A stretch of DNA of 42,843 bases from Candidatus Oscillochloris fontis. GTDB taxonomy: Bacteria; Chloroflexota; Chloroflexia; Chloroflexales; Chloroflexaceae. The stretch spans positions 1 to 42,843 of the forward strand of contig NZ_RYFD01000039.1 in assembly GCF_004138135.1 (NCBI RefSeq). Reading direction: 5' to 3'. Within the stretch, counting starts at the first letter, position 1, and each line of letters begins with the position of its first letter. Both the position numbers and the translations under genes were made by a program. Positions 1 to 42,843 of the stretch are shown here, piece by piece. The notes under the pieces were generated by a model. It saw only the letters and a program-made list of their open reading frames with translations, did not search any database and was not told the origin of the DNA.

Positions 1-79
1 CCAGCCATACCACACCGGAGGTCTTTGGTCAACCTCCCAGACCTGCTATGAACCAATTTTCAACTAGCACAACCCCCGA

Positions 80-523
80 CTAATAGTTAGTAGCTTGGTT
101 CCATGTGATATTTTGATCGCCCCCATTATCATGCACCTGATAGTGTGCAGAATTCGTCTCTGGGGCAATACCAGGGAAGTGGGGGTACCAAATATACACA
201 TCGTATGTACCAGTCTGTGGTAAGTTTGGTCGCCAAATACCATAGTCAATGGCACTATTCAAGCTATTATAAGTCCAATAGGCATGATTATTGTATGATC
301 CACTACTACCGATACCATCTGCGGGTACATATCCCCATGATCCAGCACCGTATGATTCATACTTACTGAAACAAGAATCGAGGTTGTCACAGATTACCTC
401 AGTGGCAGTAGGCACTTCTTGTGCTGCACTCACCGAAACAATCGAACTAAGCAATGTTGCAATAAAGAGTAACAACAGAAATGTAAATATCTTTGGTACA
501 GAAATCCAGTATGATTTAGGCAT
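80..523 (-). CDS. secreted protein with truncated golvesin-like domain
   Basis: A 147-residue protein starting at the ATG at 523, chosen because AAGGAG lies 8 bases upstream; an upstream in-frame start at 628 has no such site. Residues 1-34 look like a signal peptide: a Lys-containing start, then a long Leu/Ile/Phe stretch ending in VSAAQ. The mature part contains AGSWGYVPADG, then WRPNLPQTGTYDVYIWYP, then AHYQVHDNGG and NQATNY. This pattern resembles the golvesin C-terminal-like (xanthan-lyase-type) carbohydrate-binding module, in which a W..LG strand and a final beta strand normally follow the NQ motif. Here a stop follows NQATNY directly, so roughly the last 25 residues of the module are missing. 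The local sequence is visibly more AT-rich than the rest of the window. Secretion is well supported. The binding role is an inference and the protein may be a broken gene. Confidence 0.6.
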   Translation of the reverse strand: MPKSYWISVPKIFTFLLLLFIATLLSSIVSVSAAQEVPTATEVICDNLDSCFSKYESYGAGSWGYVPADGIGSSGSYNNHAYWTYNSLNSAIDYGIWRPNLPQTGTYDVYIWYPHFPGIAPETNSAHYQVHDNGGDQNITWNQATNY

Positions 524-857
524 AATATATACTCCTTGATTGGTGATAGTGTAAATATCCTGATATTCCAGAGTAATGAAAGACACCAACGACGTATATG
601 GCATGGATTGTTCTAATCCAAGCAGCATGAATAATTATCATATCCAACTAATTCCTCAAAGATTTAGTAACGAAAAATCCCGAAAAGCGATTACTCATCT
701 TCCCAAAACGCATAGTACTATTATCCTTACTTCAGCTAGTACCCTTAGCCCATCTCTGATCAAAGACCCCTTGGTTGTGCCAACCTCCCCACGTTATATC
801 TTGCAACCCAAAACCGTATCTAGGCCGTACTATCGCCCATCATGCAAAAATCCAGCC

Positions 858-886
858 TTGACAAAACGGGTTATTATACCTATACT
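858..886 (+). promoter_or_regulatory. consensus sigma-70 promoter for the sigma factor gene
   Basis: TTGACA at 858-863 and TATACT at 881-886 are separated by exactly 17 bases, close to an ideal housekeeping promoter. Transcription would begin near 893 and leave a leader of about 175 bases before the sigma factor start at 1069. The leader holds a small hairpin, CGCAG and CTGCG around an 8-base loop near 998-1015. I see nothing else in the gene-free stretch 629-857, which is AT-rich. Confidence 0.75.
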
Positions 887-1068
887 TTTTAAGGCGCATA
901 TCAGTCTGCGTGGCTGTTGTACGTACAATCCCCTAAGTGGCGCCCGTTATGCGCTTAACCCCGCTTTGTTGAGTGCAACTGAAGATCTGCGAAGAGGGCG
1001 CAGCTCCTCCTCTGCGGGGGGGGAGCCGTCGTTGTGTCTTTTGCAGCTAGGCTAGGAGCACAGAACCG

Positions 1069-2109
1069 ATGCTCAAGCGAAAGAAGATGCTTTGGGGCAT
1101 GGCCGATTCGTCGGAGGAAGAGCACGAGTCGGATCTTGCGCGACTGACTGATGTTGATGAGTTGGTCAGCGATACGACCGAGCACACCAAACCGGCTGAG
1201 CCAACCCCCGATGCCGTGCAACACTATCTCCAGGAGATTGGGCGTGTGTCGCTGTTGACCGCCTATGAGGAGGTGGAACTATCTGAGCGTATTGAGCGCG
1301 GGGATGAGGCTGAGGAGCGTTTGGCGGATCAGGAAGAACTGAGTTATTCCCAGCGCCGTAATCTTGAGCATGAGGTAGAACGCGGCAATGATGCTCGCCG
1401 CCATTTGATCCAGGCCAATCTGCGCCTCGTGGTGAGTATTGCGAAGAAGTATGTTGGACGTGGTCTCTCGCTGCTCGATCTGATCCAGGAGGGGAATATC
1501 GGGCTGATGCGGGCGGTTGAGAAGTTTGATCATCGTAAGGGCAACCGCTTTAGTACCTATGCGACGTGGTGGATTCGTCAGGCTGTCACGCGCTCGATTG
1601 CTGAGCAGGGGCGCACGATTCGGCTGCCGGTGCATATGAGCGAGTCGGTGAGCCAGGTGAAGCGCACCTCGGAGCGCCTCTCGCAGTCGCTCGAACGCCA
1701 GCCGAGTGCCGAGGAGATCGCGATTGCGCTCGGCCAACCCACTGAACGCATCGAGCGGGTGTTGGAGGCGGCGCGCCGTCCGGTCTCGCTCGAAACTCCC
1801 GTCGGTGATGAGGGTGAGCATACCTTGGGCGACTTCCTCCCTGATGATGATCTGCCGACCCCCGGCGATTTTGCCTCAGCTCAGTTGTTGCGCCAGGATC
1901 TCTGTGCGGCGCTAGAGCACCTGAATGAGCGTGAACGCCGGATTATTGATCTGCGCTATGGCTTGCTTGATGGCCGCCGCCGGACCCTCGAAGAGGTTGG
2001 GCGTACCCTGGGGATGACCCGCGAGCGGGCGCGCCAAATCGAGGCTGAAGCCCTGCGCCGTCTGCGTAGCCCTGATGTTGGGCAACATCTACGCGACTAT
2101 TTGGAGTAG
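1069..2109 (+). CDS. RNA polymerase sigma factor, RpoD/SigA-like (sigma-70 family)
   Basis: A 346-residue sigma-70 family protein that would direct RNA polymerase core enzyme to promoters. After an acidic N-terminus, region 1.2 lies near residues 47-80 ([13 protein letters not shown]). Region 2 spans about 107-181 and contains [30 protein letters not shown] and [17 protein letters not shown], the core-binding, -10-recognition and melting segments. Region 3 follows at 188-265, and region 4 with its helix-turn-helix ([20 protein letters not shown]) at about 315-335. It lacks a large region 1.1 and the long non-conserved insert of proteobacterial RpoD, so it could be the principal sigma factor or a group 2 paralogue; sequence alone does not decide. 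Start: AGGAG ten bases upstream of the ATG at 1069. A perfect promoter lies upstream and palindromes follow the gene. Confidence 0.93.
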
Positions 2110-2148
2110 GGTGGAGGTTTGGGGCGGCAAAGCTGCCCCCGAAGATAA

Positions 2149-2193
2149 TTTTGGGTATGTTTTGGTGGCGAAGCCGCCAAAACATACCCAAAA
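2149..2193. terminator. triloop palindrome between convergent genes
   Basis: Two 21-base arms (2149-2169 and 2173-2193) pair with one G-T pair around the three-base loop GAA. The tip reads GGC-GAA-GCC, and the outer arms end in TTTT and AAAA. The position between the convergent sigma factor and zinc-ribbon genes, and the T/A-flanked arms, suit a bidirectional terminator. A smaller hairpin lies at about 2122-2138. A 24-base perfect palindrome with a GGGGGCGGCC arm lies at 2246-2269. Seven relatives with three-base loops occur elsewhere in the window. Confidence 0.6.
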
Positions 2194-2293
2194 TTGGGGT
2201 TTGGAGCCTAGCCCCAACGATTTTGCCCATGCCCGCAGCAAATGGGGGCGGCCAATTGGCCGCCCCCACTGTTTGTTCCTACCTACCTCAGCA

Positions 2294-2653
2294 TTAGTAC
2301 CGTGCGCGTGAGCTTGGGCCACCACGCATCTGGTCGAAACAGTCGCTGCAATAGACCGGCTTCGTGCCACGCGGAATGAAGGGAACCGTCGTCTCCTGAC
2401 CACAGTTGGCGCACGTTACCTTGTACGACACACGCTCCCGTGGGGTGGACTGAGCGTACGACGCTGATCGTGGTGCGCGGTCATCCCGGCCACCACCAGC
2501 GCTGACTTGTGCCTTGCGATTCTGCCGACACGACGGGCAGCGTGTCGGTTCATTCACAAAGCCCTTCGATGCGTAAAACTCCTGCTCGCCAGCCGTAAAC
2601 ACAAAGTCCATCCCACAGTCCCGACAGGTCAGGGTCTTGTCCGCGAAGCTCAT
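2294..2653 (-). CDS. zinc-ribbon / CxxC-x17-CxxC domain protein
   Basis: A 119-residue basic protein with two metal-binding modules. The N-terminal zinc ribbon has Cys10-x2-Cys13 and Cys39-x2-Cys42, with the spacing and DKTLTCRDCG opening of the 'probable zinc-ribbon' (zf-trcl) family. The C-terminal module has Cys81-x2-Cys84, then exactly 17 residues, then Cys102-x2-Cys105, the CxxC-x17-CxxC family pattern. A polar, Arg/Ser-rich linker (about 50-75) joins them. Function is unknown; such proteins are presumed nucleic-acid or protein binders. The start at 2653 has AAGGAG nine bases upstream. A promoter is visible at 2795-2822, which would leave a leader of roughly 135 bases. The gene converges on the sigma factor gene. 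Confidence 0.85.
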   Translation of the reverse strand: MSFADKTLTCRDCGMDFVFTAGEQEFYASKGFVNEPTRCPSCRQNRKAQVSAGGGRDDRAPRSASYAQSTPRERVSYKVTCANCGQETTVPFIPRGTKPVYCSDCFDQMRGGPSSRARY

Positions 2654-2794
2654 GGCTCGCTACTCCTTGAAATGGGTCTAACGCCGAGGTTGGTCCGCGC
2701 CTGGGTAGCGAGCAGATTCACCAATCCCAGCCCCTAGAGGTCAGAGGCTGACTGTACCGTTCGCCTATGCCAAAGCCGTCCCAGATAGTGACTC

Positions 2795-2822
2795 ATTATA
2801 CGCCTTTTTTACTTATCCGCAA
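2795..2822 (-). promoter_or_regulatory. candidate promoter of the zinc-ribbon gene
   Basis: Read on the minus strand, TTGCGG (2817-2822) is followed after 16 bases by TATAAT (2795-2800). The -10 box is perfect and the -35 box partial. It points toward the zinc-ribbon gene. Confidence 0.5.
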
Positions 2823-2887
2823 TAGGCATTTTGTGGCATTATCACGCGAATAAGCCGAATCGCCAATGAAACATAACGGCGCAGGTA

Positions 2888-2968
2888 CCAAGTAGGGGCG
2901 AAGCATCGCATGCCAACCTAGATTATGGCTACCTAGCACATGGCATACGATGCTTCGCCCCTACTTGG
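2888..2968. repeat. dispersed palindromic repeat, GGGGCGAAGCATCG family, copy 1
   Basis: An 81-base element with 28-base terminal inverted repeats (2888-2915 and 2941-2968) that differ at one position and carry GTAGGGGCGAAGCATCGC. The interior is unrelated AT-rich sequence. It lies directly upstream of the alpha/beta hydrolase gene, about 44 bases before its start. Two further full copies are at 31349-31421 and 39905-39980, with single-arm copies at 36907-37017. The size and structure resemble a small non-autonomous element, but no target duplication was found here. Confidence 0.8.
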
Positions 2969-3011
2969 CCATGCTACAATAGATAAACCACCTGCTACGC
3001 GAGGAGTTTTT

Positions 3012-3788
3012 ATGCCCCACACAACCATCAATGGAATTACGTTGCACTATGCAGATGAAGGGGACGGGTCGCCGATCCTCTTTTTGCACGCCTTCCCGCT
3101 CTCTGGGGCAATGTGGCAGCCCCAACGTGCCGCCCTGGCCGACCAGTTCCGCCTGATTGTGCCCGATCTGCGCGGGTTTGGGGCCACGGACGTCCCCCCC
3201 GGCCTCACGACGATGGAGCAGTGTGCTGATGATATGGCGGCGCTGCTCGATCATCTGGGTCTGGCGCAGGTGGCGGTGTGTGGTCTCTCGATGGGTGGCT
3301 ATATTGCGATGGCGATGTTGCAGCGCCATCCCGCCCGTATCTCCGCGCTGGTGCTGGCCAATACGCGGGCGAATGCCGATTCTCCAGAAGCTCAGGCTCA
3401 GCGAGAGATCAATGCGACGATTGCTGAGGCTAAAGGTTCAGCCACGATTGCCGATATGATGATTCCGGCTCTCGTCGCCTCGCATGCTGAGCCGCATGTG
3501 GTTGCGACCCTGCGCACGATCATCGAGGCAAACCGGCCCGCAGGGATTGCGGCGGCGCTGCGCGGGATGGCACTGCGCTGCGATTCCTTCGCCACCCTCC
3601 AGGCGCTTAGGCTGCCCACGCTGCTGATCGCTGGTACCGATGATGCCCTGACCCCGCTCGATACTGTCCGTATGATGCACGAGGCGGTTCCTTCTAGCCG
3701 CTTGGTGATCATTCCTGGTGCTGGCCATCTGAGTAATCTGGAACGCCCCGATGAATTTACGGCTGCACTACGATCTTTCCTCAGTTGA
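3012..3788 (+). CDS. alpha/beta-fold hydrolase
   Basis: A 258-residue cytoplasmic alpha/beta hydrolase. The oxyanion-hole segment HAFPLSGAMW lies at 26-35, the nucleophile elbow GLSMGG at 91-96 (Ser93), the acid in AGTDDALTP (Asp210 or 211), and the catalytic His in GAGHLSN (His239), so the triad looks complete. The length and the opening (INGITLHYADEGDG) resemble 3-oxoadipate enol-lactonase and related esterases or lactonases, but no pathway genes are nearby, so the substrate is unknown. The start at 3012 follows GAGGAG at a good distance; an upstream in-frame ATG at 2940 falls inside the repeat and would add a non-homologous leader. A TACAAT hexamer at 2975-2980 may be its -10 box. The antiporter gene begins 10 bases after its stop, suggesting co-transcription. 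Confidence 0.88.
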   Translation: MPHTTINGITLHYADEGDGSPILFLHAFPLSGAMWQPQRAALADQFRLIVPDLRGFGATDVPPGLTTMEQCADDMAALLDHLGLAQVAVCGLSMGGYIAMAMLQRHPARISALVLANTRANADSPEAQAQREINATIAEAKGSATIADMMIPALVASHAEPHVVATLRTIIEANRPAGIAAALRGMALRCDSFATLQALRLPTLLIAGTDDALTPLDTVRMMHEAVPSSRLVIIPGAGHLSNLERPDEFTAALRSFLS

Positions 3789-3798
3789 AGGGTAACCT

Positions 3799-5820
3799 AT
3801 GGGGATTGCCGCCGACATCGCTACCATTCTCGTCGCCGCTCTGCTCGGTGGCTTTGTGGCGCAACGCCTCGGTCAGCCGCTCATCCTGGGGTATATCATC
3901 GCCGGAATTCTGGTTGGCCCCTATACCGCTGGCCCGAAGGTGGTCGAGACCCACGATATTGAGTTGTTGGCCGAGATTGGGGTGGCGCTGTTGCTCTTTG
4001 CGCTCGGCTTGGAGTTTAATATTACGCGCCTTGCCCGTGTGCGCTGGGTGGCCTTTTTTGGTGCTCCGCTCCAGATCATGCTCACCATGATTCTCGGTTG
4101 GGGCCTCGGAGTGGCCTTGGGGTGGTCGCCCTATGCCGCGCTCTGGTTGGGGGCGATGATCGCGCTTTCGAGCACCATGGTCATCCTGAAGACGTTGATG
4201 GCGCGTGGGACGCTGGGGACGCTCGATAGCCGGGTGATGCTGGGGATGTTGATTGTCCAGGATCTGGCGGTGGTGCCGCTGTTGATCATTCTGCCTGAGT
4301 TGGCTAATCTGGCCGAGGGGTTGCCCCAACTGGGCTGGGCCATGTTGCGCGCGGGCCTCTTCTTGGCGACGATGATCGTGGTCGGAACGCGGGTCATTCC
4401 GTTCATCCTCAAACGTATTGCGACCTGGGGGTCGCGGGAACTCTTTCTGATCGCGGTGATGGCGGTTGGGTTGGGAGCCAGTTATGCGACCTACCTCGCC
4501 GGACTCTCCTTCGCTTTTGGGGCGTTTGTGGCGGGCATGATCCTGAGTGAGTCGGATTATAGCCACCAAGCGCTCAGTGATATTGTGCCGCTGCGCGACA
4601 TCTTTGGCATGCTCTTCTTTGTTTCGGTGGGGATGTTGATCAATCCGGCCTTCTTGCTGTCCAACATCGGCCCGATTCTGGTGCTGGTGGTGGCGGTGAC
4701 TATCGGCAAGGTGATCATCTTTACCGGGGTGGTCTATGCCTTTGGCTACCGGGGTGAATTACCAATCGCCGTCGGCATGGGCCTCTTCCAGATCGGCGAG
4801 TTTGCGTTTGTGCTTGCGCGTACCGCCGTGAATGAGCAGATGATCACCAATGACCAGTATGGATTGCTGTTGGCCGCTGCGCTGACAACGATGCTCCTCA
4901 CGCCCTTGGTCTCTGGGTTGAGTGGGCCAGCCTATGCGCACATTCAGCGTTGGCGGCGGCGCAAGCCCACCCCCAACCCGCCGCTGGTCGAGGGCGAATT
5001 GATTGGGCACATCATCATCGCCGGGTATGGCCGGGTTGGCCGGTATACGGCGGATCTGCTGCGCCGCCTCGACTTACCCAGTGTGGTGATCGAGCGTGAC
5101 CAGCGCCGGATGGATGAACTCAAGGAGCTTGGGCAACCGGCGATCTATGGTGATGCGGGAAGTTCGGTGGTGCTGGAGGCGGCGGGTGCGAAGAAGGCGC
5201 GCCTGCTGCTGGTGGCGGTCTCGGCGGCGATTGATGCGGAGACAGTGGTGCGGCAGGCGCGGGCGCTTAACCCCAATCTGCATATTGTGGCGCGGGCGAC
5301 CCAGTTGGGCCAGCTTGAGATTCTGCGCACACTGGGTATCCACGAGGTGGTGCAACCCGAGTTTGAGGCCGGGCTCGAAATGGTGCGCCAGGTCTTGTTG
5401 CACTTCGATTTCCCGCCCGCCGATATTGAGCGCCTGAGTGATGGGGTGCGTAACGAACACTATCGCCCGATTGAAGCTCCTCAGACGAGTGCGCCACTGT
5501 TGCGCCAACTGCGCCGCGCCCGCCGCTCGCTCGAAATTGCATGGTTCTCGTTACCCGAAGATTCGCCCTTGGTGGGGCGTAGTATTGGTAGTAGCGCCAT
5601 CCGCCAGCGCTGTGGAGCCTCGGTTATTGCGGTGCTGCGCGATACCAATTTGATCAGTAACCCCGGCCCGGATACACTTATGTTGGCTGGAGATCAGATT
5701 GCGGTGCTGGGAACAACCCAGCAACGCACCGCATTCCAACATCTGATGGAGGAGCAAGTGGTCTCTAAAGCGGTGCTGTTGCCCTTTGCGCCCCATGATG
5801 AGGTATTGGATCGTTGTTAA
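3799..5820 (+). CDS. CPA2-family monovalent cation/proton antiporter (KefB/YbaL-like) with RCK domains
   Basis: A 673-residue inner-membrane transporter. Residues 1-385 carry about 12 hydrophobic segments, with family landmarks such as [17 protein letters not shown] near the start, [10 protein letters not shown] at about 70-80, and [13 protein letters not shown] near 235-250. After a short basic linker (RWRRRKPTP), a TrkA-N/RCK nucleotide-binding domain begins at about 400 with GYGRVGR and the Rossmann acidic residue in VVIERD. A TrkA-C-like domain (about 585-665) ends the protein and contains [12 protein letters not shown] and GDQIAVLGT. Members exchange K+ or Na+ for protons, gated by nucleotides or thiols through the RCK domain; which ion is moved here cannot be read. 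The ribosome site GAAGGG precedes the ATG. It sits between the hydrolase and the PIG-L gene in a tight plus-strand run. Confidence 0.92.
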
Positions 5821-5847
5821 GTGTTAGGAATAAGGAATCACGGATCA

Positions 5848-6588
5848 ATGTCTACCAACCCCGAACCGATTGATCGCAAGACCGCGCTTGTTGTTGTGGC
5901 CCACCCGGATGATGCCGAGTTTGGTTGTGGTGGCACGCTGGCTGCCTGGGCCAACGAGGGCTGGCAGATTACGCTGGTCATCTGTACGGATGGTTCCTCC
6001 GGCGGGCCGGATGAGGCGACCGATGTGCGCGATGAACTGCGCTATCAGTTGAGTGGCACGCGCAAGCAGGAGCAGGCCGCCGCTGCCGAGGTGCTCGGCA
6101 TCCACGCGGTGATCCATCTGGACTACCCGGATGGGACGCTTATCCCCAGCATCGAATTGCGCCGCGAGATCGTGCGCCTCATCCGGCGCACCCGCGCCTA
6201 CCGCGTGGTCTGCCAGTCGCCGGATCGGGTCTGGGAACCGCAATACATGGTCGGGCGCTTCCATCCCGATCACCTCGCGGCGGGTGAAGCGACGCTGGCG
6301 GCGGTCTACCCGGCGGCGCAGAACCCCTGGGATTTCCCCGAACTCATGGCCGAAGGCTTGGCCCCTAGCCGGGTCAAGGAGATCTACATTATGAATGCGC
6401 CGCACCACAACTATGCGGTGGAGATTAGCGCTACCTTTGAGCAGAAGCTGGCTGCGCTGGCCTGCCACGTCAGCCAGCTTGGTACCGACCAGAGCCAACT
6501 GGCTGAGCGGGTGCGGGCATGGGCGGTTGAGCGCGGGCAAGCCTTTGGGGTGGCGATGGGGGAGATCTTCCACCGTGTGGAGAATTAG
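5848..6588 (+). CDS. PIG-L family deacetylase (LmbE-like)
   Basis: A 246-residue zinc-dependent N-acetylglucosaminyl deacetylase family protein. The metal/catalytic motif AHPDD is at 18-22, followed by CGGTLA. A second metal motif, HPDH, is at 139-142 in GRFHPDHLAAG, and a C-terminal APHHNYAVEI segment supplies further histidines. Relatives remove acetyl groups from GlcNAc-linked lipids or thiol precursors such as bacillithiol and mycothiol. No thiol-synthesis partner is visible here, so the substrate is open. I chose the ATG at 5848, with AAGGA about 11 bases upstream, over the GTG at 5821 directly after the antiporter stop, because similarity begins after residue 10. It is last in the plus-strand run and converges on the response regulator gene. 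Confidence 0.88.
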   Translation: MSTNPEPIDRKTALVVVAHPDDAEFGCGGTLAAWANEGWQITLVICTDGSSGGPDEATDVRDELRYQLSGTRKQEQAAAAEVLGIHAVIHLDYPDGTLIPSIELRREIVRLIRRTRAYRVVCQSPDRVWEPQYMVGRFHPDHLAAGEATLAAVYPAAQNPWDFPELMAEGLAPSRVKEIYIMNAPHHNYAVEISATFEQKLAALACHVSQLGTDQSQLAERVRAWAVERGQAFGVAMGEIFHRVEN

Positions 6589-6610
6589 GCTACCTGCGGT
6601 GTTAGCGCTT

Positions 6611-6651
6611 CTCCCGTTTGGGTTTCGTTAAGTGAGACCAAAAATCGGGAG
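6611..6651. terminator. possible bidirectional terminator
   Basis: CTCCCGTTTGG at 6611-6621 can pair imperfectly with CCAAAAATCGGGAG at 6638-6651 across a 16-base loop. It lies between the convergent PIG-L and response regulator genes. The stem is interrupted, so this is tentative. Confidence 0.35.
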
Positions 6652-6666
6652 GAGCAAGAAGGCGGG

Positions 6667-7104
6667 TTAATCTTCGGGGAGGGTGACGACCAGGAACCAG
6701 TAGTCAATTAAGGTCTGGACGGACTGTTTGAAGCGGCCATAATCAACCGGTTTGATCTGGTAACTATTGGCCCCCCGTTGGTAACAGCTTGCGATGTCTT
6801 TTGGATTATTGGACGTAGTAAGGACAACGACCGGGATCGCCTTAAGATCCTCATCATCCTTAATCACCGCGAGCAATGCCCGCCCGTCGGTACCGGGCAG
6901 ATTGAGATCCAACAGAATCAGGTGTGGGCGCGGAGCCTGAGCCGGATCGTTATAGCGCCCACGCTGGTAGAGGTAGTCGAGAGCCTGATCCCCGGTTGTG
7001 CAACGGTGAATCACCATTGCCACATCCTCACGGCGCAAGCCACGGATGGTTGCCGCAACGTCCTCGTCGCTATCTTCAATGAGCAGAATATGCCACTCGC
7101 GCAT
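6667..7104 (-). CDS. Rcp1-type single-domain response regulator
   Basis: A 145-residue CheY-like receiver with no output domain. The acidic pocket is Glu10/Asp11 (LLIEDSDED), the phospho-acceptor Asp66 lies in LLDLNLPG, the conserved Thr is in VVLTTS, and the Lys is Lys118 in YQIKPVD. Features such as DALDYL-type wording in helix 2, TTSNNPKDIASCYQRGANSY and the C-terminal FWL-like segment match the Rcp1 group, whose members are partners of phytochrome kinases. It begins 18 bases after the phytochrome kinase gene, so the two very likely form one operon and one signalling pair. ATG 7104 is preferred. A GTG at 7119 in the same frame is possible, but AGAAG abuts it directly. Its output is probably through protein contact. 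Confidence 0.9.
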   Translation of the reverse strand: MREWHILLIEDSDEDVAATIRGLRREDVAMVIHRCTTGDQALDYLYQRGRYNDPAQAPRPHLILLDLNLPGTDGRALLAVIKDDEDLKAIPVVVLTTSNNPKDIASCYQRGANSYQIKPVDYGRFKQSVQTLIDYWFLVVTLPED

Positions 7105-7122
7105 AGAACCGCCATTCACCTT

Positions 7123-9396
7123 CTACAGATACTCTACTGCGGTACGCCCCGGCATGGGCAAACTGGCATCCACGCGGCTCAAGGTGAACCAGAAGGTGGT
7201 GCCTTCGCCGACATGTGAGGTGAGCCAGATAGTACCTCCGTGGCGCTCGACAATCTTTTTAGCAATCGTCAATCCCGCCCCAACACCACCACCATACTCA
7301 TCGCGGCCATGGAGCCGCTTAAAGATACGGAAGATAGTCTCTTGGTGCTCTTCAGGAACCCCAATACCATTATCGCGCACATAGAAGAGGTAATGCGGCC
7401 CGTTCTCCTCACTATCGAGGCAGGTTACGCCAATCTCAACCCATTTATCAGGTTTATCGTTATATTTGATCGCATTCGCGATCAGATTACTAAAGACTTC
7501 ACGCACCCGTGCTTGGTCGGCGCGCACGCGGGGTAAGGGATGCGGGATGCGGATTTCCACCCCGCTCTCTTGGATACGTGGTGCCAGCAGATTGATCACA
7601 TCGTTGAGTTCGGCATGGAGATCGGCCTCGATCCAGGTAAGTTCGGCACGCCCTACCCGTGAGTAGTGGAGCAACGAGTCGATCAGCGCCTCCATGCGCT
7701 GAGTCAGGCGCACCAGGGTCATGAGCTTCTCTTTACCATCAGCATCGAGCTTATTGCCATAGTCCTCGATCAGAAAGTGGGCATAGTTATGCAGCCCACG
7801 CAGCGGCTCTTTGAGATCGTGCGAAGCAACATAGGCAAACGAGTCCAGTTCGATATTACTGCGGGTTAATTCATCATTGAGCCGCGAGAGTTCTTCGACC
7901 TTGTAGAGCACCAGATCAATAATCGCTCGGCGCAGATCGCGAGCAGCGGTCACCTCACAGCCACGCCAGGGGATGGCGGTTTGGGTAACGTGTTCCTTCC
8001 AGACCTCGAAGGATCGGCGGGGGGTAAGAATCGCACTCCCGGCATGGATCTCAACCGGCTTCGTTGGATTCCCAGCCCAGCGCACCGTCTGGATCACCTC
8101 CGGTCGGAACCAGAGCAGGTAATTGGGCCGGGTGCGGTCGAGACGGACCGCCAAGAGCCCGCTCGCCATTGCGGTAAAGGGGGTAATGGGTGGATAGTGT
8201 TGGGGCAGGGCATGGGTGGCATAGATAGTATCCTGTACCTCTTGTCCCAACCACTCGATCAACTCCCGAACCACCGCTTCGGGTGGCGTGGTACCCATCA
8301 ATACATGCTGGCCCTCCAGACAGACCGCCACCCCACCTGAGTCGATAAAATTAGTAAGGTTGGGTGTAAACTGGGTCAGGCCCGCAACCACATCATTTGC
8401 CACACTCATTTGTTGCACCAGGGCCGCCTGGATGCCCTGGAAGGCGATAGTATCGGCGGCCTCCTCGGCGGCTTCTTTGTCACCGATCTGGAGTGAAACC
8501 ACATGACCAAGAAACTCACAAGCGGCACGGATGTCATAGGGGAGGTAGTGCGGGCCGGTATGGTGGTGACAGGCCACGAGGCCCCAGAGTTGCCCATTCT
8601 TGATCAGCGAGATGGACATTGACGCCTTGGCACCCATGTTGATCAAATATTCGATATGAATAGGCGAAACACGACGTAGTGCGGCGTAGCTCATATCGAG
8701 CGGGATGCTAGGGTGTTGTGCGGTGATTGCCAGCATGGGAACCGGCTGGTAGGTGACATCAGGAATGATCCGTAGCCAGTTGCGCAGGTAGAGTGCCCGT
8801 GCCTGACGCGGAATGTCCGAGGCCGGGTAGTGGAGATCGAGGTAGGACTCGAACGCCGCCCCCTTCTCCTCGGCAATCACCACCCCACAGCCATCGGGCT
8901 GAAACTGGTAGATCATCACACGGTCAAAGCCGGTGAGCTTATGTACCGCTCCGGCGAGGGTCTGGGCAAACGCCCGCAGCGTGGGAGCGCGCTGGCATGT
9001 CGTGACCGCACCGCGTACCATCCGATAGATACGGAGGATCATGCTCTGATCACTCTGGGTGGAAGGTTCCAACTCGAGAATGAGAACGCCCTGTATACGA
9101 TGGGCGATTAGATCAAATAATTGGCCTTCATGCCCAAGTGACAGGGAGAGTAAATAGAGCGGGTTCTCTTCAATCGGTTCACTTGCGAGGCTCTCGCGCA
9201 AATTCGCCAGCACCTCTGGTTCGAGCAGAAGGCTGAGCGATTGGCCCAGCAACTCCTGGGGCGTGCGCCTCAAGAGCGATGGGGTATTGGCACTCACCTG
9301 AATGATCGTTAAGTCGGGTTCACTCAGCACCAAGAGCACCCCATGGGGCTGAATTGAACCAGGAATATGGTTGCGCTGGCCCACGCTTTCGCCCAC
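7123..9396 (-). CDS. bacteriophytochrome-like sensor histidine kinase, truncated N-terminus
   Basis: 757 residues from a GTG start. The PAS-like region follows HIPGSIQPHG (10-19). The GAF domain (about 130-300) has PASDIP at 191-196, RRVSPIHIEYL at 241-251 and ACHHH at 275-279. The PHY domain includes the tongue motif PRRSFEVW. HisKA has the phospho-acceptor His526 in SHDLKEPL. The ATPase domain has NLIANAIKYN, DNGIGVP and GVGAGLTIAKK. In bacteriophytochromes a Cys just before the IPGSIQPHG motif binds biliverdin; the matching position here is Ser4. The alternative GAF Cys of Cph1/plant types is Ile246. Codons 1-9 are antisense to a thioredoxin-fold remnant and an in-frame TGA lies just upstream, so the native leader seems lost. 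The fold and kinase core look intact. Covalent chromophore attachment is doubtful. Confidence 0.88.
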   Translation of the reverse strand: MGESVGQRNHIPGSIQPHGVLLVLSEPDLTIIQVSANTPSLLRRTPQELLGQSLSLLLEPEVLANLRESLASEPIEENPLYLLSLSLGHEGQLFDLIAHRIQGVLILELEPSTQSDQSMILRIYRMVRGAVTTCQRAPTLRAFAQTLAGAVHKLTGFDRVMIYQFQPDGCGVVIAEEKGAAFESYLDLHYPASDIPRQARALYLRNWLRIIPDVTYQPVPMLAITAQHPSIPLDMSYAALRRVSPIHIEYLINMGAKASMSISLIKNGQLWGLVACHHHTGPHYLPYDIRAACEFLGHVVSLQIGDKEAAEEAADTIAFQGIQAALVQQMSVANDVVAGLTQFTPNLTNFIDSGGVAVCLEGQHVLMGTTPPEAVVRELIEWLGQEVQDTIYATHALPQHYPPITPFTAMASGLLAVRLDRTRPNYLLWFRPEVIQTVRWAGNPTKPVEIHAGSAILTPRRSFEVWKEHVTQTAIPWRGCEVTAARDLRRAIIDLVLYKVEELSRLNDELTRSNIELDSFAYVASHDLKEPLRGLHNYAHFLIEDYGNKLDADGKEKLMTLVRLTQRMEALIDSLLHYSRVGRAELTWIEADLHAELNDVINLLAPRIQESGVEIRIPHPLPRVRADQARVREVFSNLIANAIKYNDKPDKWVEIGVTCLDSEENGPHYLFYVRDNGIGVPEEHQETIFRIFKRLHGRDEYGGGVGAGLTIAKKIVERHGGTIWLTSHVGEGTTFWFTLSRVDASLPMPGRTAVEYL

Positions 9397-9573
9397 ACCT
9401 CACACAGGATTGTGGTTGATACGATTGAAGTGCGGGCCTTCCCTGAACTGGTTGAGTGTTATGCAGTAACACAAACCCCCACGATGGTGATTAACGGACG
9501 GGTGATGATGTTTGTTCCGAGTGACATAACCGAGGCGATTATTTTGCGGTATCTGCGTAGTCTGACTATTTGA
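9370..9573 (+). pseudogene. 3' remnant of a thioredoxin/glutaredoxin-fold protein gene
   Basis: The plus-strand reading frame begins VALAHAFAH and continues through DTIEVRAFPELVECYAV to QTPTMVING, ending with a stop at 9571-9573. This is the C-terminal half of a thioredoxin-like fold: helix, the 'EFPELAxxYxV' strand-helix, then the cis-Pro loop TPTMVING. The N-terminal half with the CxxC active site is missing. Upstream sequence on this strand is immediately the antisense of the phytochrome N-terminus. The remnant is thus cut at about 9366-9370. The interval 9574-9731 contains only a 45-codon basic reading frame (9589-9726) with no recognisable features. Confidence 0.7.
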
Positions 9574-9731
9574 GTCGTGAGGATGCGTATGCCTACATCA
9601 AACCGACGCAGCAATCGCTTCGTCGCGCTACGCTTTGGAGGTTGGCCTAACCATCGCCATGGGCAGGCTGCGCCACACCACCGTATCGGGATCTGGTTGG
9701 CCCGGCTTTTGCATCGGATATTCTAGGGTTG

Positions 9732-11843
9732 TTACTTGATCTGGTAGCGTTCGATCCCGCCACTCCGGGTGCCGATCCAGAGTTGCCGATCAATCCCTAG
9801 CTGAATGACGGTTGGCTCGGCCCCGGAAAACCCGGAGTTGCGCGGCAGGTACTGGCGCCAGCGTTGCCCATCGTAGTGCGCCAGAAGCCCGCCCACCTCC
9901 AGCGGTCGCCCTGTCCCTACCCAGAGGCCATCGGCACTACTGCTCCCCAGCGCAGTGACAATCGCCGAGGGCAACCCGGAGTTGGCCGGGGTCATCCAAT
10001 GCCACGCCGCACCGTCCCACATGGCGAGGCCATCCCCCAGCGTGGCCGCCCACACCCGCCCCTGTACATCAACCAGCAGGTCGGTGACCCCGGCGCTCCC
10101 AAAGCCTTCGGCCCCGGCGAATCGGCGTACCACTCCGCTGGCTGGCTCAACCCGCCATACTTGGCCCATGCCCCCCAACCAGACCACCGAATCCTGCATG
10201 GCGATACTCAACACTACCGCGTTACCCACGCCTTCTACGCGCTCCCAGCCGCGTGCATCAGCCGCCCGGACGCTGACCCCGGCTGGGCTGGCGGCCCAGA
10301 TCTGCCCGTGACCATCTATGGCGAGGGCGTAGATCGCCGTAGTTGGCCCCTCTACTGCATGCCACCTGCGCCCATCCCACATGGCGACGCCGTTGTTACC
10401 GCCGGCCCAGAGCTGCCCCGCTTCATCACGCACGAGCGCACGCACCCGGCCCACTCCCGGATCGGCGAGTGCCTGCCAGGGGCCGTTGGCTGGCCCTAGT
10501 GCGATCCCGCCATCGCCCGCGAGTACCATGCGTCCATCGGGTAGTACCAGCAGTGCATTGATCGCACCGCTGGAGAGCGGTAGGCTGGTTGGCGCAATCT
10601 GCGACCAGCCGATGCTGCCGAGCGCAACCCCGGCCAGCCCGTAGAAGTAGATTCCGGCTACGAAGCTGCCAAAGATGCTCATCGCTATCCAGGCATAGCG
10701 CGGCGGATGTGGTAACATCACCGCACTCCAGCCCCAATAGTCGTTCCATTCGCGCAGGTGGGCCACCAGCCGCCGCAGGGGCGGATCGGCGAGAGCGACG
10801 ATTAGCGGCACGAGTGGGAGGGTGTATTGTGGCCACTTGGTCGGCCAGACGAGCAGGATGAGTAGCCCGCCCAGCAGGCCAATCACCAGCCAGCGCCGGG
10901 CTGGTTCGCGCCAAGCCATGGGAATACCGGCGAGCGCAGTTAGGAAGATCAGCCCATCTATGCCGGGGTAGAAGAAGACCTCCGGGTGCCAAGTCGTAGC
11001 GGGCGCAGTAGCCAGCCAGATGAACGGTTGGAACCAGGGGTAGTTGGCCGCCGCTACCGCCGCACTCTGGGTGTAGGTGGCATGAAAGCCCAACATCGTC
11101 GCCAAGCGTCCCAGCGGATCGAGCCATAGACTCGGACTCAGAGCCAGAAACACCAACCCCGCCAGGATCAATAGCCCCAAGGTGCGTAACGTAGGGTAAA
11201 ACGCAAAGGCGCCAAGACGCAAAGGTTTTGTTGCAGGCTTTGCGCCTTTGCGTCTTGGCGTCAAAACCTGGAAGCTAGGTGAAGGTTGGCCCTGCCGCCA
11301 GACCAGCAACGCCAGCAGAGCCGGAGCCAGCACGAGCGGGTAGGTCAGTTTACTCGCTGCGGCAACGCCTAGCCCCAGCACCACCAGCCAGCCCATGCGG
11401 GGGCGGTGCGCCGCACCAAGGGCGAGGAGCAGTGCCAGCATGGGCAGTGACTCCAGGTAGGCTTGGGCGGTATACTTGACCGTCAGGGTGTGGATAGCCA
11501 GCAAGCCCGCCGCAAGTGGCCCCAGCGCCCAACTGGCCGCCGCCACCGCCGCCACCCCGGCCAGCACCGCCAGCGCCCGGCTGGTGTAGAGCACACTCGT
11601 GGTGTTGGCGGCATCCCCTAGGAGCAGCGCCCCCCCGGCGTAGAGCAACTTGACCAGTGGAGGGTGTTCGCGGTTGGCGGGGGAGTCGCGGAGGAAGTCC
11701 AGATCACCCGCCCGGATCGCCTGTGCATAGCCCAACGCCGCATCCACATAGATCGGCTCATCAAAATCTATCGGGAGCAAGAGCGCCGCCCATGCCCGCA
11801 GTGCCAACGCGACAGTGATGATCAGCACGAGACTTCGTTGCAT
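9732..11843 (-). CDS. membrane glycosyltransferase (PMT/ArnT-like) fused to a beta-propeller domain
   Basis: 703 residues from ATG 11843. Residues 1 to about 410 form a multi-spanning membrane domain. It has the hallmarks of GT-C lipid-linked sugar transferases: an acidic pair after the first helix (Asp28-Glu29 in DFDEPIY) and EHPPL (59-63) in the first extracytoplasmic loop. From about 430 to the end there are repeated strands of the type LWAGGNNGVAMWDGRRW and VWAATLGDGLAMWDG, typical of two-component-regulator 'Reg_prop' beta-propellers, presumably extracytoplasmic. This pairing is unusual. The reading frame also runs through a complete dispersed repeat (residues about 190-217). Sequence further 5' belongs to a TnpB remnant, so the longer frame starting at 11939 is artificial. 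The ribosome site is weak (AGGA, 13 bases off). The donor and acceptor are unknown. Confidence 0.82.
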   Translation of the reverse strand: MQRSLVLIITVALALRAWAALLLPIDFDEPIYVDAALGYAQAIRAGDLDFLRDSPANREHPPLVKLLYAGGALLLGDAANTTSVLYTSRALAVLAGVAAVAAASWALGPLAAGLLAIHTLTVKYTAQAYLESLPMLALLLALGAAHRPRMGWLVVLGLGVAAASKLTYPLVLAPALLALLVWRQGQPSPSFQVLTPRRKGAKPATKPLRLGAFAFYPTLRTLGLLILAGLVFLALSPSLWLDPLGRLATMLGFHATYTQSAAVAAANYPWFQPFIWLATAPATTWHPEVFFYPGIDGLIFLTALAGIPMAWREPARRWLVIGLLGGLLILLVWPTKWPQYTLPLVPLIVALADPPLRRLVAHLREWNDYWGWSAVMLPHPPRYAWIAMSIFGSFVAGIYFYGLAGVALGSIGWSQIAPTSLPLSSGAINALLVLPDGRMVLAGDGGIALGPANGPWQALADPGVGRVRALVRDEAGQLWAGGNNGVAMWDGRRWHAVEGPTTAIYALAIDGHGQIWAASPAGVSVRAADARGWERVEGVGNAVVLSIAMQDSVVWLGGMGQVWRVEPASGVVRRFAGAEGFGSAGVTDLLVDVQGRVWAATLGDGLAMWDGAAWHWMTPANSGLPSAIVTALGSSSADGLWVGTGRPLEVGGLLAHYDGQRWRQYLPRNSGFSGAEPTVIQLGIDRQLWIGTRSGGIERYQIK
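11192..11281. repeat. dispersed GACGCAAAGG-type repeat inside the glycosyltransferase gene
   Basis: An approximately 87-base palindromic element: GACGCAAAGGCGC-like units face each other around TTTTGTTGCAGG. It is read in frame on the minus strand as 29 codons (SFQVLTPRRKGAKPA and onward to FYPT). A near-identical core, including CTAGCTTCCAG at one edge and TTTTACCC at the other, recurs at 42681-42757. Related units are at 16239-16336 and 28894-28922. Confidence 0.8.
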
Positions 11844-11860
11844 GGTGGATACCAATTCCT

Positions 11861-12394
11861 GTGACGGGGGTTTACCAGAATCACCTGTCGCCCAGCTTCT
11901 TCCGCTTTGGCGATGGTCATCTGGATGAACTGCGTCCACGCCACATCCATGATGCTTTTGCGCATCCCACGACTGCGCCCGATCTCCTGTGGGGCCAGGT
12001 CTTCAAACACGATCACCTGATAGCGGTCAACCAGCTTGCGGCTCTCCTGGTGGGCGAAGTTCGCCCGCCGATTGGCAATCCGCTCGTGGATCTTCGCCAG
12101 GATGCCCTTCTGTTTGGCGTTTTCCGGCCAGTCTTGGGCGTTCTTGGCCGCATCCTTCCGCTGTTGAACCCGCTTGAGATCGGCCGCATCACGCCGATAG
12201 AAGCGCGGGTTGGCGATCTCCTCGCCCGTCGAGAGGGTGGCAAACGACGCCAGCCCAACATCCACGCCGCCAACCTCGCCGGTTGGCGGCAGCGGCGCGG
12301 CCTCCGTCTCACACGAGACGCAGGCGAACCACTTGCCGGTGCGCGACCGGGTCAGCATCACCGTCTTGGGGGTTCCCTCCAACGGGCGGTGCAA
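11861..12394 (-). pseudogene. TnpB (IS200/IS605-type) fragment, both ends missing
   Basis: The frame matches the central part of a TnpB RuvC-like nuclease. It begins in the beta-barrel segment at LHRPLEGTPK, then has GVDVGLASFA with the first RuvC Asp, FEDLAP with the catalytic Glu, and ends at KAEEAGRQVILVNPRH. The zinc finger, the last catalytic Asp and the N-terminal helix-turn-helix are absent. An in-frame TGA lies just upstream of the Leu, and after NPRH the frame runs into glycosyltransferase leader sequence and stops at 11822. No TnpA gene, left or right end, or omega-RNA region is visible. It is a dead remnant whose 3' break coincides with the glycosyltransferase 5' region. Confidence 0.85.
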
Positions 12395-12479
12395 GACGAT
12401 GAGCGATCTTCATTGTAGCAGGAGATAACCTCAAGATTCTCGCTCCACCCACCACTCCTGCGTTACGTTGCAGTGAATA

Positions 12480-12508
12480 TTGACACCCCCCGCAAGGGCT
12501 GCTATACT
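12480..12508 (+). promoter_or_regulatory. consensus sigma-70 promoter for the trpB T-box leader
   Basis: TTGACA (12480-12485), a 17-base spacer and TATACT (12503-12508). Both boxes and the spacing are identical to those of the sigma factor promoter at 858-886. Transcription should start near 12515, just before T-box stem I. A strong constitutive promoter suits control by attenuation downstream. Confidence 0.85.
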
Positions 12509-12515
12509 CCGCCCA

Positions 12516-12821
12516 ACAAGAAAATAAGCGACGTTGAACAGGATGAGTAGGCGTCATACGGTGCTCAGCGAGTCGGTGGATGGTGGAAGACCGACGCATA
12601 CGACGACGACGAATGGCCCTGGGAGTCGCAGGATGAACCGACCGGCAACGCCGGATCGCAGTAGTCTTCGCCGGAGACGCCACCGTTATCAGGGCGCTGG
12701 GTGTGAAGCGGCTTGGCCCGACAGCACCCGTTGAGTGTGTCGTTCCCGCGAGGGGCGGCAAACGAGAGTGGTACCACGAGTTTTCTCGCCTCTCGATCCA
12801 TACTGGATCGAGGGGTTTTTT
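12516..12821 (+). promoter_or_regulatory. T-box leader (tRNA-Trp riboswitch) with terminator
   Basis: A transcriptional T-box. Stem I begins with a K-turn-like GATGAGTAG (about 12542-12550). Its distal part has the AGCGAGTCGG / GGATGGTGGAAG arrangement typical of the AG-bulge and distal loop. The specifier strand reads GAA-TGG-CCC with TGG at 12614-12616, the tryptophan codon. The T-box sequence AACGAGAGTGGTACCACGAG is at 12761-12780, containing the GTGGTACC core whose bases pair with the tRNA acceptor end. The antiterminator pairs CGAGA (12763-12767) with TCTCG (12784-12788). The competing terminator pairs 12789-12800 with 12804-12815 and ends in six T (12816-12821). Uncharged tRNA-Trp should stabilise the antiterminator and switch on trpB2. 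Confidence 0.9.
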
Positions 12822-12858
12822 GTTTGTGGCGCAATACGCAAGAGGAGGATCTCCAACG

Positions 12859-14217
12859 ATGGACACGATCAAGTACGTACTCAATGAAGACCAGATGCCG
12901 ACCCACTGGTACAACATCGCCGCTGACTTGCCGACTCCGGCGGCTCCGGCACTGCACCCTGGGACGGGTCAGCCGCTTGGCCCGGCTGATCTGGCTCCGC
13001 TCTTCCCGATGGAGTTGATCATGCAGGAGGTAAGTACCGAGCGCACGATTGATATTCCTGAAGAGGTGCAGCAGATCTATCGCCAGTGGCGCCCCTCGCC
13101 GCTCTTCCGCGCTCGCCGCTTGGAGAAGATCCTCGATACGCCGGCTAAGATCTATTATAAGTATGAGGGGGTCAGCCCGGCGGGCAGCCATAAGCCCAAT
13201 ACGGCTATCGCCCAAGCCTACTACAATAAGATCGAGGGCACCAAGCGCCTTGTCACCGAGACTGGTGCCGGGCAGTGGGGTTCCTCGCTTGCCTTCGCCG
13301 GGGCGCTCTTCGGCCTTGAGGTCGAGGTCTATATGGTGAAGGTGAGCTATAACCAGAAGCCCTACCGCCGTGCGCTGATGGAAGTGTATGGGGCGCGGGT
13401 CGTAGCGAGCCCGAGCACCGAAACGGCATGTGGCCGCGCTATTCTGGCCGAGCATCCCGATAGCACCGGCAGCCTGGGCATTGCCATCAGCGAGGCGGTG
13501 GAGATGGCGGTGCAGCGCGATGATACAAAGTATGCGCTGGGGAGTGTGTTGAACCACGTCATGCTGCACCAGACGGTGATTGGCCAGGAGGCCATGATCC
13601 AGATGGAGATGGCGGGCGATTATCCCGATGTGATTATCGGCTGTACCGGGGGTGGCTCGAACTTTGCCGGACTCTCCTTCCCCTTCATTGGGGCTAAACT
13701 GCGCGGTGAGCGCGATGTGCGCGTGATTGCAGTAGAGCCTGCGGCATGTCCTTCGCTCACGAAGGGTAAGTTTGCCTATGACTTTGGTGATACTGCACAT
13801 CTCACCCCGTTGACCAAGATGCACACCCTGGGCAGTACCTTTGTGCCGTCGGGTATCCACGCGGGTGGCCTGCGTTACCACGGCATGGGGCCGCTGGTGA
13901 GCCACTTGCTCGATCTTGGCTCGATTGATGCGGTGGCGGTGCAGCAGTTGGAGACCTTTGCCGCCGGGTTGCAGTTCGCCCGCGCTGAGGGTATCCTGCC
14001 CGCACCTGAGGCAAACCACGCGGTGGCGGCGACCATCCGCGAGGCGCTGCGCTGTAAGGCGGAGGGCAAGAGTGAGACGTTGCTCTTCAATCTGAGTGGC
14101 CACGGGCACTTCGACCTGCAAGCCTATATGGATTATCAGGCCGGGACGCTGAAGGATTTTGAGTATTCGGCTGAAGAGGTGGCGATGGCGTTGGCTGGGT
14201 TGCCGAGTGTGGGGTAA
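12859..14217 (+). CDS. trpB: tryptophan synthase beta subunit, TrpB2 type
   Basis: A 452-residue PLP enzyme of the TrpB2 (TrpB-like) group, longer than the usual 390-400-residue TrpB1. It condenses indole, or indole made by TrpA, with serine to give tryptophan in the cytoplasm. The PLP lysine is Lys112 in GSHKPNTA. The phosphate-binding loop is [11 protein letters not shown]. The N-terminal region ([12 protein letters not shown]) and the extended PMELIMQE segment are TrpB2 hallmarks. The start at 12859 follows AGGAGG at proper spacing, 37 bases after the T-box terminator; an open frame extending 5' to 12703 is leader RNA. No trpA lies next to it. Regulation by the UGG T-box supports a real role in tryptophan supply or salvage. 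Confidence 0.93.
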
Positions 14218-14221
14218 GTTT

Positions 14222-14262
14222 GTATTGTCAGGGTGGTGGCGTTGCCACCACCCTGACAATAC
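14222..14262. terminator. perfect triloop palindrome after trpB
   Basis: Two perfectly paired 19-base arms (14222-14240 and 14244-14262) around the loop GTT; the tip is GGTGGC-GTT-GCCACC. It fills the entire gap between the convergent trpB2 and glycosidase-like genes, ending one base before the latter's stop codon. No T-run follows on either side, so it may act as an RNA 3'-end stabiliser as well as a terminator. Confidence 0.6.
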
Positions 14263-16203
14263 CTAGAACCGTACCTGTACCTGAACAATTGGCCCACTGG
14301 TGGGCACGATCACATACCGGCTTAGGCCGATGGTCTCGATCTGGATGGGGATGCTCTGGCCATTCAGGATGACCTGCGTGACCAGGCTGCGGGCGGTGGC
14401 GGGGAGCAGGATGCGCAGGGTACTGCCGCTGCCGCTGCCAGTCGCTTCGATGCTGATGCTCTCGATGCCGCCCTTCTTTTGGGCGGGTTGGTAGCTCCAG
14501 CGGTAGGCTACGTAGGCGTTGCTGGCCGCGTAACGGGCCACCACATACGCATCATGCACACGGTCACGCGGGGAGGCGGGCCAGCGCGGGCTGATGGTGG
14601 GGCTGTCGAGGAGGGGATCATAATCTTCGATCCCGGCGGCACCTTCGATTAAGGCTCCCAGCATGGCACTTGCCCCCCAGCCGTCGGTGGCGAGGTATTC
14701 GTTGACCGGGGCGATACCGCCGGTGGGATAGTACCAGAGGTAGGTGGCGTTGCTGCGGCGGATGAGTGTAGCGTAGCGATCTAGGATGTCGAAGCCATAG
14801 ACTTCATAGCCGTAGCGGAAGGCACCGCGTGCCAACTCGCCACCGACCAGCGGCATCACCCCGCCATTGACATATTCGCCGGGGCGCTCGCCGAGGCGTC
14901 CGTCAAGGCCGAAGGCACCCGCCGGGAAGGGCGGGTCAATGCTCCACCACTCGGCAAAGGCGACCCGCCCAGGGGCTTGCAGGCGGCGCAGGTATTCGCC
15001 GACTATCGCTTGGCCCTGTTCAACGCTCAGGACGCCCCGATTGAGCGCCAGCGCGTTGGAGAGGCTGAGTTGTTTGGCCTCATCCACCCCCGGTACGTCG
15101 TAGGGGATGAGTTTGACATGGTGGGTGTAGAAGTTGCCGTTCCAGCTCAGGTGGTTGAGGCGCTGCATGATCTGGTCGGCCAAGACGTTGCGCTCGTAGG
15201 CGCTCTCCCACAACCCGGCCTGCTGCTCCATCACCGCGAGTGAGCGCAACGCTTCGGCAAGCCCGGTGTTGTCACCGTGGAAGATGCCCCACTTGGTCTG
15301 CGCGTCAATCCAGTGGCGCGGCGCGGGGCGGCCCGTGTCGGGATCGGTCGTCGTCGGCCCATACTCGAAGTCCCAGGTGTCAATGGTGAAGGGGCGCATG
15401 ACGAGGCCAACGTGCGGTTCCCAACGGATAGGGCTGGTGAGGGTATACGCAATCGCCCGCTGGGCAGAAGGGAGCATCTTCAGCATCCAGTCGCGGTCGC
15501 CGGTAGTCTGCCATGTCTCGTAGATGAGTTGGACGTAGAGGTACTCAACATCGGCCTCGACAGGAGTGCGGAGAGCCGGGATCTGCCACTCTGGACGCGC
15601 CAGAAAGTCGGGGAAGCTGCCATCTTCAGCCTGCGCACGTGCGAAGGCTTCGGGGAGGCTCTTCAGATCAGTCTCGAAGTAGCGGAAGGCGCGATTTTGG
15701 TAGTAGTGGTCGCGCAACCAGAGCAGCGGGCTGTCGGGCGAGCGGTAGCCCACCACATCAGTACCGTCCAGCCGGTAGCTGAGGCGGTCATGGGCCATAA
15801 AGTCTTGCACCTTGGCGTAGAGGGTGTCGAAGGCGGGGACGCCGGTTTGGACGGTGGTGCTGGCATCTAGGGTGTAGATCGTGGCGGCATAGACCTGGGT
15901 GCCATTGACGAAGAGCGCCCCCCAATGCGGGCCGAGGCTGCCACGGGGTTGCACCCGCACTGCGCCATAACCAGCATCAAGTTGGAGATCGAACACCCCC
16001 GCTGCGCGCCCGTCCGCATCGAAGATGAGCAGTTGCGCCGGGCCGCTGTAGTCCTGCACATTCACATAGATAAGAACCGGGTTGAGTGGGGTGACGACTT
16101 CACGTTCGCTGGTGAAGGAGGCTACAAACTCGGCATGGGTGGGCGTGATCGGCCAGAGAGTAACGAGCAGAAAGATGGTCAGGATAAGGAAGATACGTCG
16201 CAT
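14263..16203 (-). CDS. secreted six-hairpin glycosidase-like protein
   Basis: 646 residues with an N-terminal signal peptide (RRIFLILTIFLLVTLW, then PTHAEF near 24). About 80 residues of beta-rich sequence follow, then an alpha/alpha-barrel domain typical of six-hairpin glycosidases (GH15/63/78-like): LLWLRDHYYQNRAFRYFE, ARAQAEDGSFPDF, then TKWGIFHGDNTGLAEALRSL, SWNGNFYTHH and LWYYPTGG. The last 110 residues form a beta-sandwich. It probably cleaves or binds extracellular glycans, but I cannot assign a family or name catalytic acids with confidence. ATG 16203 is preferred over TTG 16218, although the ribosome site is weak (GAAAG). It lies opposite to trpB2 and trpS, separating the two tryptophan units. 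Confidence 0.75.
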   Translation of the reverse strand: MRRIFLILTIFLLVTLWPITPTHAEFVASFTSEREVVTPLNPVLIYVNVQDYSGPAQLLIFDADGRAAGVFDLQLDAGYGAVRVQPRGSLGPHWGALFVNGTQVYAATIYTLDASTTVQTGVPAFDTLYAKVQDFMAHDRLSYRLDGTDVVGYRSPDSPLLWLRDHYYQNRAFRYFETDLKSLPEAFARAQAEDGSFPDFLARPEWQIPALRTPVEADVEYLYVQLIYETWQTTGDRDWMLKMLPSAQRAIAYTLTSPIRWEPHVGLVMRPFTIDTWDFEYGPTTTDPDTGRPAPRHWIDAQTKWGIFHGDNTGLAEALRSLAVMEQQAGLWESAYERNVLADQIMQRLNHLSWNGNFYTHHVKLIPYDVPGVDEAKQLSLSNALALNRGVLSVEQGQAIVGEYLRRLQAPGRVAFAEWWSIDPPFPAGAFGLDGRLGERPGEYVNGGVMPLVGGELARGAFRYGYEVYGFDILDRYATLIRRSNATYLWYYPTGGIAPVNEYLATDGWGASAMLGALIEGAAGIEDYDPLLDSPTISPRWPASPRDRVHDAYVVARYAASNAYVAYRWSYQPAQKKGGIESISIEATGSGSGSTLRILLPATARSLVTQVILNGQSIPIQIETIGLSRYVIVPTSGPIVQVQVRF

Positions 16204-16238
16204 AAGATGTGCTTTCAAGCCAATTCGGAATTTCTTCT

Positions 16239-16336
16239 TGACGCAAAGGCGCGAAGACGCAAAGGTTATGGTTGGCTATGTTCCATAAAACACAAGGAGA
16301 GCCTATACTAAAAACTTTGCGTCTTTGCGTCAACGT
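16239..16336. repeat. dispersed GACGCAAAGG repeat pair
   Basis: GACGCAAAGGCGCGAAGACG starts at 16239 and inverted TTTGCGTCTTTGCGTC units end at about 16333, separated by some 55 unrelated bases. It lies in the 236-base gap between the divergent glycosidase-like and trpS genes, beyond which only a TATACC hexamer (16393-16398) is visible. It is related to the copies at 11192 and 42681. Confidence 0.7.
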
Positions 16337-16439
16337 CATATATGCTCCCTGGGTTTTGGGCAGCATGAACAAGTATCATGGAATGGCGGCAGTATACCAT
16401 GGGGTTCTCTGCCTCTTTGCATAGCAGGAGTAGCTAGTT

Positions 16440-17453
16440 ATGAGCGGTAAAAAGCGGATTCTCACCGGCGACCGGCCAACCGGAAAACTGCATCTGGGTC
16501 ATTATGTGGGTTCGTTGGCCAATCGGGTGGCGCTTCAGGAGCGTTACGAGTGTTTCTTTATTATTGCCGATCTGCATGTGCTGACCACCAAGCCCAGCCA
16601 TGAGGATATTGCGGCCATCCCACAGAATATCCGTGATCTGGTGTTGGATCACTTGGCGGTAGGAATTGATCCAGAGAAAGTGACGTTTTATGTGCAGTCG
16701 GCGGTAAAGGAGATCTACCAGATCAACCTGATCTTCGAGATGATGGTGAGTGTGCCGCGCTTGAGCCGCTTGCCGAGCATCAAGGAGATGGCGCGCAATG
16801 CGCATATTGATGAGGAGCAACTGCCCTTCGGCCTCTTGGGCTACCCGGTATTGCAGGCTGCCGATATCCTGATGCCGCGTGCGCATTTGGTGCCGGTGGG
16901 GAAGGATAATGAGGCGCATGTGGAGATCACCCGCGAGATTGCGCGCCGCTTCAATGGGTTGTATGGCGAGGTCTTTCCGGAGCCGGACGTGTTGGTACCA
17001 GAGGTGGGCACGCTCCCCGGCACCGACGGTCAGGGTAAGATGAGTAAGAGTGCCAATAACGCGATCTTCCTCTCGGATGACGCCAAGACGGTGGAGCAGA
17101 AGGTGCGCGGAATGTACACCGACCCCAACCGTGTCCGCGCCGATATTCCTGGAAAGGTCGAGGGTAACCCGGTCTTTGCTTACCACGATGCGTTTAACCC
17201 CAATCTGGAAGAGGTGAATGACCTGAAGGATCGCTACCGCTTGGGCAAGGTGGGCGATGTGGAGGTGAAGCGCAAGCTGACGGCGGCGATCAACGCCTTC
17301 CTCGATCCCATCCGCGAACGGCGCGCCCACTACGAGGCCAACCCGCAGATTGTGGATACGATCATCGCGGTGGGCAATGCGCGCACGCGGGCGGTGGCAG
17401 CAGAGACGGTGACGATGATGGAAGCGGCGATGGGCATGACTTACTTTAGATAG
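16440..17453 (+). CDS. trpS: tryptophanyl-tRNA synthetase
   Basis: A 337-residue class I aminoacyl-tRNA synthetase that charges tRNA-Trp in the cytoplasm. The HIGH motif appears as HLGH at 18-21 within [12 protein letters not shown], and the KMSKS motif at 200-204 in [11 protein letters not shown]. The length matches bacterial TrpRS. Characteristic segments include [18 protein letters not shown] and [12 protein letters not shown], which shape the tryptophan pocket and dimer. The start has AGGAG nine bases upstream. trpE begins 9 bases after the stop, making a trpS-trpE unit. No T-box was seen upstream, so charging and synthesis may be controlled separately from trpB2. Confidence 0.96.
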
Positions 17454-17462
17454 AGAAACCCG

Positions 17463-18968
17463 ATGTATGCACCTTCACTAGAGGAGCTTCGTGCCCTCAC
17501 CAGCCAGGGTAACATCTGCCCGATCTACCGCGAGATTATGGCCGATCTGGAGACACCGGTCTCGGCCTACTTGAAGTTGGCCCAGAGTGGCCCCTCCTTT
17601 TTGTTGGAGAGTGTCACCGGCGGGCAGAATGTGGGGCGCTACTCTTTTATTGGGAGTGACCCTTACCTGACGCTGCGCATGCACGCGGGGCAGGCGCAGG
17701 CGATTCAGGGTGGCTATAAGCAGACGCTGCGCTATGATGATCCGTTGTTGGTGTTGGATAGCTACCTGAGTGCGTACCGCCCGGTGCGGCTGCCTAACCT
17801 GCCGATCTTTGTGGGTGGCGCGGTGGGCTATTTGGCCTACGAGGCGGCGCGCTACTTCGAGCGTCTGCCGGTGCCTGAGGCGCGCGCCTATGATATGCCC
17901 GATAGTTGGTGGATGTTTGTGGATACGCTGTTGGCCTTCGATCATGTGCGGAATAAGATCCTGGTCATCTCGCATGTGCATTTGGATGCCGAGGATCTGG
18001 CGGCGGAGTATCTGCGGGCGGTGGGGAAGATTGAGCATGTGATCACGCGGCTGCAACGCCCGTTACCCCAGGGAACGCCGACCCATGGGCGTAACTATGA
18101 GCCGCATAGTGTGCCGCCGCCACCACCCGTTGCGGCAACATCAAACCGTACCCAAGCGGAGTTTGAAGCGGCTGTGCTGGCGGCCAAAGAGTATGTGATG
18201 GCGGGCGACATCTTCCAGGTACAAGTCTCGCAGCGCTTTAGTAAGCCCACCAGCGCCGACAGCTTTACGATCTACCGGGCCTTGCGCACGATCAACCCCT
18301 CGCCCTACATGTTCTACATCCGCACCGGCGAGGGCGATCTGGTGGGGGCGTCGCCGGAGATGTTGGTGCAGGTACAGGAGGGTCAGGTTGAAACCCGCCC
18401 GATTGCCGGGACGCGCTGGCGGGGTAAGGATATCGCCGAGGATGAGCGGCTGGCCGCCGAGTTGCTCGCCGATGAGAAGGAGCGTGCTGAGCACCTGATG
18501 CTGGTCGATCTGGGGCGTAACGATATTGGGCGCATCAGTGAGCCGGGGACGGTGCAGGTGCCAACCTTCATGGTGATCGAGAAGTATAGCCATGTGCAGC
18601 ATATCGTGTCGGCGGTGACGGGGCAACTCCGCACCGACCTGAAGCCGCTTGACGCCCTACGCGCCTGTTTCCCGGCGGGTACCGTTACCGGGGCACCCAA
18701 GATCCGCTCGATGGAGATTATTGCGGAGTTGGAGGGCCAGCAGCGCGGAATCTACGCGGGGGCGGTGGGCCATGTGGGTTTCAATGGTGATCTCGATCTG
18801 TGTATTGCGCTACGTACTATGGTGGTGAAGGACGGGGTAGCTTATGCCCAAGCCGCTGCGGGGGTGGTTGCCGATAGTACCCCGGAGTATGAGTATAACG
18901 AAAGTTGTAATAAGAACGCTGCTTCGCTACGGGCGATAGATGTCGCTGAGGAGATTGCAGCTATGTAG
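17463..18968 (+). CDS. trpE: anthranilate synthase component I
   Basis: A 501-residue chorismate-utilising enzyme that, with a glutamine amidotransferase (TrpG), makes anthranilate, the first step of tryptophan synthesis. The feedback-inhibition motif LLES (47-50), which binds tryptophan in the family, is present, followed by GRYSFIG. The catalytic C-terminal half has GDIFQVQVSQRF, PIAGTRWRGKD, DLGRNDIGRI, the catalytic His region YSHVQHIVS, and FPAGTVTGAPKIRSMEII. The intact LLES argues for TrpE rather than a PabB or menaquinone relative. It follows trpS with a 9-base gap and a poor ribosome site, suggesting translational coupling. No trpG is present in the window, so the amidotransferase must be elsewhere. 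Confidence 0.95.
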   Translation: MYAPSLEELRALTSQGNICPIYREIMADLETPVSAYLKLAQSGPSFLLESVTGGQNVGRYSFIGSDPYLTLRMHAGQAQAIQGGYKQTLRYDDPLLVLDSYLSAYRPVRLPNLPIFVGGAVGYLAYEAARYFERLPVPEARAYDMPDSWWMFVDTLLAFDHVRNKILVISHVHLDAEDLAAEYLRAVGKIEHVITRLQRPLPQGTPTHGRNYEPHSVPPPPPVAATSNRTQAEFEAAVLAAKEYVMAGDIFQVQVSQRFSKPTSADSFTIYRALRTINPSPYMFYIRTGEGDLVGASPEMLVQVQEGQVETRPIAGTRWRGKDIAEDERLAAELLADEKERAEHLMLVDLGRNDIGRISEPGTVQVPTFMVIEKYSHVQHIVSAVTGQLRTDLKPLDALRACFPAGTVTGAPKIRSMEIIAELEGQQRGIYAGAVGHVGFNGDLDLCIALRTMVVKDGVAYAQAAAGVVADSTPEYEYNESCNKNAASLRAIDVAEEIAAM

Positions 18969-19051
18969 TATACTATTTATGCTACATTCGTTGCATAAGA
19001 TCTCACAGGACATGTGCATTGTCTTTGGGGCAGTGCCCCTCACCCCAGTTG

Positions 19052-19090
19052 TTGGTCGTGTTTGCTGGTTTCGCCACCAAACACGACCAA
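19052..19090. terminator. triloop palindrome after trpE
   Basis: 18-base arms (19052-19069 and 19073-19090) with two mismatches around the loop TTC. It is followed by a shorter GGGGCGGC / GCCGTCCC hairpin at about 19106-19121. It lies between two plus-strand genes and likely ends the trpS-trpE transcript. The rest of the 18969-19179 gap shows a small GGGGCAGTGCCCC hairpin at 19027-19039. Confidence 0.5.
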
Positions 19091-19179
19091 AACAAGGATC
19101 TTCGGGGGCGGCAAGCCGTCCCTTCGAACCTCCACCGTAGGTGGACGATGTTGCACATGGGTGAGGGAAGGAGCTTGTA

Positions 19180-19962
19180 ATGGTGCGGATCGCCGTGTCA
19201 CGGATTCTCCTGTTTGTTACAGGTATGTTGATTCTGCTCACTGCGGGATTGATGAGTATGTCGGAGCCGGTTGCGGCGGCTCCTGTGCTCCTCATTACCG
19301 AAACCTCTGCCGCTGAACCGCCGACGCGCACGCCAACACCGATACCGACCAACACACCGACCAATACACCTATCCCACCTCCACCAGATGAGTCTCCACG
19401 GCGCGAACCGTCCACACCCACGAGTACTCCAAGCCCCACCCCCACCAGTACGCCGATCATCCTGATTGCTGATCCGATAATCACCAAAGAGGTGAGTGTG
19501 AGCGCCGCATTTATTGGCGACACGGTCACCTATTCGCTGACGGTCACCAATTCGGGCAATGGGGTTGCTTCTGATGTGATGGTTGAGGATACGGTGCCGC
19601 CCTTCCTGGCCCTTGAGGGGGTGAGTGCGACACGAGGTGAAGTGACGGTGAATGGGGCCACGATTCGGGTGGTGATTGGCGATCTCGCCCCCGGTGACGT
19701 GGTGACGATTTCGGTGATTGCGCGGGTGGTAGCAGCGGCTGAAGCGCCCGATAACCGTAATATCGCCTTCCTGACCACGACGAGCGCGACCGACAATCCA
19801 CTGAATAACAATAGTGAAGTGTCGCTCATTATTACGCAACCGGTGCCACCGCCCAATTTGCCCAATACGAGTTCAAACAGCAATTTGTTGCTACCGTTTC
19901 TCTTTATTTTGGGCATCAGCCTGATCGCAGCGAGTCTAGTGAGTCGGTGGCGCACGGCATAA
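19180..19962 (+). CDS. cell-surface protein with DUF11 domain and C-terminal membrane anchor
   Basis: 260 residues. An N-terminal signal peptide (about 1-35, ending near PVAAAPV) is followed by a Pro/Thr/Ser-rich linker (about 47-88: repeated TPTP, TNTP, TSTP) typical of surface proteins in this lineage. Residues about 92-215 form a DUF11/'conserved repeat' beta-sandwich (SAAFIGDTVTYSLTVTNSG, VVEDTVPPFL-like strand, LAPGDVVTISV). The end is LPNTSS, a 20-residue hydrophobic helix and the basic tail SRWRTA. That order (LPxT-like motif, membrane helix, positive tail) resembles a sortase sorting signal, though the fifth residue is Ser, not Gly. AAGGAG sits six bases before the ATG. The partner and function are unknown; structural or adhesive roles are plausible. 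Confidence 0.75.
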   Translation: MVRIAVSRILLFVTGMLILLTAGLMSMSEPVAAAPVLLITETSAAEPPTRTPTPIPTNTPTNTPIPPPPDESPRREPSTPTSTPSPTPTSTPIILIADPIITKEVSVSAAFIGDTVTYSLTVTNSGNGVASDVMVEDTVPPFLALEGVSATRGEVTVNGATIRVVIGDLAPGDVVTISVIARVVAAAEAPDNRNIAFLTTTSATDNPLNNNSEVSLIITQPVPPPNLPNTSSNSNLLLPFLFILGISLIAASLVSRWRTA

Positions 19963-20047
19963 GCCGGTACCCCCCCCTGAGTGTGTAGTATGGGGCGCGT
20001 CGCGACGCGCCCCATACGCACGGTTGCGCCGCTTCCGAAGATCTTTC

Positions 20048-20112
20048 GTTTGTTATTTTTTGGCGGTAAAACCACCAAAAAATAACAAACGCCTTGGGGC
20101 AGCCCCAAGGCG
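20048..20112. terminator. tandem palindromes between the two surface-protein genes
   Basis: First palindrome: 20-base arms 20048-20067 and 20071-20090 around AAA, with one mismatch and an AT-rich middle. Second palindrome: CGCCTTGGGGC and its complement, 20090-20112, around a single A. Together they probably terminate the DUF11 gene transcript. Nothing else was found in the gap 19963-20248, apart from a short GGGGCGCGTCGCGACGCGCC-type palindrome at about 19991-20012. Confidence 0.55.
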
Positions 20113-20248
20113 TTTGCACAATACCCTGGGTAAGATGCCGGTGCTACCATAAGAAGTATGATTGGGTTACGTTTTGATACGGTGCTATGCACGAGGAGAG
20201 GGTCGCATTCTTCACGCATCCCTGCCTCCTGCCTTCTGAAAGATTATT

Positions 20249-22978
20249 ATGCGTCTGCGTCTCATTCCTCTCCTCGTCATGTTCAGTCTTGTGCTGGTTT
20301 CGACTACACGTGTGGATGCCATCAACCCACCGGTGGGTGGGGTCATTCTTACCAACGATAGTGGGGGTGTGCTGCTGAGTTGGTCGCCTGATGTGGCGCA
20401 ACAAGCACTGTTTGATGCTGGCACGCCACCACCCCGTCAGGTGGTGGCACTACGTTTGCCCGCGCATGCGGATGCAACACCCCAAATTCAGGTCTTGGAG
20501 ACACGATCATGGCAGGGCGATCTCCCAGTTCTCCCGGTGCCGATCACCGATGAGGGGAGTAGTACACTGCCAGCACCCGGATACACTCCCCCCAGCCAAC
20601 CCACCGCCGCGCTGACGATTCTGCGTGAGGGGGTGTTGGATGGTCAGTATACGGTGGTCTATGCGATCAACCCGATCTATTTGGGTAGCGCTGGCCCGAC
20701 GGCGATTACGCGGATCAAAGCGTATGTGCCAGAGGCGCGTCTGCTGGATGCGGCGGGAGCTACGCTGAATGCCGATACGCCCCCGTTCCAGGATCTGGCC
20801 GCTGCACCTAGCCCGCTGGCCAACCGAAGCTCGTGGGAGATCACGGTGACACAAGCCGGTATTCAGTCGTTGAGTGCGGCTACGCTCAGTGGGGTGGGGG
20901 TGCCGCTGAATGATCCCAGTCTGCTGCGGGTCTGGTTCAAAGGGGTAGAGGTGCCGCTTGAACTGCGTACCACGAGTGGTACTCTGACCGAATTGCGCTT
21001 CTATGCGCCAACCCCCGGTGATCGTTATAACAGCCAGGATCGTTATTGGCTGACGGTTGAGGGGCGTGCGGGCCCGACGATAGCGAATGTGAATGCGACG
21101 CCATCGGGTGCGGTTGCATGCCAGACAACCGCGCTGGGCCGGGGTGAGTGGCGGCTGAATACGAGTTATGAATCGCGGCTGGCGGGGCCGGATGGGAACC
21201 ACTTCTTTGTAGGGCAACTCTCGGTTGCCCCCGCTCCTGCCACCGAGGATACCGCGACAGCGACGTTTACCTCTGCGTTGCCATGGGCAACTGCACCCAC
21301 TACGATGACGCTCACGGTGCATGGGGCGAGTGTGTATCTTGGTGCGCATACCATGAAGGTGACGCTGGCTGGCAATCAGCAGACGGCAACCTGGGGTGGG
21401 TCGGGTAATACGGCCCAGCAGTTTGCCTTCAACACGAGTGCGTCCCAGGCGGTTGTAGCACTGGTGCCGGGCAGTGTGACCGATGGGGTGCATCTGGATA
21501 GTGTCGCATGGGAGTCGCCGGTTCAACTGCGCTTTGCTTCCAAAGGGGCGATCTTTGTTGGCCATAGTGGTCAGCAGTGTTATAGCCTGAGTGAATTGTC
21601 CACCGGGGCGACTTTCTATGATGTGACGGTGCCATCTGCGCCGGTGCGCCTCTCTGCGCCAGGTAGTAGCTTTGAAGTGAATGTGACGGGTGCCCATACC
21701 TATCTGGTGACGGGATCGGGAACGCTGCATACGCCAAGCATCCGGGTGCGCCCTCCCGTGGATCTGGCCACTCCGCTGAATGCCCAGGCCGTCTATATCA
21801 TCCCCAAAGCCTTTGTGGCGGCCCTGGCTCCCCTGGTGAGCCACCGCCAGAGCCAAGGTTATAGCGTGGCGGTGGTCGAGACCCAGGCGATCTATGATTC
21901 GTGGTCGAACGGGCAGGTAGACCCAGATGCGATCCGGGAGTTTTTACGCTACGCCAATGATACCTGGGGAACCAAGCCGCAGGCGGTGATCTTGGTGGGG
22001 GATGGAACAGCCGATGCGCGCAACTATCTGGGGATCGGGCAGACCAATTGGATTCCACCCTATTTGGCGACGGTGGATGACATGCTGGGTGAGACGGCAT
22101 GCGAAAATTGTTTTGTCCAACTCAATGGCAATAGCCCACTTGATGATTGGATGCCGGATCTGATGCTTGGGCGCTTGCCGGTGAAGAGTGCCAACGAATT
22201 GACGATTTTGGTGCAGAAGATTATTGCTTACGAGACATCCAAAGCGGTGGGATCATGGCGCGGTCGGGCTGCGTATATCACCGACGATGCTGATTATGCT
22301 GGTGATTTTCCGCTGATTGCCGATGAGAGTATTGCTTCACTGCCTACTGAAGTGAAGGCTTCCCGAATGTACTATGATCCGAGTGCACCGACGGATCAAC
22401 CATGGCGGGTGAAGGACTCATACGCAGCCTTCCAAGAGACGATGCGTACAATCAATAATGGTGCGCTGACGGTGACGTTCATTGGTCATGGGTTGCCGTA
22501 TCAGTGGGCGTATACCGCAGCATCGAGTCAGCCGAATGTTCCGACGGATATTCGTTACTTGCTGGGCGTGGATTATGCGACTGATCTACGCAATGGGGCG
22601 CGCCTACCCATTGTTTTGAGTCTGACATGTCTTAGTGGGCAATTTCAGGTGCCTTCGTATCGCGGTACCACGATTGATGAGGCGTTGGTGCTCAATCCGT
22701 ATGGGGGTGGCATTGCGACTTGGAGTTCAACTGGAACCGGGGTGCTCCACGGCCATGATGCGTTACAGCGAGGGTTTATGCGTACCCTTTGGGCTGATCC
22801 TTACGGGGCGTATCCGCTGATTGGGAGCCTGACGATGGCCGGCTATACGGAGCTCTTTACCAATGCCTATTGCTGTGAGGATGCGTTACGTACCTATACG
22901 CTGCTTGGCGATCCACTGACTCCGGCGCAGATAGAGGTTGGCCTCTATGAGGTGATGTTGCCGTTGGTGGTGCGCTAG
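20249..22978 (+). CDS. secreted gingipain-like cysteine peptidase (peptidase C25)
   Basis: 909 residues with a signal peptide (RLRLIPLLVMFSLVLV; cleavage near VDA-INP). The N-terminal 500 residues are beta-rich and carry no recognised catalytic motif. The C25 domain starts around 515 with AVYIIPKAFVAALAPLVSHR. It contains AVILVGDGTADARNYLG, the family His747 in FIGHG and the nucleophile Cys794 in SLTCLSGQF, so the His/Cys pair is intact. C25 peptidases (gingipains, and the PorU sortase of type IX secretion) cleave after basic residues or act in surface attachment. Here no type IX genes are visible. The protein ends in VMLPLVVR, an ending shared with the RCC1-repeat neighbour. The start was chosen because it opens the signal peptide; the ribosome site is weak. 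The specificity cannot be read. Confidence 0.88.
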   Translation: MRLRLIPLLVMFSLVLVSTTRVDAINPPVGGVILTNDSGGVLLSWSPDVAQQALFDAGTPPPRQVVALRLPAHADATPQIQVLETRSWQGDLPVLPVPITDEGSSTLPAPGYTPPSQPTAALTILREGVLDGQYTVVYAINPIYLGSAGPTAITRIKAYVPEARLLDAAGATLNADTPPFQDLAAAPSPLANRSSWEITVTQAGIQSLSAATLSGVGVPLNDPSLLRVWFKGVEVPLELRTTSGTLTELRFYAPTPGDRYNSQDRYWLTVEGRAGPTIANVNATPSGAVACQTTALGRGEWRLNTSYESRLAGPDGNHFFVGQLSVAPAPATEDTATATFTSALPWATAPTTMTLTVHGASVYLGAHTMKVTLAGNQQTATWGGSGNTAQQFAFNTSASQAVVALVPGSVTDGVHLDSVAWESPVQLRFASKGAIFVGHSGQQCYSLSELSTGATFYDVTVPSAPVRLSAPGSSFEVNVTGAHTYLVTGSGTLHTPSIRVRPPVDLATPLNAQAVYIIPKAFVAALAPLVSHRQSQGYSVAVVETQAIYDSWSNGQVDPDAIREFLRYANDTWGTKPQAVILVGDGTADARNYLGIGQTNWIPPYLATVDDMLGETACENCFVQLNGNSPLDDWMPDLMLGRLPVKSANELTILVQKIIAYETSKAVGSWRGRAAYITDDADYAGDFPLIADESIASLPTEVKASRMYYDPSAPTDQPWRVKDSYAAFQETMRTINNGALTVTFIGHGLPYQWAYTAASSQPNVPTDIRYLLGVDYATDLRNGARLPIVLSLTCLSGQFQVPSYRGTTIDEALVLNPYGGGIATWSSTGTGVLHGHDALQRGFMRTLWADPYGAYPLIGSLTMAGYTELFTNAYCCEDALRTYTLLGDPLTPAQIEVGLYEVMLPLVVR

Positions 22979-22980
22979 GA

Positions 22981-23058
22981 TTGATGGGGTTTGGTGGCTA
23001 CGCCGCCAAACCCCATCAACAAAAAATGGGTAGGAGTGGCGTAGCCGCTCCTGCCCAT
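22981..23058. terminator. two triloop palindromes between convergent genes
   Basis: First: 18-base arms 22981-22998 and 23002-23019 around TAC, with tip GGTGGC-TAC-GCCGCC. Second: 15-base arms 23026-23040 and 23044-23058 around GTA, with tip GTGGC-GTA-GCCGC. The AAAAAA run between them would serve as a U-tract for minus-strand transcripts. They separate the convergent C25 peptidase and RCC1-repeat genes. Confidence 0.6.
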
Positions 23059-23119
23059 CTTTTTCATGGATAATGTCCTACCTGCCAATCATCACGTTAT
23101 GGGTAATGGTATCACTGAG

Positions 23120-25072
23120 CTACCGCATAACTATCGGTAGGTAGACATATTCATTGACCGCCTCAATCGTCACGGTTACGGTGATCTCGTCGCTGAGCGT
23201 CCCGTCCGAGACGCGCACGACGAAGCTGTCGCTGCCGGTGTAGTTGGCCGTAGGCGTGTAGGTGATGGCCTTGCTCGTGCCGGTGCCACTCGCCTCGGCG
23301 CTGCCGTGGGTCGCAGCGGTGGCAATGCTCCAGGTGAGCGGATCGCCGTCGGGTTCGCTACCATGGAGGGTGAGGGCGAAGGGCGTGGGGCTGCCATCCT
23401 CACTCATGGTCACGCTGGCACTCGGCCCCTCGCTGATCACGGGTGCGTTGTTGACCCGCATTATGGCAACTGAGTGAGACCCTCCCGCAGCGATGGCGAC
23501 CACGTGACTCAGCCCACTTGGCACACTCCTCTGCCCATCCCCATTGGCGCCCCACGCAACAATGGTGCCATCAGACGTGAGTGCCATGCTGTGATACCCT
23601 CCTGCAGCGATGGCGACCACGTGGCTCAGCCCACTCGGCACACTCGTCTGCCCAGACCAATTGACGCCCCACGCAACAATGGTGCCGTCGCTCTTGAGCG
23701 CCATGTTGTGCGACCATCCCGCAGCGATGGCGACCACGTGGCTCAGCCCACTCGGCACACTCGTCTGCCCAGACCCATTGTAGCCCCACGCAACGACGCT
23801 GCCGTCGCTCTTCAGCGCCATGCTGTGATACCATCCCGCAGCGATGGCGACCACGTTGCTCAGCCCACTCGGCACATCCGCCTGCCCATACTCATTGTCG
23901 CCCCACGCAACGACGCTGCCGTCGCTCTTCAGCGCTATGCTGTGATACGCTCCCGCAGCGATGGTGACCACGTGGCTTAGCCCACTCGGCACATCCGTCT
24001 GCCCATACCCATTGTCGCCCCACACGACGACGCTGCCGTCGCTCTTCAGCGCCATGCTGTGCGTCCATCCCGCAGCGATGGCGACCACGTTGCGCAGCCC
24101 ACTTGGCACACTCGTCTGCCCATACGCATTGTTGCCCCACGTAACGACGCTGCCGTCGCTTTTGAGCGCCATGCTGTGCGACCATCCCGCAGCGATGGCG
24201 ATGGCATTGCCGAGATCGGTGGGCACGTTCGTCTGCCCAGACCCATTGTTGCCCCACGACCGAGTGACACTGTTCGCTACCAACGCTATGCTGTGATACG
24301 CTCCCGCAGCGATGGCGACCACGTTGCTCAGCCCGCTCGGTACAGTCGTCTGCCCATCCCCATTGTAACCCCACGCAACGACGCTGCCGTCGCTCTTCAG
24401 CGCTATGCTATGAGACCCTCCCGCAGCGATGGCGACCACGTTGCTTAGCCCACTTGGTACACTCGTCTGCCCAGCCCCATTGGCGCCCCACGCAACGACG
24501 CTGCCGTCGCTCTTCAGCGCTATGCTGTGCAAGTATCCCGCAGCGATGGCGACCACGTTGCTTAGCCCACTTGGTACACTCGTCTGCCCAGCCCCATTGG
24601 CGCCCCACGCAACGACGCTGCCGTCGCTCTTCAGCGCTATGCTGTGATACGCTCCCGCAGCGATGGCGACCACGTGGCTCAGCCCATCCGGCACAGTCGC
24701 CTTCCCATACGCATTATTGCCCCACGCAACAACGCTGCCGTCGCTCTGCAGCGCCATGCTGTGGGCATCTCCCGCAGCGATGGCGATCACGTGGCTCAGC
24801 CCACTCGGCACATCCGTCTGCCCAGACCAATTGGTGCCCCACGCAACAACGCTGCCGTCGCTCTTCAGCGCCATGTTGTGGAACCGTCCAGCGGTGATGG
24901 CAACCACGTGGCTCAGCCCACTCGGCACATCCATCTGCCCAACCCCATTGTCTCCCCACGCGACGATGCTGCCAACGCCCCGGGCTTCAGCAACACGGGG
25001 CGCAGGTGGCGCAAGAGTGACGAGCAGAGTGAGCAGGATGAGGAGGGCTATACTGGTGATCGGGGGGCGCAT
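23120..25072 (-). CDS. secreted protein with 13 RCC1-like repeats and a cadherin/VCBS-like domain
   Basis: 650 residues from ATG 25072 (AGGAG about 10 bases upstream), with a signal peptide (ITSIALLILLTLLVTL, cleavage near AEA-RG). Residues about 33-535 are 13 tandem units of 39 residues of the form SDGSVVAWG-N--GQT-VPSGLS, then VVAIAAG--HSMALK, an RCC1-type propeller repeat of the short class common in environmental bacteria. Unit 7 is divergent (VANSVTRSWGNN). At DNA level most units are nearly identical over 117 bases. A C-terminal domain of about 100 residues (APVISEGPSASVTMSEDG onward) is cadherin/VCBS-like. The protein ends in VYLPIVMR, the same class of ending as the C25 peptidase. It probably acts in extracellular binding; no ligand is known. 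Confidence 0.85.
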   Translation of the reverse strand: MRPPITSIALLILLTLLVTLAPPAPRVAEARGVGSIVAWGDNGVGQMDVPSGLSHVVAITAGRFHNMALKSDGSVVAWGTNWSGQTDVPSGLSHVIAIAAGDAHSMALQSDGSVVAWGNNAYGKATVPDGLSHVVAIAAGAYHSIALKSDGSVVAWGANGAGQTSVPSGLSNVVAIAAGYLHSIALKSDGSVVAWGANGAGQTSVPSGLSNVVAIAAGGSHSIALKSDGSVVAWGYNGDGQTTVPSGLSNVVAIAAGAYHSIALVANSVTRSWGNNGSGQTNVPTDLGNAIAIAAGWSHSMALKSDGSVVTWGNNAYGQTSVPSGLRNVVAIAAGWTHSMALKSDGSVVVWGDNGYGQTDVPSGLSHVVTIAAGAYHSIALKSDGSVVAWGDNEYGQADVPSGLSNVVAIAAGWYHSMALKSDGSVVAWGYNGSGQTSVPSGLSHVVAIAAGWSHNMALKSDGTIVAWGVNWSGQTSVPSGLSHVVAIAAGGYHSMALTSDGTIVAWGANGDGQRSVPSGLSHVVAIAAGGSHSVAIMRVNNAPVISEGPSASVTMSEDGSPTPFALTLHGSEPDGDPLTWSIATAATHGSAEASGTGTSKAITYTPTANYTGSDSFVVRVSDGTLSDEITVTVTIEAVNEYVYLPIVMR

Positions 25073-25253
25073 GGCGAAAGTCTCCTGATGATCATAGACG
25101 ATTCTGGGTCTCACCACGGCATTACCAATTAAGTATACGCTATCCGCTCCAAAACCGCTGAATTAGGCCGCTGATGGAGCAGGGCATGGGTAACGTCGCT
25201 TTTGCCCCCACCCCAACCCGCCCCCGCTGGGGGCGGGAGCCGGATTCCTCCCC

Positions 25254-25355
25254 CTGGCTGATGATGAGGAGGCTGCTCGTTCCGGCGGGTAGCTCCACTG
25301 AGATGCTGTGGCTCCAGGTGATGTTGCCCTTGGTGGTGCGTTAGGATTGATGTGG
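25254..25355. pseudogene. chimeric gene remnants: GH31-tail copy joined to a C25-tail copy
   Basis: 25254-25317 is a diverged direct copy (54 of 64 bases by my alignment) of 25449-25512 within the GH31 gene. On the minus strand it still reads WSHSISVELPAGTSSL, matching the GH31 C-terminal WSRSIPVEIPAGTSSL. Immediately next to it, 25317-25355 matches 36 of 39 bases of the C25 peptidase gene end (22951-22989), including codons for VMLPLVVR, the stop and the bases after it. The remainder of the gap (25073-25253) has a GC-rich hairpin CCCGCCCCCGCTGGGGGCGGG-like at about 25219-25239 and nothing else recognised. Confidence 0.65.
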
Positions 25356-28300
25356 CTGCTCCCATGTGACATGAGGAATGGGTTGATCGTGCTCATCCGC
25401 GATCATCACGTTCATGAACCAGAACCACGGGTCTTCGTCGGCGGGGTGCTGGCTGATGATGATGAGGCTGCTTGTACCGGCGGGGATCTCGACCGGGATG
25501 CTACGGCTCCAGTCGGGGTTGACCCGATACCTGGCGGCGGGGATGTGGTGTTCGATGGCGATCTCGGTTCCGTTTAGGTAGATCTGGGGTGGGTGCGGGG
25601 CGTGGTAGGCAATCCGTATTCGCTGAGCCTCGCGGATGCTGAGCCAGGTACGGGCATAGCCGTTCAGGGTGCTGTCGGTTGGATAGGTACGAGCGACTTC
25701 GGTGAAGGGTATTCTGAAGTGTTCGGTGAGGCTCTGGAATTCAGCTTGCTCTGGGTTGTGCTGAACTGTTTGCCAGTCCAGATCGTTGCTGCGCTTTAGG
25801 GCTTCGGCTAGGGTCAGGGGTTGTGTACTGGGCCGGACGCAGATCTGCCAGTGGCCAATGGTAGGAAAGAGCGGTTGCGCTTGGATCTGGTGTCGCAGTT
25901 CGTGTGCTCCCCACTGGAGTTGGAGTTCCAACGACCAGCAGAGGCTGTGGGTGGTTCCGTTCCAGGTGAAGGGACAGGAGAGGATGCGATCTTCCCCACT
26001 TGGCTCTAACGCTACAACCTCCTCGCGCACTCCGTCTGGCCCGATCATACGCCAGGTGACCACGCCATGCACGGGGCTACCGTCACCCGCTGCCGCGATG
26101 ACGAGGCTGCCTAGACTATGCACGGCATCCTCAGGGGTGGTGTGCTGGTAGAGGCGTGCCCACGGGCCTCCCAGCCGGGCGATGGCTCGGCTGCGCCCTG
26201 GTTCTGCTACGTAGAAGATCTGTTCGCTGTCGAGGCTGCTGGCTCCAATGAGCCGCTGCGCATGGTCTCTCCGTATGTGTTGATTGCGCCGCTCGCCAAG
26301 CAGGCTGGCGGGTTGGCCAAATTCAACCTGCACCATGACGCCTTGCTCACGAGGGCGCGGGGGTAGGCTACAGATGATGCGTTCGTCCAACGCATCGTAT
26401 ACCCAGTCATTCCAGACCACCCCATCTACCAGGATGGTGTCGGCGGGGAGGACGTATTCTAGGTGCAGATGATCGCGGCGTATACGGGGCAGATCGGGGC
26501 ATGTGCCTTCGCCGGGGCCAATTTCTATCTGCATCTGGCAGCCGTTGTGCGCCATCCGCATGCTGACGGGGGTCCATTCGTAGGCTCCGTCGCGGTAGGC
26601 TTCGCCTTCACCTGCATCGGCGTAGATGCGGGTGGCTCCGGCATGGCCGGGGAAGATGCTGAAGGTGAGGGTGTCGGCGGGTTGTTGGTGGCTCCGGAGG
26701 GCTGGTGGGGCGAGCGGGATGATGGCACCTGCAGGTACGAGTTGGGGGATGGTGTCGAGTTCGGCTTCGAGACGCACCCATGCGGGGCCGTGGAAGGTTT
26801 CGCCACTGTTGCGCTCGATCCATACGCCCGGTGGTACCCACACATCGGCTGGGGCAAGGCCACTCACTGGGTCGCTGGGATGGACGATGGGAGCCACAAG
26901 TATCTGGTCACCGAGCATGTATTGTTCGCGGGCGATGTAGGCGGCGGGTTCCTCAGGCCACGAGTAGTAGCATGGCCGACACGGGGCGAGGCCACGATCT
27001 GTGTGGATGCGGGCGAGAGTGTAGAGGTAGGGTAGCAGGGTGTAGCGGGTCTGAAAGGCGGTTCGTGCTGCGGCCAGGATTGCGGACGGGAAGGCCCAGG
27101 GGCGGCGTTCGGCCCACGAGGATTTGGTTGAGTGCAGGCGCAGAATAGGGCTGAGTGCGCCGACTTGAACCCAACGGGCATAGAGTTCTGGCTCGCAGGC
27201 GTCAAAGTGGGCACCAATGTCGTGGCTCCACCAGCCGTAGAGGACGTTAGCGGCGGTGGCGGTGAAGTAGGGCTGGAAGCGCAGGGCTTCCCAGGTGGCG
27301 AAGGTGTCGCCCGAAAAGCCGATGGGGTAGCGGTGGTTGCCTAGCCAGCCCCAGCGGCTGAAGGTGATCGGGCGTCGCCCCTCGCGCCGCTGCATGTCGC
27401 GGGTGTGGAGGTGGTTGAGCCAGGGGAGCGGGTCGAGTCCGGGGAGTTCGCACGTGCGCCCCTGTTGCCAGTCGAGCCACCAGAAATCTACGCCTTCGTC
27501 TTCTAATGGATGGTGCAGGTGTTCAAAGTAGGCCCGCACAAACGTTGGGTCGCTGATGCGGAAGGGGATGGGTTGGGCTGTGGCTGGATCGTGGCCGCAG
27601 GCCGCCGCAACCGCCGGGTATGCGGCTTCATGGGGATGCACACCATCGGCGGGGTGCAGGTTCAGGGTAACGCGCAGCCCTTGTTGGTGGAGCCACGCGA
27701 GGAACCCAGGTGGATCGGGGAAGAGATCGCGGTTCCAGGTGTAGCCCGTCCATCCGGGGAGATGCCAGTCCATGTCAATCACGACGGTATCGAGTGGGAT
27801 CTGGTGGCTGGTAAAATCTTCTACTAATGCCCGCAACTCTGGCTCGGTGTAGGCGTGGTAGCGCGACCACCAGGCACCCAATGCCCAGCGCGGGATCATG
27901 GGGACACGCCCACCAAACTGGGCATAGTCGGCAATTGCGGCGAGGTAGTTGTGGCCATACCCGAAGAAGTACCAGTCTTGCTGCTCGCCTGGGGCGGGCG
28001 GTTGCACCCAGCCACTCTGGGGGTCAAACCGTACACTGGCACTATCATCAACCAGGACCCACCCATCACGCGAGATGATGCCGGGTTCTAGTGCCGCAGC
28101 ACCGCGACACCCATCGAGGGTGCGGCGCGCCCCCCGCAGGTTGTGGATGTCGGGGGTGCCGGGGCGCCAGCAGATGCTCGCGCCCGCAACGATCAGGTGG
28201 ATCTCTAGGCTGGCAGGCTCGAAGCGCCCGCCACGGTAGAAGATGCGCAACGCCCCAGTGTCTATCATCAGTTCCTGACCCGCTTTTTCGTACCGAAAAG

Positions 28301-28493
28301 GCGGAGCTTTGGCGTAGCGGGAGGGGAAGGCGTAGCTGGGACGATCATCATGCTGGTCATCGGTTGCCCATTGTATGCGGATCAATCGTGGGGTTAGCAT
28401 GGTGAAGCGAGCATTCCCATAATTCACCACCGCCGCAGGATCAGGCATGGGAGTCCCATGAAGTCCGAGACGGGTGATCGTTGGTTCGGGCAT
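25341..28493 (-). CDS. glycoside hydrolase family 31 (alpha-glucosidase/alpha-xylosidase type), large
   Basis: 1050 residues, no signal peptide, so probably cytoplasmic. An N-terminal beta-sandwich precedes a TIM barrel starting near RVPMIPRWALGAWWSRYHAY. The nucleophile is Asp341 in FWWLDWQQGR, in place of the common DMNE form. The acid/base is Asp396 in FSGDTFATWE. GWWSHDIGA and ILRLHSTKSSWAERRPW further mark GH31 substrate-binding loops. Beyond the usual proximal and distal beta domains (to about 760) lie roughly 290 extra residues containing LSIREAQRIRIAYHAP and a sugar-binding-like sandwich. It releases alpha-linked glucose or xylose; specificity is not readable. AGGAGG precedes the ATG at 28493 at ideal spacing. 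Its 3' end overlaps a stretch copied from the C25 gene end, so the last few codons may be replaced. Confidence 0.92.
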   Translation of the reverse strand: MPEPTITRLGLHGTPMPDPAAVVNYGNARFTMLTPRLIRIQWATDDQHDDRPSYAFPSRYAKAPPFRYEKAGQELMIDTGALRIFYRGGRFEPASLEIHLIVAGASICWRPGTPDIHNLRGARRTLDGCRGAAALEPGIISRDGWVLVDDSASVRFDPQSGWVQPPAPGEQQDWYFFGYGHNYLAAIADYAQFGGRVPMIPRWALGAWWSRYHAYTEPELRALVEDFTSHQIPLDTVVIDMDWHLPGWTGYTWNRDLFPDPPGFLAWLHQQGLRVTLNLHPADGVHPHEAAYPAVAAACGHDPATAQPIPFRISDPTFVRAYFEHLHHPLEDEGVDFWWLDWQQGRTCELPGLDPLPWLNHLHTRDMQRREGRRPITFSRWGWLGNHRYPIGFSGDTFATWEALRFQPYFTATAANVLYGWWSHDIGAHFDACEPELYARWVQVGALSPILRLHSTKSSWAERRPWAFPSAILAAARTAFQTRYTLLPYLYTLARIHTDRGLAPCRPCYYSWPEEPAAYIAREQYMLGDQILVAPIVHPSDPVSGLAPADVWVPPGVWIERNSGETFHGPAWVRLEAELDTIPQLVPAGAIIPLAPPALRSHQQPADTLTFSIFPGHAGATRIYADAGEGEAYRDGAYEWTPVSMRMAHNGCQMQIEIGPGEGTCPDLPRIRRDHLHLEYVLPADTILVDGVVWNDWVYDALDERIICSLPPRPREQGVMVQVEFGQPASLLGERRNQHIRRDHAQRLIGASSLDSEQIFYVAEPGRSRAIARLGGPWARLYQHTTPEDAVHSLGSLVIAAAGDGSPVHGVVTWRMIGPDGVREEVVALEPSGEDRILSCPFTWNGTTHSLCWSLELQLQWGAHELRHQIQAQPLFPTIGHWQICVRPSTQPLTLAEALKRSNDLDWQTVQHNPEQAEFQSLTEHFRIPFTEVARTYPTDSTLNGYARTWLSIREAQRIRIAYHAPHPPQIYLNGTEIAIEHHIPAARYRVNPDWSRSIPVEIPAGTSSLIIISQHPADEDPWFWFMNVMIADEHDQPIPHVTWEQPHQS

Positions 28494-28648
28494 GGGTCTC
28501 CTCCTATAGCAATCCTATCGGGGGTGTACACCTGTCCCCCTCAGCAGCCGCAACAGAACGCAAAGAACACACATACTATGTAAACACCCATGAATAGTTA
28601 CCCTATGCTATCATACTCCGTAGACAGATCGCCATTTGAGGGTATTGA

Positions 28649-28962
28649 GTAACTATTCACACTTAGACATGGCTTGTAACCACTTGACAATTCGCCGCCG
28701 AACGGCCCTCACCCCCAGCCCCTCTCCCGTGGGCTTCGCCCACAGGAGAGGGGGGCACATGACTGAGGTATCCCGGAGCGTATCCCCCCCTCGCCTGTTC
28801 GCGCAGCGAACGGGAGAGGGGGGCTAGGGGGGTGAGGGCCATAACGCACGTGTCAAGTTGATACGCGCCTTCTGAAACCATGTCTTAGGGTAAAAAACCT
28901 TCGCGCCTTCGCGTCTTCGCGTGAACAATAACGTTTCTCTTACCCCAAGTGTGAACAGTTAC
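28649..28962. mobile_element. nested transposon-like element (MITE) with 16-bp inverted ends and 8-bp target duplication
   Basis: The ends are GTAACTATTCACACTT (28649-28664) and its complement at 28947-28962, with one mismatch. The octamer GGTATTGA lies directly outside both (28641-28648 and 28963-28970), as a target-site duplication would. GTAA-starting ends and an 8-bp duplication are features of IS66-type elements. There is no transposase inside. Further pairs are nested within: AGACATGG (28666-28673, complement at about 28878-28885), CTTGACA (28683-28689 with 28851-28857), and a GGCCCTCACCCCC palindrome (28704-28730 with 28810-28840) that itself holds two triloop hairpins. A GACGC-type repeat (28894-28922) is inserted in the right half. 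The 155 bases upstream (28494-28648) contain only another end fragment, TGAATAGTTAC at 28591-28601. Confidence 0.8.
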
Positions 28963-28986
28963 GGTATTGAACAGCAAGGAACGATC

Positions 28987-30339
28987 ATGGACAAAGTAGC
29001 CTACGTGGTGAGTGATCTGCATCTGGGGCCGGGATGGCTGCCCGATGGTACGCTCGATCCGCTGGAGGATTTTACTGCTGGGGATGATCTTGTGCGCTTT
29101 CTGGATCGTATCGGCACGAGTGGCAACCCGGTTGAGTTGGTGATTGCGGGGGATTTTTTGGAGGTGCCCCAAACCTTGCCCCATGTCGGGTTAGCCTCGC
29201 CTTCAGATTATCTCGGCACGACGGAACAGGAGTCGCTCCAGCGGGTGCGGGTGATTATGGGTAAAAACCCGGAGATCGCCAGCGGGCATCCGCAGGTCTT
29301 TGCCGCCATGCGCCGCTTTATGATGGAGGGAAACTCGATCACGATCATCGCCGGGAATCATGATATTGATCTCTTGTGGGGTGAGGTGTGGGCCGAGATC
29401 TTTGATGCGATCTATCCTCCGGGTGCTGCCGGCAATCTGATGCTCTATGAGTATTGTTATACGCTCGGTAATGCGCACCACGGTCGGGTCTATATCGAGC
29501 ATGGCCACGAGTATGATAAGGCGAACTCCTTCGGGGATCGCATGACGATGCCCTTCGCCTTTGATGCGCATGGGGTGCGCCGCCTGAAGCGTTGTTGGGG
29601 TACGCTCTTTGTTGAGAAGGTCTATAACCAACTCGAACGGGAGCGTTGGTTTATTGATAATGTTAAGCCGATCCCCAAGGTGATGAGCCTGGGTTTACGC
29701 CACGATTTCCGCTTTACGGCGACGGCACTGGGCTTGTTGGCGACGTTCTTGCTGACGAGCCGCTTGCCGCCGATCTTTGGTGGGGTGCTCGGAGCCACGT
29801 CGGAGACGGTACCGCCGCCAACTGATGAGGTGGTTGCAGCACTGGCTGAGGATGCGTTGCGGGCACAGATTGAGGCCCAACTTGATGACCCCGCTTTCCG
29901 CGCCGAGTTTGAGCAGGTCTTGCTGGGCGCAGACCCCACCAGCCTGGGTGCGGCAGTTGCTGGGGCCGCCCCAGCGCTGAGTCTGGAGGAGGCTTCCGGC
30001 GAGATCCTGGTGCTGGGTGGGGCGGGTGCTGAGGGTGATGACTACCGTCGGGCGGCGCGGGCGGTGCTGGAACAGGATGCGGCGATCACGACGGTGATTA
30101 TGGGGCATACCCACGGCCCGATTGATGGCTATACCCAGCCGATCAGTCTGCCTGATGGCCGCACCGGCTACTATTTCAATAGTGGGACATGGACGCGCCA
30201 CCTCAAAGATCAGGGTCGTGAGTATGACTGGAATGAGATCGCTGATCCGACGAATTATCACTCGTCCAATACCTATATCAAGCTCGAACCCCAAGCCGAT
30301 GGTGCGTACCGGGCGACATTGGGAAACTGGAGTGGCTAG
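28987..30339 (+). CDS. metallophosphoesterase (calcineurin-like)
   Basis: 450 residues. The metal-binding motifs of the calcineurin-like family are all present: SDLHLG (9-14), GDFLE near 57, GNHD near 120, a GHEYD segment near 175, and GHTHGP near 377, consistent with a two-metal phosphoesterase. A hydrophobic stretch (ATALGLLATFLL and following) around 240-260 suggests membrane association, and about 90 acidic residues are inserted before the final GHTH motif. The substrate is unknown; relatives include UDP-diacylglucosamine hydrolases and phosphodiesterases. I chose ATG 28987 (AAGGA six bases upstream). The longer frame from 28921 starts inside the mobile element. Insertion of the element 24 bases upstream must have displaced the native promoter. 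The aldo/keto reductase gene follows after 12 bases. Confidence 0.88.
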   Translation: MDKVAYVVSDLHLGPGWLPDGTLDPLEDFTAGDDLVRFLDRIGTSGNPVELVIAGDFLEVPQTLPHVGLASPSDYLGTTEQESLQRVRVIMGKNPEIASGHPQVFAAMRRFMMEGNSITIIAGNHDIDLLWGEVWAEIFDAIYPPGAAGNLMLYEYCYTLGNAHHGRVYIEHGHEYDKANSFGDRMTMPFAFDAHGVRRLKRCWGTLFVEKVYNQLERERWFIDNVKPIPKVMSLGLRHDFRFTATALGLLATFLLTSRLPPIFGGVLGATSETVPPPTDEVVAALAEDALRAQIEAQLDDPAFRAEFEQVLLGADPTSLGAAVAGAAPALSLEEASGEILVLGGAGAEGDDYRRAARAVLEQDAAITTVIMGHTHGPIDGYTQPISLPDGRTGYYFNSGTWTRHLKDQGREYDWNEIADPTNYHSSNTYIKLEPQADGAYRATLGNWSG

Positions 30340-30351
30340 AAGGAGTCTCTG

Positions 30352-31293
30352 ATGCGTTACCGACGGCTTGGTGATACGGGTATGAAGGTGAGTGCGGTCT
30401 CGCTGGGTGGTTGGATCAATTTTGGTGAGGGCAAGACGCCCGCCGATGCTGCACGTGAGGTGGTGGTGCGCGCCTATGAGCGTGGGGTTAATTTTTTTGA
30501 TCTGGCGGATATTTATGGTCGGGGTGAGGCGGAGCGTCAGATGGGGGCGATCCTGCGTGAGTTCCCGCGCCATCGGTTGGTGATCTCCAGTAAGGTCTTT
30601 TGGCCGATGAGTGATGATGTGAATGATCGCGGGCTGTCGCGCAAGCATATCTTCGAGAGTATTGATGCGAGTCTGGCCCGCCTGGGCACCAATTATCTGG
30701 ATATCTATTTTTGTCACCGTGCCGACCCTGAGACGCCACTTGAGGAGACGTTGCGGGCGATGGACGATCTGGTGCGTATGGGGAAGGTACTCTATTGGGG
30801 AACCTCGGAGTGGGAGGCTTCGCAGATCGCAGAGGCGCATGCGCTGTGCGAGCGGGCTGGATGGGCCAAGCCGAAGGTGGAGCAGCCGCAGTATTCGATG
30901 CTCTACCGCGAGCGGGTCGAGAAGCAGATCATGCCGATCACCCAACCGCGTGGCATCGGGTTGGTGGTCTGGTCGCCGTTGGCGCAGGGGATGTTGAGTG
31001 GGAAGTATGATGACGGTGTCCCCGCTGATTCACGCTTCCAGCGCGAGGCGTGGGCACGCGAGCGCTATCTGAATGAGCAGAATGTGGCGCGGGTGCGTAA
31101 CCTCAAAGCCATTGCGGACGAACTGGGCATCACGCGCTCGCAGTTGGCCTTGGCGTGGGCGTTGCGCAATACCGGAGTAAGTAGTGTGATTATCGGGGCT
31201 ACCCGCGCTGAGCAGGTGGAGGATAATGTCGGTGCGGCTGAGGTGGATCTCGGTGCTGATGTGCTTGGTGCAATTGAGACGATTCTTGCATAA
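30352..31293 (+). CDS. aldo/keto reductase
   Basis: A 313-residue NADPH-dependent oxidoreductase with a TIM-barrel fold, cytoplasmic. The catalytic tetrad is in place: Asp50 and Tyr55 in FFDLADIYGRGEAE, Lys81 in SSKVFW, and His122 in YFCHRADP. The NADPH-binding C-terminus includes VSSVIIGATRAEQVEDN. Opening MRYRRLGDTGMKVSAVSLGG and the segment SPLAQGMLSGKY place it in the group with voltage-gated K+ channel beta subunits and YghZ/Tas-like enzymes. The physiological carbonyl substrate is not deducible. GAAGGAG lies at normal spacing before the ATG, 12 bases after the metallophosphoesterase stop, so the two are probably co-transcribed. Confidence 0.94.
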   Translation: MRYRRLGDTGMKVSAVSLGGWINFGEGKTPADAAREVVVRAYERGVNFFDLADIYGRGEAERQMGAILREFPRHRLVISSKVFWPMSDDVNDRGLSRKHIFESIDASLARLGTNYLDIYFCHRADPETPLEETLRAMDDLVRMGKVLYWGTSEWEASQIAEAHALCERAGWAKPKVEQPQYSMLYRERVEKQIMPITQPRGIGLVVWSPLAQGMLSGKYDDGVPADSRFQREAWARERYLNEQNVARVRNLKAIADELGITRSQLALAWALRNTGVSSVIIGATRAEQVEDNVGAAEVDLGADVLGAIETILA

Positions 31294-31348
31294 CGGTTCA
31301 CACTTGGAGTAAGGAAATCCCATCATCGCCGGGTTCCCCGATCATCCC

Positions 31349-31421
31349 GTAGGGGCGAAGCATCGCCCTCCATGGATCAGGGGAGCCCGAACGATGTTGG
31401 CGGGCGATGCTTCGCTCCTAC
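31349..31421. repeat. dispersed GGGGCGAAGCATCG repeat, copy 2
   Basis: A 73-base element with 20-base ends (31349-31368 and 31402-31421) pairing with one mismatch. It sits between the convergent aldo/keto reductase and UroD-family genes, and its right end overlaps the stop codon of the latter. Just upstream (31291-31307) is a fragment resembling the ends of the 28649 element, TAACGGTTCACACTTGG. Confidence 0.8.
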
Positions 31422-32401
31422 AATGGATTCCCCCGCGCCGCGCTGATCGCAGCCCGTATGTTACGCTCAGGTGTGGGGATGGGCATCACACAGCCCGGTG
31501 CTGCTATATAACCGACACCACCGGTCTGGGCGATGCCAGCAGCGACCTGTGCGCGTACTTCGTCGGTACTGCCCTGCAATAAAGCCCCCCACTGCGCAAT
31601 CCCCCCCGCAACGGCCTTCGAGACGAGTGCTTGCCCCTCACGCAGCGATGGCCCAGAACGCTGATCATCCCAGTTCACGACCTGTACCGGGTAATCGGCC
31701 ACGAGCTTGAACATAAGTTCTTCGCCATGGATGTGCAGGACGTTAAACCAGCCCGCTTGGGCCGCCGAGAGAACTTCGAGATCTGAGGGGCGGCCCCAGT
31801 GCATATACTCCTCCTCAGACATCCGCTGGTAGGTGGCATCAGCCGTGGAGAAGAAGACTCCCGCCGCCCCAGAGGCAATCACGGCCTCCACAAAACTGCG
31901 CCAGGTCTCGATAATCGTCGCAAAGCCGCGCTGGAATATTTCGGGGTGCCGCCGCCGCCAGATGATCGCCCGCGCACCTGCGAGACATGTCGCGACGGTG
32001 AGTGGGTTGAAGATGGTCTGAATGACCGGGGTCTCACCGGCTCCCGCGATCACCAAGTCGAGGCAGCGCAGTTGGCGTGCCAGCGCACCCTGCTGAATCG
32101 TCTGGGGGCGCAGGGCTTCCCACTGTTCGAGGCTGGTTATCGGGGCGGCTCCCTTGACCAGATCACCTTCGGGGTTGCCGTCATAGACGCCGGTAAGGCC
32201 GGCATCTTCGGCCACAAAGACTTGCGAGGGGGTAAGTTTGATAAAATCGAAATCGTAGCGGCGTTGGAAATCGAGGGTGGCTTGGGCCAGATCCTCGGCG
32301 ACCTGATCTTCGGCGGGCCAGTGACGCCAGAGGGCGATGGGGGTGTGCGGGGTAGGTTTGCGGGCAATGGTGGCCAGTAGGAGATCATGCTTACTGAGCA
32401 T
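31418..32401 (-). CDS. uroporphyrinogen decarboxylase (UroD) family protein
   Basis: 327 residues of the UroD/cobalamin-independent methyltransferase superfamily fold. Recognisable segments include FDFIKLTPSQVFVAED near 50-65, IQTIFNPLTVA near 125, GAAGVFFSTADAT near 180, and VLHIHGEELM near 220, followed by VQVVNWDDQRSG. It lacks the N-terminal RxPVWxMRQAGR signature of true HemE, so it is unlikely to be the haem enzyme. Many such paralogues act in methyl transfer or remain unassigned. GGAGG precedes the ATG at a 5-base spacing. It lies 14 bases downstream of the M20 peptidase gene in the same direction, suggesting an operon. Its TAG stop is inside the right end of a dispersed repeat, so the C-terminus may have been altered by the insertion. 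Confidence 0.82.
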   Translation of the reverse strand: MLSKHDLLLATIARKPTPHTPIALWRHWPAEDQVAEDLAQATLDFQRRYDFDFIKLTPSQVFVAEDAGLTGVYDGNPEGDLVKGAAPITSLEQWEALRPQTIQQGALARQLRCLDLVIAGAGETPVIQTIFNPLTVATCLAGARAIIWRRRHPEIFQRGFATIIETWRSFVEAVIASGAAGVFFSTADATYQRMSEEEYMHWGRPSDLEVLSAAQAGWFNVLHIHGEELMFKLVADYPVQVVNWDDQRSGPSLREGQALVSKAVAGGIAQWGALLQGSTDEVRAQVAAGIAQTGGVGYIAAPGCVMPIPTPERNIRAAISAARGNPL

Positions 32402-32415
32402 AGGGCCTCCAGTCT

Positions 32416-33567
32416 TTAGTTACACGCCGCTAAGCTCAATAGCAGCAGCGCTTGAATACCACGTCCAAGGTTTTCGGGCACAATATACTCGTCGGTTCGA
32501 TGGGCATTGCCTCCATCGGTGATACCGACGCAAACGGCGGGGATGCCCAAGCTGAGTGGGATGTTGGCGTCAGTGCTGCTCTGCTGAAAGTTGATGGTGG
32601 CACCGGCTGATTGGTAGGCACTCACCGCCGCCTGGACAAGAGGGTGATCACGGGAAATCGCGCCTGAGGGCCGATCTCCCACACTGATCGCTTTGACGTG
32701 TACCTGTGGATGTTCATTGTTGGCAGCGTGAATCAGGCGATCAACATGGCAAAGCAGTTCTCCTAATGCAGGAGCACTGACGGAACGCATGTCGAGCAGC
32801 ATATTGGCATGTTGCGCTATTGTGTTGACCGAGGTGCCGCCTTCAATGGTACCAATGTTGAAGGTGGTACGCGGATGGCGCGGGACACTCAATTCGGTGA
32901 TACGGGTTGCCAGCCGCACGAGGGTATGGATGGCACTCGGATTACCAAAATTTCCCCATGCATGTCCGCCTGGCGCAGTCGCCTCGATCCGATAGCGGCG
33001 CACGCCGATGGCATAGTGGTGTAGGGTCCCGAAGTCGCACCCTTCAAGAACGATGACGCTGCTGATCGTATGGCGTAGCTGCTCAATGACCGCCCGCATG
33101 CCGCGTAGGTCGCCCAAGCCCTCTTCGGCGATATTGGCTACAAACCAGATATCGCGCTGGTTCGGGAGATCATGCTGGGTGTAGAGTTGCGCCAGGTGCA
33201 ATAGTGCCGCCACCCCGGTGCTGTTATCACCAATCCCTGGCCCATAGACTCGGTTCCCTACGTAGCGAATGCTCAGGTCGGTATCTTGTGGGAAGACGGT
33301 GTCGAGATGAGCCGAGACGAGCAGGCCGAGTTGGTGGGTCGCACCGGGTCTGCGGGCATAGACGTTGCCCATGTCATCTTGGACAACATCGTGCAGACCA
33401 AGACTGCGCAGTCGCTCAGCCACCAATTGGCCACGGCGTTGTTCTGCGAAGGTCGGAGCAGGCACCTGCTGGATGGCGATCACGGTCTCCAGAATAGGCT
33501 GGTAGTGTATGAGGTCAGCGATGGCCCGTTGCACAGCGGGATGCGAACGCCAACGGTGAATATCCAT
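32416..33567 (-). CDS. M20 family metallopeptidase
   Basis: 383 residues of the M20/M28-type two-zinc aminoacylase and peptidase family. Metal and catalytic residues are visible: His87 with Asp89 in SAHLDT, Asp114 in GIGDNSTG, Glu148-Glu149 in NIAEEG, and Asp178 in EGCDFG. The dimerisation lid begins around 190 with RYRIEATAPGGHAWGN, and the C-terminal metal site includes SSTDANIPLSLGIPAV. It most resembles PepT-like tripeptidases or other cytoplasmic M20 enzymes; no signal peptide is present. The ribosome site AAGGGA precedes the ATG at 33567. It is the first gene of a two-gene minus-strand unit with the UroD-family gene and diverges from asnS. Confidence 0.9.
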   Translation of the reverse strand: MDIHRWRSHPAVQRAIADLIHYQPILETVIAIQQVPAPTFAEQRRGQLVAERLRSLGLHDVVQDDMGNVYARRPGATHQLGLLVSAHLDTVFPQDTDLSIRYVGNRVYGPGIGDNSTGVAALLHLAQLYTQHDLPNQRDIWFVANIAEEGLGDLRGMRAVIEQLRHTISSVIVLEGCDFGTLHHYAIGVRRYRIEATAPGGHAWGNFGNPSAIHTLVRLATRITELSVPRHPRTTFNIGTIEGGTSVNTIAQHANMLLDMRSVSAPALGELLCHVDRLIHAANNEHPQVHVKAISVGDRPSGAISRDHPLVQAAVSAYQSAGATINFQQSSTDANIPLSLGIPAVCVGITDGGNAHRTDEYIVPENLGRGIQALLLLSLAACN

Positions 33568-33638
33568 AGCCGTCCCTTGGGGTTCAATTCGGGGTTGTCG
33601 TAGCGTTGATTATGGCCTATTCTCATCCGACTGTCAAT

Positions 33639-33667
33639 TTGCCACGCCATGGGACTCGTGGCATACT
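33639..33667 (+). promoter_or_regulatory. candidate promoter of asnS
   Basis: TTGCCA (33639-33644), a 17-base spacer and CATACT (33662-33667), with two mismatches in all to the sigma-70 consensus. The ATG lies about 35 bases after the expected start site. No T-box fits in the remaining leader. Confidence 0.55.
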
Positions 33668-33708
33668 GACGCATTAAACCACCGACGAACGAGCGAGAGG
33701 AGTGGGCT

Positions 33709-35031
33709 ATGTCGTTACTGGCGACAACCTCGATTGCCACGATTGCCGACTATGCGGGCCAGACGGTGACGCTGTCGGGCTGGATTCATAACAAGACCGA
33801 GAAGGGGAAACTGATCTTTCTCATGCTGCGTGATGGCAGTGCGATGATTCAGTGCGTGGTCTTTAAGAAGAATGTGAGCGAAGCGTGTTTCGCCCATGCG
33901 CAACAACTCACCCAGGAGTCGGCATGTCGCATCACGGGCGGAGTGCGGGCCGACTCGCGAGCACCGAGTGGCTACGAACTAGATGTTCAGGATGTTGAGA
34001 TTGTCAGCATCACCGAAGATTACCCCATTTCGCCAAAGGAGCACGGGGTTGAGTTTCTGATGGAACATCGCCATCTCTGGGTACGTTCGAGCAAACAGCA
34101 CGCGCTGTTGCGAATCCGCGCTGAGGTGATCGCGGCTGCCCAGGAGTGGCTGAATGCGCAGGGTTTTATCCGCTTCGATACGCCGATCTTAACCGCAACG
34201 GCGGCTGAGGGAACCACCAACCTCTTTGGCACCGACTATTTCGACCTTGGGCGGGCCTATTTGGCCCAAACAGGCCAACTCTATGTTGAGTCGGGCATGA
34301 TGAGTTTCGGGAAGGTCTATTGTTTCGGGCCAACCTTCCGCGCCGAGAAGAGCAAGACTCGCCGCCACCTGACCGAGTTCTGGATGATCGAGCCAGAGGT
34401 CGCCTTTGCGGATCACGATGACAATTTGGCGCTTCAGGAGCAGTTTGTCAGTGCGATTGTGCAGCGCGTATTGGAGCGGCGCAGCGAGGATCTGCGCGTT
34501 CTTGAACGTGATCTTGAGCCACTCAAACGCATCGTACCACCCTTCCCGCGCCTCAGTTATGATGAGGCTATCGAATTGATCCGCACTAAGCACCATGAGG
34601 TCGAGGGGTGTCTGCCGATTGCGTGGGGTGAAGACTTCGGGGCGGCCCATGAAACCCTGATCGCCCAACAATTTGACCGCCCGGTCTTTATTGAGCGCTT
34701 CCCCAGTGCGATCAAGGCATTCTACATGCAGCCCGATCCGAACCGCCCCGAAGTAGCACTGTGTGCTGATCTGCTCGCCTCCGAGGGTTATGGGGAGATT
34801 ATTGGTGGTTCGCAGCGCATCCATGATCCAGTGTTGCTCGAAGCGCGTATCCGCGAACATGGGCTGAGTATCGAGGATTACCGCTGGTATCTCGATCTGC
34901 GTCGTTATGGCACGGTACCCCACAGCGGCTTTGGGATGGGCATCGAGCGTGCCGTCGCATGGATCTCCGGGACGCGGCATATTCGCGAGACGATCCCGTT
35001 CCCGCGTCAGTTGTACCGACTCTACCCATAG
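33709..35031 (+). CDS. asnS: asparaginyl-tRNA synthetase
   Basis: A 440-residue class IIb aminoacyl-tRNA synthetase. An N-terminal OB-fold anticodon-binding domain ([19 protein letters not shown], about 18-110) is joined to a catalytic domain. Motif 1 lies around [12 protein letters not shown], motif 2 around [15 protein letters not shown], and motif 3 is [13 protein letters not shown]. The EPE-type pair in WMIEPEVAF is typical of the Asp/Asn class. Assignment to AsnRS rather than AspRS rests on length, the lack of the large insertion of bacterial AspRS, and overall wording. Archaeal-type AspRS is the alternative. GAGAGGAG lies before the ATG. gatC is nearby on the other strand, so the cell could also use the amidotransferase route. 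Confidence 0.9.
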
Positions 35032-35118
35032 AGCATGTGCAGAAGCAAGTTCTTTCCGGGAGCCTGCGGCTCCCGAAGCCCCCGCTACGACGTAACTGGC
35101 TGAGTCCCAACCCTTCGT

Positions 35119-35195
35119 TTTTGTTATGGCTTGGCGGCTGCGCCGCCAGACCATAACAAAAAAAGCTTCGGAGGCGGCTACGCCGCCCCCGAAGC
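35119..35195. terminator. two triloop palindromes after asnS
   Basis: First: 20-base arms 35119-35138 and 35142-35161 around TGC (two mismatches), with TTTT and AAAA at the base. Second: 14-base arms 35165-35178 and 35182-35195 around TAC, with one mismatch. Both tips read GGCGGC-NNN-GCCGCC. They separate the convergent asnS and small membrane protein genes. A GGGAGCC/GGCTCCC hairpin lies at 35057-35074. Confidence 0.65.
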
Positions 35196-35201
35196 CCCAC
35201 G

Positions 35202-35633
35202 TTAACGAATGACCGTTCGGCGTAGATTCGAGATTGCCCCCTGAGCAGTCGTAATATACGCCTTATAGACATTTGCGCGTCCAAGGATCAGGGGCGTCGC
35301 AACACCCACCAGCAGGATGGCCGGTATCCAGAGCAGAACTCCCAGGAACTGCGCTAACCAGGCGAAAATCAGGCCACCACCAACCAACAGGTTCAGCATG
35401 GCGGTACTGCCACGCTGGACATACGCCGCGCCAATCACCTCGCGCAGATTAGCGATAATCAAGAGCAGCCCCACGAAGGCTCCGAAATGCATGGTGAAAC
35501 TGGTATTGAGGAAGCGGATTAGCAGATAGATCACGACCACCAACACCGCAGCGCCCGCCACATAGAGATAGATCGGCTTAATACGGAGGCTCCCGATCAT
35601 GATGGAGCCACCATTCCCATTGCCGTTATACAT
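35202..35633 (-). CDS. small membrane protein of unknown function
   Basis: 143 residues, with a Gly/Asn-rich cytoplasmic start (MYNGNGNGGS) and four predicted membrane helices: about 23-42 (LYVAGAAVLVVVIYLLI), 49-63, 80-98 (MLNLLVGGGLIFAWLAQFL) and 99-118. A short basic tail (NLRRTVIR) follows. I do not recognise a family. The ribosome site AAAGGA lies about 8 bases upstream of ATG 35633. gatC lies upstream in the same direction with a gap of about 78 bases. An integral-membrane location is well supported; no role is claimed. Confidence 0.75.
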   Translation of the reverse strand: MYNGNGNGGSIMIGSLRIKPIYLYVAGAAVLVVVIYLLIRFLNTSFTMHFGAFVGLLLIIANLREVIGAAYVQRGSTAMLNLLVGGGLIFAWLAQFLGVLLWIPAILLVGVATPLILGRANVYKAYITTAQGAISNLRRTVIR

Positions 35634-35711
35634 CGTCGTTTCCTTTCCTGCCGGTAGATAGCCGGGTATTGTCTGGCAGTATGACGATATAAGAACGGTC
35701 TCTGTTGCAGG

Positions 35712-36002
35712 TTACTCATCAAAGACGGCGCGCACCCGAAACATTCCGTCCTGGGCATCTGGGGCGTTCGCCAACACCTGATCGAGAGACAAGGTACCAA
35801 CGACACCATCGGGGCGTAACACACTCGTCAACCCCGTCACCTGGGCGGTGATCGGCACCCCAGTCACATCAACCTCTTGCAGCATAGCGATATAGTCAAG
35901 AATATCCGAGAGCTGACCGCGCATATGCTCAAGCTCATCAGGGCTGAGGCGCAAACGAGCCAGGCGGGCAACGTGGGTTACTTCGGCAGTCGTCAATGAC
36001 AT
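35712..36002 (-). CDS. gatC: Asp-tRNA(Asn)/Glu-tRNA(Gln) amidotransferase subunit C
   Basis: A 96-residue protein with the full GatC layout: MSLTTAEVTHVARLARLRLS at the start, EHMRGQLSDILDYIAML in the middle, and a C-terminal PDAQDGMFRVRAVFDE, where the P-x(4)-G-F/M-RVP-like segment wraps GatA. GatC stabilises the GatAB complex that converts misacylated Glu-tRNA-Gln or Asp-tRNA-Asn to the amide form. gatA and gatB are not in the window. I start at 36002, where GAGG lies 7 bases upstream; the frame extends to 36029 but family similarity begins here. A real asnS close by makes Glu-tRNA-Gln the more likely substrate. Confidence 0.92.
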   Translation of the reverse strand: MSLTTAEVTHVARLARLRLSPDELEHMRGQLSDILDYIAMLQEVDVTGVPITAQVTGLTSVLRPDGVVGTLSLDQVLANAPDAQDGMFRVRAVFDE

Positions 36003-36117
36003 AGAGAACCTCATAGGTAGTCTGTCCACGCAATCTGCTGGTTCAACACACAGTACCTTCGTGTACAGACAGATTAGACAGATAAAAAGTACTCGCCCCC
36101 TACATCATACCCGAAAC

Positions 36118-36735
36118 TCAGGCGTGCTCGGTTGATCCCAACTTCCGCAATAGACGCCGAGTATACAGGAGGCGCTGCATCGCTGTCAGATGCGAGGCCA
36201 CCCCCACCAAGATCACCGCCCACTCAAGGATCGCCATCTGCGGCAGAAGGGGTTGCAGGAAGAGACCCGCGATCAACAGCGCTAACTTCTCCTGACGCCC
36301 CGCAAAACCGACATTACACGAACTGATCTGGCCAGTCGCTTCAGCCCGCGCCCGCACATAACTCGCCATCACCATCCCAAAGAGCGCAAAAACAACCCAG
36401 ATCGAATGCACAACCCCCGCAAGCATAACCCCCGTCAGGATGAAGAACTCAGCATAACGATCCGTCACATGATCCAACACCGTACCATACACACTCGCCG
36501 TATGCGCCGCCCGTGCAGTCGCCCCATCAAGTACATCAGCCAACCCAACCAGCAAAATCCCGCCAATCCCCCACCAGAAGTATGACTGGGCGATCAGGTA
36601 ACTCGCAACTAGACTCAACGCGAGGCTAAGGTAGGTAAGCATATCCGCCGTCAGACCCAAGCGCATACAGACGCGCCCTAACGGCAACGTGATGCGCTCG
36701 TAGGACTGGCGCACCCGCGCAAGTAACGGCACCAT
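36118..36735 (-). CDS. CDP-alcohol phosphatidyltransferase family protein
   Basis: A 205-residue integral membrane enzyme with the family signature D-x2-D-G-x2-A-R-x8-G-x3-D-x3-D: Asp67, Asp70-Gly71, Arg75, Gly84, Asp88 and Asp92 in LADVLDGATARA and GTVLDHVTD. Six hydrophobic helices surround it. Such enzymes transfer a phosphoalcohol from CDP-diacylglycerol or related donors to make phosphatidylglycerophosphate, phosphatidylinositol phosphate or similar lipids. The ARA variant wording and the short length resemble PgsA/archaetidyl-type relatives, but the acceptor is undetermined. The start at 36735 has only a G-rich upstream stretch as a ribosome site. The neighbouring gap 36736-36906 is about 170 bases with nothing recognised. 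Confidence 0.88.
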   Translation of the reverse strand: MVPLLARVRQSYERITLPLGRVCMRLGLTADMLTYLSLALSLVASYLIAQSYFWWGIGGILLVGLADVLDGATARAAHTASVYGTVLDHVTDRYAEFFILTGVMLAGVVHSIWVVFALFGMVMASYVRARAEATGQISSCNVGFAGRQEKLALLIAGLFLQPLLPQMAILEWAVILVGVASHLTAMQRLLYTRRLLRKLGSTEHA

Positions 36736-36906
36736 AACCAGCCCCCCCTCGTAACTATCCTCGATTCAGATCACGTGCGTTAGCTTCGACAAGCTCAGCC
36801 AACCTCTGCATCCGCGATCCCAGGAGAATTCGTACCTCGCATCACAACCCATCCGTGAAACTAGTTACAAAAATCACAACTGGGAATGTAGATGCGGTAA
36901 AACCTG

Positions 36907-37017
36907 GTTAGCCCGATGCTTCGCCCCTCCCCCGCGCCACCAACATCATCCTGTGCGAGCGGGGCATCCGTACCTTCGAGTTAGCCCGATGCTTCGTCCC
37001 TCCTCCGCGCCACCAAC
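36907..37017. repeat. tandem copy of the kinase gene end, containing a GGGGCGAAGCATCG half-repeat
   Basis: 36907-36944 and 36980-37017 are 38-base direct repeats differing at two positions. The second copy forms the last codons of the PfkB kinase (LVARRRDEASG), and the first would encode LVARGRGEASG. Both contain the reverse complement of the core of the dispersed 2888-type repeat (GATGCTTCGCCCCT). A duplication of about 73 bases, or two half-insertions, could explain it. Confidence 0.7.
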
Positions 37018-37910
37018 CACTCCCAGCGCCGCAGCACCTCCGCCAGCGGCAAAGCCACCTCCGGCCCCGTATCCTCGATCCAGAGCGACGCCACCGCCGC
37101 CCCCATACAGCCGGCGCGATAGAGATCATCCGGGTTCTCCAAATACGCATGGATAAACCCGGCCATGTACGTATCGCCCGCCCCGGTTGGATCACGCGCA
37201 TCGGTCGGGTACGCCGGGATGAGCAGTTGGCGCTGTCCATCATCAATGAACGACCCTGCCTCAGCCAACGTAACAATCGCAATTGTACAGCCCAGCGCCC
37301 GCAACGCCCGCGCTGCTGCGGCAACATCACGGCGCGGATCAATCCCGGTTAGGACGTGAGCCTCGACCTCATTGGCCTTAATGACACGACACCAAGACGC
37401 CACTTCAGCAAAATCAGCAGGAACATAGTGTTCGATGCGCCCATCAGCAGCGATACGCCGCAACATCCCCTGCGGATCGAGGAATATCGGCGCATGTGTC
37501 TGGGCACGGATGGCTTGCCACAACCCCAGCGGCGTCTCCTGTAAGATCGGTCCGATCACGATTAGATCAGCCTCAGTGATAGCCGACGGAACATGCGTAA
37601 TCGGATCAGCAAGCCCCAACACATCCAGCGTGCGATCACCCCGCTGATCATAGATCAGCCGGAAACCACCCGTTTGGGATGCAGGCTCCATCCAAGCCCG
37701 CACCCCAAAGCGTTCCATATCCGTCACAAACTGCAACTGGAAATCAGCCCCAACCCGACCAACAAGCTCAGCCTGATGGCCCAAGCGGGACAGTGCGAGG
37801 CATGCATTGGTCGAACAGCCCGAAAGAACCCGCCCAGGGGTAGCCACACGCGGAGTACGGATCTCATCGTAGACCGGGTTACCAAACGCGAGAATGGTAC
37901 GCATAGTCAT
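36981..37910 (-). CDS. PfkB-family carbohydrate kinase
   Basis: A 309-residue ribokinase-fold sugar or nucleoside kinase, cytoplasmic. The N-terminal substrate region has a glycine-poor form (RVLSGCSTNACLALSRLGH), followed by VGRVGADFQ. The anion-hole and catalytic motif is DPTGAGDTYMAGF near 245-257 with the catalytic Asp in GAGD. ASQTGGFRLIYDQRGDR in the lid region is typical of the family. The preferred sugar cannot be told. Start sites at 37910 and 37904 (MTMRT) are both possible; no clear ribosome site is seen. The C-terminal DEASG is encoded by a piece of the dispersed repeat, so the native C-terminus may have been replaced. Confidence 0.88.
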   Translation of the reverse strand: MTMRTILAFGNPVYDEIRTPRVATPGRVLSGCSTNACLALSRLGHQAELVGRVGADFQLQFVTDMERFGVRAWMEPASQTGGFRLIYDQRGDRTLDVLGLADPITHVPSAITEADLIVIGPILQETPLGLWQAIRAQTHAPIFLDPQGMLRRIAADGRIEHYVPADFAEVASWCRVIKANEVEAHVLTGIDPRRDVAAAARALRALGCTIAIVTLAEAGSFIDDGQRQLLIPAYPTDARDPTGAGDTYMAGFIHAYLENPDDLYRAGCMGAAVASLWIEDTGPEVALPLAEVLRRWEWLVARRRDEASG

Positions 37911-37939
37911 CGTACAGAATACAAGCCTAGCCAGTGATC

Positions 37940-39106
37940 CTACAACTCATCCTCACCACCCAAGCGCTCATAGATCTGTTGCAGTTGATCATCGGTATAG
38001 AGCGTAATGATGAGCTTGATCGTCCCGCCAGAGCGAACGATCTGCACCGGCGTACCCAGCAACGCCTCGAAGATGCGGCGCGTTTCGGCGTCCTGCGCAT
38101 TCGACGCGGGCGTAGAACGGGGCAGATCGGAATCCTCATCCATCTCACGCGGTACCCGCACCTCATCGGCGGGCGGGCGGGGAGCCTCGCGTTGCAGTGG
38201 CGGGACACCGCCGAGCAGGATTTTGCGATCTCGCACCTGTGAGATCGCCGCCTCAATACTCACCCCCTCAGCCACAAGCCCACAAAAACGCTCCGTCTCG
38301 CGAGAACTCAGCCCCACCGAGAGCGAAAGTTCCAACACCCGTGCCTGCTGGCCAACATCATCAATCCGCAAGAGCGCCTGCGCCTGTGCAAGGGTAATCG
38401 TCCCCACCAAGAGCGCCTGGCGCACATCGGGAGCAACCTTCACTTGGAGCGCAATATCGGCAATCCGCTCCGTCTCCCGAACACTCAGATCACGCCGGAG
38501 GATCAGATCGAGCATCACCGACTGAGTCGCCACATCCTCAAAACGCAGGAGTATTCGACCATGCCCCGCCGAGATCTTATTGTCCAACAACGCCTGACGG
38601 GCTGACGTACCCAGTTTAATCAGGCGGCGCATATTCACCACCGCCACCCGACTCTTGCCCACCCGCTTGGCGATCTCATCATCCGAGAGACCAAACTCAT
38701 CCTTGAGCGTCTGGTACGCCTCACCCTCTTCAAGTGGGTTCAGATCCGAGCGCTGGACATTCTCGACCAAGGCTAGTTCGAGCAGTTGTTGGGGCGTGGT
38801 GCTACTCTTCACCAAAGCCGGGATCTCCAACAACCCCGCATTGCGTGCCGCCCGCCAGCGCCGTTCACCGGCAATCAACTCAAACCCACCCGTCTCATCC
38901 TCACAGACGATAATCGGCTGGATCACCCCATGCTCACGGATCGAAGCTGCCAACTCATCGAGCGCATGCTCATCAAAACGGGTACGCGGCTGACTCCGAT
39001 TCTCGCGGATGCGATCAACCGGAATCATGCGCACCGTCTGCGTCTCTGGCGTTGCGTTCCCAATCAGCGCATCAAGACCGCTGCCAAGACCACGTCTGCG
39101 ACTCAT
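37940..39106 (-). CDS. parB: chromosome partitioning protein ParB, with internal duplication
   Basis: 388 residues, longer than the usual 280-300. It begins with the typical RRRGLGSGLDALIG. The CTPase/clamp motif GERRWRAAR is at 80-88, ENVQRSDLNPLEE at 115-127, and the helix-turn-helix at about 140-162 (LSDDEIAKRVGKSRVAVVNM). The segment ARQALLDNKISAGHGRILL to SVRETER (169-214) is then repeated in diverged form as VRQALLVGTITLAQAQALL to SSRETER (229-273), which accounts for part of the extra length. A Pro-rich linker and a C-terminal dimerisation domain (about 350-388) finish it. ParB spreads from parS sites and loads SMC; with ParA it segregates the origin. It overlaps parA by four bases (ATGA), indicating coupling. 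Confidence 0.95.
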   Translation of the reverse strand: MSRRRGLGSGLDALIGNATPETQTVRMIPVDRIRENRSQPRTRFDEHALDELAASIREHGVIQPIIVCEDETGGFELIAGERRWRAARNAGLLEIPALVKSSTTPQQLLELALVENVQRSDLNPLEEGEAYQTLKDEFGLSDDEIAKRVGKSRVAVVNMRRLIKLGTSARQALLDNKISAGHGRILLRFEDVATQSVMLDLILRRDLSVRETERIADIALQVKVAPDVRQALLVGTITLAQAQALLRIDDVGQQARVLELSLSVGLSSRETERFCGLVAEGVSIEAAISQVRDRKILLGGVPPLQREAPRPPADEVRVPREMDEDSDLPRSTPASNAQDAETRRIFEALLGTPVQIVRSGGTIKLIITLYTDDQLQQIYERLGGEDEL

Positions 39107-39897
39107 GAAGCCTCCCGCTGTAACACTTCATCGGCCAGGGCCGCGTAGGCCTGGGCGCTACGACCCGTAGGATCGTATTCTGCAATAAGTTTACCGTAGC
39201 TGGGGGCCTCGGAGATGCGCACACTTCGCGGAATCAGAGTACGGCAGATCAGGCGCGGGAAGTAGCGCTGTACCTCCTCAACCACCTGCTGGGCCAAATT
39301 GGTACGTCCGTCGTACATCGTCATCACCACCCCGATGATACGCAGAGTGGGATTGAGACAATCACGCACACGATCCAGCGTCCCCTTGAGTTGCGTCAGA
39401 CCCTCAAGCGCCAAATACTCACACTGCAACGGGATCAATACACTTTGAGCAGCACTCAACGCATTGAGGGTAAGCAGACCAAGAGAAGGCGGGCAATCAA
39501 TAATGATATGATCGTACCGTGAGGCCAACTGCTGCAACGCATCAGCCAGACGCCGCTCGCGCCGTTCGGCGGTGACCAACTCCACCGCCGCGCCAGCCAG
39601 ATCCTCATCGGCGGGTACGAGATCAAAACGCTCGCGCCCCGTCGTAATCACAACCTGCGATGGATCAGTCGTCTGCATCAACAAATCATACGTCGTAGCC
39701 GCAAGGTTACGCTTCGCAATCCCCAAGCTCGTGGTTGCATTACCCTGAGGATCAGCATCTACCAACAAGACCCGCTGACCACGTCGAACCATCTCGCCCG
39801 CCAGATTGACAGCCGTGGTCGTCTTACCCACCCCACCCTTCTGGTTGGCGATAGCAAGAATAGGGACACGTCGAAGCTGAGAAGCCGGTTTCTGCAT
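39103..39897 (-). CDS. parA: chromosome partitioning ATPase ParA (Soj)
   Basis: 264 residues from ATG 39897. The deviant Walker A motif KGGVGKTTT is at 20-28 after PILAIANQ. Walker A' is in VLLVDADPQGNATTSLGI and Walker B in IIIDCPPSLGLL. A C-terminal VRISEAPSYGKLIAEYDPTGRSA is diagnostic of the chromosomal Soj/ParA group. It binds DNA as an ATP dimer and moves ParB-bound origins. The frame stays open to 39948, but that part is encoded by a dispersed repeat ending only 7 bases before the ATG. Hence there is no ordinary ribosome site; GGGA in the repeat edge is the closest. parB follows with a 4-base overlap. Confidence 0.95.
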   Translation of the reverse strand: MQKPASQLRRVPILAIANQKGGVGKTTTAVNLAGEMVRRGQRVLLVDADPQGNATTSLGIAKRNLAATTYDLLMQTTDPSQVVITTGRERFDLVPADEDLAGAAVELVTAERRERRLADALQQLASRYDHIIIDCPPSLGLLTLNALSAAQSVLIPLQCEYLALEGLTQLKGTLDRVRDCLNPTLRIIGVVMTMYDGRTNLAQQVVEEVQRYFPRLICRTLIPRSVRISEAPSYGKLIAEYDPTGRSAQAYAALADEVLQREAS

Positions 39898-39904
39898 AAA
39901 ATCC

Positions 39905-39980
39905 CGTAGGGGCGAAGCATCGCCTTCCAATGAGTCTGGGTAACACAAGCTACGTTGGAGGGCAATGCTTCGCCCTTACG
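39905..39980. repeat. dispersed GGGGCGAAGCATCG repeat, copy 3, upstream of parA
   Basis: A 76-base element with 26-base ends (39905-39930 and 39955-39980), each beginning CGTAGGGGCGAAGCATCG or its near copy. It occupies almost all of the gap between the M23 peptidase gene end (40000) and the parA start (39897). The same ATCCCGTAGGGG edge occurs in copy 2. Confidence 0.85.
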
Positions 39981-39999
39981 CAGGAGCATTGTAACATGA

Positions 40000-41451
40000 T
40001 CAGGGCAAGACACTCAGCGGATTGACGGCGCGCCCATTCACCAACACCGTAAAGTGCAGATGAACCCCGGTTGAATAACCACCACCCGCTCGATCATAGG
40101 TACTGCCCATCCCGCCCAGATACTGCCCAACCGTCACCTCATCACCCGCCGCAACATCCGGTTGCGCCACCAGATGGCCATAGATCGTCTCCACACCACC
40201 TGAATGACGGATCTTGACACAATAGCCATAGCCACGACACCAACCCGCCTCGCGGACCCAACCAGCGCGCGCCGCCACAATCGGTGTCCACGCCCGATTG
40301 GCAATATCAATCCCATTATGGAAACTACCCCAACGCGGTCCAAAGGGCGAGGTGAGCGTCCCACGGGCCGGCCAGACCCAACGCGGCGGGGGTGGCGGAA
40401 AATCATTCGTCTCCGGCAGTGACTCAACCAATTCGGGACTCACGTGCAGCAGATCCGAGCGAATCCAACCAGTCGTGCCCGCAATCTCCACCTTCAACCA
40501 ATCCGCATGGCGAGCACGCAACCCCACCTGCCGCCCACGCTCAAGCTTGATCTGGCGATCATACTCGGTACCCGGCCCCTGGCGTAGATTCGCCTCATCC
40601 ACCTGCACCACTCCCACCGGTTCCGCGCCACGCTGGGCCAGAGTCGTCAGCAAGTGTTCATCGAGCGGCAACACACCACCCGGCACAAAGATCTCCATCC
40701 CAACCGCCAGATCCTGCGCATCAGCAAGCCGATTGGGGCCAAAGGTCAAGAGCGCCTCCGGGGCAACCGCCATACGCGCCGCCAACGAAGCCACATCATC
40801 ACCGGGGCGCACCACATACACCACCCCGGAGACCCGTGGGATACGGAGCGGCTGACCGAGCATCAGCGCATCACCACGATCCAACCCATTCGCCCAGATC
40901 AGCGAAGCGAGGCTCACCCCATAGCGTTCGGCCAGATCCCCCAGCGTCTCAGCCTCGGCCAAAAGATGCAGCGTGCGAAACGCATCCGTCACCGCGAGGG
41001 GCTGACTAACCGCCGGAACTAGTGGATCAATCACCTCATGGGGCAACGCAGCATAGCGCAGCATCGTCGTCCCCACCACCTGACCAGTTGGAGCAGGCAT
41101 CAACATAACCGCAGAATCGTGCAGCGGAGCCAGCAGCCAGCGCGACCAGTGCGATTGCACCTCACCCAGAGCAACGAGCAGCACCAACGCAATCAACCCA
41201 AGGTGCCGACGTAACGGAGACACCAACGTGCGCCAGGAAAGCGTGGAAGGGTCGGGCTGAAGGTGGGACACAAGCACGTGGGGAAGAGGAGAACGCCCAG
41301 TCTGAATCTGAACCAGTGTCACACGCGCCAAGAATACCCGCTGACGCGCCTGGCGCCAACGCTGGCGGGTAAACAACCCTAACCGAGGTAATACAACTAC
41401 AACCCGTGGGTGCATAGAACAGACAGAACATCGCTGGAAGCCACCAAGCAC
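40000..41451 (-). CDS. membrane-anchored M23 peptidase with LysM and SH3 domains
   Basis: 483 residues. A basic N-terminus is followed by one membrane helix (about 86-95, LGLIALVLLVALG). LysM-type modules follow: LAEAETLGDLAERYGVSLASLIWANGL near 160-190, and YVVRPGDDVASLAARMAV near 212-230. A bacterial SH3 domain (VDEANLRQGPGTEYD, about 285-345) precedes the M23 domain. There the zinc ligands are His and Asp in FHNGIDIA near 367 and HLHF at 464-467, so the enzyme appears active. It would cut or remodel peptidoglycan outside the membrane. GTG 41451 has GAGGA seven bases upstream; ATG 41415 is the alternative start with no ribosome site. The gene is upstream of parA on the same strand. Confidence 0.9.
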   Translation of the reverse strand: MLGGFQRCSVCSMHPRVVVVLPRLGLFTRQRWRQARQRVFLARVTLVQIQTGRSPLPHVLVSHLQPDPSTLSWRTLVSPLRRHLGLIALVLLVALGEVQSHWSRWLLAPLHDSAVMLMPAPTGQVVGTTMLRYAALPHEVIDPLVPAVSQPLAVTDAFRTLHLLAEAETLGDLAERYGVSLASLIWANGLDRGDALMLGQPLRIPRVSGVVYVVRPGDDVASLAARMAVAPEALLTFGPNRLADAQDLAVGMEIFVPGGVLPLDEHLLTTLAQRGAEPVGVVQVDEANLRQGPGTEYDRQIKLERGRQVGLRARHADWLKVEIAGTTGWIRSDLLHVSPELVESLPETNDFPPPPPRWVWPARGTLTSPFGPRWGSFHNGIDIANRAWTPIVAARAGWVREAGWCRGYGYCVKIRHSGGVETIYGHLVAQPDVAAGDEVTVGQYLGGMGSTYDRAGGGYSTGVHLHFTVLVNGRAVNPLSVLP

Positions 41452-41703
41452 GTGGGCGTCCTCAGCGGATGCGTAGTAAACGCAGATGAGAATACACCCG
41501 CCCTAACAGTTTGTCAATCATAGCCAGATTTAGCGCATTGGAATGCACTATTCAAACTGCATGAAGAACCACGGATTAACCCCAAGCACCTTGACGGACA
41601 TAGAAGCATCGTGCTAAGATACCATTATTCCTGTATCGGTCGTCCCCACCCGACACACACATGGCGGGCTCGGTCGTCCCCTCAACCCATGAAAGGCCGA
41701 CAG

Positions 41704-42261
41704 ATGATCCGTGTAGTTGTAGACAGCATCCGCGTAAGCCTCCTAACGCAGAATCGCGTTGTTGTACTGCGCGAGACGGATAGCACGCGCTATCTGCCAA
41801 TATGGATCGGCCCGTTTGAGGCGGAGGCAATCGCGATGGCCATCCAAGGCCACGAGCCAGTCCGTCCCCTCACCCACGATCTTCTCAAGTCACTCATTGG
41901 CGACTTGGGCGGGCAGATTAGCCACATCTTTGTGAACGACATTCGTGACAGCACCTTCTATGCACGGATCGTGATCGAGCAGGATGGCCGCACCATTGAA
42001 GTGGATGCCCGCCCCAGCGATGCGGTCGCGCTTGCAGTACGCACCGAAGCACCGATCTATGTCGAAAGCCACGTGATCGAACAAGCTGGCATCTACTTCG
42101 ACGAAGATGAACAAAGTACTGCCCCCGAAAACACGGCCACCAGCCCCGAAGGTGAAGCCGGAAACGAATCAGATGTGAGCGATGAGTCACTCTCGATCTT
42201 CCGCGACTTCATCAATACCCTCGACCTCGACAACCCAGAGCAAGGTAGTACAACTTCCTAG
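41704..42261 (+). CDS. bifunctional nuclease family protein (DUF151)
   Basis: A 185-residue protein. Residues 1-135 match the bifunctional nuclease (BFN/DUF151) domain: VVVDSIRVSLLTQNRVVVLRE, then YLPIWIGPFEAEAIAMAIQG with the conserved Glu residues, HDLLKSLIGDLGG, and IEVDARPSDAVALAVR. The C-terminal 45 residues are acidic and of low complexity, ending DLDNPEQGSTTS. Members were described as having DNase and RNase activity, and they occur widely as small housekeeping proteins; the precise role is unsure. I start at 41704, with AAAGG 8 bases upstream, because the frame to 41611 shows no similarity. The region 41452-41703 otherwise holds no gene. A strong terminator follows, then the putative origin. 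Confidence 0.9.
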   Translation: MIRVVVDSIRVSLLTQNRVVVLRETDSTRYLPIWIGPFEAEAIAMAIQGHEPVRPLTHDLLKSLIGDLGGQISHIFVNDIRDSTFYARIVIEQDGRTIEVDARPSDAVALAVRTEAPIYVESHVIEQAGIYFDEDEQSTAPENTATSPEGEAGNESDVSDESLSIFRDFINTLDLDNPEQGSTTS

Positions 42262-42291
42262 GTAATGACAAAAAACAGATGCGCGATGTGT

Positions 42292-42325
42292 GAGGCTGGA
42301 TCATCTTCATCCAGCCTCTTTTTTT
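42292..42325 (+). terminator. strong intrinsic terminator after the DUF151 gene
   Basis: A perfect 10-base stem, GAGGCTGGAT (42292-42301) with ATCCAGCCTC (42309-42318), around the loop CATCTTC and followed by seven T (42319-42325). It ends the DUF151 transcript 30 bases after its stop and insulates the downstream origin-like region. Confidence 0.9.
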
Positions 42326-42354
42326 ATCTCTTCGCCAACCCGTATGCTATAAAT

Positions 42355-42554
42355 TGTGGATAAGTGCCGTTCATTTGTGGATAACTTGTACCAATTGTGG
42401 ATAAGTGGTGACAAAACCGGTGGACGAGCATGGGAGAAGCGTGGGGAAAAGCGGCTGAGTCGCCCGATGATGGGGAGCATGTGGAGATCCTTCCACACAT
42501 TATCCCCACACGATTCATGCCACCAGAATGCGGTCATGACCTATGTTTTCCACA
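42355..42554. other. oriC: putative chromosomal replication origin (DnaA-box cluster)
   Basis: Three perfect DnaA boxes TGTGGATAA lie in the same direction at 42355-42363, 42376-42384 and 42396-42404, spaced 21 and 20 bases apart. Near-matches in the other orientation are TTATCCCCA at 42500-42508 and TTTTCCACA at 42546-42554, with further CCACA words around 42493 and 42556. No long gene covers 42262-42843. parA and parB lie 3-5 kb away, as is common near oriC. The AT-rich stretch 42319-42357 on the left (TTTTTTTATC, GCTATAAATTG) is a candidate unwinding element. dnaA is not in the window. Confidence 0.78.
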
Positions 42555-42661
42555 TCCTCCACATGCCTACTACATGTACGAGATTCCTCTCTCCTTTTTT
42601 CAACATGAGAGAGTCATGAAGATCATGACGAACTTGAAAGAAAACCCGTGCCCGCTCCAAA

Positions 42662-42771
42662 GTAACTGCTCACACTTGTCCTAGCTTCCAGTTTTTGACG
42701 CAGAGGCGCAAAGCCTGCAACAAAACCTTTGCGTCAATACAAGATTTCTTTTACCCCAAGTGTGAATAGTC
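42662..42771. repeat. composite repeat: GTAACTGCTCACACTTG ends around a GACGC-type core
   Basis: The left end GTAACTGCTCACACTTG (42662-42678) and an inverted right end CAAGTGTGAATAGT (42758-42771) enclose CTAGCTTCCAG and a GACGC/GCGTC palindrome at about 42697-42737. The core closely matches the copy inside the glycosyltransferase gene, and the ends match those of the 28649 element. No target duplication was recognised. The last 70 bases of the window show nothing further. Confidence 0.7.
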
Positions 42772-42843
42772 CGTAAATTAAGTTTCCAGGTCTTTTTGCG
42801 ACATAGCACTACCCACCCGCTCACCTTGAACGCCCGCAACGGG

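What the first reader, a model, noticed from the sequence alone, without database searches (positions are those of the whole stretch)
28641..28970. Russian-doll element with clean 8-bp target duplication
GGTATTGA flanks 16-bp inverted ends, GTAACTATTCACACTT and its complement. Inside are at least three further inverted pairs and an inserted GACGC repeat, so several small elements landed within one another. GTAA ends and an 8-bp duplication suggest mobilisation by an IS66-type transposase in trans. The insertion is 24 bases from the metallophosphoesterase start.
Basis: partly seen in the sequence, partly recalled or inferred. Interest (0 to 1): 0.72.

Follow-up and report, generated by a model that had tools for sequence, protein, structure and literature searches.

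The report
Nested IS66-type mini-transposon before phosphoesterase gene
A small gene-less jumping element of the IS66 kind, itself split by a second small element, sits in the leader of an ordinary gene, and this genome holds many such copies, some inside one another.

Summary
Window 28649-28962 has 16-bp inverted ends (15 of 16 paired) inside a perfect 8-bp repeat, GGTATTGA; 200 shuffles gave no such structure. Leaving out an inner 219-bp element (28666-28884; TTA repeats) gives exactly 92 bp, identical at 88 of 92 positions to an undivided copy elsewhere in the genome. The end motif occurs 303 times in this genome against 3 for the reversed control. Of 73 undivided end pairs, 46 have at least 7 of 8 matching flank bases, against about 1% after shuffling.

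The IS66 reading holds: a family-level relative carries a 1439-bp element with nearly the same ends, encoding a 454-aa IS66 transposase. None was found in the window's own draft genome, so the family looks stranded.

Two details fail: the GACGC repeat is the element's own core, and the G+C-rich palindrome is not shown to be a separate insertion. Unexpected: copies that sit inside other copies lie mostly at one octamer, mostly in the same orientation. Verdict: new member of a known kind.

The parts
28641..28648 (.). left copy of the 8-bp target duplication GGTATTGA
   Evidence: 8-bp duplications are the rule in the family
28963..28970 (.). right copy of the 8-bp target duplication GGTATTGA
28649..28664 (+). 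left terminal inverted repeat of outer element A
   Evidence: pair I6; 15 of 16 identical to the end of the IS66 element in G010
28947..28962 (-). right terminal inverted repeat of outer element A; read inwards, the right end matches the IS66 end at 27 of 30
28649..28962 (.). outer element A, a MITE with IS66-type ends: 92 bp when the inner element and one TTA are left out (28649-28665 plus 28888-28962)
   Evidence: 88 of 92 identical to the undivided copy at G000:C120:25210-25301, which has its own AATACTAG duplication
28663..28665 (.). TTA, left 3-bp duplication of the inner element
   Evidence: read
28885..28887 (.). TTA, right 3-bp duplication of the inner element
   Evidence: read
28666..28884 (.). 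inner element B, 219 bp, short ends GACATGG / CCATGTC, carrying palindrome C
   Evidence: relatives over nearly the whole length at G000:C56 (96%), C128 (90%), C125 (88%) with different flanks
28704..28840 (.). G+C-rich double-hairpin palindrome C inside B (13-bp perfect outer arms; inner hairpins 28719-28753 and 28785-28823)
   Evidence: matches limited to about query 54-205 occur elsewhere in the genome
28606..28615 (+). possible extended -10 promoter element TGCTATCATA of the phosphoesterase gene, upstream of the insertion
   Evidence: TGCTATCATA or TGCTATGATA found upstream of 7 of 14 orthologues, in four of them 50-55 bases from the start codon
28987..30339 (+). metallophosphoesterase gene (450 aa) in front of which the nest lies
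   Evidence: PF00149, E 2.4e-6
25341..28493 (-). divergent glycoside hydrolase family 31 gene on the other side of the nest
   Evidence: PF01055, E 1.4e-63

Best explanation
A 92-bp non-autonomous element (MITE A) was inserted by an IS66-type transposase, acting in trans, into GGTATTGA in the leader between the promoter and the start of a metallophosphoesterase gene, duplicating 8 bp. Later a second, different 219-bp element (B, which carries a G+C-rich double hairpin) inserted into A just inside its left end, duplicating TTA. Shown by sequence: the two layers, their duplications, an undivided 92-bp copy, the large family, and an IS66 element with nearly the same ends in a relative. Inferred: that this transposase lineage moved A, the order A then B, the promoter, and that the transcript now carries about 322 extra leader bases that can fold into a very stable hairpin.
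For: End motif 153+150 times in the own genome against 2+1 for the reversed control. Of 73 undivided end pairs read, 37 have 8 of 8 and 9 have 7 of 8 matching flank bases; shuffled flanks give 0.8% and 0.4%. Undivided 92-bp copy, 88 of 92 identical. Transposase relatives with like ends: 85% in L188; 47% in L189 with GTTGAATC on both sides; a broken copy in G018 (L138) with GGTCTGAT on both sides. Motif-to-start distance without the nest, 381-322 = 59, against 50, 55, 51 and 54 in four orthologues. B at different flanks with TTA/TTA (window, C56, C125).
Against: No IS66 transposase in the own genome by Pfam profile (E up to 1e-3) or by tblastn (E up to 1e-10). The G010 element itself has no matching 8-bp flank (TCGCTCGA / CGACAAGG), nor has L188 (AGATGCGG / CCCTGCCC). 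27 of 73 undivided end pairs have 6 or fewer matching flank bases. No empty site with a single GGTATTGA was found, since the orthologues' leaders are too diverged. Three of the seven orthologues with the promoter-like motif have longer distances (115, 171, 240/325) and seven lack the motif. B's flanks are TGA/TAA in C128, and no transposase for B was found.
Confidence: 0.9

Rival explanations
1. The structure is a single long inverted-repeat regulatory leader that evolved in place, not a mobile nest.
For: The 346-nt stretch folds far better than shuffles (-157.4 kcal/mol, z -6.9) and lies between a promoter-like motif and a gene; one weak promoter-like site lies inside it (28664-28691; 1 found, 0.4 expected).
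Against: The parts occur separately, with their own flanks, elsewhere in the genome; none of 14 orthologues has the paired ends; no terminator-like site was found.
Confidence: 0.03
2. Three or more independent insertions: A, then B, then palindrome C inside B.
For: C-like palindromes occur without B ends elsewhere; C74, C43 and C22 carry B's left part plus C but not B's right end, and C121 the reverse.
Against: The four B copies read with both ends on one contig (window, C56, C128, C125) all contain C at the same place; no C-less B copy and no duplication around C were seen, though no search was made for a C-less B as such beyond the end pattern.
Confidence: 0.3
3. A was moved by a transposase of another family with 8-bp duplications, not IS66.
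For: No IS66 transposase in the own genome.
Against: End plus subterminal identity with an IS66 element (28 of 28 and 21 of 24); related IS66 elements have like ends. Other transposase families were not searched for in the own genome.
Confidence: 0.06

Closest known systems
IS66 family, ISBst12 group (single ORF), for example ISDge4 of Deinococcus geothermalis (PMC12898284, passages seen)
   Same: ISDge4 has ends GTGACTACTCAGCA and GTAACTGCTCAGCA, an 8-bp repeat and one 449-aa transposase; the G010 partner has GTAACTGTTCACAC-type ends and one 454-aa transposase. Two IS66 elements of Paracoccus are listed with 8 in what I take to be the repeat column (PMC3281130, passages seen).
   Different: The window element has no gene at all and only shares the ends.
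Bacterial MITEs such as MITEPsy1 (PMC3189936, passages seen)
   Same: About 100 bp, terminal inverted repeats, no gene, thought to be moved in trans by a parental IS.
   Different: MITEPsy1 is marked 'IS5?' in that paper's table, linked to ISPsy2, and gives 4-nt duplications; A has IS66-type ends, 8-bp duplications, about 150 copies and self-nesting.
REP / BIME-like palindromes (recalled family names, not tested)
   Same: Palindrome C is a multi-copy double hairpin.
   Different: C is about 137 bp and rides inside B here.

Membership tests
MITE with IS66-type (ISBst12 group) ends | terminal inverted repeats starting GTAA | tested here: met
MITE with IS66-type (ISBst12 group) ends | 8-bp target duplication | tested here: met
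   window 8 of 8; family 46 of 73 with at least 7 of 8
MITE with IS66-type (ISBst12 group) ends | an autonomous element with the same ends and an IS66 transposase | tested here: met
   G010:C286:19493-20931, PF03050, in a relative of the same family
MITE with IS66-type (ISBst12 group) ends | that transposase in the same genome | tested here: not met
   PF03050: 0 matches in the own genome, control genomes ring in 4 of 14; tblastn: 0 matches in G000 at E up to 1e-10; draft of 139 contigs. Not a requirement for a stranded MITE
MITE with IS66-type (ISBst12 group) ends | short, gene-less, many copies | tested here: met
   mostly 135-136 bp, also 92 bp; 303 ends
MITE with IS66-type (ISBst12 group) ends | transposition observed | not testable with these tools
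   needs a mobility assay
ISBst12 group (partner element in G010) | single transposase gene, no tnpA/tnpB | tested here: inconclusive
   the 1439-bp element is nearly filled by one 454-aa frame; TnpA and TnpB profiles were not run
known family for inner element B | a transposase-bearing element with GACATGG ends and 3-bp duplication | tested here: inconclusive
   7 pattern matches in the own genome; of the 4 not already known as B copies, 2 (L219, L220) look like B pieces and none showed a second B end in the expected orientation nearby; their reading frames were not examined

The most novel reading that the evidence does not exclude
The IS66-type MITE family has a built-in landing pad: new copies insert by preference into one octamer (positions 110-117 of the 136-bp form, often ending CTAG) just inside the right end of an existing copy, mostly in the same orientation, so that the family grows Russian dolls and tandem arrays rather than hitting genes. 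This would be end-directed self-targeting by an IS66 transposase.
Probability: 0.55. Interest if true: 0.6.

Novelty: new member of a known kind. Interest (0 to 1): 0.42.

Why it matters
It links a seemingly stranded MITE family of about 150 copies to an IS66 lineage through a full element in a relative, and gives a clean two-layer history at one locus. The self-nesting at a fixed octamer, if confirmed, would make target choice by IS66 transposases testable, and suggests one way in which a MITE burst could spare genes.

Tried and rejected
Plasmid records: no match to the nest. A pair of ends about 1.2 kb apart at G000:C57:14890-16066 looked like a full element; it turned out to be two separate short MITEs, and the frames between them, read by eye, did not look like a transposase (no profile was run on them). 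Lone ends at C8:10601, C56:112013 and C51:56217 showed no partner in the stretches fetched. TGAATAGTTAC at 28591-28601 looked like a further end; only 11 bases match and no partner was seen, so it was left open. Terminator-like sites in the leader: none. Rfam over the whole window at gathering threshold: only a T-box leader at 12525-12796. Literature: seven searches (I saw listings with titles and starts of abstracts, and passages of three papers) showed no title or abstract start on an IS66-derived MITE in Chloroflexota or on self-nesting of such MITEs. The library is an open-access subset and most listed papers were not opened, for example the Cardinium MITE paper PMC9769881, so this is weak evidence of absence.

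Rows dropped and bias: in the duplication count, ends were allowed three substitutions, only pairs 40-700 bp apart with 20 bases of flank were kept, and 55 of 128 pairs with other ends inside were set aside. Only about a third of the end places were listed with coordinates, so the copies read are a part of the family. The nest count is affected by selection: several loci were fetched because they looked nested, and looked for CTAG junctions. In less selected sets, 1 of 11 (loci) and 5 of 26 (loci) copies with at least 7 of 8 duplication lie in another copy. Against the same-orientation rule: L043 (= L168) is opposite, and L237, at the same octamer by eye, is opposite too but was not counted because its right side is lost. 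The C9 nest (target GTGTGAAC in the host's own end) was not caught by the script. The composites at C15, C46 and C52 share subtypes by eye and may be one nest that moved as a unit.

Full report
What is there. The window segment 28641-28970 reads GGTATTGA - GTAACTATTCACACTT ... AAGTGTGAACAGTTAC - GGTATTGA. The inverted ends pair at 15 of 16 positions and the direct repeats match at 8 of 8. A scan for this combination found 1 case in the 42.8-kb window and 0 in 200 triplet-block shuffles.

The outer element. The end motif GTAACTRTTCACAC, one mismatch allowed, occurs 153 times forward and 150 times reverse in the 4.46-Mb genome; the same motif read backwards occurs 2 and 1 times (100 places listed). 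Of 73 undivided pairs of ends read, 46 are 135-136 bp long; shorter forms include 92, 91 and 84 bp. 37 of the 73 have a perfect 8-bp duplication and 9 have 7 of 8; shuffling the right flanks gives 0.8% and 0.4%; 27 have 6 or fewer. These are MITEs.

The inner element. A BLAST of the whole nest against the own genome gives matches to the right part (about query 244-323) and to the middle (about 22-250) (94 rows, of which many are the palindrome alone). The middle has relatives at C56 (query 23-249, 96%), C128 (22-245, 90%) and C125 (23-250, 88%), with different flanks. Their limits are GACATGG ... CCATGTC or close to it, with TTA on both sides in the window, C56 and C125, and TGA/TAA in C128. 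Taking out 28666-28884 and one TTA leaves exactly 92 bp, identical at 88 of 92 positions to the undivided copy at C120:25210-25301, which has its own duplication AATACTAG. This is a paralogous empty site for B. Two contig ends, C26 and C17, look like the halves of another B insertion in A-like DNA with TTT on both sides, and at C121:65216 (L220) a B-like piece lies between A-like sequences; I could not prove that C26 and C17 are one locus.

The palindrome. The double hairpin at 28704-28840 is inside the four B copies read with both ends, and also occurs without B's ends. I saw no B without it and no duplication around it, so a third insertion is possible but not shown.

The mover. Pfam IS66 (PF03050) finds nothing in the own genome, while it rings in 4 of 14 control genomes, 3 over the cut-off; tblastn with an IS66 transposase finds nothing there at E up to 1e-10. 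Two of the five congeners, G003 and G005, hold distant IS66 transposases (29% and 31% identity), with no convincing pair of like ends near them. Among 61 genomes (own plus 60 relatives) 35 have at least one match to the end motif; it is abundant in some members of the family and order (for example G018 57+60, G036 27+27, G054 19+20) but at 0 or 1 in the five congeners, and counts of a few are no better than the reversed control. In G010, a pair of ends 1439 bp apart encloses one 454-aa IS66 transposase (PF03050, E 8.2e-48). Relatives of the transposase have related ends: 85% identical in Chloroflexi bacterium REEB485 (GTACGTGTTCACAC; no matching flanks), 47% in an uncultured bacterium (GTAAGAGTTCAGAC, with GTTGAATC on both sides), and a broken copy in G018 with GGTCTGAT on both sides. 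The other five loci gave no convincing pair of like ends with matching flanks. The G010 copy itself has no matching 8-bp flank. In print, ISDge4 of the ISBst12 group has ends GTGACTACTCAGCA and GTAACTGCTCAGCA, a 449-aa transposase and an 8-bp repeat (PMC12898284, passages seen), which fits this lineage.

The site. The nest lies between a divergent glycoside hydrolase family 31 gene and a metallophosphoesterase gene. TGCTATCATA (28606-28615) looks like an extended -10 element; that motif or TGCTATGATA occurs upstream of 7 of 14 orthologues (L117-L130), and in four of them it lies 50, 55, 51 and 54 bases from the start codon. In the window it is 381 bases away, that is 59 without the nest and one duplication. 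The other three have longer distances (115, 171, and 325/240 for two motifs), and seven lack it. None of the 14 has paired element ends in up to 600 bases upstream; two have a weak single match, probably chance. The likely reading is that the promoter was kept and the leader stretched. The stretch 28641-28986 as RNA is predicted to fold at -157.4 kcal/mol against a shuffled mean of -115.2 (z -6.9). No terminator-like site was found, and one weak promoter-like site lies inside the nest at 28664-28691, against 0.4 expected. An effect on expression is a guess.

Self-nesting. Russian dolls are frequent among the copies read. Over all own-genome loci read, 13 of 53 copies with at least 7 of 8 duplication lie within another A copy; 10 of the 13 are at one octamer, positions 110-117 of the 136-bp form, and 12 of 13 have the host's orientation. 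Several loci were chosen because they looked nested, and looked for CTAG junctions, so these numbers are inflated; in less selected sets it is 1 of 11 and 5 of 26, with 4 of those 6 at the same octamer. Without the CTAG search it is 10 nests among 49 copies, 7 of them at the octamer and 9 of 10 in the host's orientation. One more opposite case at the octamer, L237, was seen by eye and not counted. The octamers differ in letters with their hosts (GAGGCTAG, GATGTTAG, GATGCGAG, GAGACTAG), which argues against one nest copied many times, though C15, C46 and C52 may share an origin. The window's nest is a different case: B, not A, is the insert.

Verdict. The finding is real and its main reading is right; it is a new member of a known kind (a MITE with IS66-type ends, interrupted by a second small element). 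The self-targeting pattern is the part that could interest a specialist.

Noticed in passing
own genome, for example L036 1501-1763, L060 684-963, L195 300-900, L224, L227, L241: Copies of the MITE sit in other copies mostly at one octamer just inside the right end, mostly in the same orientation, in places stacked more than two deep.
   Followed up: partly
window 28591-28601: TGAATAGTTAC, an 11-base match to the element end just upstream of the promoter-like motif, perhaps a remnant of another copy or chance.
   Followed up: partly
window 12525-12796: T-box leader (RF00230, 94.1 bits, gathering score 93) on the + strand.
   Followed up: no
G000:C15:100206-100615: CCATGTCTAA recurs five times at exactly 100-base steps, so a 100-bp tandem repeat may lie there.
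   Followed up: no
L117 and L118, leaders of the orthologous phosphoesterase gene: By eye, two congeners have other palindromic sequences in the same leader, so this leader may attract or tolerate small repeats.
   Followed up: no
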